Source: an uncultured Armatimonadota bacterium (lineage in GTDB: Bacteria > Armatimonadota > Fimbriimonadia > Fimbriimonadales > Fimbriimonadaceae). From it: a stretch of DNA of 64,000 nt. The DNA is taken from the NCBI GenBank assembly GCA_903833215.1, contig CAILEM010000009.1:62001-126000 (forward strand), in the 5' to 3' direction. Both the position numbers and the translations under genes were made by a program. Under the pieces are notes generated by a model that made no database searches, was not told where the DNA came from, and saw nothing but the letters and a program-made list of their open reading frames with translations. Shown here piece by piece: positions 1 to 64,000 of the stretch (positions are counted from its first letter, which is position 1; the number at the start of each line of letters is the position of its first letter).

Positions 1-494
1 GCGCCACTCACTGTGGCGGCTTCGAGGCCATCAACCATTGTGTTTGCGTAGCGCACCATGGCGGCTGGGACGCCGGGGTGGAAGCCACCGTCAGTCATGA
101 AGCATCGCCCTTGCTGTTCGATCGCGTCGCGAAGCGAGTCGAGCACGGACAGCTTCCTCGCAGCAGAGAGCTGCAGATCGAAATAGTCGACGCCAGAAGC
201 GAGCGCGGCCCTGGCCACTATGTCGGCTAAGTCGGTTGTGCTCGACGCGACCACGACGAATTGCACGTCTTTGAAGGCGAGTTCTAGGCTTTTGGGATCG
301 CGCGCGTCAGCCTGTACGCTGGTTACTCGACGGCCTGCAAATGCCTGATTAAGGTGATCTGCTGCTTGTTGGGCGCGATCACCATTGCGACCGGCCACCA
401 CTAGTCGAAGGTCGGTGGTCTCCTGTAACAGCAACCGAGCAATCAGAAAGCCGGTGTTGCCGTATCCGCCAAGAATCAAGATCTTGTCCAGCAA
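1..494 (-). CDS. Saccharopine dehydrogenase-like NAD(P)-binding protein (C-terminus cut by window edge)
   Basis: The reading frame continues off the left edge, so only about the first 164 residues are seen. The N-terminus has a Rossmann signature (ILILGGYGNTGFLIARLL) followed by an arginine-containing beta-2 end (LVVAGRNGDRA), as in saccharopine-dehydrogenase-family NADP-binding domains. Later segments (VVVASSTTDL, GVDYFDL, DGGFHPGVP) also fit that family. The start is inferred to be TTG at 494, with AAAGGA about nine bases upstream; no ATG or GTG lies near. The family includes lysine-pathway enzymes and many uncharacterised membrane-associated oxidoreductases, so the substrate cannot be assigned. 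Confidence 0.75.
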   Translation of the reverse strand, partial: MLDKILILGGYGNTGFLIARLLLQETTDLRLVVAGRNGDRAQQAADHLNQAFAGRRVTSVQADARDPKSLELAFKDVQFVVVASSTTDLADIVARAALASGVDYFDLQLSAARKLSVLDSLRDAIEQQGRCFMTDGGFHPGVPAAMVRYANTMVDGLEAATVSG

Positions 495-677
495 GAAAGT
501 GTTTCCTTTATCCTCAAGGGGCGAGACGCCCTGCGGCGATCGAGTTCATTGCCAGGCTTCGGATGTAAACTGCGAAACTCTCAAACCTTTGACGTGGGAC
601 GAGAACCGCTGTTCGCACCTGGATCTGCAGTCCGTTCCCTGTTGATCGAAGTGGACGGCGCTGTGAATTACTGGACG

Positions 678-1133
678 CTAAGCCGTTCTTGCTTTGCGGC
701 CGTGTTCAGAAGCTACAGGCGAACTTCTCTTGCTTGCCCGAATCCACAGGATCGCGAACATCATATTGAGGGTCAGGGCAACCGCCAGCATCTCGAGGTG
801 AAGGCTGAGCAGAGACTCGTAATTCGTGATTGGCCCTGAGCCCCCGTACATCGGAAAGATCATCGCATATCCGAGCAGCCCTGCCATGAACGGCAAGATC
901 CACTTCCTGGTGCCGATCGCGGTTACTCCCGCTGCCAGGCAAATTGTATCGAAGATACCGTTCTGACTCGGCAAGCTGAACCGCAACAAAGTCCCCCCGT
1001 GGCCATCAGACAGGACTTCACGGGCAACGAGAAAGTAGAGTTCATCCACGATTGCGAAGGAGACGAATGTTGTGAGCAACCCAACGATCAAGGAACCCAA
1101 ATTTGTGGGAGTGTCCAACTCGCGTCGGATCAC
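678..1133 (-). CDS. Hypothetical four-helix integral membrane protein
   Basis: A 151-residue protein with about four hydrophobic helices (near residues 12-36, 58-74, 78-98 and 110-132), a charged N-terminus and a basic C-terminal tail, so an inner-membrane protein is likely. The start is GTG at 1133, supported by AGGAGG about ten bases upstream. I do not recognise a family. It lies 183 bases upstream of the saccharopine-dehydrogenase-like gene on the same strand. Confidence 0.55.
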   Translation of the reverse strand: MIRRELDTPTNLGSLIVGLLTTFVSFAIVDELYFLVAREVLSDGHGGTLLRFSLPSQNGIFDTICLAAGVTAIGTRKWILPFMAGLLGYAMIFPMYGGSGPITNYESLLSLHLEMLAVALTLNMMFAILWIRASKRSSPVASEHGRKARTA

Positions 1134-1187
1134 ACTTCTGAATCCTCCTAGCGCGCTTATCGTCCTCGTGAGCTAGCCTCCATTTTA

Positions 1188-1325
1188 TGGTATCACGGAA
1201 ATGGTCCAGTTGAAAGCCGCTTTACGAGCATACTTACGGATGGGGATATGTTCTCTGGCAGTTCTTCCCACACTGTCGCACCGGGCACCTTGAACTCAAT
1301 CAAGAAGCAGGCGGGTCTGAAATGA
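1188..1325 (+). pseudogene. Eroded hicA remnant upstream of hicB
   Basis: This frame ends in a clear HicA C-terminus (APGTLNSIKKQAGLK) whose TGA overlaps the ATG of the following hicB by four bases, the normal hicAB arrangement. The same junction occurs in the intact pair at 63262-63665. Upstream the frame stays open through a weak WYH..G match to the HicA double-stranded-RNA-binding-like fold. However, no usable start codon is present, and the catalytic-histidine region (GSH in the intact copy) is unrecognisable. I read it as a decayed hicA toxin. Confidence 0.6.
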
Positions 1326-1531
1326 AAACCTACGCAGTTATCATAGAGCCAACAGAGACGGGATTCAGCGCATACGTGCCTGATCTACCGGGTTGCATCG
1401 CGGTTGGCCATACCATTGACGAAACGCGAGATTGTATGAGAATCTCGATTCAACTTCACCTTGAGATGTTGCGGGAACTTGGTGAGCCGATCCCAGATCC
1501 CTCCTCAAGAGTTTTGGACCTAACTGCATAA
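1322..1531 (+). CDS. hicB: HicB-family antitoxin (orphaned by decay of hicA)
   Basis: A 69-residue protein beginning with the HicB fold (YAVIIEPTETGFSAYVPDL-PGC, ending near residue 25) and continuing with the conserved helix that ends LRELGEPIPDP. This is the short HicB type without an obvious C-terminal DNA-binding domain. HicB normally neutralises the HicA mRNA interferase; here the upstream hicA looks degenerate, so the antitoxin is probably orphaned. ATG at 1322 overlaps the hicA remnant stop. Confidence 0.85.
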   Translation: MKTYAVIIEPTETGFSAYVPDLPGCIAVGHTIDETRDCMRISIQLHLEMLRELGEPIPDPSSRVLDLTA

Positions 1532-1655
1532 TTGGGCCGGGCATGGCACCGGTCTCACGATAACAAATTGCCAAGCGTCCAACCAGCGGGGTCTGCCGAT
1601 TGTATTCAGGGACACCAACGAATGACTCCCTTCACGGCTGCTCAGTCAAGAGATA

Positions 1656-2291
1656 ATGCACAGTAGAGCTAAACGCATGAGGCTCGAAGATCTAGCAAAG
1701 TTCCGCGCCGACCGAATTGAGGATTGTGGCGATCAATCTCATATCTACGGGAGGTTTGACACCATTCCCGTGATGTATGGCGAGCGGTCATGGTTGCTGA
1801 ATGCGTCGGTCAGCTACTATGGCGACATTCTAGATGTCGATCATGCCTCTGGCGCTGCGATGTTTCGAGCCTGGGATCACGAGTTCGTGCCTGAGCTTTT
1901 CGAAACGGGTCTTTCGTGGATGTACTGCAGCTACAATCCGGTCGACGTCTGGAAGGTCCTGGATGAAAGCGCGATCTGGCAAGAGACGGATTTCCGTGTC
2001 TCGGATGCGATCGCCACTCCTTGCGAAGATGGCTGGCGACAGTTGCGTTCTGCTGATGCAATGGAGCTGAGCGCGAATTACGAGCTACAACCAGAACAGA
2101 CGATCGTTCGTGGAGGCTGGGACCACGAGCACTGTTTCATCTGTAACGACCATATTGACGAGGACCAGCCACTCTGCTTTCGGTCTGCATACGGCAAAGG
2201 CACCTTCTGGTGGGCTTGCCCAAGCTGCTATCGGAAGTGGGTTATCACTCAAGATATAGGCTTCCTGGTCGCGGACCACAATCAAAAGTGA
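1656..2291 (+). CDS. Hypothetical protein with C-terminal zinc-ribbon-like cysteines
   Basis: A 211-residue soluble protein with no signal peptide or membrane segment. The C-terminal third has two CxxC pairs (HCFICND and ACPSCYRKW) about 35 residues apart, consistent with a structural zinc site. The rest gave no recognisable family. ATG at 1656 gives the longest form; ATG at 1674 (MRLEDL) is equally plausible because neither has a strong Shine-Dalgarno. It sits among small toxin-antitoxin genes but shows no feature of one. Confidence 0.55.
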   Translation: MHSRAKRMRLEDLAKFRADRIEDCGDQSHIYGRFDTIPVMYGERSWLLNASVSYYGDILDVDHASGAAMFRAWDHEFVPELFETGLSWMYCSYNPVDVWKVLDESAIWQETDFRVSDAIATPCEDGWRQLRSADAMELSANYELQPEQTIVRGGWDHEHCFICNDHIDEDQPLCFRSAYGKGTFWWACPSCYRKWVITQDIGFLVADHNQK

Positions 2292-2347
2292 GTCTTGGGG
2301 ATCAGCGAACCTGAAGCCATAATAGCTTTGACCAAGAGGAGAATCGA

Positions 2348-2590
2348 ATGACAGTTCCCGCACAACTAAGCGATATTCTTGTCAGTACGCCAGACACGCT
2401 TCACGGTGCGGTGAGGTTCAAGGGAACTCGAGTATTCGCTCAAAGTCTGTTTGATTACGTTCTAAAGGGCAATTCTCTTGAGGTCTTCCTCGACCACTTT
2501 CCTGATGTCACCAGAGAACAAGCGGAAGCGCTTCTGCTGTGGGAAGAGCGGCGTCTGAAGAGCGAATTCGGCTTTGAACTTGTTGCATGA
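2348..2590 (+). CDS. DUF433-family antitoxin
   Basis: An 80-residue DUF433 protein. The diagnostic order is present: an entry strand (TPDTLHGAVRFKGTRV), then a helix-turn-helix-like region (LFDYVLKGNSLEVFLDHFPDVTREQ). DUF433 proteins typically precede DUF5615 PIN-like genes and act as the antitoxin of a presumed type II module. Its TGA overlaps the ATG of the next gene, so the two are translationally coupled. Confidence 0.85.
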   Translation: MTVPAQLSDILVSTPDTLHGAVRFKGTRVFAQSLFDYVLKGNSLEVFLDHFPDVTREQAEALLLWEERRLKSEFGFELVA

Positions 2591-2925
2591 AGTTTGTGGT
2601 TGATCACTGCGTACCCCGACCCTTTCTCCGTTATCTGGAGGACTATGATATCCAGCGCGCGGGACAAATGGGCTGGGCTGAACATAGTAACGGCAAATTA
2701 CTGGCGGCAGCCGAAGCAGCTGGCTATGACGCCCTCATTACCGTCGACAAGGGCTTTGCCACTCAGCAGAAAATCGCTGGACGCAAAATCTCTGTGCTCC
2801 TGTTGGATACTCAGGACACAGAACTGAAGGGACTCATTCCGATGGTTGAAATGCTGCGTGCGCCAATGGATAACCTGGCACCCGGCACCCTTGTTCGATT
2901 GGTTGCTACGAATCAAGCGTACTGA
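2587..2925 (+). CDS. DUF5615 PIN-like protein, predicted toxin
   Basis: A 112-residue protein of the DUF5615/Mut7-C-like PIN superfamily. It has an N-terminal strand with an acidic residue (FVVDHCVPRPF), the GW..H.NG segment (MGWAEHSNGKLL) and the signature LITVDKGFATQQ followed by a hydrophobic strand (ISVLLLDT). PIN-fold proteins are usually metal-dependent ribonucleases, and the family is the expected toxin partner of the DUF433 protein encoded just upstream with an ATGA overlap. The pair looks intact, unlike the second copy 400 bases downstream. Confidence 0.8.
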   Translation: MKFVVDHCVPRPFLRYLEDYDIQRAGQMGWAEHSNGKLLAAAEAAGYDALITVDKGFATQQKIAGRKISVLLLDTQDTELKGLIPMVEMLRAPMDNLAPGTLVRLVATNQAY

Positions 2926-3061
2926 ATTCTCTCAATCAGCGACGTGTCCGCTTCTGGCGACATGCATCATCTGAGGTTCTATCCTGTAACGAGATGAGCA
3001 GTAGCAGACATTTATTCTTGTGAATCAAGCTTCTCATGGGAGGATTCATCATATAGGAGCT

Positions 3062-3313
3062 ATGTTGACCACCATTCCAAAAGGACTTGAGCACGTTATG
3101 AATATCGACCCGGAGATACTTGGTGGTGAGCCTTGCTTCAACGGAACCCGTGTTCCGCTTGAGACCGTGATCGACAACATAGCTGCAGGAATTTCGGTAG
3201 AGCAAATCTTACAGAATTACCCGTCTCTCACTCACGAACATATTAGCGCAGTATTGCATTGGGAGCTGGATCTCGCATACGCAACGGCAGGTGTCGAGTT
3301 GCATGTAGCGTGA
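3062..3313 (+). CDS. DUF433-family antitoxin, second copy
   Basis: An 83-residue DUF433 protein with the conserved core (DPEILGGEPCFNGTRVPL, then VEQILQNYPSLTHEHI). ATG at 3062 is chosen over upstream in-frame codons because AGGAG lies three bases before it and homology begins there. It resembles the antitoxin at 2348 only at family level. Its stop overlaps a GTG opening a DUF5615 remnant, so the module was once a complete antitoxin-toxin pair and now probably lacks a toxin. Confidence 0.85.
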   Translation: MLTTIPKGLEHVMNIDPEILGGEPCFNGTRVPLETVIDNIAAGISVEQILQNYPSLTHEHISAVLHWELDLAYATAGVELHVA

Positions 3314-3399
3314 AGGTAGTTCTCGATGAAAGGATGCCTGAGAAGTTGGCACCACTGTTAGTCGGTTACACCGTCAGCCAAGTCATTGACTTGGGATGA
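3310..3399 (+). pseudogene. Truncated DUF5615 PIN-like toxin fragment
   Basis: GTG at 3310 overlaps the antitoxin stop and opens 29 codons that match the N-terminus of DUF5615 proteins (VKVVLDERMPEKLAPLL, then TVSQVIDLG). The frame stops at TGA where family members continue with GW and the rest of the PIN fold. The following 90 bases hold no recognisable DUF5615 sequence in any frame before the GH106 promoter. This is a 3'-truncated toxin gene. Confidence 0.65.
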
Positions 3400-3483
3400 G
3401 GGCCCCCTCTGTCAACAAGATCGCCATCCAGAAACTGGACCCAATGCGGTGAGATCAAGGGCTACCCCTGGTGCAGATGTCAA

Positions 3484-3489
3484 GATACT
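3484..3489 (+). promoter_or_regulatory. -10-like element (GATACT), leaderless configuration
   Basis: GATACT ends six bases before the ATG of the GH106 gene, so transcription would begin at or within a base or two of the start codon. No Shine-Dalgarno is present. One base departs from TAnnnT. Confidence 0.4.
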
Positions 3490-3495
3490 AATCAG

Positions 3496-6400
3496 ATGAC
3501 ATCCATCCTCCTCGCCATTTTCGCCCTGTCTCAGCAGACGCTTCGGAGCGAGTTCGCGACGCCTCCTGAGAGTGCCCGCCCATGGGTGTATTGGTACTTC
3601 ATGGAAGGCAACATGACGCGGGATGGGATTACCGCCGACCTCGAGGACATGAAGCGCGTGGGACTGGGTGGTGGAATCTTCCTGGAAGTGAATATCGGGA
3701 TCCCCGTCGGTCCGGTTAAGTACATGAGCCCACAATGGCTGTCGCTGGTTGGGCACGCTGTCAAAGAGGCTGATCGGCTCGGCCTAGGTATCGACTTGGG
3801 TACGGGACCCGGCTGGTGCGGGACAGGCGGCCCTTGGGTGACGCCCGAGCACGCGATGCAGCACCTCGTTGCCTCGGTGAAAACTCTGAAAGGTCCCAGT
3901 CATTTTCAAGGGGCTTTGGCGCGCCCAAGACCCAGGGAGCCGTTCTTTGGTCGAGGCACTCTGACTCCTGATTTGTTGAAGCAGTGGGAGGATTTCTACC
4001 GAGACGAGGCTGTCGTCGCAGTTCCGACCCCACGGCCAGGGGGCAAGATCGATGATCTCGACGGGAAGTCACTCGTTTACCGGGGAGCTTATTCCTCCCA
4101 GCCAAATGTGCCGCCCTTCCTCAATCCGAAGCGCCTTGAGGGACCAGTGGGTTCTGCGGTGAGTGCAAAGTCCGTCATCGATCTCACGCCGAAACTCTCT
4201 GCATCGGGAGAACTGACTTGGGATGTACCGGCAGGGAATTGGACGGTCTATCGATTTGGGCGGACGCTAACGGGGCAAACGAGTCGGCCAGCACCGAACT
4301 CGGGGCTCGGGTTCGAAACCGATAAGTTCGATCGCCCGGGTATCGAAGCGCACCTGGGTCACTTCATCGACGCGATCGTTCATGAAACCGGCCCTAACAA
4401 ATCACCGGGTCGGGGGCTGACGGCGCTGCATTTCGATAGTTGGGAGATGGGTTCGCAAAACTGGTCCGCCAAGTTTCGGGGTGAGTTCAAAGCCCGGCGT
4501 GGTTACGATCCTCTGCGGTATCTGCCAGTTCTCGCGGGAACTGTGGTGGACTCGGTCAACGTCTCCGAGAGGTTCTTGTGGGACCTCCGGCGAACGGCTC
4601 AAGAGCTGGTCATCGAAAATCATATCGGCGCGATCAAGAGTCGTGCCGCCAAATATGGGCTTGGCGTTTCCCTTGAGCCATACGACTTGAACCCTACCGC
4701 AGACCTCGACCTCGGAGCCCCAGCGACAGAGCCGATGGGCGAATTCTGGTCGAAGGGTTACGGCTTTGATTCGGAGTACAGCTGTATCGAAGCCGTTTCG
4801 GTTGCCCACACCAACGGCAAAAAAGTGATCGGAACGGAGTCGTTTACTTCTGATAGCAGTGACCGCTGGCTGCAGCACCCTGGTTCGATGAAGGCTCAAG
4901 CGGACTGGGCGTTCGGCTGCGGGATTAACCACTTTTACTTCCACCGATACGAGCATCAGCCGGAGTCGAACGTGTTCCCGGGCATGACGATGGGGCCGTA
5001 TGGGGTGCACTGGGAGCGGACTGAAACCTGGTGGGACATGGTGCCCGCCTTCCATCAGTATTTATCCCGATGCTCTCATCTGCTTCGGCAGGGCTTACCT
5101 GTTGCCGATATCCTCTATGTGATCCCTCAAGGTGCACCCAACGTTTTCACGGCTCCAAGCGACGCTACGATCGGCGTTCTTCCGGACCGAAGGAAATTCA
5201 ATTTCGATGCCTGCTCACCGGATCGCTTGATCGCTGCGGCGAAAGTCAAGAATGGACGCATCGTCTTCCCGGATGGGATGAGCTACCGGCTGCTGGTGCT
5301 TCCGCGTGTTGATGCGATGACGCCAAGCCTTGCCCGAAACCTGGAACAGATGGTTCGGGCAGGAGCAGCCATCGTTGGCTCGCGACCTCGGCAGTCGCCT
5401 AGCCTAGAAGGATTTCCCTCTGCGGATAAACAGGTGAAGCGAATTTGCGATCGCATGTTCGGAAACAGTCTGCCCGGTACCACCCGCAGAGTTGGAAAGG
5501 GCACAGTATTTATCGATGCTGTGCCCGAGACGCGCCCATTCAAAATGGATGGGTCCCAATGGATTTGGACAGCCGAAGGGAATCCCAACGTTTCGGCACC
5601 GGTCGGCCAACGGACCTTTGAATCTCATTTTTCGATACCGCAAGGCAAGCACGTTGCTCAAGCCCGTGCGGCATTCACTGCTGATAATCGGTTCCGACTG
5701 ATTGTGAACGGGACCCAGTGTTTGGAGGGAACCGACTTTCACCATATGGGCTTGGCGGATGTCCGTCCCCTCTTGCGTTCCGGTGACAACACGATTCGAG
5801 TGATCGCTGTCAATGATGGCGACTCCCCCAACCCAGCCGGCGTCTTGGGCAAAATCACCATCGAGTATTCCGATGGCAGTTCCACCGATGTTCAAACCGG
5901 GCCAAGCTGGAAGGCTTCGGGTGGGTTTGGGGTCAAGGTTTTGGGGGTATGGACAATGGGACCTTGGGGACTGGATGCGAACAGCCTGCCGTCGACTCCT
6001 ATGTATCCGTCCTACTCAAGGGTAGAGCAAATTCTTCAGACTGAACTGCACACTGCGCCAGACCTTGAAAGTCACGATTCCTTGAGATACGCGCACCGCA
6101 AACTGTCTGACTTCGACATGTACTTCGTCGGTAACCGAACAGGAGCAGACTATGTCGGCAATGCCACGTTTAGAGTCTCTTCGGGAACTCCAGAGTGGTG
6201 GGATCCAATCACCGGCGAGTGTCGCCCCTTACCTATTTGGCATCGAAAAGACGGAGTCACTATGATTCCATTGCGATTGACCAAGGACCAAAGTGGCTTC
6301 GTCATGTTCACCCGTTCAGAGATGGGACCCTTAGTGACGCCAACGAATTTTCCTGAACTTCACTCCGTTGCGGCAATTGAGGGGAGTTGGAAAGTCTCGT

Positions 6401-6837
6401 TCGAGGAGCGATTCGGTGGACCTGTGGCGGCCACCTTTGATCGCCTCAGCGATTGGAAAGACCATTCGGATCCTGCCATCCGGTTCTACTCGGGCAAGGC
6501 TGTCTACCGCAAGACGTTCGACATAAAGGTATCGGCTGGACTTCCAACGGCGCTGGATCTCGGAACGGTGCATAACGCGGCAAACGTTCGACTGAATGGC
6601 GTTGACCTTGGCACAGCTTGGTGTGCGCCTTTTACAGTTCAGATTCCTGCTGGAGTGCTGAAGGCAAAGGGGAACACGCTAGAGGTCACGGTAGCCAATC
6701 TCTGGGCGAACCGCCTCATCGGAGATTCCGCCCTTCCCGAGAGTCAGCGAGTCACTCATACGACCTGGCAACCTTACGGCCCAAAGGATCCATTGCAACC
6801 CTCAGGTTTACTGGGTCCTGTGCGAGTGCTTGAGTAA
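3496..6837 (+). CDS. Secreted GH106-type alpha-L-rhamnosidase
   Basis: A 1113-residue glycoside hydrolase of the Glyco_hydro_106 family, which removes terminal alpha-L-rhamnose from plant polysaccharides such as rhamnogalacturonans and from glycosides. A short signal peptide (residues 1-18) implies export. The N-terminal half begins with the family motif (PPESARPWVYWYFMEGNMT) and GITADLEDMKRVGLGG, and continues with a TIM-barrel region (LHFDSWEMGSQNW, IGTESFTS). The C-terminal part has beta-sandwich segments, including a lectin-like domain near residues 1000-1113 (LDLGTVHNAANVRLNGVDLG). Length fits the family (about 900-1150). It is preceded by a broken TA fragment and followed by a HigB/HigA-type pair, so it is transcribed alone. 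Confidence 0.88.
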   Translation: MTSILLAIFALSQQTLRSEFATPPESARPWVYWYFMEGNMTRDGITADLEDMKRVGLGGGIFLEVNIGIPVGPVKYMSPQWLSLVGHAVKEADRLGLGIDLGTGPGWCGTGGPWVTPEHAMQHLVASVKTLKGPSHFQGALARPRPREPFFGRGTLTPDLLKQWEDFYRDEAVVAVPTPRPGGKIDDLDGKSLVYRGAYSSQPNVPPFLNPKRLEGPVGSAVSAKSVIDLTPKLSASGELTWDVPAGNWTVYRFGRTLTGQTSRPAPNSGLGFETDKFDRPGIEAHLGHFIDAIVHETGPNKSPGRGLTALHFDSWEMGSQNWSAKFRGEFKARRGYDPLRYLPVLAGTVVDSVNVSERFLWDLRRTAQELVIENHIGAIKSRAAKYGLGVSLEPYDLNPTADLDLGAPATEPMGEFWSKGYGFDSEYSCIEAVSVAHTNGKKVIGTESFTSDSSDRWLQHPGSMKAQADWAFGCGINHFYFHRYEHQPESNVFPGMTMGPYGVHWERTETWWDMVPAFHQYLSRCSHLLRQGLPVADILYVIPQGAPNVFTAPSDATIGVLPDRRKFNFDACSPDRLIAAAKVKNGRIVFPDGMSYRLLVLPRVDAMTPSLARNLEQMVRAGAAIVGSRPRQSPSLEGFPSADKQVKRICDRMFGNSLPGTTRRVGKGTVFIDAVPETRPFKMDGSQWIWTAEGNPNVSAPVGQRTFESHFSIPQGKHVAQARAAFTADNRFRLIVNGTQCLEGTDFHHMGLADVRPLLRSGDNTIRVIAVNDGDSPNPAGVLGKITIEYSDGSSTDVQTGPSWKASGGFGVKVLGVWTMGPWGLDANSLPSTPMYPSYSRVEQILQTELHTAPDLESHDSLRYAHRKLSDFDMYFVGNRTGADYVGNATFRVSSGTPEWWDPITGECRPLPIWHRKDGVTMIPLRLTKDQSGFVMFTRSEMGPLVTPTNFPELHSVAAIEGSWKVSFEERFGGPVAATFDRLSDWKDHSDPAIRFYSGKAVYRKTFDIKVSAGLPTALDLGTVHNAANVRLNGVDLGTAWCAPFTVQIPAGVLKAKGNTLEVTVANLWANRLIGDSALPESQRVTHTTWQPYGPKDPLQPSGLLGPVRVLE

Positions 6838-7036
6838 TTCGAGAGCAAGTAGAAACCGCGAAGGCGTCACGAACCCTAGGTGTTTACAAAAAGCAGTACG
6901 ACTTCTGGAGATGTGTCATGGGCATTCTGTCGTGGAGGTAAGCCTCTTCGACGAGCCTGCCGCCCCTGAGTAAATTTCGTCTTGGCCATTCGACTTAACT
7001 TCGGATTGCGAGTTTTGGGGAATATCCCTGAAATGG
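6838..7036. other. Intergenic stretch with a short unexplained open frame
   Basis: About 200 bases between GH106 and the HigB-type toxin. One plus frame stays open to TAA at 6971 and ends in a coding-looking segment (VVEVSLFDEPAAPE) without a credible start. It may be the tail of a deleted gene, but nothing was identified. Confidence 0.2.
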
Positions 7037-7042
7037 TATAAT
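7037..7042 (+). promoter_or_regulatory. Consensus -10 box TATAAT for the HigB/HigA-type operon
   Basis: A perfect TATAAT ends ten bases before the TTG start of the toxin gene. With initiation about seven bases downstream, the 5' leader would be only two to four bases. No -35 box or ribosome-binding site is evident. Confidence 0.5.
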
Positions 7043-7052
7043 CCCCCTGAAA

Positions 7053-7418
7053 TTGAAATCCGTTGACTGGATTGGATCAAGCAGGAAGGATCTCAGAGGG
7101 TTCCCCAAGGCAGTCCGGGAAACCGTGGGCGAAGCACTGTTCTTTGCACAGAATGGTAAGAAGCATCCGACGGCAAAACCACTTAAGGGATTTGGTGGAG
7201 CATCCGTTCTTGAAGTCGTCGAAGACAATGTAGGAGACACCTACCGTGCGGTCTATACGGTGAAATTCGAAGAAGCAGTGTACGTGTTGCACTGCTTTCA
7301 GAAGAAGTCGAAGCAGGGAATATCAACGCCTCAGAATGAGATAGACCTAGTGGAGAAGAGGCTCAAAATCGCGGAGGATAGGCATAGGGAATGGCTAGAG
7401 AGAAAGAAGAACAAGTGA
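7053..7418 (+). CDS. HigB/Gp49-like (DUF891) RelE-superfamily toxin
   Basis: A 121-residue protein of the phage-derived Gp49-like/HigB group. It has the N-terminal KSVDWIGSSRKDLRGFP, a basic central segment (PLKGFGGASVLEVVED) and the core strand motif TYRAVYTVKFEEAVYVLHCFQKK, where basic and aromatic residues of RelE-fold ribonucleases lie. The start is inferred to be TTG at 7053; the frame has no ATG near it. In this toxin-first order the gene precedes a HTH antitoxin and overlaps it by 28 bases if that gene starts at 7391. The predicted activity is ribosome-dependent mRNA cleavage. Confidence 0.82.
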   Translation: MKSVDWIGSSRKDLRGFPKAVRETVGEALFFAQNGKKHPTAKPLKGFGGASVLEVVEDNVGDTYRAVYTVKFEEAVYVLHCFQKKSKQGISTPQNEIDLVEKRLKIAEDRHREWLERKKNK

Positions 7419-7729
7419 CAATGGGAAGTGGCAACGTGTTCGCTGATCTTGGACTTTCGAATCCTGAGCAAAGGCTGGTCAAGGCGGGGCTCGTTCTGCA
7501 GGTTCATAACGTCATTGAGGAAAGAGGTCTCACTCAGGTTGAAGTGGCATCCATCACAGGAGTAGCCCAGCCTAAGATTTCGGAACTGTTACGCGGAAAA
7601 TCTCAGGGCTTCTCTACAGACAGATTACTTCGAATGCTCAACAAGCTTGGTAAAGATGTCGACATCATCGTCAAGCCCATGCCAAGAGATGTATCTAGGC
7701 CTGCAAGAGTCATCGTTGCAGCCGGCTGA
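7391..7729 (+). CDS. HigA-like XRE-family antitoxin
   Basis: A 112-residue helix-turn-helix protein. The opening SGNVFADLGLSNPEQRLVKA and the HTH region (GLTQVEVASITGVAQPKI, SELLRGKSQGFS) are typical of antitoxins paired with Gp49-like toxins. It should bind the toxin and autoregulate the operon promoter at 7037. ATG at 7391 overlaps the toxin gene; ATG at 7421 (MGSGNVF), just after the toxin stop, is a good alternative because conserved sequence begins there. Confidence 0.85.
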   Translation: MAREKEEQVTMGSGNVFADLGLSNPEQRLVKAGLVLQVHNVIEERGLTQVEVASITGVAQPKISELLRGKSQGFSTDRLLRMLNKLGKDVDIIVKPMPRDVSRPARVIVAAG

Positions 7730-7777
7730 GCGAAAACAGGCAATTGGTTCTATGCAATTTGCTCAATTTGGCTCCTC

Positions 7778-9127
7778 ATGACCATTATTCCAACCCTCGA
7801 CAAGATAAACCTTGCGACCCTCGGAACCCCTTTCGAAGGGGATCTTTGGATGGTGGGCGGGTGTGTCCGGGATGAACTTCTCGGGCTGGCGCATTCCAAC
7901 GACTTCGACCTGGTCACGCGTGGATCGTCAGCCGAGCTTGCCCATTTGCTATTCGACCGAGGTGTGTCCTCGATTCCACCCGTGACCTACGAGCGGTTTG
8001 GGACGGCGATGGTGCGGGTCGATGACATCAACATCGAAATCGTGACGGCGCGGAAGGAGAGTTACGATGGGGAGTCTCGAAAGCCGACGGTACAGGCGGC
8101 AACATACCTGGAGGACGCTGAGAGAAGGGACTTTACGATCAATACTTTGATGCGGAATGTCCATACCGGCGACCTTGCCGACCCGCTAGGAAAGGGGCTC
8201 GATGACCTCAAGGCGAAGGTCCTCAGGACGCCGCTGGACCCCGATGCAACTTTCCGCGATGATCCCCTCAGGATGTTGCGAGCGGTACGTTTCCGATGGC
8301 GATTTGATCTGCTTCCAGATATAAACTTATATGAATCAATCAAGCGGACTGGGCAAAGGCTGAGCATCATCAGTGCCGAAAGGATCCGCGATGAATTCGT
8401 GAAGATTCTCCAGCATCCAAGCGCTCCGAAGGCGATGCAGGATCTGATGGACCTCGGTTTGCTGGAGCTGTTCGCGCCCGAGTTTCTGCCTATGGTGGAT
8501 TGCGAGCAAGGGAAGTATCACCACCTTGACGTGTGGAAGCACACGCTGCTGGTGCTTGAAAACTGCGGGGCTGGCGACGTGATCCTGTCGCTAGCGGCTC
8601 TGCTTCACGATGTCGGAAAGCCGCCTACACGTACGGTGGATCAGGCGGGCGATACGAGGTTCTTTACGCACGAGGCGGTTGGAGCCGAGATGACTCGTGA
8701 GATGTTGCGGCGCATGCGTTTTCCACAGCGGGACATCGATCAGGTTGCTGCGTTAGTTAAGAATCACATGCGGCTTGGCAGCTCGCCTCAGTTCACTCCT
8801 TCGGCGGCTCGACGTGTGTTACGCGATTTGGGGGATCAGACCGAGCAACTGTTGCAGCTTGTCGAGGCGGATACGCTGGCTCTCCGACCAGGCGTAGTGG
8901 TGATGCAATTAGCTTCGATTCGGGAGCAGTTGGCGAATGTCGCCCAGGCGACACCGAAGCAGACACTTCAGAGCCCGTTATCGGGGGCTGAGATCATGCA
9001 GATCACTGGTCTGTCCCCGGGGGTGGAGATTGGGCGGTTGAAGGCGATTCTTACGGAGAAGGTGCTTGATGGGGAACTGTTGCCAGAGGATAAGGTGGGG
9101 GCGGCGGAGATTCTTCGGGGCTTGTAG
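7778..9127 (+). CDS. cca: CCA-adding-type tRNA nucleotidyltransferase with HD domain
   Basis: A 449-residue class II nucleotidyltransferase. The head domain has the helical-turn motif (MVGGCVRDELLG, residues 25-36) and the metal-binding NDFDLV pair. These are followed by ERRDFTINTLMRN and the RNA/nucleotide-binding helix (RFRDDPLRMLRAVRF-like). A C-terminal HD phosphohydrolase domain is present with H277-D278 in LLHDVGKPP. This architecture is that of CCA tRNA nucleotidyltransferases and the related poly(A) polymerases, which sequence alone does not separate with certainty. Role: adding or repairing the 3' CCA end of tRNAs in the cytoplasm. It appears monocistronic, with a repeat-filled gap downstream. 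Confidence 0.85.
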   Translation: MTIIPTLDKINLATLGTPFEGDLWMVGGCVRDELLGLAHSNDFDLVTRGSSAELAHLLFDRGVSSIPPVTYERFGTAMVRVDDINIEIVTARKESYDGESRKPTVQAATYLEDAERRDFTINTLMRNVHTGDLADPLGKGLDDLKAKVLRTPLDPDATFRDDPLRMLRAVRFRWRFDLLPDINLYESIKRTGQRLSIISAERIRDEFVKILQHPSAPKAMQDLMDLGLLELFAPEFLPMVDCEQGKYHHLDVWKHTLLVLENCGAGDVILSLAALLHDVGKPPTRTVDQAGDTRFFTHEAVGAEMTREMLRRMRFPQRDIDQVAALVKNHMRLGSSPQFTPSAARRVLRDLGDQTEQLLQLVEADTLALRPGVVVMQLASIREQLANVAQATPKQTLQSPLSGAEIMQITGLSPGVEIGRLKAILTEKVLDGELLPEDKVGAAEILRGL

Positions 9128-9170
9128 TTCGTCTCAATTGGCTTCTGTGTGCATCTTTCAATCGGATTTC

Positions 9171-9345
9171 ATCACGCTAAGGACGCGAGGGAACGCAAAG
9201 GAAAGACAGACATGGAACAAATGTCAAGTGATGGAAGAAGACGTAGAGTTCCAACACGATTCCCCCCTTTGCGCTTCCTTCGCGACCTTCGCGTGATGAA
9301 AATGGAGAATGAATGTCACGCAACGAACGCGGAGGGGCGTAAAGG
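9171..9345. repeat. Three copies of a roughly 31-base repeat (ATCACGC..GGACGCGAGG type), one inverted
   Basis: Copies lie at 9171-9201 (+), 9266-9297 (inverted) and 9315-9345 (+). They share the pattern ATCACGC.AAGG.CGCGA.GGAA.CGCAAAGG with a few differences each. The first two form a large imperfect inverted repeat about 65 bases apart. Short open frames across this region are low-complexity products of the repeat and are not proposed as genes. The element fills most of the 524-base gap between cca and ruvC. Confidence 0.65.
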
Positions 9346-9444
9346 AGCATGGGACTTGAATATGTGGTTGAACTCAGCTTGAACAACAGTTTCGTTCGTG
9401 TGACTGAAACCATGCTGGTTGATGGCGTGAGTTAGGGACACAGT

Positions 9445-9538
9445 GGAGCCAGAGGCACGCTTTGGAGTGAAAACCATCCTCACCCTACCCTCTCCTTCCA
9501 TAAAATAGAAAGAGAGGGCGACGCCGGGTTGCTCTGGC
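9445..9538 (+). repeat. Dispersed repeat R2, copy A, with internal hairpin
   Basis: Very similar to 18218-18312. Both contain GGCACGCTTT, then CCATCCTCACCCTACCCTCT, then a hairpin-forming segment at 9490-9516 (arms CTCTC-TTCCAT and its near complement, A/T loop), and end in GCTCTGGC. The 3' hairpin could act as a weak terminator, but its main interest is as an interspersed repeat. Confidence 0.7.
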
Positions 9539-9639
9539 TTGTTTGATAGGCTCTGGCGCGACCTGCTATGGGACTCTTGTCCCAAGAAGAAATATCCCAT
9601 GGCCGCGATGGTGGTCGGCCCCAATTTACGCGGACGCGG

Positions 9640-9645
9640 TATGGT
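9640..9645 (+). promoter_or_regulatory. -10-like element TATGGT, leaderless configuration
   Basis: TATGGT ends exactly six bases before the ruvC ATG at 9652. No Shine-Dalgarno lies in the intervening CTTGGC. Confidence 0.4.
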
Positions 9646-9651
9646 CTTGGC

Positions 9652-10128
9652 ATGATCATTCTTGGCATCGATCCTGGATTGGAGCGGATTGGAATTGGGA
9701 TCGTGAAGCGGGAAGGGTCTCGGTTGGAGGCGCTTCATTACGGGTTGATTACCACGCCGCGGATTGGGCTTCCAGATCGCATTCGTTTGGCGCACGAAGA
9801 GGTGCTCAAGATTCTGGATGAATATAAGCCGGATGCCATCGCCACGGAGCGTCTGCTGTTCACGGTGAACAAGACAACGGCGATGGATGTTGCGAAAGTT
9901 TTGGGGGCTATACTTCTCGCTTCGAGCTTTCGTGGCGTACCATGGACGGAGTATTCGCCACCTGAGGTGAAGCAGAGTGTTGTCGGCAATGGGAACGCGG
10001 ACAAGAAACAGGTCCAGTTTATGGTTGCCAAACTGCTGAGCCTTAAGACCGCGCCGAAACCCGACGATGTCGCCGATGCGCTTGCGATCGCGATCACCCA
10101 CGCCTTTCGAAGCCGAATTACATTTTAG
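9652..10128 (+). CDS. ruvC: Holliday junction resolvase RuvC
   Basis: A 158-residue RuvC endonuclease that cleaves four-way DNA junctions in recombinational repair. The acidic catalytic tetrad is in place: D7 in LGIDPGL, E66 in AIATERLLF, and D139 and D142 in PDDVADALAIAITHA. The start is set at 9652, where the conserved MIILGIDPG begins; an upstream in-frame ATG at 9568 would add 28 residues with no counterpart in RuvC. ruvA and ruvB are not adjacent. The next gene begins 12 bases downstream and may be cotranscribed. Confidence 0.93.
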   Translation: MIILGIDPGLERIGIGIVKREGSRLEALHYGLITTPRIGLPDRIRLAHEEVLKILDEYKPDAIATERLLFTVNKTTAMDVAKVLGAILLASSFRGVPWTEYSPPEVKQSVVGNGNADKKQVQFMVAKLLSLKTAPKPDDVADALAIAITHAFRSRITF

Positions 10129-10140
10129 GTTCTTATAGAT

Positions 10141-10824
10141 ATGTCTTCTGCCCCACCGCCTGGATTTATCGCTCCACCGCAACCACCGGTTAGGCCAGCC
10201 AAGCCGCATTGGGCCAGTCTTGCCGTGATCGTTATCCTCTGCGGATTTCTCTTTGTTCTCTTATGTGTGATGCTACTCGGTGTTGGGCTTTCTTACCGTC
10301 GACCCCATGCGCGGAAGGGGATGGCGCGCCCGATATCACGTGGAGTTCCGGTTAGTCCGGGGTGGGCGGTCTATCACATTCCAGCACTGGCATTAAGTAT
10401 TGCGTCATGTGCAACCCCTGTGGTCGATGATCGGGTGGCGAAGGCAGCCTCAAAGAACCACCGGATCCAGGAGTACGCGGGGTACCGCATGACCCGATCT
10501 CCACTAGTGGTTTCGATTATCGGCTACTGGCTGACGGGGCGTAACGACACGGTGGAAAGCTTGAGTCCATTTGTGCTCAAACAGATGAAGGCAGGTCAGA
10601 AAAACTATCATGATCTGACGACGAAGGAGTTGCAGATCGGAGGGTATCCAGCGCAAGTTGTGTCGCTCGAGATTCCTTACCACCAGACGACGTGGGTCCG
10701 CAGTACAGCTATTGTTGTGAAGCGGAACCAGACGTACTACATCCAGGCGCAATATCCTAGGACCCCAAAACAATGGGGGAAGGTCTCGTTTGACTATATG
10801 CTGAAGTCAGTTACGTTTGATTGA
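10141..10824 (+). CDS. Hypothetical membrane-anchored protein with proline-rich N-terminus
   Basis: A 227-residue protein with a Pro-rich cytoplasmic N-terminus (PPPGFIAPPQPPVRPAKP), one transmembrane helix (about residues 26-48) and an extracytoplasmic domain of about 170 residues. The end of that domain (YYIQAQYPRTPKQWGKVSFD-type, then a short strand) resembles PsbP/LpqN-like stress proteins only loosely. No family is assigned. It closely follows ruvC on the same strand. Confidence 0.55.
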   Translation: MSSAPPPGFIAPPQPPVRPAKPHWASLAVIVILCGFLFVLLCVMLLGVGLSYRRPHARKGMARPISRGVPVSPGWAVYHIPALALSIASCATPVVDDRVAKAASKNHRIQEYAGYRMTRSPLVVSIIGYWLTGRNDTVESLSPFVLKQMKAGQKNYHDLTTKELQIGGYPAQVVSLEIPYHQTTWVRSTAIVVKRNQTYYIQAQYPRTPKQWGKVSFDYMLKSVTFD

Positions 10825-10861
10825 CAGGCAACATAGAACGCAAATGTATGTGAGTGCCTGA

Positions 10862-10901
10862 GGCTGCTGCGTCGGTACAATCGCCGCCGGCTACAGCAGC
10901 C
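10862..10901. terminator. Possible bidirectional hairpin between convergent genes
   Basis: GGCTGCTG at 10862-10869 and CAGCAGCC at 10894-10901 form an eight-base-pair stem with a GC-rich 24-base interior. It sits between genes converging from 10824 (+) and 10936 (-). No T-tract follows on either strand, so termination is only suggested by position. Confidence 0.3.
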
Positions 10902-10935
10902 CTGGAGTTTGTACTTGGGCAATTTCTGCGGGCGG

Positions 10936-12930
10936 CTATTCTCGTGCCCAGGTGTTGATCATCCACCACGCGGCTTGGTCGTGGGGGACGAAATTGGGGT
11001 GGGTGATCATCTCGAATGACGGAAGGTAACCGAGGGTTCCGTCCCCATACTGGCGGATTCGCTGCATGACCCGCTCGACATGTTGCTTCCCGATATGACA
11101 TCGCTCAATGTCGGCTAACGAGCCGCCGATACGAACCTGATTGGATAGAGCGATCTTGAGGAGGTTATCGAAAATCTGGCGGCATGGGGTGAGGGCAGTA
11201 ATCGCCGCCCCGGGGCGACCATCAGCGTAGGCTTTGTGTGCTTCTTCCGCGAATCGCACGAAGAGGATCGCGCTCTTTCCGAAGTCACTGACTCCCCGTG
11301 CTGAAGCGTCGGGTGCGAAAACGACACCGCGTTCGAAAATGCTAAGTGCCTTGTCTCCGATCGGTCCGCAATACTCATCCCGATGGTGCAACCACAGCAG
11401 AAACGGATTGGAGTACAGCAGGAATCGGCATTTCATGCTTGAGCGAATGCCGCCGAACTCAAATGTCCCGCCAGCATCCAAGAGTTCGACCCCCATTAGG
11501 CGAGCCCACTCTTCGTACGTTTCGCTTTCCTGAAGGTAAGCCTTGAGGAAATAGGGTGCTTCGCGTTCCACCGAGTAGGCAGTGGTTCCTTTCCAAGGTG
11601 TCATGCTCAACGTGAATTTCAGGCCGTGGCTTGTCGGTTCCGAGAGTACGTCAATTTCGAACGGGATTTGCTTGTACGACCCGGAAATCCGTCCGATGCG
11701 CCTTTCCGTACGCTTCTCTGGATCCATGCCTGCCAGCATTCCCAGGCGAAAGAGGACGGCTTGGCCCACCTCGATTGGGATTCGAGCGGTTTCGCGTACA
11801 GTGCCGTCGGTCCGAGTCGAAATCGCAAGGTGGCGAACGGTTGGCATCATGACGACCTCAGAAGCACGTCGATCCATCGTTGTCGCGATGAGTCCGTCTG
11901 CGAGTCCGTTGGCGGCACTGGAAGAGTCGTCTCGTGCAGCCATGGTTGAGCTCGCATTGGCGAGTTCCAAGTCATTTGGAGCACCGGTCTTGAGACGGGC
12001 TGCACGTGAGTCGGCGATCTCAGTGCTTTTGCGGAGGATCTCTCCGCTGGCGCGAATCGCGGGTAAAAGGGTTTCGTAGTTGCCGAATAAGCCGCACTCC
12101 CATGTGGTGACGCAAACGCCATAGGCATGGTCGACTTCGGCGCTGATGGCGTTCTCTCTCACATTGCGCTCGCTCTGGGGCAGATGGAGCCACGTAGCGT
12201 TGTAAGTGTGGAAGGCAGGGCAGTACACCACATCAAAGCCCTGAGGCCGAAAGACCTGGCTGGTCAGTCCGGCGCTCTGGAAGTACTGCCAATCGAAAAC
12301 CAAAGTGGCTTTGTGGATGGACGCCATGGCGTCGGGATGAGCATGGAGCATGTCTCCCCAAATTGCTGGCTGACGGCCCGCATCGATCACTTTCTCGATT
12401 AAGGGCACGAAGTGCTCGGCATAAAGCTTGGCTTTGCCATCGGTGCCGATGCGTTCTTCGAAGGTCTTGACGCGCTCAGCGCACTGGGGGCACGCACCTA
12501 GGTGCTGGGTCTCGTCGCCACCAATATGGATGATATTGCCCTGGAAAATGTCGAGCGTATCGTCGAGTACTTTGTTGGCCAAGGCGACGAAGTCAGGCTT
12601 GCTTGGGCATGCTTGTGGGCCCTTGAATTTCAATTCGGAGAGCGCATGTCCTTGTTCAGTGTAGAGAAATCCCTCAAAGTGTCCGAGCAGGTTGATGAAC
12701 GGCACGATTTGGAGCGTTCGATACTCTTCTTGCAGCGTCCGCACCATTTCGGGGGTGACACAGCCTTTTCCGTGCGACCAAGGGAGCGATGGATAGGCAA
12801 ATCGATGCTCTAGGTACAACCCAAGGGCGTTGTAGCCGGCTTCGAGACTGAGGTCACACATCCGCCTCAAAGTGTCCAGCGTCGGGGTCTGCTCCCGTGC
12901 CAAATCATAAGTCCACATCCGGAGCGCCAT
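10936..12930 (-). CDS. GH20-type beta-N-acetylhexosaminidase, cytoplasmic
   Basis: A 664-residue protein whose first ~280 residues form a GH20-like TIM barrel. It has the defining Asp-Glu pair in HIGGDE (D139, E140), an upstream LLGHFEGF segment and a following WGDML strand. GH20 enzymes remove terminal beta-GlcNAc or beta-GalNAc using the substrate N-acetyl group. No signal peptide is visible, so it probably acts on imported oligosaccharides. About 380 C-terminal residues are unassigned. It is monocistronic and convergent with the gene ending at 10824. A TACCCT box lies six bases before its ATG. Confidence 0.75.
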   Translation of the reverse strand: MALRMWTYDLAREQTPTLDTLRRMCDLSLEAGYNALGLYLEHRFAYPSLPWSHGKGCVTPEMVRTLQEEYRTLQIVPFINLLGHFEGFLYTEQGHALSELKFKGPQACPSKPDFVALANKVLDDTLDIFQGNIIHIGGDETQHLGACPQCAERVKTFEERIGTDGKAKLYAEHFVPLIEKVIDAGRQPAIWGDMLHAHPDAMASIHKATLVFDWQYFQSAGLTSQVFRPQGFDVVYCPAFHTYNATWLHLPQSERNVRENAISAEVDHAYGVCVTTWECGLFGNYETLLPAIRASGEILRKSTEIADSRAARLKTGAPNDLELANASSTMAARDDSSSAANGLADGLIATTMDRRASEVVMMPTVRHLAISTRTDGTVRETARIPIEVGQAVLFRLGMLAGMDPEKRTERRIGRISGSYKQIPFEIDVLSEPTSHGLKFTLSMTPWKGTTAYSVEREAPYFLKAYLQESETYEEWARLMGVELLDAGGTFEFGGIRSSMKCRFLLYSNPFLLWLHHRDEYCGPIGDKALSIFERGVVFAPDASARGVSDFGKSAILFVRFAEEAHKAYADGRPGAAITALTPCRQIFDNLLKIALSNQVRIGGSLADIERCHIGKQHVERVMQRIRQYGDGTLGYLPSFEMITHPNFVPHDQAAWWMINTWARE

Positions 12931-12936
12931 GAGTTA

Positions 12937-12942
12937 AGGGTA
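12937..12942 (-). promoter_or_regulatory. -10-like element TACCCT, leaderless configuration
   Basis: On the minus strand TACCCT is followed by six bases (TAACTC) and then the ATG of the GH20 gene, with no Shine-Dalgarno between. Confidence 0.4.
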
Positions 12943-13032
12943 CCTGCGGAGGAATTGGACGGTGTGACGCCATTCCGGTTCGCCACAGGCGATCATCTCC
13001 AGACAGCGAAGGGATAACACGTCGACGTGTTT

Positions 13033-13267
13033 CGCCTGGTGAGTTGGGTTGCGAACCAAGCCGCACACCGAAGGTGTTCCACCACCGGCCGTTCGGTCAA
13101 TTCTTTGGTGGTTGTGGATCGGGCTTGCGCCGAGATAGGAATATCCGAAAGTTCTCGGACGCAACGCCTTCAGTGTAGGACAATTCGTGCCTCTCACCTA
13201 GGGTAGAGCCGTTGACGACTCAACCCTAGGCTTTGGGGACAAAACACCTTCGGTGTTTTCACACTCG
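13033..13267. repeat. Dispersed repeat R1, copy A, multi-hairpin element
   Basis: The core 13157-13267 matches 51188-51300. It contains an inverted repeat at 13197-13230 (CCTAGGGT ... ACCCTAGG) and a 19-base hairpin at 13241-13259 (AAAACACC, loop TTC, GGTGTTTT). Similar hairpin relics (CACACCGAAGGTGT, ACGCCTTCAGTGT) occur near 13065 and 13162. The element fills the 344-base gap between the GH20 gene and hemW. An open frame here on the minus strand is an artefact of the repeat. Confidence 0.7.
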
Positions 13268-13274
13268 GCGAAAC

Positions 13275-14393
13275 CTAGATCAACTCAAGGGCTACTTCGG
13301 AGCAGAAGTGACGGCCCTCTTTTGTGAGGCGGATGGTCTCGTCATCCAGATAGATCCAATTGAGATCAAGAAGTCTCGACAGGGATTTCTGCGAGAATTG
13401 GAGCCCTTCCGTCGCGAGGCCGGTATTCATTCTTAGGCCGAGCATAATTTGCTCTGTTCTCAAGGATTCCTTGCTGAGTGCCTCTGACTCGAACGCAATC
13501 GGCTTGTCGGTTTCAACGGCATCGCAGTACCGATCGGGGTGCTTCAGGTTGGTGTACCGGATGCGGGCAAGGTTGGTCTCGAAGGAGCCCACGGCACCAG
13601 GGCCGTAGCCTGCGTACTCCTCGGCGTTCCAGTAGCAGATATTGTGTTTGCACTCCAAGCCGTGCTGAGCGAAGTTGGAGATTTCGTACTGCTCGTATCC
13701 CGCTTCGGCGCACCGCTCGATGCATTCGTCGTACATCATGACTTGCTGCTCGTCGTCGGGAAGGTTGAGCATCCCTTTGAGGTTTTGCTTGTAGAACGCT
13801 GTGTTTTGCTCGATGGTCAGGCAATAGAGACTGAGATGCTCGGGGTGGATCGCAAGGGCACGTGTGAGGTTCTGTCTCCACCCGTGGATGCTCTGGTCGG
13901 GCAGCGCGAACATTAGGTCGAGATTGATGTTCTTGAACCCAGCATCTCGAGCTGCATTCACGGCTCGTTCGATCTCGCCGGATCGGTGGACTCGGCCAAG
14001 AGCAAGAAGGTCGGTATCTAGAAAGCTCTGCGCCCCGAGGCTAATTCGGTTGAATCCGGCCTCATGCATCGCCTTGAACTTGGGAATGTCCACCGTTCCT
14101 GGATTTGCCTCGCTGGTGATCTCCGTTGTGGCATCTGCGGGATGGGCTTCTAGCACAGCCTGAAACACGCGAATAAGTTGGGATTCATCCAGGTAAGTAG
14201 GCGTGCCGCCGCCGAAGAAGATGGTCTTAGCTGGGCGACCCCTGAGAGGAGATCGCTGAATTTCCTGAATGGTCGCCTGGACCGTCCGCTCCATAATGTC
14301 TCCCGACATCGCGTACGAGTTGAAATCGCAGTAACCGCATTTGGTCGGGCAGAAAGGGATGTGGACGTAAACCGCAATCGGTTCCATGGTCAC
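13275..14393 (-). CDS. hemW: Radical SAM heme chaperone HemW
   Basis: A 372-residue HemW-type radical SAM protein, formerly annotated as oxygen-independent coproporphyrinogen III oxidase. The [4Fe-4S] motif CPTKCGYC (C15, C19, C22) follows YVHIPF, and later family signatures are FFGGGTPTYL, NPGTVD, GFNRISLGAQSF and YEISNFAQHG. HemW proteins bind heme and deliver it to respiratory enzymes; they usually lack the extra cysteine of true HemN, as here. GTG at 14393 overlaps the stop of the upstream gene; ATG at 14387 is an equal alternative. It is cotranscribed with the CpsB-like phosphatase gene. Confidence 0.9.
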   Translation of the reverse strand: MTMEPIAVYVHIPFCPTKCGYCDFNSYAMSGDIMERTVQATIQEIQRSPLRGRPAKTIFFGGGTPTYLDESQLIRVFQAVLEAHPADATTEITSEANPGTVDIPKFKAMHEAGFNRISLGAQSFLDTDLLALGRVHRSGEIERAVNAARDAGFKNINLDLMFALPDQSIHGWRQNLTRALAIHPEHLSLYCLTIEQNTAFYKQNLKGMLNLPDDEQQVMMYDECIERCAEAGYEQYEISNFAQHGLECKHNICYWNAEEYAGYGPGAVGSFETNLARIRYTNLKHPDRYCDAVETDKPIAFESEALSKESLRTEQIMLGLRMNTGLATEGLQFSQKSLSRLLDLNWIYLDDETIRLTKEGRHFCSEVALELI

Positions 14394-15181
14394 TTTCGCC
14401 CGAATAGCCGGCCGATGAGCCCTTTCTTCTCGGGTTTGGCATCCAGGCGGTCATATTCCACGGTTGGGACGTAGGCACCGTTAAGTACCCGCTCAGGGTT
14501 TTTGAGCGTGATTTCTTCAACGTATCTTGGAGGGAGTTCCGACAGTGTGTCCTTTGCCCGCTTCAAGGATGCACCGTTTGACGAGGGGTGGTGCATGTCC
14601 GTCGCAACGAACTGCGCCCATTGAAGGGCCAGAAGTTGATGACCCCGTTTTTGGGCTTGAGGGCCGTACTTGCCGAGAAGGCTGCCTGCATTGACTTGAC
14701 AGAGCACGCCACGCTCCAAAAGGGGTTTGAGGATATCCAATGATCCCTGAACAGGCATCGTCCGTTCAGGATGGGCAAGGATCGGTGTGATTCCTGCAGC
14801 CAGAAGTTCAAAGGAGAGGCCACTTAGCGTCATCGGCCACTGACCGAGAGGTAGGTCTAGCAGAATGTGCTTTTTCTTGTCTCCAAGTGTTATCGGAACC
14901 CCTGCATTCACTGCTTCCATGATTTCCATCATCGGAAATACTTCGGCCCCGGTCGCGAGCTTGATTGCGACACCTTCTTTGTCAAATTGAGATTGCAGTT
15001 CGGCAACCTTTTCGACGTACTCGTATCCACGCTTTAGTTCGGTCGCGTTGTATATGTGCGACGTTGCGAAGACGACCGTCGTGCCGCCCTCTGCTTCTTG
15101 ACGACCCATCGCAAGTGATTCTTCAAGGTTGACGGCTCCATCGTCGGTCTCGGGCAGAATATGCGAGTGGATGTCAATCAT
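14390..15181 (-). CDS. PHP-domain tyrosine-protein phosphatase, CpsB/YwqE type
   Basis: A 263-residue PHP-family metallophosphatase. The N-terminal MIDIHSHILPETDDG is the diagnostic metal-binding strand. Further ligand-bearing segments are FATSHIY, GAEVF, ILAHPERTM and ATDMHH. CpsB/YwqE proteins dephosphorylate the bacterial tyrosine kinase that controls capsule or exopolysaccharide assembly. The kinase/copolymerase partner is not in this window, but the divergent rfb operon 160 bases away supports a polysaccharide role. It overlaps hemW by four bases. Confidence 0.85.
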   Translation of the reverse strand: MIDIHSHILPETDDGAVNLEESLAMGRQEAEGGTTVVFATSHIYNATELKRGYEYVEKVAELQSQFDKEGVAIKLATGAEVFPMMEIMEAVNAGVPITLGDKKKHILLDLPLGQWPMTLSGLSFELLAAGITPILAHPERTMPVQGSLDILKPLLERGVLCQVNAGSLLGKYGPQAQKRGHQLLALQWAQFVATDMHHPSSNGASLKRAKDTLSELPPRYVEEITLKNPERVLNGAYVPTVEYDRLDAKPEKKGLIGRLFGRK

Positions 15182-15341
15182 CGGAAGGTCTATTATTGCA
15201 TGCGGTATTCTGGCCTCTAGCTCTTCGGCCCATGAGATGAGAAGTTAAGCCCATACGGTCCATACTTCGAAAACTCGGTAGTGCACGCGAATTTTCATCG
15301 TTGATGGCACCAGTTTAAGTCCGATAGCGTTGCAACCACCA

Positions 15342-16397
15342 ATGGGAAATCCCGAATCAATCTTGGTCACTGGAGGAGCAGGCTTTATCGGTAGCAATTG
15401 GCTATCGCTAATGGTCCCAAGATTCCCCAAGTGCCAGTTTATCAACGTTGATAGTCTTACTTACGCGGGAAATCTCGCGAGTCTTCAGCACATTCAGGAA
15501 TCTGAGAATTACCGATTCCATCGGGCAGATATTCGAGATCGCGATTCGGTTAACGATGTTTGGATGACTTACCGCCCTGACACCGTCGTCCACTTTGCGG
15601 CAGAGAGTCACGTCGACCGGAGCATCTCAGGTCCAATTGAGTTTATTGAGACGAATGTTATCGGCACGCTCAATCTCCTAGAGGCTTTCCGTACCGCAGG
15701 AGACACAGATCGCAACCGGTTTCACCACATCAGCACCGACGAGGTGTATGGATCGCTGGGCGACGAAGGGCTGTTCACCGAAGAAACACGATACGATCCA
15801 AGCAGCCCCTATTCCGCGTCGAAGGCAGCGAGCGACCATCTTGTTCGGGCCTACCACCGCACTTACGGATTACCGGTGACGATTACGAACTGCTCCAACA
15901 ACTACGGTCCGAGACAGTTCCCAGAAAAGCTTTTCCCGCTCATGATCCTCAATGCGATGGAGGGAAAGTCGCTCCCTGTCTACGGAACTGGAACCAATGT
16001 TCGTGACTGGTTGTACGTTGACGATCATTGCGAAGCGATATGGACAGTTTTGACGGAGGGTGTCTCTGGCGAGACTTACAATATTGGAGGCAATAGCGAG
16101 CGGACAAATCTTGAAGTTGTGCATTCGATTTGCCGCGCTGTTGCTGAGGAACTCGGACGGCCGTTCGAGGATCTGCTAGGGCAAATTACGTACGTGAAAG
16201 ACCGACCCGGACACGATTTTCGATATGCAATTGATGCATCAAAGATTCAGGCTGACCTAGGGTGGTCTCCCAAGGAGAGTTTTGAATCTGGACTCAAGAA
16301 GACGGTGCAGTGGTACCTTCAGAATCCCGAATGGATCGCTCAAGTTCGTTCTGGCGAGTACCGCCAGTGGATCGAGCAAAATTACACGCAACGGTAG
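15342..16397 (+). CDS. rfbB: dTDP-glucose 4,6-dehydratase
   Basis: A 351-residue extended short-chain dehydrogenase converting dTDP-glucose to dTDP-4-keto-6-deoxyglucose. Visible features are the Rossmann [10 protein letters not shown], the catalytic THR/DE segment [13 protein letters not shown], the YxxxK pair in YSASKAASD, and [16 protein letters not shown] at 15342 is preferred to a TTG four codons upstream. It is the first gene of an rfbB-rfbA-rfbC operon that feeds deoxysugar (rhamnose-type) synthesis for surface polysaccharide. Confidence 0.93.
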
Positions 16398-16427
16398 CGG
16401 CGGTTGTCTGCACCAAGGAAAACGAAT

Positions 16428-17312
16428 TTGACGACGAAAGGCATCATCTTGGCTGGCGGCACCGGTAGTCGCCTTTGGCCTGTTACGAGAGCGGTGAGTA
16501 AGCAACTGCTCCCGATCTACAACAAGCCGATGATCTACTACCCGCTTGGGGTCCTGATGATGTCTGGCATTCGAGAGATCATGGTCATCAACACGCCCCA
16601 CGAGCAGGATGCTTTCAAGCGGTTGCTGGGTGACGGTTCGGATTGGGGCATCTCGATCGAATACGTTTCACAGCCGAGCCCCGATGGGTTGGCCCAAGCC
16701 TTCTTGCTTGCCGAGGATTTCATTGCTGGAGATCCTTGCGCGCTCGTATTGGGCGACAATATCTTTTACGGTCAGAGTTTGCAGGCGCAACTGCGGTCGG
16801 CTGCGAGCAACGAGTCAGGCGCGACGGTTTTCGCCTACTGGGTCAAGGACCCTGAGCGCTATGGGGTTGTCGAGTGCAATGAGCGTGGCGAAGCGATTTC
16901 AGTTGAAGAAAAGCCGAAGGATCCGAAATCCAATTTGGCAATTACGGGCCTCTACTTTTACGATCGTGAAGTGGTCAGTATCGCGAAGTCAGTGAAGCCA
17001 TCGTGGCGCGGAGAACTTGAGATTACTTCGGTGAATTACGAATATCTTCAACGAGGCGCGCTTCGAGTGGAACGGTTGGGTCGTGGGGCGGCCTGGCTTG
17101 ATACCGGGACGCACGAGGCGCTGATTCAGGCAACGAACTTCGTGGAAGCCATTGAGCAACGCCAAGGGTTGATGATCTGTTGTCCCGAGGAGATTTCATT
17201 CCGTAACGGTTGGATCAATGGCGATCAGCTTCTGAAACTTGCCGAACCTCTCAAAAAGAACCAATACGGTGAATACCTCGAAGGTTTGGTAAAGCATGGA
17301 GTTCACCTTTGA
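16428..17312 (+). CDS. rfbA: Glucose-1-phosphate thymidylyltransferase
   Basis: A 294-residue nucleotidyltransferase forming dTDP-glucose from glucose-1-phosphate and dTTP. The N-terminus has the consensus [16 protein letters not shown], followed by [17 protein letters not shown], and later [11 protein letters not shown] and [12 protein letters not shown]-like elements. TTG at 16428 is chosen because conserved sequence begins there and AAGGAA lies seven bases upstream; the TTG at 16404 lacks both. The stop overlaps the TTG start of rfbC. Confidence 0.92.
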
Positions 17313-17866
17313 CGATTCGTCCAACTGAACTGACCGAGGTGCTGCTTGTCGAGCCAAAGGTGTTTGGAGACGACCGTGGATTTTTCTTCGAGTGCTACAA
17401 GGCGGATCGATATGTCGCGGTGGGAATCGCCTGTGAGTTCGTGCAGGACAATGTCAGCTATTCCAAAGCCGGAGTGATTCGGGGTCTTCATTACCAATGG
17501 CCCAATCCTCAAGCCAAACTCATTCAGGTCCTATCGGGCGCTGTGTTCGATGTCGCCGTCGATATTCGACGCGGATCTCCTACCTATGGAAAGTGGATTG
17601 GGGAAGTGTTATCTGCGGAGAATCACCACCAGTTATTTATTCCACCAGGGTTTGCGCATGGTTTTGCCGTCCTTGGTGACCATGCCCTTGTCTCATATAA
17701 ATGCTCAACACTTTACGAAGCCGCTGGTGATTGTTCTGTCCGTTGGAATGACCCTGAGATTGGTGTTGAGTGGCCGATTTCCGAGCCGATGCTTTCTGGG
17801 AAAGATGCTGCGGCGCTGAAGCTCGCAGACATCAGTCCGGAACGGTTACCGAGAATCAACTCGTAG
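17309..17866 (+). CDS. rfbC: dTDP-4-dehydrorhamnose 3,5-epimerase
   Basis: A 185-residue cupin epimerase. Key segments are [10 protein letters not shown], the catalytic-histidine stretch VIRGLHYQ (H61), [16 protein letters not shown] and [11 protein letters not shown]. It converts dTDP-4-keto-6-deoxyglucose to dTDP-4-keto-L-rhamnose. TTG at 17309 overlaps the rfbA stop (TTGA). The reductase rfbD that completes L-rhamnose synthesis is not in this operon and must be elsewhere if rhamnose is the product. Confidence 0.92.
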
Positions 17867-17902
17867 CTACTTCGGGTTGGAGAAAGTTTAGACGAATGGT
17901 CA

Positions 17903-18179
17903 TCCTCGTTCCTTCTCACGTCCATGGGTAACAGGTCTGGATGAGGGGTTGACCTTTATTACGGTTCCGACGAAGTCCGGGCAATCCTTTTTGTATTCGG
18001 CTTCCGAGCTTGCGCATCCCATCGACTCAAGGTCGGTTGTCTTTCCGGCATGAGTTAGCCAGTTCCTCTTCGAAGAAACACATCTTTTTGTTCTGAGCCT
18101 CAGTACTGAGATCCGAGATGAAGCTCTTAGCATATCGGAGGCTCAACAGCTGTATTTCCTGTTTTGATGCGGGTGACGA
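17903..18179 (-). pseudogene. Possible frameshifted remnant of an unidentified small gene
   Basis: Two minus-strand frames each look coding over adjacent stretches. One (18179-18027) reads ASKQEIQLLSLRYAK, then SFISDLSTEAQNKKMCFFEE; the other, to about 17903, reads CASSEAEYKKDCPDF. Neither has a supported start, and a frameshift near 18030 would join them. No family was recognised, so this is a weak call in the 495-base gap between rfbC and the glycosyltransferase gene. Confidence 0.25.
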
Positions 18180-18217
18180 TCAATTGATCAGGAAAAGTCG
18201 TGAGTTCCAGAAGCAGC

Positions 18218-18312
18218 GGTGCCAGGGGCACGCTTTTGGACGGAGGCCATCCTCACCCTACCCTCTCCTTCCATAATATGGAAAGAGAGTGGCCCGTTTG
18301 GGCCGCTCTGGC
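18218..18312 (+). repeat. Dispersed repeat R2, copy B, with internal hairpin
   Basis: Same element and orientation as 9445-9538. The hairpin at 18263-18289 is better preserved here (CTCTCCTTCCATA pairing with TATGGAAAGAGAG apart from one bulge). It lies downstream of rfbC and of the convergent glycosyltransferase gene, where such a structure could also help end transcription. Confidence 0.7.
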
Positions 18313-18361
18313 ATGGCCGGTATGGTCGTGTGTCTTGGAAGCTTTTGCTAAGTTCCTTTGG

Positions 18362-20344
18362 CTAGCTGGACTGTTCTTGCTTGAACTTGTCGTAGCGGGT
18401 TCGGATGATCAGCGACTCGCGGAGCAGGACGGTTCGGGTGGTGATCATGTAGTCGTTATCGAGGCCTCGGATGAGCAGGTCTTGCTTCATTGAGTCTTGT
18501 TCGATAACTTTGACGAGCAGGTCACGGACGTAGATGTCGGCGTCTACGAAGGCGGTTTCCACCAGTCGATCAAAGTGCGGCTGCTTTAGGAGTGCCTTGG
18601 CGGCGTTGGCGCGCACGGCCCAGTCGCGGTCATGCAACAAGGTCAGTAGCGGAGGCGATAGCTCTTCCCAAGCCAAGAAGCCGGAGATGCGGGCGACCAT
18701 CGATCGGACCTTGCCTTCGCGATTTTCGACGAATTCGTAGAACGCTCGGACAATGTCGGTGCGCTGCTTCGCCGAAACTTGCTTGGGGATTGCCTCCATC
18801 GCGTGGATGATTTCCCATAGATCACGCGATCCTAACGAGGCGATGATGCTGTCGACGTCTTGATTCTCACGTCGGTCCGCTGGTCTGCGATCGGTGTCAT
18901 CGTCATCGCTGGGCAGTTCGCCAACGCCTTCGACGTGCTGCGTGTTATCCCAACGGACAGCGGCCTTACCTTGTCGTGCGCGGGCGAAGGCCTGAAGGGC
19001 TCGGAAGGCGGCCAAGCCGTTGATGACGTTGCCAACGATAAGGCGCGGAATCGATAGCAGTCCTTCGGCGAGTCCGTAGACCATTCCGACAAACACGATC
19101 CGCTGGAACATGCGGAAGAACATGAAGAACGTATCGACCAAGACAAGGCGCTGAAGCTTTTGGCCCGGCTCAATGATCGGCAGCAACTTGAATGGAATGA
19201 TGTGGTTATCGCCTAACGCGAAGACGATGAAGTACATCAGGAGGACGTAGCCGAGAAGGGAAGTACCGGCAGCAACGAAGACTTTGCGGTCCTTGAGCAG
19301 GTTCTCCTTAACACGCAGACTTCCTGACCATCCGCCGAGCTCCCATTCCTGAAGCGAAATACCGATAATCCATCGGGTCTTCTGACGGACTGCACGTGTG
19401 AAGTCCATCGGGAAGTACGCCCAGTTCGCGATGAACGTCGAGCGACGGCACAGCGGGGTGTACCACTTATCATCACCCCCAGCGAGAACAAGATTCACGA
19501 AAATAGATGTAAAGCCAGTCTCTCGAATGCGCTTCGACATCGAGTAGTCCTCAGTCATCGTGTCTTCGTTGAAGATCTTGTAGCCGCCGAACTGCTCTAG
19601 GGTTCGGAAGACACGCCTTGAGAACCCGGTACCGGTTCCGGCGTACGGGACAAATCCAGAAATTTTCTCGCGAACAGGCACATCTTTCATGTGCGTTTCA
19701 GAGAACTCATCGGCGTAACTCCAGTGAACGACCTTTTTCCAACTGGTTGGAAGGGGAAGAATGGGGAGCTGGATAACGTCAACGCGAGGAATCAGGTAGT
19801 TGAAAACGAGGAAGGAATGTGGGTGGACGACATCTTCTGCGTCGTGCATGATGATGATGTCGAAGTTGACGTCGTGTCGCTCTTCGTACACCTTGATCAT
19901 CTTGTAGACGGTGTTAAGGCAGTCGGCTTTGGTCGTCGGTCCAGGTCTGGCCGTGACGACTTTGATAATCTGTGGATATTCACGAGCCAGACGGTCGACC
20001 GCGTTCTGGGTTGCCGGGTCGTTGGGATACGTTCCCACGAACACAAGATAGTTCTTGTACTCAACACGCTGGATGATGTTGTTAACCATCGCAGCGACGA
20101 CTTCGCCTTCGTTCCACGCGGGAACCATGACAGCAATACGCTGTTGCTCACGGACGCGGAGTTTTTGGAGCGAAAGGCGCTCTCGGTTTCGGAAAGCGAT
20201 TCTTCGGTACAGCCTGAGGGAGTACGCACCGATATCGTAAATAAGGTCCTGACAGCCGCTGAGGAGGAATACCAGAGCGACGAACCATGTGAGACCGTAC
20301 ATGCCGTCTCGCAGGATGACTAGTCCGTCGTTAAAGGTAAACAT
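18362..20344 (-). CDS. NfrB/BcsA-like membrane glycosyltransferase with HEAT-like C-terminus
   Basis: A 660-residue family 2 processive-type glycosyltransferase. An N-terminal membrane helix (about residues 16-32) precedes the catalytic domain with VPAWNEG (residues 75-80), DAED (168-171), TED (264-266) and the QxxRW-type acceptor motif QKTRW (321-325). Several membrane helices follow (about 350-460). An acidic linker (DDDDTDRR) then leads to a helical-repeat region (about 500-650) resembling HEAT repeats. No PilZ domain for c-di-GMP is seen, unlike BcsA. With the BcsB-like gene upstream in the operon it probably polymerises and exports an exopolysaccharide across the inner membrane. Confidence 0.8.
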   Translation of the reverse strand: MFTFNDGLVILRDGMYGLTWFVALVFLLSGCQDLIYDIGAYSLRLYRRIAFRNRERLSLQKLRVREQQRIAVMVPAWNEGEVVAAMVNNIIQRVEYKNYLVFVGTYPNDPATQNAVDRLAREYPQIIKVVTARPGPTTKADCLNTVYKMIKVYEERHDVNFDIIIMHDAEDVVHPHSFLVFNYLIPRVDVIQLPILPLPTSWKKVVHWSYADEFSETHMKDVPVREKISGFVPYAGTGTGFSRRVFRTLEQFGGYKIFNEDTMTEDYSMSKRIRETGFTSIFVNLVLAGGDDKWYTPLCRRSTFIANWAYFPMDFTRAVRQKTRWIIGISLQEWELGGWSGSLRVKENLLKDRKVFVAAGTSLLGYVLLMYFIVFALGDNHIIPFKLLPIIEPGQKLQRLVLVDTFFMFFRMFQRIVFVGMVYGLAEGLLSIPRLIVGNVINGLAAFRALQAFARARQGKAAVRWDNTQHVEGVGELPSDDDDTDRRPADRRENQDVDSIIASLGSRDLWEIIHAMEAIPKQVSAKQRTDIVRAFYEFVENREGKVRSMVARISGFLAWEELSPPLLTLLHDRDWAVRANAAKALLKQPHFDRLVETAFVDADIYVRDLLVKVIEQDSMKQDLLIRGLDNDYMITTRTVLLRESLIIRTRYDKFKQEQSS

Positions 20345-20406
20345 TCTTTGTGTAACTCAGCGGTGTCAGTGTGTTTTGATGCTAATCGTGGGGCTTTCTC
20401 AGTGTC

Positions 20407-22647
20407 CTACGAAGGCGTATTGTCCGATTCTTTGAACGCTTCTGGCTTAAGTGGCTTCTTCTTAACGAACTGCTTACCTACCCAGTACATTGCGCATAGC
20501 AGCAGGACGACGATGACGATCATTACAGCTCTCATCTGCGAGGTGTAGGTGTTCTTGATCACCTTGATCTCTTTCGCTGAATCCTGGCCAAGAAGCTTGA
20601 GCGGAATGATTCGAGCGTCTTTGGTGATGACGCATGCTTGTCCTGCCACGAGGTCGGCCTTTGCGGGATCGGCGAGAACCTTGCTGACCAGGGTCATTGC
20701 ATCGTTATCTTGAGCGAGGATGATGTAGACGACACCACTGTTTGTGTGGGGTGCAGCAATCGCTTGGATCACGGCTCCGCCAACAAGAGTGTCAGGGATC
20801 AATTGAAGCTTATTCGAGATAGAGAACTTTCCAGAGGAAAGGGGTTGGACAAGCATGTCCTTACCGATTCGCGCAAATCTCTCGGGCTCATTGTAGTAGC
20901 CGATGATAATGCCGCTCTGCGTTGCCGTGGCGACATCACCCATTCGAGATGTCCAGTTAAGTTGGATGCGGTTCGTCTGAGCCGCACGGCCCGCGATAAC
21001 GGCTGCCAACGAAAGCTGTTCGTCGGAAGGGTTCTTTGACAAGGCAACGTCGATGCTCTTGGGAACTCGACCGTCGCTCGGGATGAGGTAGGGGAAGCTC
21101 TCCAAGTAAGGGCGTCCGATCAGGTCACCAGTGACGAGGTCAAAAGTGGATTCACCTTCGATAACCGTCCATGCCACGTCGTCATAGGACTTCGAGCAGT
21201 CAACGGCTCCGAGGTCGTGGAAGCATGTGATGTCGATGACCCAGAAGTTCTTTGCTAGTTCTTCAGCAGGGATTCGGGCACGGATAACGCCGTCATTTGA
21301 ATTCTCTGGCTCGAGCTTGGAACTGCCGATGGGCACTCCGTTTAGGTAGATCGAGATGAGGGATCGCAGCGGATTCATCGAAGCCGAGTGTCGGAACTTA
21401 AGCTTGATATAGGATTCTCGGCCCAAGTCGCAGCGCAACGGTCGTCGAATCGTGATGCTCGTTTTCTGGTGGAATGCGCCAGCCAGGTGAATGGCAGGTA
21501 ATCCTAGATCGGTGAACGTAAAGGATCCAAGTCGTGTGGTTGGAGGTGCTTCAACCGAGACTGGCGGCGTAGACAGCATCGATGTAGTGCTGCTGATCTG
21601 ATTCATCATCTCAGTCTGGCCAGTTGCACCCTGTGCGGCGTGGAGGCCCTTTGCATCGGCACCGGCTATCAGAAGGCACGAGGCGCCAGGTTTGCCGGTC
21701 GATGAAAAGTTCATCAACACACCCGAGCCTGCAGAGAGGTTAGGCGTGACTTTACTCCACCGTGGGTCATCGGAGATGAGGACGTCTTGTCCCTTAGGGT
21801 TGCCTTCAGCCCGTGACGCGACGTGAATCTTCAGGCCACGATCGGGAAGTCGCCTTCCCCAGTCGCTGGCAAGGTTCAACATGTGTGAAACGGTTGGAAC
21901 CGACGGCGATGTTGGAACCATCCAAGCGCATCGAACGACATTATCCTCAAGTGGGTCGAGGTAAGGGAATGGGTACGACATTAGCGGGAATGTCGTTAAG
22001 TCTTGTCGTACGAGGTGCAGGAACGTGTTCTTACCGAGCTTAATCCAGTTCGCAGCATTGTCGACGTCGCGGCAAGGAGCTTCACTCGACTTCTGACGAT
22101 TGGAGACGCGAATCTCGTTGAAGCCAAGTTTGAAATACTTGTCGGGAAGCGGAACCATCCACGGTAGAACTTCACCTTTAGGCGCAGGTAGCACTCGGCT
22201 AGCCAGTGGATAGCCGTTAAGGAAAATGGTGATACTGCCTTGCCCGGCCAACAGAGTCTGGGATGTCGCGTAGTCGAGGCAGAAGTAGGATTGTTTGGGA
22301 TACAAGTCCAAGCCAGATCGGATCTCAAAATAGTAAAACCACTGGTTTGCTGGGTTGGTAAATACCAAGTCCTGAGAAATAGGGTGGAGGTTGTAGGCGT
22401 GCATTCCAACCGGACCACCAATCAGCTTGTTCGCTGGAGTCATCGGCAGACCATTTGAGCTGGTGTTCTCAGGCATCTTTCCGCCCTTTTGAACATTCTC
22501 GCTTGATGCCAAAGCGTTCGCAGCAAGCAAACTGCCTATTGCTGCGATGACCGCGAATCGTGCACCGACTCGCGCTGTCATTTGCCGGCCGTTCCCGCAG
22601 GGTCGTTGGGGTTTTTGCCCGACACATTGATAATTACTGTTAAGCAT
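20407..22647 (-). CDS. BcsB-like cellulose-synthase-type periplasmic subunit
   Basis: A 746-residue exported protein with BcsB architecture. It has an N-terminal export signal (VGARFAVIAAIGSLLAANAL), two beta-rich halves each with a jelly-roll segment (ITIFLNGYPLASRVLP; LISIYLNGVPIGSSKL) and a single C-terminal membrane anchor (VMIVIVVLLLCAMYWVG). BcsB partners the BcsA synthase and guides the nascent polymer through the periplasm. ATG at 22647 gives the longest product; ATG at 22581 sits immediately before the signal peptide and is also plausible. The glycosyltransferase gene follows 62 bases downstream, so the two form an operon. Confidence 0.78.
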   Translation of the reverse strand: MLNSNYQCVGQKPQRPCGNGRQMTARVGARFAVIAAIGSLLAANALASSENVQKGGKMPENTSSNGLPMTPANKLIGGPVGMHAYNLHPISQDLVFTNPANQWFYYFEIRSGLDLYPKQSYFCLDYATSQTLLAGQGSITIFLNGYPLASRVLPAPKGEVLPWMVPLPDKYFKLGFNEIRVSNRQKSSEAPCRDVDNAANWIKLGKNTFLHLVRQDLTTFPLMSYPFPYLDPLEDNVVRCAWMVPTSPSVPTVSHMLNLASDWGRRLPDRGLKIHVASRAEGNPKGQDVLISDDPRWSKVTPNLSAGSGVLMNFSSTGKPGASCLLIAGADAKGLHAAQGATGQTEMMNQISSTTSMLSTPPVSVEAPPTTRLGSFTFTDLGLPAIHLAGAFHQKTSITIRRPLRCDLGRESYIKLKFRHSASMNPLRSLISIYLNGVPIGSSKLEPENSNDGVIRARIPAEELAKNFWVIDITCFHDLGAVDCSKSYDDVAWTVIEGESTFDLVTGDLIGRPYLESFPYLIPSDGRVPKSIDVALSKNPSDEQLSLAAVIAGRAAQTNRIQLNWTSRMGDVATATQSGIIIGYYNEPERFARIGKDMLVQPLSSGKFSISNKLQLIPDTLVGGAVIQAIAAPHTNSGVVYIILAQDNDAMTLVSKVLADPAKADLVAGQACVITKDARIIPLKLLGQDSAKEIKVIKNTYTSQMRAVMIVIVVLLLCAMYWVGKQFVKKKPLKPEAFKESDNTPS

Positions 22648-22833
22648 CGTTTCACTCTTTGTAACCGCCCGATTTTTCGCCCTAAAGACAAATTTCGGCA
22701 GTTCAGTTGCATTTCTTACCGGCTGTCCTCTAACCAGACAAGGCTAAGCCGAGCATTGCTGAAAGCAACAAATATAGTGTGACGTAGGGAATTTGGCCCG
22801 GATAGTCCCAGATAAACGGTACAAACTAAAAAA

Positions 22834-23637
22834 TTAAGCGACTTTTGAGGCGAGTGAATCGTCTCCGAGAATCTCTAGGGTTTCAGTTTCCATGGGTGCC
22901 GCAATGGTGGCGAATTCCTGCTCTGGATAGTGGACCAGTTGGAGCATCGAATACCAAGGAAGGGATCTTCGGCCGTCGCGGTCGTGAACCATGCCGCAGC
23001 CGGAACAGTAATAGAGTTTTTCCCAAGCGGTGTTTCGCGCCTTGTACGCCTGGTTTCTGACTGTCATCTCGAGCTTAATGCCCTTGTCCTCGTGAGTAGC
23101 GACTTTTTTGAGCAACGAGTAGCTTCGATAGCTCGCGAATGCGGCAGTCGCCATCGAGATTAGGATCGTCGAAGGACATGGAGTAAAGAAGACGGTCTGG
23201 AATGAAAATGTTGAGAAGAACGTAAAGATGCCGTGGTGCTTTGCCTCAAGTTGTGCCTTCTGGTGATATTTGGACCTCGAGAACTTGGGAACCGTCGGAA
23301 CCTTGAACCAGCGTGCGAGCTGATTGCGGTCAGGCATTACAATGCCTGTGGCACCCACTTGGACGTCAGGAACCAAATAGCCATCTTCGTCTAGCGATTC
23401 TGGCTTAGGTGTTTCAGCGATCTCTGTAAGTGTTAGCAGAGACTTGCTTCGGCAAACTGGACACGAACACATGCGACCCGAAGCATCTTCGGTCTCAAAG
23501 ATCCCGACAGCATCGTGAGCATTCCTCGCGATTTGGAGATCAAATATTGAATCCGACGTACGCGCCGATTGAAGTCCCTTGAAAGTAATCGGACTGTTCT
23601 TGGTCGCGCCCGCCATCATCTGAAATACGTGGGCCAC
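22834..23637 (-). CDS. Hypothetical membrane protein with two cysteine clusters
   Basis: A 267-residue protein not assigned to a family. An N-proximal cluster (CSCPVC) and a C-proximal one (YYCSGCGMVHDRDG) look like zinc-ribbon knuckles, and one or two membrane segments lie between them (about residues 136-170, Phe- and Ala-rich). The start is GTG at 23637; ATG codons just downstream (MMAGATK) are alternatives. It is upstream of, and on the same strand as, the BcsB-like gene, with a 186-base gap, so a link to polysaccharide production is possible but unproven. Confidence 0.55.
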   Translation of the reverse strand: MAHVFQMMAGATKNSPITFKGLQSARTSDSIFDLQIARNAHDAVGIFETEDASGRMCSCPVCRSKSLLTLTEIAETPKPESLDEDGYLVPDVQVGATGIVMPDRNQLARWFKVPTVPKFSRSKYHQKAQLEAKHHGIFTFFSTFSFQTVFFTPCPSTILISMATAAFASYRSYSLLKKVATHEDKGIKLEMTVRNQAYKARNTAWEKLYYCSGCGMVHDRDGRRSLPWYSMLQLVHYPEQEFATIAAPMETETLEILGDDSLASKVA

Positions 23638-23746
23638 GAAACCATTGTTGCCGGGTCTAGGACAACCCTCAAGTCACCCGTTGACTGTACCGGTTTTACG
23701 TGACTTGATTTGGGCTTTCAGAGATTGGACAAGAATGGCGAGTTTT

Positions 23747-25225
23747 TCAGGAAATGATCGGTCTTACGACCTGTCCGGAGACGTCTGTCAGTCGAAAATC
23801 CCGCCCTTGGTAACGATAGGTCAAGCGCTCGTGGTCAATTCCCAACTGATGGAGGATCGTGGCCTGCATATCGTGAACTCCGACTGGGTCCTTAACGACT
23901 TTATAGCTGAAATCATCTGTCTCGCCGTGCACTTTGCCACCCTTGAAGCCTCCTCCGGCAACCCATAGGCTGTAACACTTGCCAAAGTGATCCCGACCGT
24001 GCCCGTCACGTCGGTTGATGTCTCCTTGAACGAAAACGGTTCGACCAAACTCTCCACACCATAGAACGATCGTGTCATCAAGAAGGCCACGCTGCTTTAG
24101 GTCCTTCACAAGAGCCGCGGACGGTTGATCGGTGTCTCGGCACTGGAGAGCTAGCTGAGTATCGAGGTTGGAGTGCTGGTCCCAGCCACTGTGCATCAAC
24201 TGGACAAACCTGACCCCACGTTCAATCAGGCGTCGGGCAAGCAAACAGTTATGAGCATAAGTGCCTTTCTTAAGAACATCCGGCCCATACATATCAAGCA
24301 CGCTCTTGGGTTCCTTCGATATATCTGTAAGTTCCGGCACGCTGGTTTGCATCTTGAATGCGAGTTCGTATTGCGTGATACGAGTTTCGATCTCAGGGTC
24401 GCCGTATTCGGACAGGCGCTGATGGTCGAGCTCGGCGATGTCGTTAAGCACCTTTCGCCGCAAGTCAGCCGACATTCCCGGCGGGTTCGTTAGGTAAAGA
24501 ACGGGGTCGCCATCACTGCGGAATTGAACGCCTTGGAATTTTGATGGGATAAAGCCGGAGCCCCAGTAGTAGTCGAAGAAGAGCTGGCCACAAGTCTTCT
24601 TTTCATCCGACGAGGTCATGACGATGAACGAAGGCAACTCATCCGTCATGCTGCCAAGACCGTAGCTTGCCCATGCCCCCATGCTTGGTCGTCCCGGGAT
24701 CTGGCTGCCGGTAAGAAAGAACGTCACACCGGGGGCGTGATTGACGGCATCCGTGTTCATTGTTCGAACAAGGCAAATATCGTCTGCAACTGAGCCAATG
24801 TGCGGCAATAGCTCCGACATCCAGGTGCCAGAGTTGCCGTATTGGCGAAATGGCTTGATGGCGGGAAGGATGGGATACTTGCCTTGGCTCGCCGTCATGG
24901 TGGAAAGCCGAGTGCCTGCCCGAACCGACTCGGGTAGTTCTTCCAAGCGGTGAGCGGCGAGCCCTGGTTTGTGGTCGAAGAGGTCAACCTGGGATGGTGC
25001 TCCGCCCTGCCATAGCACGATGACACGCTTCGCTTTGGGAGCGAAGTGAGGAAGTCCAGGCAAAGGAGGAGTGCCATGCCGCTGGTGTGCCAATCCCTGC
25101 AACGAAGAGGCGAAGCCATCCTGGCTTAACAGTCCGCCGAGAGCGAGCACGCCGATGCCAGAAGCAGCTTTGCCAAAGAACTGGCGCCTCGAAATGCGTA
25201 GGTCACGCTCAAAGAAAGGGTTCAT
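23747..25225 (-). CDS. DUF1501 sulfatase-like secreted protein
   Basis: A 492-residue DUF1501 protein. A twin-arginine-like N-terminus (ISRRQFFGKAASGIGVLALG) suggests Tat export. The alkaline-phosphatase-fold core shows KRVIVLWQGGAPSQVDLFDH, MNTDAVNHAPG, HSGWDQHSNLDTQ, TIVLWCGEFGRT and DGHGRDHF. The family is abundant in Planctomycetes, Verrucomicrobia and Armatimonadota and has no established reaction, though the fold resembles sulfatases. It is the second gene of an operon; the upstream planctomycete-type cytochrome gene ends four bases before this ATG, the usual pairing for this family. Confidence 0.9.
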   Translation of the reverse strand: MNPFFERDLRISRRQFFGKAASGIGVLALGGLLSQDGFASSLQGLAHQRHGTPPLPGLPHFAPKAKRVIVLWQGGAPSQVDLFDHKPGLAAHRLEELPESVRAGTRLSTMTASQGKYPILPAIKPFRQYGNSGTWMSELLPHIGSVADDICLVRTMNTDAVNHAPGVTFFLTGSQIPGRPSMGAWASYGLGSMTDELPSFIVMTSSDEKKTCGQLFFDYYWGSGFIPSKFQGVQFRSDGDPVLYLTNPPGMSADLRRKVLNDIAELDHQRLSEYGDPEIETRITQYELAFKMQTSVPELTDISKEPKSVLDMYGPDVLKKGTYAHNCLLARRLIERGVRFVQLMHSGWDQHSNLDTQLALQCRDTDQPSAALVKDLKQRGLLDDTIVLWCGEFGRTVFVQGDINRRDGHGRDHFGKCYSLWVAGGGFKGGKVHGETDDFSYKVVKDPVGVHDMQATILHQLGIDHERLTYRYQGRDFRLTDVSGQVVRPIIS

Positions 25226-25229
25226 GAGT

Positions 25230-27803
25230 TCATTCTCGTGTCAAAGCTTCGTCGAGGTTCAGTATCGCAAGACAGACGCTTGCGTAACCGGCTTCTTCGA
25301 TGGGGTCAAGTTTCGCGTCACGCTTGGAGTCTCCCTGGCGGAGATAAGCGGTAGCTGAAGCGGGATCCGATTGGAATGCTGAAATGGACTGGGTGAGGGC
25401 ACGTTGAAGAATTGCCAGTTCCTTCACTGAGGGGGTACGGGCACAAACTCGACGAAAAGCGTCGATCAGACGACCCTTCGAATTTGCTTTGGATTCACGC
25501 ATGACCTTCTCGGCAAGAGCACGGCCCGCTTCAACCCAGGCGACATCATTGAGCGTCGTCAATGCGTGGAGCGGTGTCGATGTTTGCGAAGGGCGAACTG
25601 TGCAAACTTGACGCGATGAAGAATCGAACATGTCACCGGGTTTGACGGTCCTTCGCCAAAACGTATAGATGCTTCTTCGGTAGAGATCAGCGCCATTTGA
25701 CTGAGGGTACGAAAAGTCTCTCTCATCCGTGATATTCAAGCCATCCCAAATCGCCTTCGGTTGATAAGGATAAACCGGCTTACCGCCCACCTTCAGGTTG
25801 ATGAGTCCGCTAGCGGCGAGGGCGGCATCGCGAATGACCATCGAAGGCAATCGAAACCTAGCGCCTCGGGCAAGGTAGCGGTTGTCTGGGTCCATTTTGA
25901 CCATCGTTGGCGATACTTTGGAGGACTGTCGGTAAGTGGAACTGGTGACGATGAGGCGCTGCAAGCGCTTGACATTCCAGCCGCTCTCGCGGAACTCGAC
26001 GGCCAGCCAATCAAGCAGTTCTGGATTTACCGGTGCCTCTGATTGCACGCCGAAGTTTTCGGGTGTCTTCACCAATCCCTTGCCGAAGAACTGTTGCCAG
26101 TACCGATTCACTTGAACGCGCGCAGTCAGAGGGTTCTCTGGACTGATGATCCACCGAGCCAGTCCCAATCGGTTCTTGGGGGCGTTGGTGGGCATACTGG
26201 GTAATGATGCCGGAGTACTGGCGGCGACGTCAGCCAGCGGTGCCTCGTAGTTTCCTCGCGAGTAGATGTGGGTTTGGCGCGGCTGAGCATCCGACATAAC
26301 CATCACCTTTGGAAGTCTGTTACGTGCTTCAGCAAGCTGCTTTTCCAAGTCATGCCACTTTGTGCGCGTTTCTTTGAAAGACCCGGTCAAGCCATTTTCC
26401 AGGAAATAGTCGCGAACGACTTTCGCGTTAGCCACATCGCGCTTGCCAGAGGGCACCTTGAGCGCGGCAGCAATATTAACAGGGACTTTGAGTTGTTGGG
26501 CTGTCTTGGTGTCATCAAGCGCCTTGAGCGTCGTAGCTTCCCATTGGGCTTGCAGGCCAGGAAGCTCAGGTGACTGTTCGTCCTTCTGGACATTGCGATT
26601 GGCCTCGGTCACCGACCCTTCAAGCGCCTTGAAATTCGCCATCTCCTCGTCGGTTCCTGCGTAGACCCAAGGTTTCGCAATGTAGTACGGACCATTCACA
26701 TCCGATGGCACACCCGACTCCGGGACGTTATTGAAGAACGCCATCAGGCTGTAATAGTCTTTTTGGGAGAGGGGATCGTACTTGTGGTCGTGACATCGGG
26801 CACACGTCATCGTTAGGCCGAGCCACGTGGTCGAAGTCGTGTCGACTCGGTCAAAGAGGCCGACGTTGCGCTGCTCTTCGGGAATCGCTCCCCCTTCACC
26901 ATTAAGCATGTGATTACGGTTAAATGCAGTGGCGACTTGCCGATTTCGAACCACATTCTCGGGCACATCTTTTGTCGGTAAGAGATCGCCAGCAAGCTGC
27001 TCAACCGTGAATTGGTCGAACGGCATGTTGTCGTTGAGGGCCTTCACTACCCAGTCGCGCCAAACGTATTGGAAGGTGTCACCGTCTTGCTGGAATCCGT
27101 TGCTGTCCGCATATCGGGCGGCATCAAGCCACGGAAGTGCCATTCGCTCACCGTAGTGAGGGCTGGCGAACAGACGGTCCACCAAACGGTCGTACGCATC
27201 GGGGCGCGAGTCGGCAACAAATGCGTCTACTTCTGCCGGTGATGGTGGCAGACCCGTGAGATCGAGGCAAAGGCGACGGATCAGTGTGGTCCTGTCAGCA
27301 GCGGGTGAAGGTTTCAGCTTCAGTTGATCGAGTCGACTTAAGACAAAGGCGTCAATGGGATTTCTTACCCATTGGGTATTGGAAACCTTCGGGAGCTTGG
27401 GACGGATCGGTTTTACATAAGCCCAATGCTTGTGATTTCCACTGGTCGATTCGATACATCCTTGGTCGATCCATGTGCGAATCGTGGAGATATCGCTATC
27501 GGAAAGGGGGGCGAACCCCATCGGCATCCGAGGCATGCCGCCCTGACCTAGGATTCGAACAAGCAAAGCACTGGAGGCGCTTTTCCCGGGGATGACAACT
27601 CTGCCCCGTAGGATCTCGGCACGAGAATCGAGGAGGAGGCCAGCGAGCTTTTGGTCGCCGAAATGGCACTTTGAACAGTGGGCGCTTAGGATCGGATAGA
27701 CGTCGTGCGTGTAATCAACTTTCTTTGGTTGTTGATTTGTCGCAAGAAGTAAGCCGAACGGTGTCACCGCAAAGAGGCCCGCAAGAATCCGTCCAGGCAT
27801 CAT
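25230..27803 (-). CDS. Planctomycete-type cytochrome c / DUF1549-DUF1553 protein
   Basis: An 857-residue secreted protein. It has a signal peptide (LAGLFAVTPFGLLLA), an N-terminal PSCyt1-type heme-binding domain with CSKCH near residue 43, a DUF1549 domain (IRRLCLDLTGLPPSPAEVDA; GERMALPWLDAARYADSNGF) and a C-terminal DUF1553 domain (NRLGLARWIISPENPLTARV; RQVCTVRPSQTSTPLHALTT). These proteins pair with DUF1501 partners, as here, and are thought to take part in extracellular redox or polysaccharide processing. A TAGAAT box lies nine bases before the ATG. Confidence 0.9.
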   Translation of the reverse strand: MMPGRILAGLFAVTPFGLLLATNQQPKKVDYTHDVYPILSAHCSKCHFGDQKLAGLLLDSRAEILRGRVVIPGKSASSALLVRILGQGGMPRMPMGFAPLSDSDISTIRTWIDQGCIESTSGNHKHWAYVKPIRPKLPKVSNTQWVRNPIDAFVLSRLDQLKLKPSPAADRTTLIRRLCLDLTGLPPSPAEVDAFVADSRPDAYDRLVDRLFASPHYGERMALPWLDAARYADSNGFQQDGDTFQYVWRDWVVKALNDNMPFDQFTVEQLAGDLLPTKDVPENVVRNRQVATAFNRNHMLNGEGGAIPEEQRNVGLFDRVDTTSTTWLGLTMTCARCHDHKYDPLSQKDYYSLMAFFNNVPESGVPSDVNGPYYIAKPWVYAGTDEEMANFKALEGSVTEANRNVQKDEQSPELPGLQAQWEATTLKALDDTKTAQQLKVPVNIAAALKVPSGKRDVANAKVVRDYFLENGLTGSFKETRTKWHDLEKQLAEARNRLPKVMVMSDAQPRQTHIYSRGNYEAPLADVAASTPASLPSMPTNAPKNRLGLARWIISPENPLTARVQVNRYWQQFFGKGLVKTPENFGVQSEAPVNPELLDWLAVEFRESGWNVKRLQRLIVTSSTYRQSSKVSPTMVKMDPDNRYLARGARFRLPSMVIRDAALAASGLINLKVGGKPVYPYQPKAIWDGLNITDERDFSYPQSNGADLYRRSIYTFWRRTVKPGDMFDSSSRQVCTVRPSQTSTPLHALTTLNDVAWVEAGRALAEKVMRESKANSKGRLIDAFRRVCARTPSVKELAILQRALTQSISAFQSDPASATAYLRQGDSKRDAKLDPIEEAGYASVCLAILNLDEALTRE

Positions 27804-27812
27804 GAGTTCACT

Positions 27813-27818
27813 ATTCTA
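27813..27818 (-). promoter_or_regulatory. -10 box TAGAAT of the cytochrome-DUF1501 operon
   Basis: TAGAAT on the minus strand ends nine bases before the ATG at 27803. The expected leader is about two bases, so translation is probably leaderless or nearly so. Confidence 0.4.
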
Positions 27819-27838
27819 CGACGGTGGAGTCAAAATTC

Positions 27839-28162
27839 CTATGGGGAATCGACTTCAGAAAGGAAGACCCGGTACGGGCCTATTCCGAGAGCGGAAACCA
27901 TAAGGCCCCCGAGCAGCGTGAAGTTATTGCCTGCGAGGAGGTTCACCGTTTCTCCATTCTGAACATTGACTTTCACTGACTTCTTGTAAAGATGATTGCT
28001 GACTTTAACAGTGTGTTCCCCAGGCAGCACATTGATCCGATATGTGGTGTTGAAGAAGAGGTCAACGATGAATGTGCCATCGAGAAAGACTTCAAGACCG
28101 CGGAACTTGATGTCTCTTTCCGAGTCGCGTCGAATGACGATTTCTGCCACATCCAAGCTCAT
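27839..28162 (-). CDS. Small beta-rich protein, PEGA-like
   Basis: A 107-residue protein with alternating short strands. The sequence GTFIVDLFFNTTYRINVLPG, ending GEHTVKVSNHLY, resembles PEGA or carboxypeptidase-regulatory modules. A hydrophobic stretch (FTLLGGLMVSALGIG) near residues 81-95 may be a membrane segment. The ATG overlaps the stop of the upstream ADP-ribosylglycohydrolase-family gene by four bases, implying coupled translation and a shared role. The family assignment is tentative. Confidence 0.55.
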   Translation of the reverse strand: MSLDVAEIVIRRDSERDIKFRGLEVFLDGTFIVDLFFNTTYRINVLPGEHTVKVSNHLYKKSVKVNVQNGETVNLLAGNNFTLLGGLMVSALGIGPYRVFLSEVDSP

Positions 28163-30231
28163 ATTGGGGAAACCCTTACTTCGTCGGTTGCCATCCGTCC
28201 TTCGGTAAGAATGAGGGCTATTCCACCGCCCAAAAGAGGGTGGTGAATGTCTCGGTATTCAACAACCTGCGTTCCATTTAGGAACCCTTTGATGTGATTT
28301 CCGGCAACCTCCAACGCCAAGTGGTGGGTCTCGCCCAACTCCCAGTCGATGGATGCTTCTGCCAATACCGTGGTTCCGTCAAGCGCTTTTATGAGTTGGA
28401 TGCCGCCCTCGCGAACCAACTTCAGGGCATAGTATCGTCTCATCCCTTGGACTCGGGCGGCGATGCCGCCAGATGCGACGAGATGTGGAGTAACGTTCGA
28501 CTCAACTCGGTAGTCGGTCCAGTCTCGACATCCGGTTATGAGGAGTCCGGTCCCTTCGTTCTGAATCAATCGGAACGGTTCTCCCCATGTAGCGTGATCG
28601 CTGATCCCGCATACCCACTGTTCACGCCAGGTTGATCCTTCGGCTTTTGCAAATACGACATCGGGGGTTCCATCCCACGTTAAGGATTCCAGAAAGATGA
28701 TTGGCTCACTTTCGCCATCTTGAGACACTTCGATTCCCACCTCAGCAATTGGGAAGCCTTCCGTGGAAGGCACCGTCTGATGCAGTGATTTGACTTCACC
28801 AGGTGCCAGCACGACTGATGCCCCTTGGATAGAGCGAATCTCGTCACCGGGACCGTAGCAACCGACATAGGGAGTTACCGTAATTGGGATCGTATTGGCG
28901 GAATCGGCGGACACAACACTATGAATGGTCTGGCCCGAGTAAACCGTGGGTGAAGCCATGAGCGAGTATCCCGGCATCTTTCTCCCTTCGGGCGAAGCAA
29001 ATGTCTCGGTGGAAATCCGTGCTATTTGAGCCTTCAGACGAATCTCAAGTGCTCGCATGGAATCCCGGCTGTTTGATAAAGTGGCGGCTTCGGGGCACGA
29101 TGGGCGAAAACCTTGGACAGAGCCTGGAAACTCAAAGTGGAACCTTGCACCGTGTTTCGGATTCACCGGAGGCAAGTTTTTCAATGCACGCCCTGCGTTC
29201 ACGACGTGGATCGCCTCGGTGGCGGCATCGGTAATACATCGCCCTCCATCTGCGGTGGGCAGATACATTCTATCTGCCACCGGTCCGCGCCAGTCGGGGC
29301 CGACGTCGATCCCAGCGAGGCCATTGCGGACGCCGAGGATGCACCCGACGTTGCCCGAATTACAATCGGTATCCCACCCGCAGGTGTTTACGATCATTAG
29401 GGATCGCTGGAAATCTCCTTCACCGTACAAGAGGGCGTGGATGATAAGGGCGTGGTTCGGCACGATGTGGCAATTGCCGCCAAACTTGTCGTATCCGTAG
29501 TTATCCTCAATCTTGTAGAACGCTTGTTTCCAGTCGAGTCCCTCAGCGTGCCAACTCCGAATGTCGGCTATGAGTTTAGCAATGATGCAGTCCGTCGGAA
29601 TGAAGCTGACTGCCACGTCCAGAAGCTTATTGATATCGGATTCCACAAATGCCTGGGCGACAAGTGCCGCCACGACCTGGGCACCGTAGATGGCCTCCCC
29701 ATCGTGGCTGACACTTCCTGCGCGGCGGGCGAAATCCACGGCTTTGTCAGGCTCACCGGGATAAATCATTCCCCAACCGTCGATGAAAATCTGAGCGCCA
29801 ATCTGCTCGGCAACCACTTGTCCATTCGTCGCCATCGAACCACTGGCCGGAGCCTTGATTCCATGCTTCATTCGGAGGAAAGCCGTGTGCTCGGTGGACA
29901 TCCCCATTCCGCCCCACCACAAGATAGACCTGTTTTCGATGATGTAGTTCATCCAGGTCTGTCCAATCTGTTCGGCGGTCAAGTCAGGAGAAAAATCGTA
30001 ATCAGGAAGTGCTCGGAGAAAGGAAAACGTGCCTGAAATGTCGTCATCAGTGACAACGAGCGGACAGTTGAGGCGGTCGTGGACATAGTAATCCACCTCT
30101 CCGAGTTTCGCGAGAATGTCGCGATGCAACCAACCTTCAAACGGGCGACCGAGATAGACCCCAATAATCTTTCCAAGCACTCCGGCATAAACCCGTTCTG
30201 CGTAATCATTTGGCAACGACTTCGGCGTCAT
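28159..30231 (-). CDS. ADP-ribosylglycohydrolase-family protein with C-terminal jelly-roll domain
   Basis: A 690-residue protein. Residues ~10-370 carry ADP-ribosylglycohydrolase (crystallin J1-type) signatures: GVLGKIIGVYLGRPFEGW at the start, VTDDDISGTF, HDGEAIYGAQVVAALVAQAF and NTCGWDTDCNSGNVGCILG near the end of the domain, where Mg-binding Asp residues lie. From about residue 560 a concanavalin-like (DUF1080/LamG-type) domain is suggested by DWTDYRVESNV and YYALKLVREGGIQLI. No signal peptide is visible. Members among glycoside-degrading bacteria may act on sugars rather than ADP-ribose; the substrate is unknown. A TAGCCT box lies six bases before the ATG. Confidence 0.8.
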   Translation of the reverse strand: MTPKSLPNDYAERVYAGVLGKIIGVYLGRPFEGWLHRDILAKLGEVDYYVHDRLNCPLVVTDDDISGTFSFLRALPDYDFSPDLTAEQIGQTWMNYIIENRSILWWGGMGMSTEHTAFLRMKHGIKAPASGSMATNGQVVAEQIGAQIFIDGWGMIYPGEPDKAVDFARRAGSVSHDGEAIYGAQVVAALVAQAFVESDINKLLDVAVSFIPTDCIIAKLIADIRSWHAEGLDWKQAFYKIEDNYGYDKFGGNCHIVPNHALIIHALLYGEGDFQRSLMIVNTCGWDTDCNSGNVGCILGVRNGLAGIDVGPDWRGPVADRMYLPTADGGRCITDAATEAIHVVNAGRALKNLPPVNPKHGARFHFEFPGSVQGFRPSCPEAATLSNSRDSMRALEIRLKAQIARISTETFASPEGRKMPGYSLMASPTVYSGQTIHSVVSADSANTIPITVTPYVGCYGPGDEIRSIQGASVVLAPGEVKSLHQTVPSTEGFPIAEVGIEVSQDGESEPIIFLESLTWDGTPDVVFAKAEGSTWREQWVCGISDHATWGEPFRLIQNEGTGLLITGCRDWTDYRVESNVTPHLVASGGIAARVQGMRRYYALKLVREGGIQLIKALDGTTVLAEASIDWELGETHHLALEVAGNHIKGFLNGTQVVEYRDIHHPLLGGGIALILTEGRMATDEVRVSPI

Positions 30232-30237
30232 AGTCAG

Positions 30238-30243
30238 AGGCTA
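30238..30243 (-). promoter_or_regulatory. -10-like element TAGCCT, leaderless configuration
   Basis: TAGCCT is followed by CTGACT (six bases) and then the ATG at 30231 on the minus strand. There is no Shine-Dalgarno. Confidence 0.4.
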
Positions 30244-30333
30244 CCCGCAGTGCTTGGGTCGAAGATGTCGTGAAACGGGGTAACGACGGTTCCGATCCGA
30301 TCACAGAAGATATGCTACGGATGGAAACATCAG

Positions 30334-31128
30334 ATGATCTTTTCTGCAGCCGCAATTTGCTTTTTGACGTTCGCCCAGACGCGAGGGACTACTCAGCCGA
30401 ACGATCCGATTTTAACCCCGCCGCGTGAGCTTCAAGCGAATGGCTTCTACACCAAGTGTGTGTACTTCAGAGGTCTTCCGATCTTGGGTTCCAAGAACGT
30501 ATCCGATTCCGCCCTTAGGAAAATTGTTGTGACCTTCACCAAAATGCTTGCCAAAGTTCCTGTTTCCACAACCGACGAACTGGTCAAAGCTGGGAGCCAC
30601 TATTCCATTATCGCGGCGATTGAGGGCCAGACGGATCTGCCGGAGTATCAGGATATGCGCAACGATCCGAAAACCGACTGGAATAAGCGAGCTCGCGGAC
30701 TGGGTGGATTGATTACCAGTGGTGGAGAAGAGAATATCCTCGAGTTTCCCAATGACCGTTATCGCGGAGAGTGCATCTACATTCACGAATTCGCACACAC
30801 GCTTGCGAATTATGCATTCGAGAGAGCTGATCCTAAGTTCAAATCCGACCTGGATTCTGTTTATGCCAGGGCGATGGCGGCGGGACTGTGGGAGAACACC
30901 TACTCCAAGACCAACCGCGATGAGTATTGGGCCGAAGGGGTGCAGATGTACTTTGATTGTGCCCGGAGCGCATCTCCTGCCAACGGAGTTCACAATGAGG
31001 TGTGCAATCGCAAACAACTCCAAAAGTACGATCCGGGATTGTACGCCTTGATTGATCGAGCGTTCGGGCACAACCGGTGGCGATACGAGGGTTCGTACAA
31101 TACAGGCAAGGGAGTCAGTCTTCGTTAG
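30334..31128 (+). CDS. Secreted zincin-type metallopeptidase-like protein
   Basis: A 264-residue exported protein (signal peptide residues 1-14, IFSAAAICFLTFAQT). The zinc motif is HEFAH at 151-155, followed by TLANYAFERADPKF, and a plausible third ligand glutamate lies in DEYWAEGVQMYFD about 50 residues later. This spacing fits gluzincin-like secreted peptidases, although no family name is certain. The stretch SRRYRGECIYIHEFAH-like before the motif is well formed. It is monocistronic, divergent from the ADP-ribosylglycohydrolase-family gene. Confidence 0.7.
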   Translation: MIFSAAAICFLTFAQTRGTTQPNDPILTPPRELQANGFYTKCVYFRGLPILGSKNVSDSALRKIVVTFTKMLAKVPVSTTDELVKAGSHYSIIAAIEGQTDLPEYQDMRNDPKTDWNKRARGLGGLITSGGEENILEFPNDRYRGECIYIHEFAHTLANYAFERADPKFKSDLDSVYARAMAAGLWENTYSKTNRDEYWAEGVQMYFDCARSASPANGVHNEVCNRKQLQKYDPGLYALIDRAFGHNRWRYEGSYNTGKGVSLR

Positions 31129-31212
31129 TCATCGTAGCGGCCGGGCGCGCCCCGCTTACTCGATGTGGGCGGTCATAACGGCAGCACCCCAAGCCTCCAC
31201 AATTGCCTCGGC

Positions 31213-31292
31213 GTAGGGGCAGCGCGTGCGCTGCTTTCACAAATACGGGCTGACACGGCGGCGGCAAGAAGCCGGGTACCTCTCGCCTCTAC
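31213..31292 (+). repeat. Dispersed repeat R3, copy A
   Basis: Starts with GTAGGGGC, carries the palindrome GCAGCGC-GT-GCGCTGC (31219-31234), then a segment with GGCAAGAAGC and ends CCTCTCGCCTCTAC. The reverse complement of 53679-53755 has the same order of segments. The last bases overlap the 3' end of the GH116 gene and supply its stop codon region. Confidence 0.6.
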
Positions 31293-33823
31293 TGGATTGC
31301 TATCGTTGCGGGGGAACCGGGCCTTGCGATGGCGCCGCACGCTATCGATGTCATTGCCAAATGCAAGGTCAAAACCTCCAGTTCACCTTCGATAACTTCA
31401 ATCGTAACTTCCTCACCGATGGTCACCGTCCCGTATCCACTTTCCGTGCTGAAGAACACAGTGAATGGTAAACCGGGCACCTTAGGATTCAGCCACATTG
31501 CCTTATCAGGGGCTGAATAGCGAAATCCCGCAAGCGACCCAAGCAACGCATAGCTCGCGAGCGCCCGTGCGTAAAAGTTGCCGCACTCATACTCACAGAA
31601 CGGATTTCGAGTTCTGCCCGAATATCGACTTCGTAGCGCCTCCACAATCGTTAATCCTTGATCGACGAGGCCAAGGGAAATCATGTGAGATGCGACTTGG
31701 TACTCGATGCCAGTCCATACCTCGTCGGAGTAAACAAATGGCAGGGTCGGTTTCTTACCCCGAGGCCATGTGCACAGAAGCAAGCCGGGCTCGTGCCCCA
31801 TTGCATACCCTGGTCGCTGAAGGCAGGCGTGGTCGAACAGGTCCGTCTTGAAGTTGTGATCAAAGATTGCCTGGAGGTGGCTGCGAACGTTAGCCGTGGA
31901 GATCGGCGTTTCTACTCCATAAATCTCGGCCATCCAGGAGCCGATGACTCCGTCGGAGATGCATCCGATACCGTACTGATACTTCGGGCCCTCGTCCCGA
32001 AGCAAGGTGGACATCTCGTCGGTGGCGCCGTCTTTCTCAAACTTCGCCAGCATGTCGACGAACGACTTGTCACGCAATCCCTCCCATTCAACCTGGTGCT
32101 CGTAGTACTCACCGTTGAAAAGGATGTCGTCTAGGAATTTGGCGGAACGGTCAGCGATGGCTGAATAAAACTCGGCGTCCTCATCTTTGCCTAGTGCCTT
32201 CGCCATCTTTGCGATGGCCGATAGAGCACCGAGGTAAATGGTGGTGCACATACCGTCTGGTCCCCAGAACTCGATGTCGTAGGTGTTATGGTGAGGCTCG
32301 ACAAGTGCGCCCTGACGCTTTGGATCCCAGGTTAGTATACAGAAATCCAGGCTCCGTTTCGTGTAGGGATAGATGCCCTCGAGCCACTCGTTGTCCCCCG
32401 AAATTTGCCAGTCGCGGAACACTTTGAGGATTCCGCCTAGTTGCCCATCGGCAGCAGCATGGAAGTCGTGGGAGCCAGGACCATCGGGGAGCGCAGATCG
32501 GAAGTTCACGTGACCTCGATCATCCATCGTCCGCACCAACTCCTGTTCACGCAAGGTTCTCTCGAGCGACGGGAACAGGTGGGGAAGGGCTTGGGCGTAG
32601 TTCCACACGTGGGTACAGGAGCCTGAGCAACATCCGGAAGATGGATTGCATCCTTCCCAGGCCCACACGTTCCCTGAGGATTGTCGCAACACTGTCGGTG
32701 ATTTCAATATTGCGAGGTTGCTTGTTACCGCGTCTAGCACGTAGCTCGGAACCGTTGACTTGCACAAGGCATCGCGAAATGCACAAGTTCGAGCGTAAAG
32801 GCTATCCAAATGTTCAAGCACGTACTCGGCCACTTCGCGGGCGTTTTTCCATTGAGTCGTGTAGAAAGGATGCCACTGGACCGCCGCTTTGTCTCCGCCA
32901 TCTTTGTGAGAGTAACCGCAGTTTGGGAAATGCCAGGCGAGCACGACTGGAATCGTAATCTTTTCGCCGGGGGCCAGGATTGTTGTTGTGAAGACGGAAC
33001 CACCGTTCCTGCCTTCGATTCCCTGTGCGCTCAGCGAACCATCATTCTCCTGCATCGTCCCAGCGGTGACTTCGCGCCATAACGCAGAGATGGAGTCAAA
33101 CCAGCCGCCCCGAAACCACATCGCTTTAACTTTGGGATTTGGGTGTCGAATGACGAGTGCGCCGCTGCCGAATTTCACGGAATCGGTGGAATCAGTGTTG
33201 GTGAAGTAAGTGCCCTTGCCAGGAATGATCTCGTTTCGCGTTCCTTTCTCGCCGCCCTCCCCGAGAGCTGGGTGGGCAAAATGGAACGAGAAGTCAAACT
33301 CAATCTCTCGATCTGTAGGGTTCTCAAACGTGTAGTTAACGATTGCGCATGGGATTCCCGAGTTGACATCGTCACGAGGAATAAATGGATTCCAGCCTTC
33401 AATTGTGACGTTGAGTGGGACTTCGTCATCTTCGAGGGTGACGGTTCCAATCGGAAAGGGACCTTGGAAGGACGACTTCTCAAAGCGTGGTAACCCTTCG
33501 TGTCCGCCTTTACGGAAACCTTGGCCCTGAACGCCCTGATCCCAGATCTTTTCAGGAGGAACTGCGCTTTCCAATAACTTCGTAACGGGTGTCTCTCCCT
33601 TAACATGGAGCAGAGCAAATGCAGCATGGCAGAAGCTCCAACCATCCGGGAGCGCTGTTGTCGCCGGGATGTTCTGTATCGAGAAATCTTGAAATCCCCC
33701 GCTACCGTTTATGCTAATGCAGCCAGCGCCGATTCCACCCATCGGCAGGGCAACTTGAAGAAGACTGGGGCCACTGTAGGTAATCGGCCAGGACGACGGT
33801 GTCGAGGAGTTGTCGAAAGACAT
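31289..33823 (-). CDS. GH116-family glycosidase (glucosylceramidase/beta-glucosidase type)
   Basis: An 844-residue GH116 enzyme. The N-terminal beta-sandwich domain opens with LPMGGIGAGCISINGSGGFQ. The C-terminal (alpha/alpha)6 domain has the family hallmark CTHVWNYAQALPHLFPSLER and later YDIEFWGPDGMCTTIYLGAL, with PYVYSDEVWTGIEYQVASHM-like sequence close to the catalytic acid. GH116 includes beta-glucosidases, beta-xylosidases and GBA2-type glucosylceramidases, so the precise sugar is uncertain. No signal peptide is seen, so a cytoplasmic location is likely. It is divergent from the GH172 gene with a 73-base shared promoter region. Confidence 0.85.
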   Translation of the reverse strand: MSFDNSSTPSSWPITYSGPSLLQVALPMGGIGAGCISINGSGGFQDFSIQNIPATTALPDGWSFCHAAFALLHVKGETPVTKLLESAVPPEKIWDQGVQGQGFRKGGHEGLPRFEKSSFQGPFPIGTVTLEDDEVPLNVTIEGWNPFIPRDDVNSGIPCAIVNYTFENPTDREIEFDFSFHFAHPALGEGGEKGTRNEIIPGKGTYFTNTDSTDSVKFGSGALVIRHPNPKVKAMWFRGGWFDSISALWREVTAGTMQENDGSLSAQGIEGRNGGSVFTTTILAPGEKITIPVVLAWHFPNCGYSHKDGGDKAAVQWHPFYTTQWKNAREVAEYVLEHLDSLYARTCAFRDALCKSTVPSYVLDAVTSNLAILKSPTVLRQSSGNVWAWEGCNPSSGCCSGSCTHVWNYAQALPHLFPSLERTLREQELVRTMDDRGHVNFRSALPDGPGSHDFHAAADGQLGGILKVFRDWQISGDNEWLEGIYPYTKRSLDFCILTWDPKRQGALVEPHHNTYDIEFWGPDGMCTTIYLGALSAIAKMAKALGKDEDAEFYSAIADRSAKFLDDILFNGEYYEHQVEWEGLRDKSFVDMLAKFEKDGATDEMSTLLRDEGPKYQYGIGCISDGVIGSWMAEIYGVETPISTANVRSHLQAIFDHNFKTDLFDHACLQRPGYAMGHEPGLLLCTWPRGKKPTLPFVYSDEVWTGIEYQVASHMISLGLVDQGLTIVEALRSRYSGRTRNPFCEYECGNFYARALASYALLGSLAGFRYSAPDKAMWLNPKVPGLPFTVFFSTESGYGTVTIGEEVTIEVIEGELEVLTLHLAMTSIACGAIARPGSPATIAIQ

Positions 33824-33896
33824 AAGGTTTCGCTTTGTTACCCTAAGTTGGGCTCAAGTTGAATAAAAGATTCCGTAAACTGACAACGAGAAGCAG

Positions 33897-34985
33897 ATGA
33901 ACCTCTACGAAAAGCCGATTGGCGTCCACACCCGATGGGTGAGTTTTGAGAACCTCGCAGGAGAGCGAGGCGCAGGCGGGCTCGAAAACGCCGGGTCGAA
34001 GGGACATCCATTTGACATTGTTCCGGCTGGTGGGACCGTCACCTTGCTTGATGTGCAGGGCAGTGGGTCGATTCGCCGAATTTGGATGACGATTAACGAT
34101 CGCAGTCCCGAGATGCTTCGTGCACTGAAGATCGAGATCTTTTGGGATGGTTGCGAGAATCCAGCGGTATCGGCTCCGCTAGGTGATTTCTTCGGAGTTG
34201 GACACGGCCGCCGTACGCCATTTGAGAACGCCTTGTTTTCCGATCCAGAAGGGCGCAGTTTCAATTGCTTCGTTCCGATGCCATTCCTTCAATCTGCACG
34301 GCTCACGGTGACCAACACATCGGACAAGATTTTGCCGCTCCTCTTTTACGATATTGATCTTCTTCTGGGCGAGGTTCATTCGCCCGAAACCCTCTATTTT
34401 CATGCTCTATGGAGGCGTGAATCACCAAATTCCCTCGGCAAAGACTTTGTGATTCTGCCGAAGGTCGAAGGTTCGGGCCGATTTCTCGGTTGTAATGTGG
34501 GTGTGATCGCTGATCCTCGCTACGAGGGTTCATGGTGGGGGGAAGGCGAGGTCAAAGTGTGGTTCGGAGACGACAAGAACCCAACTTTGTGCGGCACCGG
34601 TACGGAGGATTACATCGGCACCGGTTGGGGCCAGGGAGTTTATGCCCACAGAACCCAAGGCTGTCTGATTGCGGATAGTTCGACTGGAGAGTATGCGTTC
34701 TACCGATTCCACCTCGATGATCCCGTGTATTTCGATGTGAGTTGCGAAGTCGCGATTCAAACCATTGGCGGGACCGCGAAAGAGAAGGTTATCGAGTTCC
34801 TCAAAACTGGACTTCCCGTCATCCCTGTGTCCATCGATCCCGGCGTCCCTGGCGGATTCGTCCGACTTATGGACGAACCACAACCCGTCGATCTTGAGTC
34901 GCCATCGCTCCCCACTGGGTGGGTTAATTTCTGGCGACAAGACGATTGGTCGGCGACTGCCTACTACTATCTCGATCGACCGTGA
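33897..34985 (+). CDS. GH172-family (DUF2961) glycosidase
   Basis: A 362-residue DUF2961 protein, the family since classified as GH172 (alpha-D-fructofuranosidases and D-arabinofuranosidases). Signatures are RWVSFENLAGERGAGG, GSGSIRRIWMTI, PLGDFFGVGHG, NCFVPMPF and the invariant GTGTEDYIGTGWG, which holds a catalytic glutamate. No signal peptide is visible. The enzyme lacks the C-terminal extensions of some characterised homologues. Its head-to-head placement with GH116 suggests the two act on the same oligosaccharide pool. Confidence 0.88.
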   Translation: MNLYEKPIGVHTRWVSFENLAGERGAGGLENAGSKGHPFDIVPAGGTVTLLDVQGSGSIRRIWMTINDRSPEMLRALKIEIFWDGCENPAVSAPLGDFFGVGHGRRTPFENALFSDPEGRSFNCFVPMPFLQSARLTVTNTSDKILPLLFYDIDLLLGEVHSPETLYFHALWRRESPNSLGKDFVILPKVEGSGRFLGCNVGVIADPRYEGSWWGEGEVKVWFGDDKNPTLCGTGTEDYIGTGWGQGVYAHRTQGCLIADSSTGEYAFYRFHLDDPVYFDVSCEVAIQTIGGTAKEKVIEFLKTGLPVIPVSIDPGVPGGFVRLMDEPQPVDLESPSLPTGWVNFWRQDDWSATAYYYLDRP

Positions 34986-35017
34986 CCGTGAGTAAGTTTG
35001 TGATCTCAGATATTTGC

Positions 35018-35421
35018 CTACTGCTGCCAATCCTCTATTTGCAGCCCGGGAACTCTGCAGAATTCAGAATAATTGTGCGTAACGAGAATGAAATCGTGAG
35101 CTAATGCGATCGATGCAATAAGCAGGTCATTTGGTCCAATCAGACAACCTGCTTTCTTCAAATGGCTTCGGAGTTTTCCGTACTCTCGTGCGCTCGCATC
35201 ATCGAAATGGACGGTGGGAAAGCTTGCTAGAAAAGTCTCTAGCTCGAAACTCCGATGTGCGTAGTGATCCGCATCCATCCAACCGATATTAATTCGGCAC
35301 GGACAATACTTGGGATGATCTGTTGCTTTATTGGAATGGTTCCAGAATGTTGACTCAGCTTCGGATGGCTTCCTCTGAGCAACACCGAGATAACATTAGT
35401 GTCGAGCAAGTATAAATCCGT
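35018..35421 (-). pseudogene. vapC: vapC PIN-domain toxin, frameshifted
   Basis: Two overlapping minus frames together encode a full VapC. The first (35421-35281) has LYLLDTNVISVLLRGSHPKL and IVRAELISV; the second (from about 35281) continues WMDADHYAHRSFELETFL, PNDLLIASIALAHDFILVTH and ends with the usual IEDW. Joining them needs a single -1 shift near 35281. The catalytic acidic residues (LLDTN, RAEL, PNDLLIA) are all preserved, so the lesion looks recent or could be a sequencing error. The start codon also seems damaged: ACG occupies the expected position, and TTG at 35409 is the only nearby alternative. Confidence 0.75.
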
Positions 35422-35425
35422 TCAA

Positions 35426-35662
35426 CTATAGTTTTGGATCGCGCAGCTCTAGTTCTTCGGGTTCGTCAGGCGCATCTGGATAAGCGCCAAAGAATTTCTC
35501 TCGAAACCCAACGGGCCAGCCAGACGAATCACGGTCAACTCCTGAACTGGGCTCCTGCAAAGTGACAGTGATCTCGACCTCGCGGTTCTGCATCGAGGAT
35601 GGCAAAGTAAGGACGAGTCTTCCTTTTCCATTCGTATGGCCGCGCAAATGAACGGTCTCCAT
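35426..35662 (-). CDS. vapB: VapB-like antitoxin
   Basis: A 78-residue protein beginning METVHLRGHTNGKGRLVLTL, an AbrB-like swapped-hairpin start typical of some VapB antitoxins. Its acidic C-terminus (DAPDEPEELELRDP) would wrap the toxin. ATG at 35662 is preferred to the longer in-frame extension, which has no antitoxin similarity. The vapC reading frame starts about five bases after its stop. With the toxin frameshifted, it is probably an orphan antitoxin. Confidence 0.65.
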   Translation of the reverse strand: METVHLRGHTNGKGRLVLTLPSSMQNREVEITVTLQEPSSGVDRDSSGWPVGFREKFFGAYPDAPDEPEELELRDPKL

Positions 35663-35842
35663 GAAAGCGATTCTACGCCAGGCTTTGAAAATTATTAGGT
35701 GTACACCGCCCTTTCGAGCAAACCGAACCCATGCAGAATTGATTTGACCTGAATTACGCATGTGGGGTAAGCACTTTTTGGATGACAATTCCCGTCTACA
35801 AGGTGCTGGAGCCACCTTTGCGGCGACGGTGTTATTTGCTTA

Positions 35843-35848
35843 TAGCGT
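35843..35848 (+). promoter_or_regulatory. -10-like element TAGCGT, leaderless configuration
   Basis: TAGCGT is followed by AGGATC (six bases) and the GTG start at 35855. TTGCGG lies about 19 bases upstream as a possible -35. Confidence 0.4.
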
Positions 35849-35854
35849 AGGATC

Positions 35855-38800
35855 GTGAAGCGCATGATCCGTAAGATTTGTCATTTATTCTCTCGTATTT
35901 GCTTGGTCGTCACGCTATTCTGCGTGGCGCAGCATTGTCCTGCCCAGCTTGCCAACTCGGGTTGGCCAAAGTTCCGCGGAGACTATTTCAATTCCGGGCG
36001 AAGCGTTGGGGCAAATGTTTTGCCGATCAAGCAGTGGCTGACCGGCATTCAGATAGGCTCTGGAATGCCATCTTGTCCATCCACCGGTTCTGACGGCACT
36101 GTTTTTGTTGGTGGAGGACCAAACGTTTATGCCTTCGATGGCGTTGGTGGCGGACTCAAATGGACGTTCACGCCTCCCGTGGGTGGAGGTTTTCAAGCTT
36201 CGCCAGCTATCTCGAAGGACGGTACTGTTTATATTGGGTCCTCAAATCCTGGTTCTGGAGTAGGCAACACCTTCTACGCGCTCGATGGAAAGAAGGGAAC
36301 CGTGAAGTGGTCCTTTACTTCATCATCGGGGACCGAACAATTTATTTCTTCACCTGCGATCGATTACGACGGAGCGATATATGTTGCTACGAGTGCAGGA
36401 AATATTTACAAACTCGACCCGGCGGCTGGTGCGGTCACTTGGGTGTCTACACCCAATAATGGTGGAGATGTTTTCTACTCGTCACCTTGCCTGGACCAAC
36501 TCGACAAGGATCACAACGGCGGGATCTATATCGGGTCGCACGGTGGCTTTGTGTACTGCGTCAACAAGCTGGATGGCACATTGCGCTGGCAGTTCAAGGC
36601 AAATGGTTCTGTCGATTCTTCTGTAAGTATTAGCCCGGCTGGATTCAACGTGATCTTTGGGTCCCTAGACAACAATGTTTACTGTGTTGACAATGGCGGC
36701 CGGCAAGTTTGGTCGTACACCACGGGTGGTAAGGTCTTTTCATCTCCAGGGTTTGGACCGAACAACACCGCTTACATTGGTTCGGAAGACAAAAACCTCT
36801 ACGCATTCGATGCGGGAACGGGATCACTCAAGTGGACCTTTTCAACAGGTGCACCCATTGACGGGTCTCCGGCCGTGGCCGCCGATGGTACGGTTTATCT
36901 CGGACCCGGCGACGGATACGTCTATGCGCTCAATGGCGTGTCGGGTGCCAAGAAATGGTCGTATCAAACGACTAGCTCCGCAGGATCGCCATCTTTTGGT
37001 ACCGATGGCACCCTATACGTTCTGTCGGGGACAAGTATCCTGGCGCTTGAAAGCGTCCACGTAATCTCGACAACGCTCAAGCCGACGTCATTGCTTGGGG
37101 GGCATCCCGCCGTTGGAACAGTGATCATGAATCTGCCTGCGGCAGTTGGTGGAGCGTACGTAGGACTCGTCTCAGATGACGTCTCGGCAATAGTTCCCCA
37201 GTACATTACCGTTGCCGCAGGGCAAATCCAAGCGCAATTTCCAATCACAACTGGAGGAGTGGATTACGATCAGGTTGCGACGATAACTGCAACTCCTGGC
37301 ATCAATCAATCGGTTCCGTTGACGATCTTTGCCCCTGTGATGCTGTCACTTGTGTTGACTCCATCCACGGTGAAGGAACTTGATTCCTCGACCGGCACGG
37401 TGACAATCTCGGGGCCCGCTGGACCTGCTGGAGTCAATGTTGTCGCGAGCACAAGCAACATCAAGGTTGCCGAGTGTCTTCCCAGAAAGCCCCCGCAGGC
37501 AAGAATTGATCCAGGGCAGACCAAAGCCTCCTTTGCGATCGTAACGTATCCGGTTGACGACGTTACGGTGGTAAAGATTTCTGCATCGGGTTTGGGTACC
37601 GCAACTGCGAATTTGACCGTACAACCTGCTTCACTCCTCAGTCTTGCCCTGGATCCAACCAGCGTAGTTGGCGGAAATTCGTCAGTGGGAACAGTAACGC
37701 TGGATTTGCCAGCTGGCCCCTCCGGTACGGTGGTTAGTCTCAATAGCAGCAATGCCTCCGCTAGGGTCCCGGCCACTGTGACCGTTGCCTCCGGCGATAC
37801 CACGGCGTCCTTCACTGTGACGACTACAGCTGTCGCTGCACGCACGACGGCGCAGATTACGGCTAACTTGCGTGGAGTTCCTAAATCTCTCAATTTGGGA
37901 ATCAAGCCGGTCGGATTAGCTTCGGTGAGCATGAAACCCGCGGTGGTGTTTGGCAGCCAGTCGGTTGTAGGGACGGTAACCCTTGATGGCGCAGCCCCGG
38001 CTGGAGGCATGTTCGTCACACTGACGAGCGACAATCAGGTTGCGACCGTTCCCGCATCCGTGACGGTGCCGGAAGGACAAACTTCGGTTGATTTTGCGGT
38101 TCAAACAATTCTCGTTAGTAATCAGATACTCGCCAAGATAACGGGAACCCATAGCGACGAGAGCGCTTCGACCACGCTGACGGTCAACCCAGCCACACCC
38201 ACTTCGTTGGCTCTATCTCCGGAGTCAATGGTGGGAGGAGATACTTCGACGGCTACCGTCACGCTCAACGGGCCCGCAGGTCCGCAAGGGGTTACTTTGT
38301 TGTTGACGAGTAGCGATCCAGCTGCGACAGTGCCTCCTACCCTCTTCATTCCGAAGGGATCAAATACGGGGACTTTCAAAGTCACCACTGTTGGGGTGAA
38401 CACATGGACTGTTTCAATCGTTACGGCGTCGATCGTTGGCGTGTGGAAATCCGCAAACCTGAGCATTACACCCACGTCTTTAGTCGGCTTTACTTTGACG
38501 CCTAATTTGATCGTCGGAGGGCAGACTAGCACGGGTGTGGTGAGACTTCTTGGCCCCGCCGCTCCCTCAGGCTCATCGGTCTTGATAACATGCCAGAACC
38601 CGTTGGTAACGGTTCCGGCTTCGGTCACGGTTCCGGGTGGACAAACAACTGCCACTTTCCCAATAACTTCGCAAGGAGTTTCAGCTAAGGCATTCGTACC
38701 GATTAAGGCCAGTTTGAATGGCGACTTACAAGCGATCCTCACTCTCGATATTCTCAGTCTGGTATCAGTGAAGCTAGACCCATCGACAGTGGCAGGCGCA

Positions 38801-39883
38801 TCGCCTTCGACGGGAACGGTGTTTTTCAACGGCCCCGCTGGACCTGGCGGCGTCGTGATTAATTTGGCAAGTGACCAGAAGGCAGCGCAGGTGCCCGCTA
38901 CCATTTCAGTGCCCGCCGGACAGAGTTCGGGAACCTTCACGGTGTTGACCAGTCCCGTGACCAAGCGGACATCTGCGAATATTTCGGCGAGTTTGAGGAC
39001 AGTCACGGTTTCTGCGGCACTCACGATGAATCCGATTGGAGTGCTTTCCGTCAGTGTTAACCCAACTTCTGTCGTTGGAGGGAATTCGTCGACGGGAGTG
39101 GTGACCCTTACTGGAATCGCTCCGAAAGGTGGAACAGTTGTGCGACTTTCAAGTACTGCCGCCACAGTCGCGTCGGTGCCTGGGTCGGTTACTATTCCCG
39201 CAGGTTCTTCCACGGCGACTTTCGTGGTCAAGACGTTTGGTGTCGCTTCAGAAAAGCAGGTTCCGATCACCGGCAAATTGGGTGTTACGTCTGCTAGCTC
39301 CACCTTGACCGTGAAGCCAGCAATCTTGCTCTCCATATCAGTTAACCCAGCTACAGTTACCGGAGGCTCGCCATCAACTGGCACGGTTACGCTCAGCGGT
39401 GCCGCTCCAACGTCGGGGATGGTGGTTACGTTATCAAGCACCTCTTCTAGCGCGCTTGTACCAGCGAAAGTGACGGTGAGCGGAGGGAAAACTACGGCAA
39501 CGTTTGTGGTGAAGACAACAGTAGTGGTCCAGAAGACATCAGCCACGATTAGCGCAAGTCTGAATGGTACATCTGTGTCGAGTGTGCTGACGTTGAATCC
39601 GATAAGCCTCCTTTCAGTGACCTTGAACCCATCGACGGTAGTGGGTGGGAAGAGTTCGACGGCGACCGTCACCCTGAGTGGCCCTGCACCCTCCAGTGGC
39701 GTCACCATCTTGTGTTCCTCCGATCAGGGTTTTGCCAAGGTTCCTGCGACCGTCAATGTGGCGTCTGCGAAGACGTCGGCCACATTTACGGTTGCGACAA
39801 CGAAGGTAGACGCTGGGTCAAAGGCAACGATCTCGTGTTCGCTTGGTTCGTTAACGGTGACTGCAGTGCTTACAACCAAGTAG
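35855..39883 (+). CDS. Giant exported PQQ-type beta-propeller with ten Ig-like repeats
   Basis: A 1342-residue exported protein. The signal peptide (about residues 4-30, LFSRICLVVTLFCVAQHC) precedes a beta-propeller at residues ~35-405 made of PQQ-like repeats (WPKFRGDYFNSGRS; SSPAIDYDGAIYVATSAGNI; VYALNGVSGAKKWSY). Ten tandem domains of about 92-95 residues then fill the rest. Each carries the pattern P.SVVGG.SSTGTV.L.GPA, VPA.V.VPAG and ATF.V.T, like adhesin-type Ig folds. It ends without a sorting motif or outer-membrane anchor. Likely a cell-surface binding or structural protein. GTG at 35855 or ATG at 35864 may be the start. A strong terminator follows. Confidence 0.8.
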   Translation: MKRMIRKICHLFSRICLVVTLFCVAQHCPAQLANSGWPKFRGDYFNSGRSVGANVLPIKQWLTGIQIGSGMPSCPSTGSDGTVFVGGGPNVYAFDGVGGGLKWTFTPPVGGGFQASPAISKDGTVYIGSSNPGSGVGNTFYALDGKKGTVKWSFTSSSGTEQFISSPAIDYDGAIYVATSAGNIYKLDPAAGAVTWVSTPNNGGDVFYSSPCLDQLDKDHNGGIYIGSHGGFVYCVNKLDGTLRWQFKANGSVDSSVSISPAGFNVIFGSLDNNVYCVDNGGRQVWSYTTGGKVFSSPGFGPNNTAYIGSEDKNLYAFDAGTGSLKWTFSTGAPIDGSPAVAADGTVYLGPGDGYVYALNGVSGAKKWSYQTTSSAGSPSFGTDGTLYVLSGTSILALESVHVISTTLKPTSLLGGHPAVGTVIMNLPAAVGGAYVGLVSDDVSAIVPQYITVAAGQIQAQFPITTGGVDYDQVATITATPGINQSVPLTIFAPVMLSLVLTPSTVKELDSSTGTVTISGPAGPAGVNVVASTSNIKVAECLPRKPPQARIDPGQTKASFAIVTYPVDDVTVVKISASGLGTATANLTVQPASLLSLALDPTSVVGGNSSVGTVTLDLPAGPSGTVVSLNSSNASARVPATVTVASGDTTASFTVTTTAVAARTTAQITANLRGVPKSLNLGIKPVGLASVSMKPAVVFGSQSVVGTVTLDGAAPAGGMFVTLTSDNQVATVPASVTVPEGQTSVDFAVQTILVSNQILAKITGTHSDESASTTLTVNPATPTSLALSPESMVGGDTSTATVTLNGPAGPQGVTLLLTSSDPAATVPPTLFIPKGSNTGTFKVTTVGVNTWTVSIVTASIVGVWKSANLSITPTSLVGFTLTPNLIVGGQTSTGVVRLLGPAAPSGSSVLITCQNPLVTVPASVTVPGGQTTATFPITSQGVSAKAFVPIKASLNGDLQAILTLDILSLVSVKLDPSTVAGASPSTGTVFFNGPAGPGGVVINLASDQKAAQVPATISVPAGQSSGTFTVLTSPVTKRTSANISASLRTVTVSAALTMNPIGVLSVSVNPTSVVGGNSSTGVVTLTGIAPKGGTVVRLSSTAATVASVPGSVTIPAGSSTATFVVKTFGVASEKQVPITGKLGVTSASSTLTVKPAILLSISVNPATVTGGSPSTGTVTLSGAAPTSGMVVTLSSTSSSALVPAKVTVSGGKTTATFVVKTTVVVQKTSATISASLNGTSVSSVLTLNPISLLSVTLNPSTVVGGKSSTATVTLSGPAPSSGVTILCSSDQGFAKVPATVNVASAKTSATFTVATTKVDAGSKATISCSLGSLTVTAVLTTK

Positions 39884-39896
39884 GGCTTAGCATTAT

Positions 39897-39938
39897 CAGC
39901 ATCTCAGTCGACCCATTCTGACTGGGATGCTGGTTTTT
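39897..39938 (+). terminator. Rho-independent terminator
   Basis: A 13-base-pair stem (CAGCATCTCAGTC at 39897-39909 with GACTGGGATGCTG at 39920-39932, one T-G wobble) and a ten-base loop are followed by GTTTTT. It closes the propeller/Ig-repeat transcript. It also argues against start codons for the next gene inside or just after the hairpin. Confidence 0.85.
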
Positions 39939-40001
39939 CCTTGGAAGTCCTTAAAGTCCGTTGCATACGTGCTGACCTGTGCGTATGTATTTGGGACTGT
40001 G

Positions 40002-42539
40002 ATGAATAGCTGGATCCGTGCGCTCGGGAGTGCTGCGCCGAAATGCCGAATTGCTTCGGTAATGCTCTCTACGATGTTTCTGTCCGGCACCACCTTGTGC
40101 CAGGTGTCTCCCGGTGGAGTCGATCCAACGGAACCCCTACGTAAATTTCCGATCACCTTTATGGTGCGTAGGCCGGAGTTTGGTACAGAGAGAGTGTCTC
40201 TTCTGCGGGTGACAACTTTACGTCCGAAGGACGATATCCAAGCAGTAGTTGACGACCGACTTCAAGGAAATTGGACTCTGGTTGAAGCCATTGTTGAGGC
40301 TGGCCAGAGGGTTGAGGTGAAGAGTTGGAATCTCTGGGAAAAGCGCTGGCGCGAGCGCCCGATCGAAATCGGAACGCTCCCCGATCGCGATGTTGTACCT
40401 TTGTTCTTCCTCACGCTGAACAGACGGCAAGAACGTCACGTGTTACAGGCTGTACGGCACGCGCTTGAGACGTCGAGCGAGATGATTCTCTCGCAAACTG
40501 CAACCTTCGAGACGCTCTTCCGCCAGCAGAACCGTTTGCTGAATTTCATGACGGCTTACGCATCCCTGGGCCCGAAAGTCGGTCCCGATCCAGTGAGTCT
40601 GAAAAACCGAGCCGACGTTATCAACTTGGATCTTGGAGCGAACTACGATCCAAATCTAGGATATACGTCGCCAGGGCAAATGCAGCATGGCCTTGATGCG
40701 TCGGTTGGATTGCTGAATGCCTTTCGTCAATCTCCCGATGAGCCGTTGCCGGCGGCCGCAGTGACGCGCTCACAGCTACCAGGGGTCGTTTCTGATTGGG
40801 TCGGTCTCGTAGGCGACCTCATGCACGTCTTCATCAAGCCACCTCGGGATGTTAAGTTGACCATGGTCCCCGGCTCAGCGGTGGAAATGGATGCAGGACT
40901 GTATCCAGAGAATCAATCCATGACGCTGATTACCCAGCGTGTTCTTGAGACTAAGGACGACTCATTGCCTTCGATTGTCTACCGACCTTCCTTCACGCGT
41001 CGGGATACATCTCGGCAAATGCAGCTCACGTTTGCGCATCCCGATGTCGTTGCTGAGACGAGGCAGGTCGCCATACCGTTGGGGCTGGACTGTCGCGAAC
41101 TCTTCCTTCGCACTTGGGCTTGGAAATGGGAAGTAAGCGAGGATGGCAAGCAATTTTCTCAGCTAATGGGCGCACACCTTATGCCCGGACGGGGACTTGT
41201 GTTCCCGATTTCTGCCGAATGGTGGGGAACAAATGATGTTCGTAAGCTCTACATACGGGCTCGAGTTGGATTTCTGACTTGTCCACCGAGAGAGGTGGAA
41301 ATCGCGAGAATCCGTCCACAGATGTGGTCGCTCGCCGCGGGTGAGCCCCTCGACATCGCTTCTGGTGATCCTTCAGTGTCGATACATCTCAATCGATCGG
41401 GGCAGACTCAGCCGTTCTACCGATTTGAGTCTGTCACTTTGACCGATTCAAATGGAAAGACCATTGGAGGAAGGGGCGTTCGCTACGGCACCGATTTGGC
41501 AGTGGATTTCGACCTTGGTGGTGCTACGCCGGGAATGGCCTCGATTCGCGTTCAGCAAGAGAATCAGGCTGGCCAAGATCCTCCCGTGAGTATCTTTATC
41601 GCCCCCAAGCATCCGACCATCTCAATCTTCTGTGGAAAGGGTGACAAGGTTCTGCGAATCAGTGGTCCGGAGGCGAATTGGGTCAAGTCCATTCAGGCAG
41701 ATTCCCTGTTTGTGCAGGAGACAGATGACTCTGAGGCCGGGAATCGACGCCTAACTTTATCAGGTCCTCTGCCTTCGAACTTGGGCAAAGTAAACGTCAC
41801 CTATAAAGATCCTCAGCGAGGATTAGAGTGGACGGTACCGGAACCTGTATCCGTAGGCTTGCCCCGACCTCGAGTTGCCGCATCGATTGTAGGAACTGTG
41901 CCGAACTCGATAGCTATTGGTGCAGGCGCGGACCCAACGTGGGCTACGGCGACAATGCCGCCTGGTTGGTTTCGGTCGAAGACACCCGTCCGAATTCAGC
42001 TGAGTGCCGTGGCACCCTTCACCTGGACCCATGATGTACTTCTTGACGTAGGGTTTGGCTCGTCGGGTGATGTGCAAAAGGTTCTAAATGTGCCTGAGGG
42101 GGCTGCATTTGCTTTGGATCAGGCGACCCCGAGCGCGTATGTGACCCTTGACCTTGATGCGGTGCTTCCGAAGGACTCGAAGCGAAATGCAGGTCTTCTG
42201 TGGGTCAAACTATCCCGCACGGATCTCGCGAGTCCGTGGACATTGATCACGGTGGACACCCCGTCCGGCCCAATGCCCCTTCGGGCAGTGAAGCTGCCAG
42301 GTGTGTTGGCTCTTGACACGACGGCGACAGGGACGAAGTTGACGCTGAGCAACTGTGATCAGATTCTTGGCGTGAAGTTTGCCGGCCAGGCTGGATTCAC
42401 CGCGCCACAGTTCCTCGACTCCGGTCCTGGCGGGCTTACGGCTACCGTTGATGGACCCGCAAATGCGACCGAATTTGACATCGAACTTCGTGACGCAAGC
42501 GAAGGGGTCATTCACGTAAAGGTCACCAAGAAGCCCTAG
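40002..42539 (+). CDS. Large exported protein of unknown family
   Basis: An 845-residue protein (from ATG at 40002; later ATG at 40062 also possible) with an N-terminal export signal (IASVMLSTMFLSGTTLC). I recognise no family. Residues ~50-400 are mixed alpha/beta; the second half is beta-rich, with strand-turn segments such as FDLGGATPGMASIRVQ and TLSNCDQILGVKFAG that suggest Ig or IPT-like modules. The open frame extends upstream to 39927, but that codon lies inside the terminator and is rejected. It sits between the surface propeller gene and a BlaI-M56 pair on the same strand, which hints at an extracytoplasmic role. Confidence 0.6.
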   Translation: MNSWIRALGSAAPKCRIASVMLSTMFLSGTTLCQVSPGGVDPTEPLRKFPITFMVRRPEFGTERVSLLRVTTLRPKDDIQAVVDDRLQGNWTLVEAIVEAGQRVEVKSWNLWEKRWRERPIEIGTLPDRDVVPLFFLTLNRRQERHVLQAVRHALETSSEMILSQTATFETLFRQQNRLLNFMTAYASLGPKVGPDPVSLKNRADVINLDLGANYDPNLGYTSPGQMQHGLDASVGLLNAFRQSPDEPLPAAAVTRSQLPGVVSDWVGLVGDLMHVFIKPPRDVKLTMVPGSAVEMDAGLYPENQSMTLITQRVLETKDDSLPSIVYRPSFTRRDTSRQMQLTFAHPDVVAETRQVAIPLGLDCRELFLRTWAWKWEVSEDGKQFSQLMGAHLMPGRGLVFPISAEWWGTNDVRKLYIRARVGFLTCPPREVEIARIRPQMWSLAAGEPLDIASGDPSVSIHLNRSGQTQPFYRFESVTLTDSNGKTIGGRGVRYGTDLAVDFDLGGATPGMASIRVQQENQAGQDPPVSIFIAPKHPTISIFCGKGDKVLRISGPEANWVKSIQADSLFVQETDDSEAGNRRLTLSGPLPSNLGKVNVTYKDPQRGLEWTVPEPVSVGLPRPRVAASIVGTVPNSIAIGAGADPTWATATMPPGWFRSKTPVRIQLSAVAPFTWTHDVLLDVGFGSSGDVQKVLNVPEGAAFALDQATPSAYVTLDLDAVLPKDSKRNAGLLWVKLSRTDLASPWTLITVDTPSGPMPLRAVKLPGVLALDTTATGTKLTLSNCDQILGVKFAGQAGFTAPQFLDSGPGGLTATVDGPANATEFDIELRDASEGVIHVKVTKKP

Positions 42540-42750
42540 GGGACAAGGAAGCCCCAGCCAACAACTGAAACAGATCTGACGTATCAAGACCAAAGTCTTT
42601 CAATGAAAAACGCAGATTGAACCGAGAACCAGGCATGCCCCATCAATCGGACATGCCTTCAGTTCATGGAGAGGAACGGCTTTGCCGTGCCGGATCCGTT
42701 GTGGTTAACGCCCGCTGTGGACACCACCCCGGGGAAATGTAAATTCCACT

Positions 42751-42778
42751 TTGCTTTTGACGACAATTGTCGTACAAT
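42751..42778 (+). promoter_or_regulatory. Promoter of the first blaI-M56 operon
   Basis: TTGCTT (42751-42756) and TACAAT (42773-42778) are separated by 16 bases. The first operator palindrome lies in the spacer, so repressor binding would block polymerase. Confidence 0.55.
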
Positions 42779-42804
42779 GCCTCAGACGACATATGTCGTC
42801 TGAG
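42760..42804. promoter_or_regulatory. Two BlaI-type operator palindromes, module 1
   Basis: A perfect 14-base palindrome ACGACAATTGTCGT (42760-42773) and a perfect 24-base palindrome (42781-42804, inner part ACGACATATGTCGT) share ACGACA-nn-TGTCGT. Their centres are 26 bases apart. They flank the -10 box and the expected transcription start, as operators of BlaI/MecI repressors do. Confidence 0.8.
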
Positions 42805-42810
42805 TTTTGC

Positions 42811-43188
42811 ATGGCAAAGAAACCAGGAGTGGGACGGGCGGAGGTCGAGGTGCTGCGGTATATCGCAGACCACCCCGGCGTGGCTGTGAGCGAGGTCGCG
42901 GAGCACTTATTTTTAACGAAGGGCCAGACGAGGACGACGGCGCTAAACACGATGGAACGTCTTCGAACGAAGGCGTATCTGAGGCGTGAGCAAGTTGACG
43001 GAACATTTCGTTACTTCGCGGTGGACGGAAAGATCCGTATGTTCGAGGGCCTCGTTGATGACTTTGTGCAAGGTGTCCTAGGCGGCTCGGTTACTCCCTT
43101 GGTCGCCTACCTCACCAAGCAGGTCGAACTCAATCCAGAGGAAATCGCTGAGCTAAGGCACATTGTCGACAAGCTGGAGGAGCACTAA
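42811..43188 (+). CDS. BlaI/MecI/CopY-family repressor, module 1
   Basis: A 125-residue winged-helix repressor. The DNA-binding domain (GRAEVEVLRYIADHPGVAVS; RTTALNTMERLRTKAYLRRE) is followed by a dimerisation tail with the BlaI-type segment FVQGVLGGSVTPLVAYL. ATG at 42811 follows the second operator by six bases. Members are released from DNA by proteolysis triggered by a membrane M56 partner, which is encoded immediately downstream (two bases after this stop). Autoregulation through the adjacent palindromes is expected. Confidence 0.9.
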   Translation: MAKKPGVGRAEVEVLRYIADHPGVAVSEVAEHLFLTKGQTRTTALNTMERLRTKAYLRREQVDGTFRYFAVDGKIRMFEGLVDDFVQGVLGGSVTPLVAYLTKQVELNPEEIAELRHIVDKLEEH

Positions 43189-43189
43189 G

Positions 43190-45274
43190 TTGTCTTCTGG
43201 AATCCTCGCCACAGCTTCGATCCAGGGTGGCCTGTTGATTGGATTGGTTCTGTTAGGATTTCGATTTGTACCGTCGCTTCACCCGGATTATCGTGTTTGG
43301 ATTTGGCGATTGGTCTATCTGAAGCTCGCATTGCTCATGCTGCCGGTTCCACCGATCGGAATTCGAGTTTTGCCTACCCATTCAGTGACAAGCACAGGTG
43401 CCAATTTGCAGCCTGTCGCGGGTGCAGATTTCGAAGCCAAGGCGTTAGCATCCACCACTTCAAACCCTGCGAGGTCGTCGATGGATTATTGGATGCTTCT
43501 CTGGTTCGCGGGAGTCATGTTGGCGGTTGGTCGTGACCTTACCGGCTATCGAAATTGCCGGAAGCTAATTTTGAGTAGCGAGGCCGCGAAGAATCGGTCC
43601 CTTAACTCGACCCTACAGCAACTCACCTATAACGCCCGCCTTGGCCGTCGCCCCATTTTGCTCCAGTCGGCAAAGGTTCAATCGCCCTTCGTCCTAGCGG
43701 GTAAGACGCCTGCGATTGTCGTTCCGGCGAAGGTCGAGGACTCCGATGATATGCGGCTTATGTTGGCCCATGAAGTTGCCCATGTCGTTCGCAAAGACCT
43801 TGCTTGGAACTCTTTTCATTCCATCGTTCAAGCACTTTTCTTTTTTCATCCACTCGTCTGGTTTGCGGCTCGATCCGTCCATCAGGCGCAGGAGTCTGCG
43901 GCTGACCTTGCCGCCGTTCAAATCGCAAATTCGTCACCTCGCAGATATGCCGAGATGCTTATGCGTGCCACCGTCGTCCCTTCCAAGCCCGGCATCGCAA
44001 TGTCGGGAAGTCTGGCGATGAACAGTTCCTATCAAAGCATCCACCAGAGACTTACGGATATGAAGAACTCAACTACAAAACCGACTTTTGCCAAGTTAGC
44101 CTTTGCTGCAGTACTTGCGGCGACAACCATTGCCGCCACCCCAGCCTATCGTTTGGAAGCTAGGAACGATTTTTTGTCGTCTCCTGTCAGGCAAAGCAAT
44201 ACGGTAGGCCAGACCCTGGGCAGTCAAAAAGGGACAAGAGATATCCAAACGCAAGTCACCAGTATGTCTTCGGGCTTACTGCCTGTTAGCGAAGTCACGA
44301 AGGGCTCCCGGGAATCGAAGTCAGGTGAAGCTGACGTTCCAGTCAGCGAGGCGGCGAACTCGGATCCTGAGTCCCCAAGGGCGGATGATTCTTCTCCTAC
44401 TGCAGACACGGACTCACCTGAGTCAGTCGGCCTGACACAGGGTGGAACGGGCGGTTCAGGCGGCGGTGCTGGTGGTCAAGGAGGCCAAGGCGGCGGTGCC
44501 GGAGGCGCAGGTGGTTCTGGTGGTCAAGGTGGCCAAGGCGGAGGTGCTGGCGGAGCAGGTGGTTCTGGCGGTCAAGGTGGCCAAGGCGGCGAGTCTGGCG
44601 GTGCGGGTGGTGCAGGTGGCGCTCCCGGTCAGCCAGGTCAGCCTGGCGGTGGGGGCTATGGTGGAGCCGGTGGTGCCGGAGGAGCTCCAGGTCAGCCAGG
44701 TCAACCTGGCGGTGGGGGCTATGGTGGAGCCGGTGGTGCTGGAGGAGCACCAGGTCAGCCAGGTCAGCCGGGAGGGGGTGGTTATGGCGGAGCCGGTGGT
44801 GGTGCTGGAGGCGCTGGCGGCGGTGCGGGGCAACCAGGACGTCCCGGCCGTGGTGGTCGTGGTGGCCGCGGAGGAGCTGGTGGTGCCGGGGGTGGAGCTG
44901 GTGGCCGAGGAGGTGCACCGGGCCAGCCTGGACAACCAGGAACTGGCGGGCAGGGTGGCTCCGGCGGAGGTGCTGGTGGTCAAGGTGGCCAAACCGTTCA
45001 GCTCGACTACGGTCGAGGCACGAGCCAAGTTGGCTTTGGAGGAACTCGGGATGAATTTGGGGGCGGGCAATCCATCTCTACCCTCGACGGTGAAGAAGTC
45101 CTCGTTGCCACTCCGATGAATCGGGCAGGTGTTATGGCGGGGGCAGGAAACCGGCCAGTTTCGACGGCCAGAAGGACTCCGAACCAACGAACAGTCTCCG
45201 CAACTCGCAGGATGAATGGTCCGGCGAAGCTACTGAAGAAAGGACGCATTCTTGGTCGTAAACGACGGGCATAA
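43190..45274 (+). CDS. M56 (BlaR1-like) membrane metallopeptidase with Gly-rich repeat tail
   Basis: A 694-residue membrane protein. Three N-terminal helices (to about residue 115) are followed by the M56 zinc motif HEVAH at 194-198, FFFHPLVWFAARSVHQAQES with a further ligand-type glutamate, and a fourth helix (about 295-315). There is no penicillin-binding sensor domain. Instead residues ~417-601 are almost entirely Gly, Ala, Gln and Pro in tandem repeats, ending in a basic tail (RRMNGPAKLLKKGRILGRKR). TTG at 43190 is chosen because GGAGGA lies eight bases upstream, two bases after the blaI stop. Predicted role: sense an extracytoplasmic signal and cleave the module-1 repressor. Confidence 0.82.
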   Translation: MSSGILATASIQGGLLIGLVLLGFRFVPSLHPDYRVWIWRLVYLKLALLMLPVPPIGIRVLPTHSVTSTGANLQPVAGADFEAKALASTTSNPARSSMDYWMLLWFAGVMLAVGRDLTGYRNCRKLILSSEAAKNRSLNSTLQQLTYNARLGRRPILLQSAKVQSPFVLAGKTPAIVVPAKVEDSDDMRLMLAHEVAHVVRKDLAWNSFHSIVQALFFFHPLVWFAARSVHQAQESAADLAAVQIANSSPRRYAEMLMRATVVPSKPGIAMSGSLAMNSSYQSIHQRLTDMKNSTTKPTFAKLAFAAVLAATTIAATPAYRLEARNDFLSSPVRQSNTVGQTLGSQKGTRDIQTQVTSMSSGLLPVSEVTKGSRESKSGEADVPVSEAANSDPESPRADDSSPTADTDSPESVGLTQGGTGGSGGGAGGQGGQGGGAGGAGGSGGQGGQGGGAGGAGGSGGQGGQGGESGGAGGAGGAPGQPGQPGGGGYGGAGGAGGAPGQPGQPGGGGYGGAGGAGGAPGQPGQPGGGGYGGAGGGAGGAGGGAGQPGRPGRGGRGGRGGAGGAGGGAGGRGGAPGQPGQPGTGGQGGSGGGAGGQGGQTVQLDYGRGTSQVGFGGTRDEFGGGQSISTLDGEEVLVATPMNRAGVMAGAGNRPVSTARRTPNQRTVSATRRMNGPAKLLKKGRILGRKRRA
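44471..44809 (+). repeat. In-frame tandem repeats encoding a Gly-rich tail
   Basis: Two full 48-base units plus a partial one start at 44471 (GGQGGQGGGAGGAGGS). Three 63-base units follow at 44621, 44684 and 44747, each starting APGQPGQPGGGGYGGA. Third-position differences between units show selection for the protein sequence rather than a recent simple expansion. Confidence 0.85.
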
Positions 45275-45290
45275 CGAGGGATTTCAGCAG

Positions 45291-45321
45291 GTTTCCGGTG
45301 GGGCGATTCCTTACCGGAAAC
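45291..45321. terminator. Hairpin between convergent genes
   Basis: GTTTCCGGT (45291-45299) and ACCGGAAAC (45313-45321) form a perfect nine-base-pair stem between the M56 gene (+) and glpK (-), touching the glpK stop codon. No T-tract follows, so intrinsic termination is uncertain. Confidence 0.4.
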
Positions 45322-46805
45322 TAATCACTTCTAACGCGACGCACGGCATCTTTCCAGCCAGCATAGAGCTGCTCTCGTTGGTCTGGGGACATTGTTGGCG
45401 AGAATTCGCGATCCTTCGTGTTCAGCGATTCAAGCTCTTCGGTTGAACTCCAAAAACCAACAGCGAGACCGGCCAGGTACGCGGCGCCTAGGGCAGTTGA
45501 TTCGGTGCATTTCGGTCGACTTACCTGGATCCCACAGATATCGGATTGAAACTGCATCAGCAGATCATTCGAGGCAGCCCCGCCATCGACACGTATCTCC
45601 CTGAGCGGCGAGCCGTGATCAGCGGCCATGGCATCGAGGACATCTCGGCACTGAAAGGCAACGCTCTCAAGAGTTGCGCGTGCGATGTGGGCCTTTCCAA
45701 CCCCGCGGGTTAACCCTAAGATCGCTCCGCGCGCGTAGGCATCCCAATAGGGTGCACCCAAACCAGTAAATGCTGGAACGACAAACACTCCTCCAGAATT
45801 CGGGACGGTATTTGCGAGTTCCTCAATTTCGGAAGCGTGTCGGATGATTCCCAAACCGTCTCTCAGCCATTGGACGGCAGCTCCAGCGACAAATACACTA
45901 CCTTCGAGTGCATACTCGGGTGATTCTAGCCTGCCCGCAGCCGACGTTGTAAGAAGTCGATTTGAAGATGGTTTTATCTCTGATCCTGTATGCATCAGGA
46001 GAAAGCAACCCGTACCGTAGGTGCTCTTGGCCATCCCAGAGCGGTGGCACCCTTGGCCAAAAGTTGCGGACTGTTGATCGCCTGCGATTCCCGAGATGGG
46101 AATGCTTACACCGAAGTGCTCGGCATTCACCTCACCAACTGTACCGATCGAACTCACTACCTTCGGCATTACGGACTCAGGAATTCGAAACTCGGCAAGG
46201 AGTTCGGGGGACCACTGCTGCCGATGAATGTCGAACAGCAAGGTTCGGCTGGCATTGGTGACATCGGTGACGTGAACCTTGCCGCCGGTAAGCCTCCAGA
46301 CTAGAAATGAATCGACGGTGCCAAACGCAAGTCGTCCTGCTTCGGCATCTTGCCTGGCATGAGGCACGTTGTCCAAGATCCACTCCAACTTGGTCGCTGA
46401 AAAATAGCTATCTGCGAGGAGTCCCGTTTGCTGGGTGAGGAAGTTCTCACGGTCGTCCGACCGAATTTGTTGGCATCGGTTGGCGGTTCGGCGGTCTTGC
46501 CAGACAATCGCGCGATGGATCGGTTGTCCCGTTTCGCGGTTCCAGACAATCGTCGTCTCCCTTTGGTTCGTGATCCCTATCGCGGCAATGTCGGCAGGAG
46601 ATGCACTGGCTACCTGAAGGGCTTGGCGCGCCGCCGCCAGCTGTGTTGTCCAGATTTCTTCGGGGTCGTGTTCGACATGCCCTGGCTCAGGATAATGCTG
46701 GGTGAGTTCCTTCTGCGACATGGCACACGGCGTACCTTGACGGTCGAAGAGGATGGCACGGGAAGAAGTTGTGCCTTGGTCGAGTGCAAGAACATACCGA
46801 CTCAT
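45321..46805 (-). CDS. glpK: Glycerol kinase
   Basis: A 494-residue FGGY-family kinase phosphorylating glycerol to sn-glycerol-3-phosphate with ATP. Signatures: LALDQGTTSSRAILFD at the N-terminus, ITNQRETTIVWNRETG, GLLADSYFSATKLEWILDN, the ADP-binding YGTGCFLLMHTG, and RVDGGAASNDLLMQFQSDI in the second FGGY motif. Length matches GlpK (about 495-505). No glpF, glpD or regulator is adjacent; it lies alone between two BlaI-M56 modules. A TAATAT box is 12 bases before the ATG. Confidence 0.95.
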   Translation of the reverse strand: MSRYVLALDQGTTSSRAILFDRQGTPCAMSQKELTQHYPEPGHVEHDPEEIWTTQLAAARQALQVASASPADIAAIGITNQRETTIVWNRETGQPIHRAIVWQDRRTANRCQQIRSDDRENFLTQQTGLLADSYFSATKLEWILDNVPHARQDAEAGRLAFGTVDSFLVWRLTGGKVHVTDVTNASRTLLFDIHRQQWSPELLAEFRIPESVMPKVVSSIGTVGEVNAEHFGVSIPISGIAGDQQSATFGQGCHRSGMAKSTYGTGCFLLMHTGSEIKPSSNRLLTTSAAGRLESPEYALEGSVFVAGAAVQWLRDGLGIIRHASEIEELANTVPNSGGVFVVPAFTGLGAPYWDAYARGAILGLTRGVGKAHIARATLESVAFQCRDVLDAMAADHGSPLREIRVDGGAASNDLLMQFQSDICGIQVSRPKCTESTALGAAYLAGLAVGFWSSTEELESLNTKDREFSPTMSPDQREQLYAGWKDAVRRVRSD

Positions 46806-46884
46806 GGATGTTCCGCGATATTACAGTGTTCGAGCCCCTGGTCTGCAAACTTTAGCAGACCAGAGGATGAATCGCCAGATACCT

Positions 46885-48675
46885 TTACTTGTTCACCATG
46901 ATGGTGTAAACACTACCTTCGACCCGAAAAGTCAGTGGCTGCTTGACCGACGACAAGATTGTCTGCAATGCAAAGTCAACGTCGATTCCCTCGAGCGAGC
47001 ACGTTACGGTGTCCGTTAGAACTTCCGACTTGATGACGTAGTTCAACTTGTACGCCTTAAAAATGCTCTTTAGCGCTTCATGGATATCGGCGTTGTCTAG
47101 CACGATTCGCAACCGACCGTTCTCGCCGACTGTGACGTTAGCGCGGGGGGCAGCCTCGGTGGCTGGGCTTGTTTGCATCGGTACATCGGCGACTTGTGCA
47201 ACTTCGGATCGAGGAGCATTAGCAGCTCGAACCGGTGGTAGTGAGGCTCGTGACGCAGGAAATGGAGCAATTGCTGAAATTGGGGCCACGCTAAAACGAA
47301 CTTGGCCGTTTTCTGCCGTGATTCTCGCAGGGGGTAATGCAGGTCGAGGCGGAGCTGGGCTAACAGTGCGAGCAGGCAGCCCGCCTGGATATGGAGGTTC
47401 AGCGATTCTAGCCGCCCCCTCACGGAAATCTTTGAACGCGAGTGGATTGGGCGGAACGACCCCTCTTACCTTGGCTGCCGAGGCTTTGACCTTGGCGATC
47501 TTGGTTGGATGAGCTGATTTGTGAGTGTGCTTGGAGGGTGATTGTTTGGCAGCATCTGACTTCTTCGAGTTTGAAGCTTGAGCGGTAACCGTCCAAGGAA
47601 GAGCGCATACGGCGGCAAGGGCGATAACAAAGGTGCTGGCTGATCGATAGCGGTGCGCGTTTGCGCTGGTGAGAGTCTTGAGCATGGAGATCCTCCTTTG
47701 AATGAGCCGATAGCCGAATGCCGTTCCGAGCACTGCCATCGAAGAACGTGACTGAGCGGAGTCGATGAGAAGTCTTGCGTATGCAGCGGGGGAACTACCG
47801 CTCATACGCAATGCATCTGAATCGCACGCCGCCTCTCGTGCAGCGGCACCCTCATGGGCAGCCAACCACGCGAGTGGGTGGAAGTAGAACAGCGACTGGG
47901 TAATCGCCGGGATAATCCCGAACCATAGGTCTTTGCGTCGAAGGTGGGCGATTTCGTGTGCGATCGCCATTCGAACCTGCGGTTCAGTAAGACTGGATGC
48001 CTTTTGTGGAGGCAAAACGATTGCTGGCCTCGCCCAACCGGCAAGAAGGGGACACAACGCATCTGGGGATTCGATGAGTCGCGGAGACGAAATCCGGTAA
48101 TCGATGCTGAACTCTTGCACGAGTTCATAGACCGGTCCCGACTCGATGGGAGTAGCATTTCTCAAAAGTCTTCGCGTGCCGGCCAGGCGACGAATCGAAA
48201 TGGCGAGACAGGTGAGCACACCGAGTACCCAAAAGAAGCTTGCCACCGCCATAAGCGAAAGGTGAGCCTTTGGTGCCTGTGTAAGGGTGATGCCAAGCAG
48301 TCTCTGAGGTTGTGTCTCAGATGAAACTGGAAAAGACGGTTGAGTCAGTACCGCCGTCGAGAAGTTCGAGCTTGTGGCTGTTGATCCAGCATCGCTGATT
48401 GCCGGCTGCGACATGTGAGTCGCAGGCGCCTGGTCCCCTTCGTGTGCAGGAAGAATAGGTAGTGCTAAGGGGCTGATCGCAACCAGTCGAATGAGCATCT
48501 GAAGCGATGCAATCCACCACAGCCAGGATTTTCCAGCGGCGGGTAGTCCTTTGAAGAGCCTGCAAATGACCCAAATGGCGAGGATGAATGCGCCGCCTTG
48601 TAGGCTGGTCCGAATGAGAGTAGGACCAAGTGTGGCTCCCCAGGCGTTGAGTGAAATAATCCAGTTCTGGCTCAT
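46885..48675 (-). CDS. M56 (BlaR1-like) membrane metallopeptidase with STN-like C-terminal domain
   Basis: A 596-residue protein with N-terminal membrane helices and the zinc motif HEIAH at 240-244, followed by RRKDLWFG, YFHPLAWLAAHEGAAAREAA and a further membrane helix (about 345-362). A Lys/Ser/Ala/Pro-rich linker leads to residues ~513-596. This tail resembles the STN (secretin and TonB N-terminus) fold: LRIVLDNADIHEALKSIF, NYVIKSEVL, VTCSLEGIDVDFALQTIL and a closing VYTIMVN strand. There is no penicillin-binding domain. The ATG overlaps the stop of the module-2 blaI by four bases. Likely a signal-responsive protease acting on that repressor. Confidence 0.8.
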   Translation of the reverse strand: MSQNWIISLNAWGATLGPTLIRTSLQGGAFILAIWVICRLFKGLPAAGKSWLWWIASLQMLIRLVAISPLALPILPAHEGDQAPATHMSQPAISDAGSTATSSNFSTAVLTQPSFPVSSETQPQRLLGITLTQAPKAHLSLMAVASFFWVLGVLTCLAISIRRLAGTRRLLRNATPIESGPVYELVQEFSIDYRISSPRLIESPDALCPLLAGWARPAIVLPPQKASSLTEPQVRMAIAHEIAHLRRKDLWFGIIPAITQSLFYFHPLAWLAAHEGAAAREAACDSDALRMSGSSPAAYARLLIDSAQSRSSMAVLGTAFGYRLIQRRISMLKTLTSANAHRYRSASTFVIALAAVCALPWTVTAQASNSKKSDAAKQSPSKHTHKSAHPTKIAKVKASAAKVRGVVPPNPLAFKDFREGAARIAEPPYPGGLPARTVSPAPPRPALPPARITAENGQVRFSVAPISAIAPFPASRASLPPVRAANAPRSEVAQVADVPMQTSPATEAAPRANVTVGENGRLRIVLDNADIHEALKSIFKAYKLNYVIKSEVLTDTVTCSLEGIDVDFALQTILSSVKQPLTFRVEGSVYTIMVNK

Positions 48676-49094
48676 TTGCTTTGCTCCTCTTGTGCCTCAA
48701 GCGATTCCACCATCCGGCGCAATTCCGCGACTTCGCGATCGTTCAGCTTGCCTGAGTCGGCGAGATATGTTACAAACGGCGAAAGCGAACCTCCGAGCGA
48801 TCGCTGAACGAACTCTCCGACAAGTCCTTTGAGAAGATCGTCTTGCTCAATTTTGGGGGAGTACTGAAAGATTCCCTCTACCTTTTTGCGGGTTAGGTAT
48901 CCCTTTGTTCTCAGCCGCTCCATCACTGTGAGGATGGTTGTCCGAGCGAGACCTCTAGGTGCGCCGTACACCTTGGCAGTTTCTCCTACCGTAATGGGTG
49001 CATTTTCAGAGACGAATCGCAAGACTTCCAACTGCTGGTCACCCAGCGACTGGTGGTCTTCGGAGACAAGATTTTGCTTAGGGATTTGGCTCAT
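48672..49094 (-). CDS. BlaI/MecI-family repressor, module 2
   Basis: A 140-residue winged-helix repressor from ATG at 49094; an in-frame extension to 49121 runs into the operator and is rejected. The HTH (LGDQQLEVLRFVSENAPITV; ARTTILTVMERLRTKGYLTR) and the BlaI tail (FVQRSLGGSLSPFVTYLA) are intact. It forms an operon with the STN-tailed M56 gene by ATGA overlap. Two near-identical operators lie directly upstream and extend towards the divergent GH30-like gene, which the repressor might also control. Confidence 0.88.
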   Translation of the reverse strand: MSQIPKQNLVSEDHQSLGDQQLEVLRFVSENAPITVGETAKVYGAPRGLARTTILTVMERLRTKGYLTRKKVEGIFQYSPKIEQDDLLKGLVGEFVQRSLGGSLSPFVTYLADSGKLNDREVAELRRMVESLEAQEEQSK

Positions 49095-49102
49095 GTGCTT
49101 CG

Positions 49103-49148
49103 TGACTACGACGATAGTCAATATAACACATGACTACGCTGATAGTCA
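49103..49148. promoter_or_regulatory. Two BlaI-type operators, module 2
   Basis: TGACTACGACGATAGTCA (49103-49120) and TGACTACGCTGATAGTCA (49131-49148) share TGACTA and TAGTCA arms with a six-base centre. Their centres are 28 bases apart. A TATATT -10-like box on the minus strand (49125-49120) overlaps the first site. They lie in the 121-base gap between this blaI and the divergent GH30-like gene. Confidence 0.8.
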
Positions 49149-49215
49149 CAAGAATTCTCAGTTTTTTTGAGGACCGCTTGGGGAGTGGTAGGTAAGCTCC
49201 CGACTGGGTGATCGG

Positions 49216-51090
49216 ATGAAGGTGTTACATCGCCGTATCTGTCGTTTAGTCTGTTTGACGGCAATCTTTGGGGTCGTGTCGTCAGTTTTAGGATTTCCGC
49301 AAAGTGCTTTACAGGGAGGAAATGGCCGCCCTGGCGTGATTCCGGATGATGCCTTTACCAAGATCCCTGTTGGTGGCCTTCAACGAACGGGCAGTGAGGC
49401 AAAGATTCTCTTTGATAAGAATCTCTTCGGCAATTTTTTGCGTGTCGTGGTCCGGAAGAGTGCTACGGAAACCAACGCGACTCAGCTAACAATTCCCATC
49501 ACCGAGAGTGTGAATAAGGGCGATGTCCTCGACGCAGCCATTATGATTCGAGGAGCCGAAACGGGAACGAAGGCACCTGCACGACTCGAGTTTCTCTTTG
49601 AACGTACGTTGGATCCATGGACAAAGTCGGTTACCCAGGAACTGGTTAGCTCAAAGGACCCAATCAAATGGAAGTGGCTTCACATTCCATTTGTAGCAGC
49701 AGAGTCTTACCAACCTGGTCAAGCAATGGTCTCGATTCGCTTCGCAACTCAGCGTCAAACAGTTGACATTGGTTGTGTGTCAGTGGAGAACAGGAGACAC
49801 GAATCAACAATCGAATTCCTCCGTGAGCTTGCGGTAGAAAGCGATCACATTGGAAAAGTTGTAGTTGACGTTAACAAGAGCATCGTTCGCCAGACATTGA
49901 TGGGATTTGGTGGTGACTTCTGCCAGCCAAGATACGGATCGACGGAACCGATGGACGTGGTCGGCCGCTATGCGCTTGACCACCTCAATGTCGTTCACGC
50001 ACGTATAGGCTTTCCTTTGAACTACTGGGTTCCAGAGCCCAATCAGTATCGCGATGACGCACAGGCCCATGCTGCGATTCTTGCGCTGAAGGAAATGAAT
50101 CGCCGACATATTCCTACCGTGCTCACGATCTGGGAAGGTCCAGGTTGGATGCTAGGTGGTAAGCCAGAGCAGTCTGGTCGCGAACTTGAACCACAAAAAT
50201 ATCAGGTTTGTATCGACTCCATCCTTAGGTTCATGAAGACGGCAAAGGAGAAGTATGGGGCGACGGCTGACTACTTCTCATTCAACGAGCCGGATTATGG
50301 CGTCAACTTCAAGTTCACGTCGAAGACCTTGGGAGACTTCATCCGGCTGGCTGGACCGCAGTTCAAGGCAGCGGGATTCAAAACGAAGTTCATTGTTGGA
50401 GATACCGCGGGTGGTTCAACGTATCGCGACTATGCCTATCCTTTGCTTACAGACAAGTCCATTTCGGCTTATTTGGGACCGCTGGGATTCCACTGCTGGG
50501 ATGGCCTGACAGCGTCCGAGGCCAGCTATAAAGCGATTGCCGCGCTTGGTCGACAATTTCACAAACCTGTATGGTGCCTTGAGGCTGGGCATGATTCCGG
50601 GCTTTGGCAAGCCGACAACCCTTGGGGAACTTGGGAAAACGCGCTTCGAACTGCCATGGTTTACGAGCGAACGCTCCGACTGACTGAAGCGACGCTGATG
50701 GATTACTGGACCTATCAGGATAACTATCCGATAGTCAATAAAGTCGGTCCGAAACCATATCCAGTGTTTGGAGTGATCAAGCAGATGGAAAACGTCTGTG
50801 CCCCGGGATCCCATGTTGTGGCTACGCAAGTCAGCAGTGACGATGTTCAAGCCTTGGTGACGATGGGGCCGGGAAAGACTCGATTCGCGGGAATGATCAT
50901 CAATCCAAAGGGAAGCGGCACCGTAGTCGTCCGGGGGCTTCCGGTCGGTGCCATGGTGCAGGTTGTTTTGAGTGACAAGTCGGCGCAAGGGAAGAAGGTG
51001 ACGAGTGCGTTCGTCTCCAAAGAAGGAACGATCACATTGAGCGTCCCGGCGAGATCCGTCGTGACGTTCGCGAAAATCGTTCGGGGTTAG
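49216..51090 (+). CDS. Secreted GH30-like (clan GH-A) glycosidase
   Basis: A 624-residue exported enzyme. A signal peptide (RLVCLTAIFGVVSSVLG, to about residue 26) and an N-terminal beta-sandwich of about 170 residues precede a TIM barrel. Within it the acid/base E358 sits in YFSFNEPDYG and the nucleophile E456 in WCLEAGHDSG, as in GH30 glucosylceramidases and xylanases. A small C-terminal beta domain (AGMIINPKGSGTVVVRGL) is also GH30-like. The exact family is likely but not certain. It is divergent from blaI module 2 and shares its operator region. Confidence 0.75.
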   Translation: MKVLHRRICRLVCLTAIFGVVSSVLGFPQSALQGGNGRPGVIPDDAFTKIPVGGLQRTGSEAKILFDKNLFGNFLRVVVRKSATETNATQLTIPITESVNKGDVLDAAIMIRGAETGTKAPARLEFLFERTLDPWTKSVTQELVSSKDPIKWKWLHIPFVAAESYQPGQAMVSIRFATQRQTVDIGCVSVENRRHESTIEFLRELAVESDHIGKVVVDVNKSIVRQTLMGFGGDFCQPRYGSTEPMDVVGRYALDHLNVVHARIGFPLNYWVPEPNQYRDDAQAHAAILALKEMNRRHIPTVLTIWEGPGWMLGGKPEQSGRELEPQKYQVCIDSILRFMKTAKEKYGATADYFSFNEPDYGVNFKFTSKTLGDFIRLAGPQFKAAGFKTKFIVGDTAGGSTYRDYAYPLLTDKSISAYLGPLGFHCWDGLTASEASYKAIAALGRQFHKPVWCLEAGHDSGLWQADNPWGTWENALRTAMVYERTLRLTEATLMDYWTYQDNYPIVNKVGPKPYPVFGVIKQMENVCAPGSHVVATQVSSDDVQALVTMGPGKTRFAGMIINPKGSGTVVVRGLPVGAMVQVVLSDKSAQGKKVTSAFVSKEGTITLSVPARSVVTFAKIVRG

Positions 51091-51120
51091 GGAGGTTTCA
51101 AGTGGAACGTTGAAAGCGTT

Positions 51121-51300
51121 CGGTCCCCAAAGCCCAGTGTTGCTTCGCCAGGCGAGGCTACCCTGGGTTCGGCTTCCTTCGTTTCCTGACGGAACACTTT
51201 CAGTGTTGTAGGCTTCGGGCTGGCCACGACCCAGGGTAGAGCCGTCGCCGGCTCAACCCTGGGCTTTGTTGGACGAAACACCTGCGGTGTCTGGGTCGGG
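51121..51300. repeat. Dispersed repeat R1, copy B
   Basis: Core 51188-51300 matches 13157-13267. The main hairpin is strong here: a 15-base stem with one A-A mismatch (51230-51244 with 51249-51263, arms CCCAGGGTAGAGCCG and CGGCTCAACCCTGGG) and a four-base loop. AACACT-TTC-AGTGTT (near 51193) and AACACC-TGC-GGTGT (near 51278) are smaller hairpins of the same type. It fills the gap between convergent GH30-like and GH51 genes. Confidence 0.7.
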
Positions 51301-51334
51301 CAGGTTTCTGCCAAACAAGCTGACTGACCGTCCC

Positions 51335-53647
51335 CTATGGGTTAACTCGCCATCGGAGGACGGTTAGGGTCAGGGGTGGGAAGGTGTAGTTGAACTTTGG
51401 GAGCGATGCTTTGAAAGTGCTTTTCACTGGCACGATCCTTTTCGGTTCTAGAAATGAATTGAAGACGTCCGGCTCGTCGGCAAGCTTGGTGTCGCCTAGC
51501 GTCCAGACGTCGGCTTCACCGGTGGTGTTGATGAACTCGCTGAGGTCAATCGTCCGCGGGACTTCGTTCAGTTTCTGATTGACGGCAAACAAGGTTAGCC
51601 ATCTTCCATCTTCGGAGAGGGTTGCACTTAGGTCGGGACTCAAGTCGGCTGGAAGAGCTGATTCGATCTTCAGGGGGCGCGTCCCGGCGCAATTCGCGTA
51701 GAGCGACTGGGCATAGTAAGTCGGGGTCAGAAACATACTGGCCCGATTGGTTTGGATGATTCCTGAGCAGAAACTGTTGGCCAAGTTCGAGCGGTTGGCG
51801 ATGGCAACTAAATCCGCCTGTCGGTGAAGCAGGTTCTGATATCTCGAGCAGTCGAGGGCATTCTTCAGACTCCAAAGCTTGGCCCGTGGTAGGCCGATAT
51901 CTCCAGCAGTGGTGTTCCACTCGGTGACGGCGACATGTAGCTCCTTTCCACCTCCGCTACGAGCAATCATCGAGCGTGTTTGTGCCAGTTCCTGCAAGGT
52001 TCCTGAAAGGTTTTCGACATCGTACTGATGTGGGCTGACATAAGATAGATACGGAGCGGCTCCTTTGATGAGGGCGTCGCTGGGAAAGCTGGAGAGGAGT
52101 TCGATCTTGGGATCGACAGCCAGCATCGCCTTGCAGAACTCGGGAACGGCTTTCCAGTACTCTTCTCCCCACCGCTCATTTCCGATTTGCCAGTATTTGA
52201 TACCGTACGGTTTTGGATGACCGTTTTTCGCTCGCTGGGCACCCATTGGCGTCTCGATGGACCCGTTGAAGTACTCGACTTCATTTGCGGCGTCCTTAGG
52301 TGTCTTCTTCTCATATCGAACACAAATGAGAGGCTCCGCTTTCACTGTTTGAATGAGCTGAACGACCTCTTCAAGACCCGCGCCCATCGGCTGCATTCCA
52401 CCCCACGCGGCGAAGGGAGTGCGATGGTCGGGATCCCCAATGGTATCGGTCCACTCGAACGTGCCCAGGTTGGCATCATCAAGAACGCTCCCGCCAACCC
52501 TGATGACTCCGGGTTTGAGGGCGGTTAGCGCTTTGACGACATCGGGTCGCCAGCCGCCGATGTTGCTCTTCGGCATGAGCGAGGCGTTTTCAAGCCACCA
52601 CGACCCCGGACCGGTGAATTCGATTGCTAAGGAAGCATTGTCGGTTGTCCTACGCGGGATGAGGCTCGTGGATACCTTCTGCCATCGCTTCGTGACGGGC
52701 AAGGTTGCCGTGGAGATTTCGTCGCTACCTTTATAGAGGCGAACCTTTAGGTGACTTACGCCCCCAGTGCCTCTCACGAAGATCGAAAAAGTGCAGGCTT
52801 GCCCTTTCTCAACAGAAATACCGTCTTGGGCGATTCCACCTTGGCACCGCGGACCGTCGGTGAGAACGATGTGCTTCGAGACTTTTCCGCTAATGAATGT
52901 AGTGGAGTCTTGAGAGACTTGAAGTCGGTTGGCCTGTCCAAACGGGTACCAGGGATTTTCCTTGAAATCGGTCTCTGCGACAAAATGAAACTTATACGGC
53001 GTGAGTCCCTCAAAGCTGTTGTCGTAGAGTTTCTCTGCCCACATACTTGGCACGAGATCGCATAGGTACTCAATGAATTGGCCGTATTGCATCGGGTTGA
53101 TTCGGCCAGGGCAAAACGGTTTTTTGGTGAGGCGGATCGTGCTATCGCTGGGGCGGATTGGCTCCAAGGTTAGGTCGGAAAACCATGTCGTTCCGATGCC
53201 CTTTCCCCAACCGAACTGGAAGAGGCAGGCACGGATGTTTCCATCGTTTGGACCCACGAAGTACACATCTTCTCGGGTCCAGTCGGTCGTTCCCACATGG
53301 TTGTGCCCGCTCGCCAATGTAACCCCGTCGGGAGCATGTTGCACCTGTATGGTTCCATAGACGGGAGATGTGCCGGGCTTAATGTCGGCCGTCTTGACCC
53401 AACCGGAGAATCGGTAGATTTGTCCAGGCTGAACCTTTAGAACTTGTCCCAAAGCCGTATCTGTAGGTGCAGTAGATGATATTCTGAGCGAGTCAGAAGC
53501 ACCGTGCTTCGTCTTGGTGTCGACCTCAACCGACGGCTCTGCGCCGCAGGTTGTTCTTGTCCAGGCGACAGTTCCGTTGGCGAAATTCCCGTTCAAGAGA
53601 ACCGCCTTTTGAGCTATCAGAACGGCGACAATGCCAAGCACGATCAT
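51335..53647 (-). CDS. Secreted GH51-type alpha-L-arabinofuranosidase with N-terminal carbohydrate-binding domain
   Basis: A 770-residue exported protein. A short signal peptide is followed by a CBM4/9-like beta-sandwich (about residues 17-160; NGNFANGTVAWTRTTCG, YRFSGWVKT). The catalytic part has a GH51-like layout with YGQFIEYLCDLVPSMWAEKL at its start. Within it, acid/base E491 sits in WQIGNERWGEEYW and nucleophile E576 in VAVTEWNTTAG. A C-terminal beta domain ends the protein. Expected activity is release of arabinofuranose from arabinan or arabinoxylan. The ATG lies within a perfect palindrome and seven bases after a TAAGAT box. Confidence 0.82.
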   Translation of the reverse strand: MIVLGIVAVLIAQKAVLLNGNFANGTVAWTRTTCGAEPSVEVDTKTKHGASDSLRISSTAPTDTALGQVLKVQPGQIYRFSGWVKTADIKPGTSPVYGTIQVQHAPDGVTLASGHNHVGTTDWTREDVYFVGPNDGNIRACLFQFGWGKGIGTTWFSDLTLEPIRPSDSTIRLTKKPFCPGRINPMQYGQFIEYLCDLVPSMWAEKLYDNSFEGLTPYKFHFVAETDFKENPWYPFGQANRLQVSQDSTTFISGKVSKHIVLTDGPRCQGGIAQDGISVEKGQACTFSIFVRGTGGVSHLKVRLYKGSDEISTATLPVTKRWQKVSTSLIPRRTTDNASLAIEFTGPGSWWLENASLMPKSNIGGWRPDVVKALTALKPGVIRVGGSVLDDANLGTFEWTDTIGDPDHRTPFAAWGGMQPMGAGLEEVVQLIQTVKAEPLICVRYEKKTPKDAANEVEYFNGSIETPMGAQRAKNGHPKPYGIKYWQIGNERWGEEYWKAVPEFCKAMLAVDPKIELLSSFPSDALIKGAAPYLSYVSPHQYDVENLSGTLQELAQTRSMIARSGGGKELHVAVTEWNTTAGDIGLPRAKLWSLKNALDCSRYQNLLHRQADLVAIANRSNLANSFCSGIIQTNRASMFLTPTYYAQSLYANCAGTRPLKIESALPADLSPDLSATLSEDGRWLTLFAVNQKLNEVPRTIDLSEFINTTGEADVWTLGDTKLADEPDVFNSFLEPKRIVPVKSTFKASLPKFNYTFPPLTLTVLRWRVNP

Positions 53648-53679
53648 GTAGCCAATCTTACTTCGATTGGCTACATGTA
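53647..53679. promoter_or_regulatory. Perfect 13-base inverted repeat over the GH51 start, probable operator
   Basis: CATGTAGCCAATC (53647-53659) and GATTGGCTACATG (53667-53679) flank a seven-base centre. The -10-like TAAGAT (53657-53662, minus strand) and the ATG lie inside. If transcription starts at the ATG, only one arm is transcribed, so a protein-binding DNA operator is more likely than an RNA hairpin. Confidence 0.6.
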
Positions 53680-53755
53680 GGGGCGAGGCGTGCCTCGCTT
53701 CTTGCTTCCGCTGTCACTGACTGCCGTTAGGTAAGCAGCGCACGCGCTGAACCTG
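53679..53755 (-). repeat. Dispersed repeat R3, copy B (inverted)
   Basis: Reverse complement of the element at 31213-31292: GTAGGGGCGAGGCGTGCCTC, GCTTCTTGC, then the palindrome AGCAGCGC-AC-GCGCTG. It starts at the edge of the GH51 operator palindrome. Another CGTGCCTCGCT segment near 53780 looks like a further fragment. Confidence 0.55.
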
Positions 53756-53819
53756 CACCGGAACTGCGGCAGTAGACGTGCCTCGCTAACTTTCCTTTTG
53801 TGTGGCAACCACCATCGGA

Positions 53820-55130
53820 TTATGCCGATGCTTTTCTGAAAGAACGTAATCTCTGCTCGGCTTCAGGCCCGAACTCTACTAGGCGTTTGTAAAGCGTTAG
53901 CTGCACAATTGCCCGAACCTTGTTGAGGTCTGCTGGATCATTCGGCCCAAGCTGGAAGTACGTGTCGCCTCTGAGATAGTCGGTTAGGAATCGGAGGCCG
54001 AGTTCAAGAGTGATCGCCTGAACGGCAAACACCATCATCGACACTTCGTGATCGGTGACCTCTTCGGCCGCTAACAAAAATCCTTTGGCGACTGCCTCGT
54101 AAACATCCTGGTCAACCTTGATCTTCGAAAGGTCGCGCTCTTTTTCTCCCGCCACGTTGACCATCGACCGTTGAAGGTCGCCGTAATCGGCGAGCCAGGT
54201 GAATGGCATGATCGTGTCGAGATCGACAAGTGACTTCACCCGTCCCGTTTCGGTGCAGAACAGGAAGTTCTCTATCTTGGTGTCGCCATGAATGAGCGTG
54301 TGTCGAATGCGACTGTCGTCAATGGCAGCCCATAAGCCGAGTGCAAAGGGTTCCCTCTCTTCGACGATCTGGAGATATGGAGCCAACTCAGGATCGGATC
54401 TGCGTTCCGCATATTCTTCGTCGGACAAAGCAACAAGAAAATGCTGCTGGGTGCTCTTTCGTAGAATCGGGTCTTGGGGAAGCAGTTCCTCAGCACTCGC
54501 CAAGGTGCGGTTGCAAGCCATGACCGAATGGAATTGTGAGTAATAAAGCGGCGTGTCACGATACCCAGGTAAGGAACCGTCGATCGATTTCGGATCAATG
54601 GATGAGGTGAGATCCGAATAGATGGCTAAGCCTCGTCCGACTTCTTCTGCGAGTTTGAGTTGCGCTTCGCGGCTACTAATTTCGCTGAGGCTCTTGTAAC
54701 TTGACGAATCGGGAATGCGAATCATCATTCGCCAAACGGACCAACCGTGCTCATCTGTCAGATCTAGGAATTCCTGACCGTAGCGAGTGCTGATCAATTC
54801 GATAGGGACCCAGAATGGATCGCCTTTTCCGTCTCTCAAGGATTCGGCTTGTGCACGGATGGATGCCGTCATCGAATTCATCACTCGATAGGGCATCGTG
54901 AAAACATCGGAGTTCACTTTCTGGAGGAGGTATTCGGTCCCGCCAGCGCGCACCTCGTATGTGTGGAGGTTAATGTTTCCGCGTCCAGGAAATGCGGACA
55001 CTCGAACCGGCCCTGAGATGTCAAATTGGCTGGCGATCCACTCGATATCTGAAATCGAATAGTCATTGATCGATCCGATCAGATGTGGCGGCTTTTCCAG
55101 AAGGGGGGTCGTAATCGAATCGTCGATCAT
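53820..55130 (-). CDS. APH-fold sugar kinase, N-acetylhexosamine 1-kinase-like
   Basis: A 436-residue protein of the aminoglycoside-phosphotransferase fold. The catalytic loop HGDTKIENFLF and the metal-binding aspartate in SLVDLDTIMP are present, with an N-terminal lobe (GNINLHTYEV, LLQKVN). Length and the opening GNIN..Y....G..YLLQ pattern match NahK-type kinases, which form N-acetylhexosamine-1-phosphate, rather than antibiotic-resistance enzymes. With the GH20 hexosaminidase elsewhere in the window this fits amino-sugar salvage, but substrate is inferred. A TATACT -10 box lies 20 bases before the ATG. Confidence 0.7.
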   Translation of the reverse strand: MIDDSITTPLLEKPPHLIGSINDYSISDIEWIASQFDISGPVRVSAFPGRGNINLHTYEVRAGGTEYLLQKVNSDVFTMPYRVMNSMTASIRAQAESLRDGKGDPFWVPIELISTRYGQEFLDLTDEHGWSVWRMMIRIPDSSSYKSLSEISSREAQLKLAEEVGRGLAIYSDLTSSIDPKSIDGSLPGYRDTPLYYSQFHSVMACNRTLASAEELLPQDPILRKSTQQHFLVALSDEEYAERRSDPELAPYLQIVEEREPFALGLWAAIDDSRIRHTLIHGDTKIENFLFCTETGRVKSLVDLDTIMPFTWLADYGDLQRSMVNVAGEKERDLSKIKVDQDVYEAVAKGFLLAAEEVTDHEVSMMVFAVQAITLELGLRFLTDYLRGDTYFQLGPNDPADLNKVRAIVQLTLYKRLVEFGPEAEQRLRSFRKASA

Positions 55131-55368
55131 TTACTGAACCTTAAAACAAAAGTATACGCCGCAGCCTTAACATCAGGGGGTCACCCAAACGTGCGATGTG
55201 GCAAAGACCTTGGAGATTTCCACAAGATGGGACGAGGTGAGAGACCTTAACGGCGCGAATTGGCTAGTTTGGAGGGCATAACCCATAGGGATAAGCCCGG
55301 CGTACCCGTTCGTTGAGTTACTACGTAACCTGGCCCACTCAGGATTCGTAGTCCCAACTATAACAACG

Positions 55369-56403
55369 ATGTCCATCCTTCTTGGTTTGTTAGCATTTGG
55401 CTTACACGGTTTGAATGAGCAAGCGAAAGGCTCAAACTGCCTCTTGGGCTTGGCCGTAAACGTTACAGCGACCGGTGGGGCCAAAGAGTTGATCGACTCG
55501 ATTGTCGAGGAGAAGAAGCTTGGCTGCAAGCTGATGGCCTCGTCAGTCAAGTGGGGCGATTTGGAAGCCTCTCCCAGTGTGATCAAGATTGATAAGTTGC
55601 GCAACGACTTGGCCAACGCTTCGAATTTCGGGTTTACGCCGGTTCTTACGCTTCAGACGATCGATACGAATAACCGCACCCTCCCACCCGATTTGATGGC
55701 GGAGCCGTTCGATTCGCCCAAGATGCTTGGCCGACTTGAAGCGTTGATGGATGCTGTCGCGAATGTCTTACCGAAAGGTCCGGGGCCGGTCATGCTGGGC
55801 AATGAGGTAGATGCGTATTTGCTAGGTCACCCGTCCGAGGTCCGAGCCTATGAGACGTTCCTGCATTCCGCGCGTAAGAGGCTCAAGGAGAAGCGCCCGG
55901 GTACATCCGTTGGAGTAACGACGATGTTCGGCACGATGGCAGCAAACTTATCCCTCGTCCGCGAGCTACAGGATGGGATGGATTTGGTTGCGATGACTTA
56001 CTATCCACTAGGGGCGAATTTCCAGGTTTTGCTGGTCAGCGATGTCGGGAAACACTTTGGCACGATGGTCCAATTCTGTGGCAACCGGAAACTGTATGTC
56101 CAAGAAGCGGGATATCCAGCCGCACCTCTCTTGAACAGTTCAGAAGAGAAGCAGGCCAAGTTTGTGGATGCGCTTTTCGATACGATGAAAAGGCAAGAGT
56201 CACGTCTCTACGGTGTGTCCTACTTCTTGTCGATCGACTTCAGCGATAAACTCGTGGATACGTTTGTGAAGTATTACGGACTGAGCGCCGACACCTTCCG
56301 AGCCTATCTGGCCACGCTTGGATTGAAGGACCAGTTTGGTACTCCAAGGCTAGCGTGGCCAGAATTCAAGAAACGAGCCATTGAGTTCACTGGCGGGTCA
56401 TAG
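55369..56403 (+). CDS. Exported clan GH-A TIM-barrel glycosidase, family uncertain
   Basis: A 344-residue protein with a short N-terminal hydrophobic signal (ILLGLLAFGLHGL). Candidate catalytic glutamates are E146 in VMLGNEVDAYL (acid/base, the GNE form) and E246 in LYVQEAGYP (nucleophile), about 100 residues apart as in GH53 and related clan GH-A enzymes. The barrel strand VAMTYYPLG also fits. A GH53 endo-galactanase-like role is possible but not secure. It converges on the third M56 gene, the two stop codons overlapping by six bases. Confidence 0.6.
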   Translation: MSILLGLLAFGLHGLNEQAKGSNCLLGLAVNVTATGGAKELIDSIVEEKKLGCKLMASSVKWGDLEASPSVIKIDKLRNDLANASNFGFTPVLTLQTIDTNNRTLPPDLMAEPFDSPKMLGRLEALMDAVANVLPKGPGPVMLGNEVDAYLLGHPSEVRAYETFLHSARKRLKEKRPGTSVGVTTMFGTMAANLSLVRELQDGMDLVAMTYYPLGANFQVLLVSDVGKHFGTMVQFCGNRKLYVQEAGYPAAPLLNSSEEKQAKFVDALFDTMKRQESRLYGVSYFLSIDFSDKLVDTFVKYYGLSADTFRAYLATLGLKDQFGTPRLAWPEFKKRAIEFTGGS

Positions 56404-59271
56404 CTTGAGGCGGAAGACCGATTCGACATCGGTCGTTCCTCGAACGTGCGTCTCTTTGTATCCCTTGAAAATCGACATCTTGTAACTTCCCGCCGGGATG
56501 CGGTCGTACATGAACCGTCCTTGCTTGTCCGTGCGAACCGAGAAGTCGGAAACTCTGAGAGATTCATTGACCCAGACTTGAGCGTTTTCAATCGGCTTGT
56601 TGAATTGGTCGACGACTTTTCCGTAGATGGAGTGCCCCTTTGCGAGTGTAATCGGACTCAACCGAACGTCTTTGCCAGCGTTGACGGTAAGGGTAGAGCA
56701 CTGATAGTCGGCATGGCCCAAAGCCCGAACCATGATGATTGCTTGCGTTCCCGGATAGATTCCTTTGAAGTGAAAAGTCCCGTCTGGTCCTGTTCGCCGA
56801 TCCCACGGTGCGAGCGCATCCAGGTCGCCGAGTGTGTCTCCTTGTTGCCCATTGAAGCCAATCGTGACTCTTGCGTTTCTCATGGGCTTGCCGCTTGCGT
56901 CATTGATGACGCCTGTGATTCCACCGAGGGCAACTCGGTGCAGCCGGATAACCGCTGAACCGTTCTTGGGTCGAACCCTTTGGGCACTGAACTGACCCCC
57001 AACGTTGGCGAAGAACCACACCGTCTTCGCCTCTTCTTTGGTCAAGTTGAGCTCAGCTTCACCTTTTCCATCAGTGGCGACGATGCTCTGCATTGGGCCG
57101 CTCGAGAATCCATACATCATCGGGCGGTTTGGAACCGGATTCCCATTTTCATCAAGGAGTAGGCAATGCACGACAGAGAAGTTGTCCAAGTTCGGGGCGT
57201 TGAGGACGAGCTTCTTCGATTCGCCGTCGTGTACGACGACAGGAGTAACGGCCGTCTGCCCTCGGTCATGAACGGTGATATCGTAGCTTCCAGCTGGTAT
57301 ACGCTTTGAGAACGAGCCGTCTGCTCCGACCATCATTCCGAATGGAGTTGTTGAATCGTTGGGAATCGACTTATCTAAGAACCTGATAGAGACCCTGGCT
57401 GGGCGGTGCTTTCCTCCCTCAATGTTCCCACTGACGAGGGCGCCTCTTTCGACCTTAAGATCAATCCGCTTCGATTTCTCAGTGACCGCAGTTACGGCCG
57501 CCCGTCGAAGTATCCAGTCATCCCCCAAACCCTGAGGCAACATTCCCCAGATCATGAAGCCGCCTGGTAGCAGATGAGGCAAGTCGTAGTTCCCGTCAGA
57601 ATCTGTGATTGTTGATCTGTACCCCCTGCTTGGTGAAGTTGCTACCACCGCAACTCCTGCGATAGGTTTGCCCTGCAGAGTCACTTTTCCAAAGACTTTC
57701 GCGCTCCGCACTGCGATGAGTTTTATTTGCTGCGGCTGATCCAACTCAAAACTTCTGCCCTCAGATTCTGTTACCAATCTGTCCGTCCAACCAGTCAAAG
57801 TTGAGCGACCTTTGACTGGCATATTACTTAGGGTGGCGATGCCTGACTGGTCGGTTACGCCTACGAAGAAGTTGCGTGCCTCCTCCATCAGATAAGTCAC
57901 ATAACCCGGTGTATTCAGGAAATCAGGGGCGACCGGCATGCCAGCGACAGGGGCACCTGTCCGATCTACAACCTTTACCCGAAGCTGGTGACTCGGCACC
58001 AGCTTGATAACCGTAGTTTTCTTTCCTGACAAGTCGGAAAGTCCAACGAACTTGTCGCCTTGGAAGGCAAGCAGAGAAGTCGCCGCCAATTTCGGAATAC
58101 TAAATTGATATCTGCCATTTCTGTCCGATTCAGTTTTCTCAAGCTTGACCTTCATCGTGCCTAAGCTTGTGATTTGACAAACGACCGTTGCACCTTGGAT
58201 AGGTTTGTCGGCTTCATCCACGACTTGCCCGGAAATGATCTGCATGTCTTGTGCCTTTGAGTTGGTTGGATTAGCCCTAAGCGACTGGGCAAAGCCAATA
58301 CTGATCGATACAACCAAGAACAGAGTGAGCCAGATCGAAGTTGGTGCGACACTTCGGTCTGAAGGGACCAGGATTCGGCGGATACGTGATAGGAGGTCCC
58401 CGTTTCGAGCCGCCATTGCCAGCCGTGGTGATGGATGGCGTGTCTGCTCAAGGCCAACCAATGCTCGGGCATATTGTTGCTTGCTGCCAATGACTTGGAT
58501 AGCCATGTCGTCGCAGCAATGCTCTCGCTCCTTTCTCACGATGCCCGAGATCCACCAGATGGCGGGATGGTAGAAGAGCACCGTCTCAATAACTGATTGG
58601 AGTAGGTTGACGACATAGTCGTGGCGTCGAATGTGAGCTAATTCGTGTGCCAGAAGTGCTTCGACATCTTCGAAACTTAGCCTGGTGGCCAAGCTCGCCG
58701 GGAACAGGATCATTGCGCGAAGCGTGCCGATGACGGCAGGTGTATCCACTTTGTCGGACATCCGGAGTGTTGGGCATCGGCGGATCCCAAAGCGTTTGCA
58801 TAGGGCGTAAGTGAGGTTAACCCACCTTGGATCCGATTCTGATGCGACGTTTCTTCTCAAGCGGGCAATCATCACCAAACCTCCCGCCAACCGTATGCTC
58901 ATGACGGCCAAACCAATCAGCCAACAGATGACGACGGAAGGAAGGTACGCCTCAAGCCGGCTGGATAGCGATGCGCTCTCGGATGGAGTCGAAAAAGTCG
59001 GCGCTTGGGTATGTAAGGTCGGCTTGGCTAACTTCGGAGCAAACGTTGCCGTTGGAATCGCCTGGATGGGCGCGGTCTTGGGAGCCACCACCAAGTAAGT
59101 AGCAATCGGTGAAGCAAAGCAGAGACAAAGCGCAACAAGCGCGATCCCATAACGCACATTTGAACTTGCGCGCCGTAACGCTAACGTAGCAACGAAGAGT
59201 AGGAGCGCAATTGCAGCGATCTCCCAAATCGAATGAACAAGAGCCCAGCCAATGGCATTTTCGATACTCAC
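56398..59271 (-). CDS. M56 (BlaR1-like) membrane metallopeptidase with seven carboxypeptidase-regulatory-like repeats
   Basis: A 957-residue protein. The first ~325 residues are the M56 module: three membrane helices, zinc motif HELAH at 209-213, IRRHDYVVNLLQSVIETVLF, the HCCDDMA segment and a fourth helix. The remaining ~600 residues hold about seven beta-sandwich repeats of the carboxypeptidase-D regulatory type (IISGQVVDEADKPIQGATV; KVFGKVTLQGKPIAGVAVV; GGITGVINDASGKPMRNARV; SIYGKVVDQFNKPIENAQVW). No penicillin-binding domain is present. GTG at 59271 overlaps the module-3 blaI stop. This arrangement, M56 plus such repeats, is known from several environmental phyla, but its ligand is unknown. 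Confidence 0.85.
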   Translation of the reverse strand: MSIENAIGWALVHSIWEIAAIALLLFVATLALRRASSNVRYGIALVALCLCFASPIATYLVVAPKTAPIQAIPTATFAPKLAKPTLHTQAPTFSTPSESASLSSRLEAYLPSVVICWLIGLAVMSIRLAGGLVMIARLRRNVASESDPRWVNLTYALCKRFGIRRCPTLRMSDKVDTPAVIGTLRAMILFPASLATRLSFEDVEALLAHELAHIRRHDYVVNLLQSVIETVLFYHPAIWWISGIVRKEREHCCDDMAIQVIGSKQQYARALVGLEQTRHPSPRLAMAARNGDLLSRIRRILVPSDRSVAPTSIWLTLFLVVSISIGFAQSLRANPTNSKAQDMQIISGQVVDEADKPIQGATVVCQITSLGTMKVKLEKTESDRNGRYQFSIPKLAATSLLAFQGDKFVGLSDLSGKKTTVIKLVPSHQLRVKVVDRTGAPVAGMPVAPDFLNTPGYVTYLMEEARNFFVGVTDQSGIATLSNMPVKGRSTLTGWTDRLVTESEGRSFELDQPQQIKLIAVRSAKVFGKVTLQGKPIAGVAVVATSPSRGYRSTITDSDGNYDLPHLLPGGFMIWGMLPQGLGDDWILRRAAVTAVTEKSKRIDLKVERGALVSGNIEGGKHRPARVSIRFLDKSIPNDSTTPFGMMVGADGSFSKRIPAGSYDITVHDRGQTAVTPVVVHDGESKKLVLNAPNLDNFSVVHCLLLDENGNPVPNRPMMYGFSSGPMQSIVATDGKGEAELNLTKEEAKTVWFFANVGGQFSAQRVRPKNGSAVIRLHRVALGGITGVINDASGKPMRNARVTIGFNGQQGDTLGDLDALAPWDRRTGPDGTFHFKGIYPGTQAIIMVRALGHADYQCSTLTVNAGKDVRLSPITLAKGHSIYGKVVDQFNKPIENAQVWVNESLRVSDFSVRTDKQGRFMYDRIPAGSYKMSIFKGYKETHVRGTTDVESVFRLKL

Positions 59272-59648
59272 GACTTTTCCTCCAAGCGCTCGAGGAGCTG
59301 TCGGATTTCCGCTAGTTCTTCTTCGCTAGATTTTTTCGATCCGAGAACATGAAGCGCCAACCGATGGGCTGATCCGCCAAAAGCACGATCGACGAAGTCA
59401 TCAAGGAGACTCCGCTGAGTGTCCGATTCACTTCGCTGAGCGGCATAGATGTGAGCCCGGTTCTGCTCGTTTCTGGTGACCAGGCCCTTTTCAGCCATGA
59501 TCTGCATCAACTTGAGAACCGTGGTGTAGCCAGTCGTGCGAGTTTTGTTCAGCTCTTCGAAGACATCTCGAACGGAGCAGGGGCCGATACGCCAGAGCAC
59601 ATTGAGAATCTCGAGTTCGCTGTTTGTTGGGCGCGAGTCCATGTTCAT
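59268..59648 (-). CDS. BlaI/MecI-family repressor, module 3
   Basis: A 126-residue winged-helix repressor (TNSELEILNVLWRIGPCSVR; TTGYTTVLKLMQIMAEKGLV) with the BlaI-type tail FVDRAFGGSAHRLALHVLG. It is closer to canonical BlaI (LW segment) than the other two copies. ATG at 59648 lies six bases after a perfect TATAAT, so its mRNA is probably leaderless; a second ATG at 59642 is possible. It overlaps the M56 start by four bases. Confidence 0.9.
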   Translation of the reverse strand: MNMDSRPTNSELEILNVLWRIGPCSVRDVFEELNKTRTTGYTTVLKLMQIMAEKGLVTRNEQNRAHIYAAQRSESDTQRSLLDDFVDRAFGGSAHRLALHVLGSKKSSEEELAEIRQLLERLEEKS

Positions 59649-59652
59649 GTTT

Positions 59653-59705
59653 CCATTATACGAAGAGTTTCGTATAATGGAGGCGCAATCTACGAAAAGT
59701 TTCGT
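59653..59705. promoter_or_regulatory. Promoter and two BlaI-type operators, module 3
   Basis: A perfect 12-base inverted repeat (CCATTATACGAA, four-base centre, TTCGTATAATGG; 59653-59680) contains the minus-strand TATAAT (59655-59660). Its inner ACGAAGAGTTTCGT recurs as ACGAAAAGTTTCGT at 59692-59705. Centres are 32 bases apart. The core differs from operators of modules 1 and 2. Confidence 0.8.
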
Positions 59706-59723
59706 GTTTTGTGTATTTGAGTC

Positions 59724-60404
59724 CTAAGCGAGCCTAGGATGCATTCCAGTCGAACCCAAGGCATCCAAGAATGCCTTGGCGAGAACGGTCGTGCCAACCT
59801 GATTGGGGTGGACGCGATCCCAGGCAAGAGCAGCGGGGTACCAAGTCTTGAGGACATTGTCGAACGCCGCTTGGGTATCGACAAAGATCGCACCATGTCG
59901 CTCGGCGACGCGTTTGACGGCAAGCCCGTATCCATCCATCTTGAAACGCATTTCGTCTGTCTTCGAAGCTTCGATGTAGAACGGCGTCATCATCACGAGA
60001 CCTTTGAGGTGTGGCTTGGTGAGGGTGATAAGCTCATCCAGCGTCTGCTCGTACACGGCGAGATTGACGTGCTGTTCGGTGAACAGAGGCAGGTCAAACT
60101 GGCGCCAAACATCGTTGATTCCAATCATCACGCACAGCCAGTCGGGTTTGAGAGCAAGGACATCCTCGTCCCACCTATCCTTGAGATTGAGAACTGTGTC
60201 TCCGCTTTGTCCCTGGTTGACGACGCGGATGTGTTGCTCGGCATGGATGGCTCCCAGCAACCCAGCGACGATGTTGACGAAGCCGGTTCCGTGCGCTCCA
60301 AACAGCCCTTCGCCAACCGGTCGAGCCCGACCAGCATCGGTTATTGAGTCGCCAATGAACAGAAGTTTGCTTCCTGTGTCGATCTTAAGCTGAGAGGTAT
60401 GCAT
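59724..60404 (-). CDS. SGNH/GDSL-family hydrolase
   Basis: A 226-residue SGNH hydrolase, probably a carbohydrate esterase. Block I is FIGDSITDAG with catalytic S20, the oxyanion glycine is in NQGQSGDT, block III is MIGINDVWR, and block V is DRVHPN with D196 and H199. No signal peptide is visible. Cytoplasmic SGNH enzymes beside glycosidases often deacetylate oligosaccharides, but the substrate is unknown. It lies upstream of blaI module 3 on the same strand, with operators between them, so the two are probably transcribed separately. A TATCGT box lies seven bases before the ATG. Confidence 0.85.
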   Translation of the reverse strand: MHTSQLKIDTGSKLLFIGDSITDAGRARPVGEGLFGAHGTGFVNIVAGLLGAIHAEQHIRVVNQGQSGDTVLNLKDRWDEDVLALKPDWLCVMIGINDVWRQFDLPLFTEQHVNLAVYEQTLDELITLTKPHLKGLVMMTPFYIEASKTDEMRFKMDGYGLAVKRVAERHGAIFVDTQAAFDNVLKTWYPAALAWDRVHPNQVGTTVLAKAFLDALGSTGMHPRLA

Positions 60405-60411
60405 CGACTCA

Positions 60412-60417
60412 ACGATA
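60412..60417 (-). promoter_or_regulatory. -10-like element TATCGT, leaderless configuration
   Basis: TATCGT is followed by seven bases (TGAGTCG) and the ATG of the SGNH hydrolase gene on the minus strand. Confidence 0.4.
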
Positions 60418-60443
60418 CCGCGCGATGCTAGCTACGGAAGTGA

Positions 60444-60449
60444 TAGATT
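60444..60449 (+). promoter_or_regulatory. -10-like element TAGATT, leaderless configuration
   Basis: TAGATT is followed by AGGGAA (six bases) and the ATG at 60456. The spacer also resembles a Shine-Dalgarno, so a leadered transcript from further upstream is not excluded. Confidence 0.35.
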
Positions 60450-60455
60450 AGGGAA

Positions 60456-63236
60456 ATGATTGGAGTCGTCGCGCTCGCGATTTTCGCTGCCCCCAAGATC
60501 GCCCCACCCATCCCCTGGGCATCTGGTTTTGCTCCTCAAGGATCGCTCGCTTTCGCGGCGGATATGGACGGAGACGGAAATGCCGACCTAATTCGCGTTG
60601 TTCCTGCTGGAGACAGCTTTATCGATCTGTCTTTCAACGTTGAGGGATTCAAAGCTGGAAGGCCTGTGAGAGCTCTGTCCAATTGGGGCAAGGACTGCCA
60701 ATCGGCAGCGGTTGGGAATCTCGAAGACCGGAAACGCGCGACCATCGTTGGCATCTTTGGTGGTACGACTCTCCGTCTCGCCCACTGCGATGCGGGAGGC
60801 AAGTTCGAAGAAATTCCCGAGTGGACAAAGTTACCGAAGTCCATTGGGCGTCCCCATCTCGCATTTAAGGGGAACCAACTTCTCATTTGGGACGAGGGAT
60901 CTGGCAAAGGCTATGCGGTCACCAGCTCCAAGCAAGTCTCTCCGATACAGCTTCCGTCCGGGATGGTTTCCGCTGCGCCCGCTTCTGCCGTGGGTGGAGG
61001 GGCTGCCGCAATGGCCCTCCAGTCGAAGTCGGGGTCTGTCAGTCTGATTTCTGGTGACAAGGGCGCACCACAAGTGGTTGGAACCCTCAAGAAGGGGCAC
61101 AACATGGTGGTTGCTGATAGCTCCATCTTTGTCGATGTTCCTGCTCTGGGGGCACCACATCAAGTACAGAGATTCCCGACTTCGACCCTGCCAGAAGCCC
61201 CAAGTATCTGGGCTTCCGGAGATATGGATCACGACGGGGATGCGGATCTTCTTCAGTTCCGATTTGGCTCTGAGGCTCACACTGCCAACGATGTACTGAT
61301 GTATCGCATGATTTCACCAGGCGAGGTTGACTCCGACCATGACGGACTATCGAACGAAGACGAAATTCGAATGGGTTCGGATCCCTACAAGCCAGACACT
61401 GCGGGAGACGGCATTCTTGACGGCTGGAAGGTCAATGGCTTTCGTGGTCTGGACCTCAAGGCAATGGGATGCAAGCCGGGGCAACTAGACTTGGTATGCC
61501 TGATCTCGCGTTACAGCGATGTCGACGAGAAGTTTGCGAAGGACACCTTTGAAAAGGTCAAAAAATACTACAAGGATCTGCCCATAAAGAACCCAGATGG
61601 CAGCACCGGGTGGAATCTACATCCGGTGTTTATTGACCCCGTGACGGGCGACGATATGAAAAATCCTTGGTGGGCTAACCGCGATAAGTTCCTCCCATCG
61701 AAATGGAAGGGGGTGGTCCACTGGATGCAAATCGGTCGAGGCGGTGGCGGACAGGCGGATGAGCTTGGCGACGGTGGTGGCTGCGGCGGCGGTGGAATGG
61801 CCCTGTATGCGACCTTCATTCATGAATTTGGCCACCAGCTAGGACTGCCTCACAACGGCTTCTATGGCTCCGATGGTTGTCCGGTATATCCAAGTTTGAT
61901 GAACTATCCTTATAGCTATACCCTTAACGGCAGCATCAACAATATCGGCTACAGCGACGGTCGGCTTGCGAAAATGGTGCTCAAAGAGACGGATCTCGAT
62001 GAGGTTCTTCCTTTGCCTTACGAGAAGGTCAAATTCCTAGAAAATGCGCCGTACCACTATCGACTCAAGCCAAACGGTGCAACCACGCTGATCGACTGGA
62101 ATTGGAACGGGGTGTTTGGCGAACACCACATCAAGGCGGATATCAACTACGCATACTCAACGACGGGTGGTCGCCGTGACGTTGTCGATAAGACGGAGTG
62201 TGCTCCTTGGCTAGTTGCACATAACGGTAAGGCTTACCTGTTGTATTCCAAGAGTGATGCGCCCTTGGATCCCAAATCAGACCCTTCGGTGAGCACGGCT
62301 CGCCCGGGGACGCTCTACATTAAGCGCCTGATCAAACCCTACGAGTGGGAGCCATCCAACTCGATAAACATCAGTGTGGTTAGTGGAGACCCTACAGCGG
62401 TCAGTTTCGATGGCAAGATCGTTGTTGCCTATCCGTCAACGGGTGGAATTTTGGTCCAAGACGTCGAAGATCTTGGGAAAGGGATTAGCGTCAGCGCGCC
62501 GACAGTTGTGAATTCGGACGGCTCGCTTGTTCCTGCTATGTGTGCGTTCAACGGCAAGCTGTGGTTGTTCCTTTGGGATCCGAAGACTCAGACGACGACG
62601 TATCAGATCGTTCGAGGTGGCAAATCCGAACCTCAAGTCCTTCCTGACAAGAGCACGGGTCCGATCGGCCCAGCGGTAGACACGTTGAAACACCAACTCA
62701 TTCTTGGGATGTCTCAGGATGAGGATGCCGCTCACCCTGCTCATTGGCAGATCCGTCGGTATGCGTTCAAGGATTCGAAATTCATCAATGCGACCATGGA
62801 TTGGATCGAGGGTCCAAAAGGCGGTACTCGCGGTCGCTCCCGTCCGGTAGTGCTGTTCGATCCAAGTAAAGTCAACGGTCCTGAAGGGAAGATCTACTAC
62901 TTCACGCTCGGCGATCACGGCAAAGAGAACCCCTGGAATTGTTGCTATGTCTCCGAGAGCATCGGCGATAAAACGGTTCGAAGCGGATGGCGAACGAAGC
63001 GATTCTACGACGAGTGGACCCAGTCGCGATCCGCTCCGGCAGCAGCTTTCTTCGGGGGCGACATCATCTATTCGTACCGGTGGATCGATGGTGGCCGTGG
63101 CCCTACCGACAACCAACTTCAGGTTTCCTATCGAGCGACCGGCGTTGAGATCGAGCCGATGGGAGATTTCGACGACCTAACCTATCTCCACGATTTCGGG
63201 ATCGCACACTGCATTTTGTATTTGAATAAGCAGTAG
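60456..63236 (+). CDS. Predicted secreted metzincin protease with FG-GAP-like and calcium-binding repeats
   Basis: A 926-residue exported protein with a short signal peptide. Residues ~25-285 include FG-GAP/VCBS-like repeats (AADMDGDGNADLIRV; ASGDMDHDGDADLLQF). A thrombospondin type 3-like calcium motif follows (DSDHDGLSNEDEIRMGSDPY), then a protease domain with the full metzincin zinc motif HEFGHQLGLPH (H456, E457, H460, H466) and a Met-turn candidate M482 in PSLMNYP. A Gly-rich stretch (GRGGGGQADELGDGGGCGGG) precedes the motif. The C-terminal ~350 residues look like a beta-propeller (NGKLWLFLWDPKTQ). The overall role is extracellular proteolysis or processing; no exact family is assigned. 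Confidence 0.72.
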   Translation: MIGVVALAIFAAPKIAPPIPWASGFAPQGSLAFAADMDGDGNADLIRVVPAGDSFIDLSFNVEGFKAGRPVRALSNWGKDCQSAAVGNLEDRKRATIVGIFGGTTLRLAHCDAGGKFEEIPEWTKLPKSIGRPHLAFKGNQLLIWDEGSGKGYAVTSSKQVSPIQLPSGMVSAAPASAVGGGAAAMALQSKSGSVSLISGDKGAPQVVGTLKKGHNMVVADSSIFVDVPALGAPHQVQRFPTSTLPEAPSIWASGDMDHDGDADLLQFRFGSEAHTANDVLMYRMISPGEVDSDHDGLSNEDEIRMGSDPYKPDTAGDGILDGWKVNGFRGLDLKAMGCKPGQLDLVCLISRYSDVDEKFAKDTFEKVKKYYKDLPIKNPDGSTGWNLHPVFIDPVTGDDMKNPWWANRDKFLPSKWKGVVHWMQIGRGGGGQADELGDGGGCGGGGMALYATFIHEFGHQLGLPHNGFYGSDGCPVYPSLMNYPYSYTLNGSINNIGYSDGRLAKMVLKETDLDEVLPLPYEKVKFLENAPYHYRLKPNGATTLIDWNWNGVFGEHHIKADINYAYSTTGGRRDVVDKTECAPWLVAHNGKAYLLYSKSDAPLDPKSDPSVSTARPGTLYIKRLIKPYEWEPSNSINISVVSGDPTAVSFDGKIVVAYPSTGGILVQDVEDLGKGISVSAPTVVNSDGSLVPAMCAFNGKLWLFLWDPKTQTTTYQIVRGGKSEPQVLPDKSTGPIGPAVDTLKHQLILGMSQDEDAAHPAHWQIRRYAFKDSKFINATMDWIEGPKGGTRGRSRPVVLFDPSKVNGPEGKIYYFTLGDHGKENPWNCCYVSESIGDKTVRSGWRTKRFYDEWTQSRSAPAAAFFGGDIIYSYRWIDGGRGPTDNQLQVSYRATGVEIEPMGDFDDLTYLHDFGIAHCILYLNKQ

Positions 63237-63249
63237 AGGGAATGAGGCG

Positions 63250-63255
63250 TACAAT
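63250..63255 (+). promoter_or_regulatory. -10-like element TACAAT, leaderless configuration
   Basis: TACAAT is followed by AACCTG (six bases) and the GTG start of hicA. No Shine-Dalgarno is present. Confidence 0.45.
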
Positions 63256-63261
63256 AACCTG

Positions 63262-63447
63262 GTGACCGTTCGCGAAGTCATAAATCGAATCGAATCCGAC
63301 GGATGGAGGCAGGTCAGGCAGACAGGTAGCCATAGGCACTATCGACACCTAACTAAGCAAGGAACAGTGACAGTACCTGGCCATCCCTCGCATGATCTCC
63401 ATCCAAAAACGCTAGCAAGTATTCTGAAGCAAGCAGGCCTGAAATGA
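63262..63447 (+). CDS. hicA: HicA mRNA interferase toxin
   Basis: A 61-residue HicA toxin. It has the double-stranded-RNA-binding-like fold with the catalytic histidine in RQTGSHRHYRH and the conserved C-terminal VTVPGHPSHDLHPKTLAS and ILKQAGL. HicA cleaves mRNA until neutralised by HicB. The start is GTG at 63262. Its TGA overlaps the hicB ATG by four bases. This is the intact counterpart of the remnant at 1188-1325. Confidence 0.92.
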   Translation: MTVREVINRIESDGWRQVRQTGSHRHYRHLTKQGTVTVPGHPSHDLHPKTLASILKQAGLK

Positions 63448-63665
63448 GCTTAATGAGATTCTCAGTCGTATACGAAATTGAACCGGGATCAAACTGGAGT
63501 GCCTATGTCCCTGATCTGCCCGGATGTGTGTCAACTGGACAAACGCTGGACGACGTGAAGCTCAGCATCAGAGAAGCCATTGAAGGCCATGTACAAGTTA
63601 TGCGAGAATTTGGCGATCCCATTCCAGAGCCGACAACTTTTGTCGAAGTTGTTGAGTTGGCCTAG
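63444..63665 (+). CDS. hicB: HicB-family antitoxin
   Basis: A 73-residue short HicB (YEIEPGSNWSAYVPDLPGCV, TGQTLDDVKLSIREAIEGHV, ending MREFGDPIPEPTTFVEV). It contains no recognisable C-terminal HTH, so autoregulation may depend on another factor. ATG at 63444 overlaps hicA; MRFSVVYE three codons downstream is an alternative start. Related at family level to the orphan hicB at 1322. Confidence 0.92.
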   Translation: MSLMRFSVVYEIEPGSNWSAYVPDLPGCVSTGQTLDDVKLSIREAIEGHVQVMREFGDPIPEPTTFVEVVELA

Positions 63666-63894
63666 CGCTGAAGAGGAGGCATGCCACTTGAAGGGAACCT
63701 AGGGAATTTGGGACAATCCGCCCCACAAATCGCGAACCGTCCGGTTTGCCCAAGGCAGTCCTCTAACTAGCGAAGTATGGCCCGTCGACTGACCTTTCCT
63801 GGAATATTGGAATCGGGTCGATTCCTATGCCAAAGGCGTTGCGTCACCGGCCATGGGGCATCTCCAGATTTGCGTCTTCCACGGATACTCGGCC

Positions 63895-64000
63895 TCAGTG
63901 ACTACGTTTCGCCTTGATGAACTTCAATTTGAAAGGAACACTTTGGCCAGCAAGGAGTTGTTCGTCCCTGTATTCGTTAGGCACGCTCCACGCAGACCAT
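63895..64000 (-). CDS. C-terminal fragment of an unidentified protein running off the right edge
   Basis: A minus-strand frame enters from the right edge and ends at TGA (63897-63895) after 34 visible residues. They look protein-like (WSAWSVPNEYRDEQLLAGQS, then FKLKFIKAK), but too little is visible to name a family. The 229 bases between it and hicB hold no feature I can support. Confidence 0.35.
   Translation of the reverse strand, partial: WSAWSVPNEYRDEQLLAGQSVPFKLKFIKAKRSH

Follow-up and report, generated by a model that had tools for sequence, protein, structure and literature searches.

A BlaR1-type protease-receptor with a C-terminal STN/secretin N0-like domain in a Fimbriimonadaceae genome: a candidate envelope sensor

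The window, i.e., the whole 64,000-nt stretch of DNA analysed here, encodes an M56 (BlaR1-type) protease which is very probably a receptor carrying an N0/STN sensor, together with a BlaI/MecI-type repressor. We propose, tentatively and with a probability of about 0.45, that the two proteins constitute a self-inducing envelope sensor of the BlaI–BlaR1 type, in which a secretin-derived N0 domain on a long flexible spacer replaces the penicillin-binding domain. Such a design suggests that the receptor senses secretin-containing machines or the cell envelope, not an antibiotic. The features of the locus are as follows.

46885..48675, minus strand: M56 (BlaR1-type) protease-receptor with a C-terminal STN/N0 domain, 596 aa (ORF, Pfam, model)
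46894..47145, minus strand: STN/secretin N0-like domain, residues 511-594, ~84 residues (blastp, profiles, AlphaFold2, structural comparison)
47146..47592, minus strand: extracytoplasmic spacer, residues ~362-510 (147 residues), Lys/His-rich and then Pro/Ala-rich, predicted to be disordered (model, composition)
47578..47589, minus strand: signal-peptidase-I-like motif V-T-A↓Q ending TM4, residues 363-366 (alignment)
47581..47637, minus strand: fourth membrane helix (TM4), residues ~347-365, with the invariant Pro360 near its end (alignment and model)
47833..47835, minus strand: third zinc ligand, Glu281 (alignment)
47944..47958, minus strand: HEXXH zinc motif HEIAH, residues 240-244 (alignment)
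48672..49121, minus strand: BlaI/MecI-type repressor, with the TTG at 49121 as the listed ORF start, overlapping the receptor start (Penicillinase_R, E=2.5e-24, Pfam)
49103..49120, no strand assigned: operator copy 1, TGACTACGACGATAGTCA (dyad search)
49131..49148, no strand assigned: operator copy 2, TGACTACGCTGATAGTCA, its centre 28 bp from that of copy 1 (dyad search)

Peptidase_M56 was matched over residues 19-332 of the receptor (E=3.5e-41, Pfam), and four membrane helices were predicted at about residues 29-47, 57-75, 141-159 and 347-365. H240, E241, H244 and E281 were invariant in the alignment of 16 related M56 proteins; with its catalytic residues intact, the protease is apparently active. 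The cytoplasmic flanks bear a net positive charge and the first outer loop a net charge of -2. Given these positive flanks and the predicted helices, the C-terminal tail is predicted to lie outside the cytoplasm, in agreement with the extracytoplasmic position presupposed in the preliminary description. Between TM4 and the terminal domain, the full-length AlphaFold model gave a pLDDT of only about 30-45 (residues 361-507), and the second part of this spacer consists in 40% of Pro and Ala. By general polymer reasoning, a spacer of 147 residues could span a periplasm or reach the outer membrane.

The preliminary description had recognized an STN-type domain in the last ~84 residues, with boundaries essentially the same as those computed here, and several independent comparisons bore this out. 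In the single-sequence Pfam search, both FecR_C (residues 524-592, E=0.03) and STN (E=0.15) stayed below the threshold, the STN score of 12.3 against the cut-off of 28.4 marking a limit of detection and not a defining trait. The tail shares 43% identity over 68 residues with STN proteins that this genome encodes and that exceed the Pfam cut-off (E about 1e-14 by blastp within a set of ten sequences). When a profile built from six M56 tails was searched against the PDB set, it matched the N0 domain of Neisseria meningitidis PilQ (E=1.5e-7); further PilQ proteins, HofQ and type II secretins came next, and the only TonB-receptor chain found was marginal (E=0.04). The NCBIfam PilQ model TIGR02515 spans receptor residues 521-593 (E=2e-4), and the secretin beta-domain PF00263 is absent from the protein according to Pfam.

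AlphaFold2 predicted a beta-alpha-beta-beta-alpha-beta-beta fold for the isolated tail (pLDDT 84.8), and in the full-length model the domain occupies residues 511-594, with a pLDDT of around 90 for residues ~520-596. In the structural search with the tail model, the C-domains of FecR-like anti-sigma factors ranked best (Z 10.7), and matches were also obtained with the secretin N0 domains of XcpQ, PilQ and GspD (Z 9-9.8), the STN domain of PupR (Z 8.5-9.4), and the signalling domains of FecA and FpvA (Z 8.4-8.6). The fold by itself cannot pick among these four types, and it is the sequence profile that favours the N0 domain of PilQ.

The closest sequence relatives of the tail are of the pilus type. 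The window genome (G000) encodes four small STN proteins (L001-L004), paralogues that are secreted and have Gly-rich tails, one in a pil operon and three elsewhere; their STN domains pass the Pfam cut-off, three on the best match alone and one with its in-frame neighbours. At locus L115, a small STN protein is encoded between PilP-like and PilQ-like genes in the order pilM-N-O-P-STN-Q, in which M, N, O and P were named by sequence appearance only and the STN protein and the secretin by profile matches. A tree of 55 STN domains, most of whose deep forks are weak or unresolved, set the N0 domains of the secretins themselves apart (100/100) from the M56 tails and the small STN proteins of pil operons. 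Since the secretins' own N0 domains group apart, the M56 tails would be derived most simply from pilus-type STN proteins.

The architecture is not unique to the window. A family-wide search for STN tails, joined with a PF05569 search that gave 137 M56 matches in 44 of the 85 genomes, revealed at least 11 M56–STN fusions in nine Fimbriimonadaceae genomes, with one to three STN copies each. Group A comprises the window receptor and its orthologues in G004, G012, G019 and G007, all with a single STN domain that is still recognizable in each of the five. Group B was found in G009, G012:C122 (three STN), G002, G007 (two), G061 (two) and G025 (two). Other parts of secretins are joined to M56 proteins as well. 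Secretin_N (N1) repeats above the Pfam cut-off are present in two of them (L086, 101.7 bits; L087, 80.3 bits), and G007, which holds two M56–STN receptors, encodes a further M56 protein (L114:6294-7958) in which the secretin signature motif recurs close to the C-terminus, as VPFLSEIPIVGHAF and VPVLSDIPIIGRLF (PF00263, 32.1 bits). The tail of the latter is built of signature-motif repeats and a Pro-rich spacer, without the secretin barrel. Two M56 proteins of Planctomycetota gave Secretin matches of 44.6 bits, accompanied by a weak C-terminal STN (L159), and 58.3 bits (L176); both are nearly 2000 aa long and the Secretin-domain match sits in the tail. No paper on M56 combined with STN or secretin domains was found in the open-access literature searched.

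The 63 M56 tails from other loci contain varied Pfam families, the commonest including M23, carboxypeptidase-regulatory-like, LRR, HEAT and TonB_C. Hence, tail exchange among M56 proteins is general, and secretin parts are one recurrent choice. The window genome alone encodes nine BlaI–M56 pairs (L016-L024 and L026-L034) with different C-terminal tails, so that a single chassis serves a whole set of receptors; Gly-rich, coiled-coil-like, carboxypeptidase-regulatory-like and DUF1559 prepilin-like tails are among them.

Upstream of the window blaI, the operator sequence TGACTA-N6-TAGTCA occurs as a pair, and the start of blaI is more likely the ATG at 49094, downstream of both copies. The same pair precedes the orthologous blaI genes in G004, G012 and G019, the first site in G012 overlapping a promoter-like TTGACT-17-TATAAT, while the blaI of G007 has one operator site only, with a 7-base centre. 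The genes downstream of the receptor vary by species: glpK in the window, HAAS-type genes in G012 and G019, and a convergent gene in G004. In the five receptor-bearing genomes, no exact TGACTA-N6-TAGTCA was found beyond the receptor's own operon, and the search with one mismatch allowed yielded extra sites at a level not above the reversed-pattern control overall; a wider BlaI regulon was rejected on these grounds. Among the extra sites of the window genome, the best one, at C129:72470, is some 3.3 kb away from a secretin gene; it falls within the coding region of a melibiase-like gene and was discarded. In the position-weight scan of the secretin and STN loci, the true operators scored 21.6-27.3 and the best other locus 11.8; no operator-like site clearly over background was seen upstream of the examined secretin and STN genes. 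Coupling to secretin genes via this operator is thus not seen, and since the exact operator is restricted to its own operon, the blaI–m56 module looks self-contained. Other M56 fusion groups show different dyads, ACGACANNTGTCGT and CTACANNTGTAG-like, so each repressor group seems to use an operator of its own.

The preliminary description had suggested that the fusion couples the state of an outer-membrane transporter or a secretin to transcriptional derepression. The part of this proposal that stands is a true STN domain on a BlaR1-type protease with its own BlaI; the TonB branch was abandoned. TonB receptors are almost absent, with a single Plug protein in the window genome, lacking an STN match at its locus, while in G019, another receptor-bearing genome, no Plug was detected. 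A survey of the fusion neighbourhoods for TonB or secretin genes had also been suggested there; the fusions do recur, but no such neighbours were seen (crude gene calls), and none of the group A receptor genes has a secretin gene nearby. Coupling of the receptor to secretins is nevertheless plausible, because each genome contains 5-11 secretins, the N0 domains of the type IV pilus are the closest sequence relatives of the tail and other M56 proteins carry secretin parts. Because TonB receptors are missing, the partner is most likely a secretin or the small pilus STN protein. For a C-terminal STN domain on a membrane regulator we found just one firmly described precedent, PupR, whose domain binds, together with a second subdomain, the STN of the TonB transducer PupB (PMC7186176). 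By analogy with PupR, an STN–STN contact would be the likeliest mode. That contact with a secretin or a pilus STN protein is itself the signal has, in our estimate, a little less than an even chance.

In the mechanism that we favour, BlaI at rest would bind the two dyads at its own promoter and repress the blaI–m56 operon. The periplasmic N0 domain, on a spacer long enough to reach the outer membrane, would contact an N0-type partner, most probably a secretin ring or the pil operon's small STN protein. By analogy with BlaR1, a change in this contact would reach the HEXXH protease in the cytoplasm by way of TM4 and the extracellular loop; the protease would then cut BlaI and derepress the operon. 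In favour of this explanation are the N0/STN fold, the PilQ-type affinity, the BlaR1 architecture, the overlap with blaI, the paired operator, the recurrence, the plentiful secretins and the small STN protein in the pil operon. What computation shows are the domain, its predicted topology, intact catalytic residues, a BlaI gene as partner, a paired operator that is conserved, and an architecture that recurs. Against it count the lack of secretin genes near group A receptors, the lack of a clear operator upstream of the examined secretin and STN genes, and the unrelated tails of other M56 proteins of the same genome. Among group A orthologues, identity amounts to 41-49% in the protease part, 25-39% in the STN tail and 18-32% in the spacer; with the tail less conserved than the protease, there is no sign that a single fixed partner constrains it strongly. 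It is rather doubtful, though conceivable, that BlaR1-type proteases of Armatimonadota and Planctomycetota have repeatedly taken secretin parts (N0, N1, signature, secretin domain) as periplasmic sensors that fit into, or compete with, secretin rings and report their assembly state via BlaI cleavage.

Two alternatives put the sensing function elsewhere in the receptor. The N0 domain might be mainly an oligomerization device, the tails pairing or forming rings and setting the dimer state of the protease, with the membrane part or the extracellular loop reading the actual signal. The two or three tandem STN domains of several M56 proteins, the fast divergence of the tails and the precedent of BlaR1, a domain-swapped dimer whose EL1 loop participates in signalling (PMC9834060), point this way; single-STN receptors, however, prevail among the orthologues of the window receptor, and what is known of the PupR domain is that it contacts another protein (PMC7186176), and we consider this alternative unlikely. 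The tail might also be a captured domain of little importance, swapped by recombination, with the membrane part sensing membrane or wall stress. The differing and partly low-complexity tails of the nine BlaI–M56 pairs, as well as the weaker conservation of the tail relative to the protease, fit such a picture. It appears quite unlikely to us, as the domain is recognizable in five orthologues in spite of a spacer that diverges even further, and secretin-derived parts have been acquired repeatedly.

The other two alternatives retain the N0 domain as the sensor. In cell-surface signalling of the FecR/PupR kind, the STN tail would read the N-terminal signalling domain of a TonB-dependent transducer, and the structural ranking, led by the FecR-like anti-sigma C-domain and including PupR, as well as PupR's own binding of the PupB STN, speaks for it. 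The scarcity of Plug proteins described above, the preference of the profiles for PilQ N0 over the lone marginal TonB-receptor chain and the absence of an anti-sigma domain from the receptor (Pfam) already largely disfavour this reading, which is highly improbable. Finally, a signal peptidase might cut after VTA at the end of TM4 and free a soluble N0 domain that binds secretins, the cut regulating turnover. In the four orthologues aligned with the window receptor, the motif reads VTA↓Q or VVA↓Q, so that V-T/V-A↓Q is common to all five, and Staphylococcus aureus BlaR1 is cleaved by the signal peptidase SpsB at the equivalent place, Gly331↓Gln332, within the linker that follows its last helix (PMC9834060). 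So short a motif could mark only the end of a membrane helix, and it is less clear in the second fusion group; a shed sensor is likewise highly improbable, and the putative cleavage at V-T-A↓Q is best taken as a lead.

The window module resembles the staphylococcal BlaR1/MecR1–BlaI/MecI systems in its M56 gluzincin with HEXXH...E, four membrane helices, an extracytoplasmic C-terminal sensor, a BlaI gene, a paired dyad operator at the promoter (its binding is predicted) and a signal-peptidase-like site after the last helix. It differs in having the 84-residue N0/STN domain and the 147-residue spacer with no penicillin-binding (transpeptidase-like) sensor domain detected by Pfam, in an operon where no beta-lactamase or PBP gene was seen, and in a score far below the cut-off of the NCBIfam blaR1_generic model (90 of 400 bits). 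With FecR/PupR (PDB 6ovk/6ovm; FecR-like 4m0n), the closest fold matches, it shares a C-terminal periplasmic STN domain on an inner-membrane regulator, whereas its N-terminal part is an M56 protease without an anti-sigma domain, its output is the zinc protease plus a repressor, no folded juxtamembrane subdomain is predicted and TonB transducers are almost absent. The same fold is found in the N0 domain of the type IV pilus secretin PilQ (PDB 4ar0, 6w6m) and in the small STN protein encoded by the Fimbriimonas-type pil operon, and these are the closest relatives of the tail in sequence; in the window, in contrast, the domain is C-terminal on a protease-receptor and does not precede a secretin barrel or form part of a secreted Gly-rich protein. 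BlaR1 receptors are known mainly as antibiotic sensors, and here their chassis bears a domain of the inner rings of pilus and secretion systems. After PupR/FecR, the window receptor is a second type of membrane regulator to end in an STN domain. If the domain does contact secretins, it would provide a direct transcriptional read-out of secretion or pilus machines.

Several further observations concern the surroundings of the receptor. An about 870-aa secreted-looking protein without a Pfam match is encoded at 39927..42539; its gene lies near the receptor in four of the five orthologous loci and occurs in six out of 20 genomes of the genus, among them every one of the five that have a group A receptor. 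It is also present in G017 and unlinked in G007, and all six genomes are large, so it is not claimed as a partner. The second BlaI–M56 module of the window (42751..45274) has a Gly-rich tail of low complexity, and operators specific to it, GACGACAATTGTCGTA and GACGACATATGTCGTC, lie at 42759..42800. The orthologous receptor gene of G019 (L078:1900-2080), a metagenome assembly, contains an in-frame TAG near the N-terminus, which may reflect a pseudogene, an assembly error or a later start.

Follow-up and report, generated by a model that had tools for sequence, protein, structure and literature searches.

Transcription that enters the IS10 transposase gene from outside is subject to fold-back inhibition, in which a hairpin present only in the read-through RNA hides the start of the gene. 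Operators of the BlaI/MecI type (Penicillinase_R) consist of dyads over promoter and start, with one private sequence per paralogue, and for BlaI_1845 of Clostridium thermocellum the half-site is reported, in the available part of the source, as GACTAT (PMC8457756). In leaderless genes of Actinobacteria and Deinococcus-Thermus, a TANNNT element has been described that precedes the start codon by approximately 10 bp (PMC3160421, accessible portion). GTAG-tagged REPs are characterized, in the available text of a 2013 survey, by the GTAG tag, a short covarying stem and an arrangement in pairs, and neither 'Armatimonad' nor 'Fimbriimonas' occurs in that text (PMC3733652).

The start of a GH51-type alpha-L-arabinofuranosidase gene in the window (the whole 64-kb stretch of DNA analyzed here) recalls these systems. 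Its start codon and putative -10 box are enclosed in a perfect inverted repeat, which resembles BlaI/MecI-type operators in being a dyad with a private sequence over promoter and start, and differs from their boxes in its half-sites, its 7-bp spacer and its single occurrence. The promoter itself is like the leaderless promoters of Actinobacteria and Deinococcus-Thermus in the placement of TANNNT before the start codon, and differs from them in the perfect dyad on top of it. The flanking element shares the GTAG tag, the short covarying stem and the pairing of the REPs surveyed in PMC3733652, whereas the palindrome is unrepeated and holds GTAG within its stem. The best single reading, which we place somewhat short of an even chance, is that the palindrome is a private operator for a putative dimeric repressor. 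The features referred to below are:

51335..53647 (-): GH51-type alpha-L-arabinofuranosidase, 770 aa, with CBM_4_9 and Alpha-L-AF_C domains (Pfam, structure matches)
53645..53677 (-): perfect 13-7-13 inverted repeat, putative operator, covering the -10 and the GH51 start codon
53645..53647 (-): ATG start codon of ORF 51335-53647(-), the closing three bases of the ATG-side arm
53655..53660 (-): TAAGAT, putative -10 box, 7 nt before the GH51 ATG
53677..53700 (+): GTAG-tagged REP unit GTAGGGGCGAGGCGTGCCTCGCTT, beginning on the palindrome's final base
53731..53762 (-): second REP unit, degenerate and oppositely oriented, completing a REP pair (read against other copies)
53820..55130 (-): APH-domain gene upstream of GH51 on the same strand, a possible source of read-through
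48672..49121 (-): BlaI-type repressor gene (Pfam), with GH51 as its neighbor in two of the three relatives; the double box of this gene, 49104-49147, is unlike the palindrome
59652..59681 (-): perfect 13-4-13 dyad over the -10 of the BlaI gene 59268-59648, for comparison (palindrome and dyad scans)

The palindrome and the GH51 promoter

The two 13-nt arms of the palindrome (53645-53657 and 53665-53677) are 100% complementary across a 7-nt spacer, and on the minus strand it reads CATGTAGCCAATC-GAAGTAA-GATTGGCTACATG, the final three bases being the GH51 ATG. An earlier note on this DNA had reported the perfect 13-7-13 repeat at 53647-53679; the repeat is real, but its true place is two bases further left, and the sequence at 53645-53677 bears out the accompanying statement that both the TAAGAT box and the ATG lie inside it. 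One half of TAAGAT (53660-53655) falls in the spacer and the other in the ATG-side arm. The palindrome is located in the 172 nt separating the APH-domain gene from the GH51 gene, which it enters by the start codon; the nearest upstream stop is 159 nt away and a start 13 nt away. Six of the 13 pairs of its stem are G+C, and no T run follows on either side. A palindrome scan of the window agreed with the earlier note that no similar full palindrome occurs at the other glycosidase genes there, and also detected two perfect palindromes absent from that note, both at BlaI-type regulator genes (59652-59681 and 42781-42804). The nearest solved structures to the GH51 protein are arabinofuranosidases, e.g. 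3s2c and 3ug3.

Among 260 ATG-first ORFs from the sampled genes, 49 present a TANNNT ending 6-9 nt before the ATG, against approximately 13 expected from the background at offsets 13-39 (about 3.2 each). The GH51 gene has its TANNNT within this 6-9 nt interval, and the arrangement of its start is, as far as sequence can indicate, that of a leaderless promoter, a geometry that appears common in this genome. Transcription of GH51 most likely proceeds from such a promoter, with TAAGAT as its -10 and a predicted transcription start at or beside the A of the ATG. A scan of 53400-53900 with a generic sigma-70 consensus returned no promoter and no -35 match, and no Shine-Dalgarno-like sequence was seen before the ATG on reading the sequence.

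Orthologs of the GH51 gene were identified in three of 19 congeners, at 64-67% identity. They carry TGTAATCT, TGTAACAT and TGTAGTAT (TGTANNAT or TGTANNCT type) 6-7 nt before the ATG, and in all four orthologous genes the ATG is followed by ATC or ATT. The palindrome is not conserved, the best dyads at the three ortholog starts scoring 6, 3 and 3. Since the -10 and the ATG are common to the orthologs and the palindrome is not, its distal arm is taken to be the newer part. The order APH, GH51, BlaI, BlaR1 is retained on one strand in relative G004; in G012 one gene lies between GH51 and the APH, BlaI and BlaR1 genes, and in G019 the GH51 and APH genes are found together close to a contig end.

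Comparison with chance and with terminators

The palindrome is far beyond chance expectation. When the 56-nt start region was shuffled 8000 times with dinucleotides preserved, the palindrome's dyad score of 13 was never reached, the shuffle maximum being 10. Among 85 leaderless-like starts drawn from 561 called ORFs, a score of 13 was observed only at GH51 and at one BlaI gene; one further real start scored 9, a value that none of 425 shuffles of these starts attained. The wider search covered 696,219 sampled bases, made up of 632,219 bases taken from the 168-contig assembly to which the window belongs, plus the window; the 632,219 bases are about one tenth of the genome and a non-random selection (20 kb from the beginning of each of contigs 1-20, together with longer contigs). 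It contained 29 distinct perfect repeats with arms of at least 12 nt and loops of up to 12, whereas two shuffles of the same bases together yielded one repeat of arm 12 and none of arm 13 or more. A chance origin was rejected on the strength of these three sets of shuffles, of the start region, of the leaderless-like starts and of the sampled bases.

Perfect repeats in this genome are mostly found where terminators usually are: 22 of the 29 follow a called stop codon at a distance of 5-66 nt, distances to starts and stops being approximate because ORF calling was crude (longest ORF, greedy). Another count places six of the 29 within 45 nt of a called start, namely the GH51 palindrome, the two BlaI-gene dyads (59652 and 42781) and three others (L070 883, L046 10244, L076 14124) with G+C-rich, A/T-edged, terminator-like stems. 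The preponderance of terminator positions is what could be said for viewing the GH51 palindrome as a terminator; its A+T-rich stem, the start codon within it, the absence of a T run on both sides and the 0/8000 shuffles speak against a terminator or a chance palindrome, and we regard either as very improbable. A terminator scan of the site called no minus-strand terminator, and an intrinsic terminator was rejected for want of a G+C-rich stem followed by a T run on the transcribed strand.

Searches for further copies

The palindrome motif, searched as 11-N7-11 with up to three mismatches, has no second copy in the genome and is absent from the 19 congeners. This search is the genome scan that the earlier note proposed, and by the note's own criterion, no other occurrence near carbohydrate genes, its outcome speaks against the note's idea. 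Membership of a repeated element was rejected for lack of a second copy, which also means that nothing points to a regulator binding at its own promoter as well. The 13-nt arm, with at most one mismatch, gave seven matches including the two palindrome arms (control, 3), and the other five all lie inside called ORFs. A 9-N7-9 core with up to three mismatches recovered the palindrome itself and two places within ORFs (control, 1). The shorter core GCCAATC-N7-GATTGGC, with up to two mismatches, occurs at 63 places (e.g. C35:55321) versus 21 for the reversed control, a threefold excess that perhaps stems from codon composition. Of 14 non-self loci fetched for this 7-N7-7 core, 10 are within ORFs and four are intergenic; among the latter, L097 is terminator-like and L095 lies in a 118-bp gap between divergent ORFs. 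Comparison with known RNA families gave only one sub-threshold match, located elsewhere (E 0.66); no tandem repeats were found, and a literature search of limited reach returned no paper on such a site.

Private dyads at BlaI genes

Nine BlaI genes are present in the genome, three of them in the window, where they form three BlaI-BlaR1 (M56) pairs (42751-45274, 46885-49121 and 56398-59648). In a by-eye reading, eight of the nine have a dyad or box pair of their own near the start, with mutually different sequences, L102 for instance displaying a near-perfect 45-bp dyad. Private dyads over starts are thus an established layout in this genome, even if a terminator of the preceding gene could account for some of them, as at L106 and L108. 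The dyad at 59652 also lies 57 nt past a stop and could have a terminator role as well. When two BlaI-gene dyads were searched in the genome in the same manner as the palindrome, one returned only itself and the other itself plus one three-mismatch place inside an ORF (control, 1). Because these dyads too are without a second convincing copy, the uniqueness of the GH51 palindrome is weak evidence against an operator.

The boxes of the BlaI gene neighboring GH51, GACTAYNNNNRTAGTC, are paired 27-28 bp apart and exact in the window (49104-49147), in G004 and in G012 (L111 11211-11254 and L112 5567-5609). The GACTAT half-site given for C. thermocellum BlaI_1845 in the available part of PMC8457756 resembles GACTAYNNNNRTAGTC. 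In this genome, then, a conserved operator has the appearance of these boxes, which the GH51 palindrome does not share. A BlaI operator was rejected for the palindrome, since sequence and spacing differ; at the palindrome there was no match to the boxes of the neighboring BlaI, allowing up to two mismatches, or to those of another BlaI, allowing up to one. On the far side of the BlaI double box, gene 49216-51090 (plus) may share the boxes.

REP units beside the palindrome

The REP pattern of the adjoining element, with up to three mismatches, has 72 copies in the genome versus none for the reversed control. Stems covary between copies (GCGAGGC/GCCTCGC, GCAGCGC/GCGCTGC, GCGACGC/GCGTCGC and others) and the units form inverted pairs. 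The palindrome lacks the hallmarks of a GTAG-REP, namely repetition and a GTAG outside a short stem, and the adjoining element has them. Perfect repeats with arms of at least 9 nt lie within 10 nt of GTAG in six of 72 distinct REP copies from the fetched loci, as compared to 26 of 4000 random intergenic positions, a control unmatched for distance to the stop codon. Five of the six abutting hairpins are T-rich at their edges and terminator-like (L140 and L141 being near-copies), GH51 being the exception. A search for a RAYT transposase gene flanked by this REP gave seven Y1_Tnp matches, and no GTAG hairpin was seen in those seven loci (about 1.5 kb on each side at most). As an observation in its own right, the family (53677-53762, L114-L183) forms inverted pairs with covarying stems at no fewer than 72 places in an Armatimonadota genome.

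Operator, REP-junction product or read-through control

If the palindrome is an operator, the 33-bp dyad, once occupied by a repressor, would leave neither the -10 nor the start point accessible to RNA polymerase until an inducer, possibly a sugar, released the repressor. The suggestion in the earlier note that the geometry fits a repressor operator gains support from the dyad over the -10 and start, from its non-chance character and from a BlaI-repressor gene of the window whose start is laid out alike. Its further proposal of a sugar-responsive regulator of the LacI or GntR type fared less well: the motif is single-copy, and no LacI, GntR or AraC domain was detected among 39 window ORFs scanned with Pfam (the window has more ORFs, mostly spurious). 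Of the features by which operators are recognized, the site displays dyad symmetry beyond chance and overlap with the putative core promoter, TAAGAT and ATG both lying inside the dyad; recurrence at co-regulated genes or at a regulator's own gene was not seen in the genome and 19 congeners, nor was conservation before the three orthologs. The dyad, moreover, adjoins a REP pair and has no -35 match, and GH51 is not a regulator, whereas the BlaI genes are self-regulating. Because of the uniqueness, the non-conservation and the REP, the operator reading is kept below one half. Ranking close behind it, as a serious rival that we consider a real though lesser possibility, is an origin without any regulatory role, in which a REP pair was inserted beside the GH51 promoter and, at the point of junction, a fold-back (template-switch) event made an inverted copy of the segment with promoter and ATG, so that the perfect palindrome exists in this lineage only. 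The coincidence of the palindrome's outer edge with the start of the REP unit, the more frequent abutment of hairpins to this REP family than to random intergenic positions, and the non-conserved, unique palindrome with its newer distal arm would all be explained by such an event, but the other five abutting hairpins, being terminator-like, represent a different situation, and no fresh inverted copy of flanking sequence was seen at other REP junctions among the copies read.

The third-ranked explanation, which we deem unlikely, places the control in RNA. Read-through mRNA from the APH gene, containing both arms, would hide the AUG in a 13-bp hairpin and go untranslated, while mRNA begun inside the palindrome would be translated. 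The predicted fold of the read-through RNA reaches -21.5 kcal/mol with the AUG in the stem (z -8.0), whereas RNA starting at the ATG folds at only -6.2 (z -0.4); the APH gene does lie upstream on the same strand, and the lack of a Shine-Dalgarno-like sequence before the ATG accords with this scheme as well. That same lack also cuts the other way, given that read-through mRNA may be poorly translated in any case; read-through is itself hypothetical and might be stopped by the intervening REP hairpins, and the palindrome is not conserved in G004 despite the same APH-GH51 order. Leaderless RNA cannot form the hairpin because the distal arm precedes its start, which also makes an attenuator on GH51's own mRNA unlikely if that mRNA is leaderless. 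Should the scheme hold, improbable as we judge it, only GH51's own promoter could yield enzyme, and the same DNA dyad could serve as an operator too. The likeness to IS10 would lie in a read-through-only hairpin over the start, and the difference in a metabolic, leaderless gene and in the standing of the GH51 case as a prediction from sequence; if true, it would constitute fold-back protection of a metabolic leaderless gene. The preferred operator reading, if correct, would supply a known DNA target with which to isolate a regulator of hemicellulose use from a little-studied phylum. Leaderless promoters appear common in that phylum, and a dyad at this position would bear directly on the promoter and the start codon alike. 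A REP-junction product would instead be a warning that striking promoter palindromes can arise without regulation.

Elsewhere in the window, the ORF at 30334-31128 (+) has a weak Pfam match to the metallopeptidase-like domain ATLF (24.8 bits, under the cut-off of 27.4), and its predicted product probably has a distant peptidase fold.
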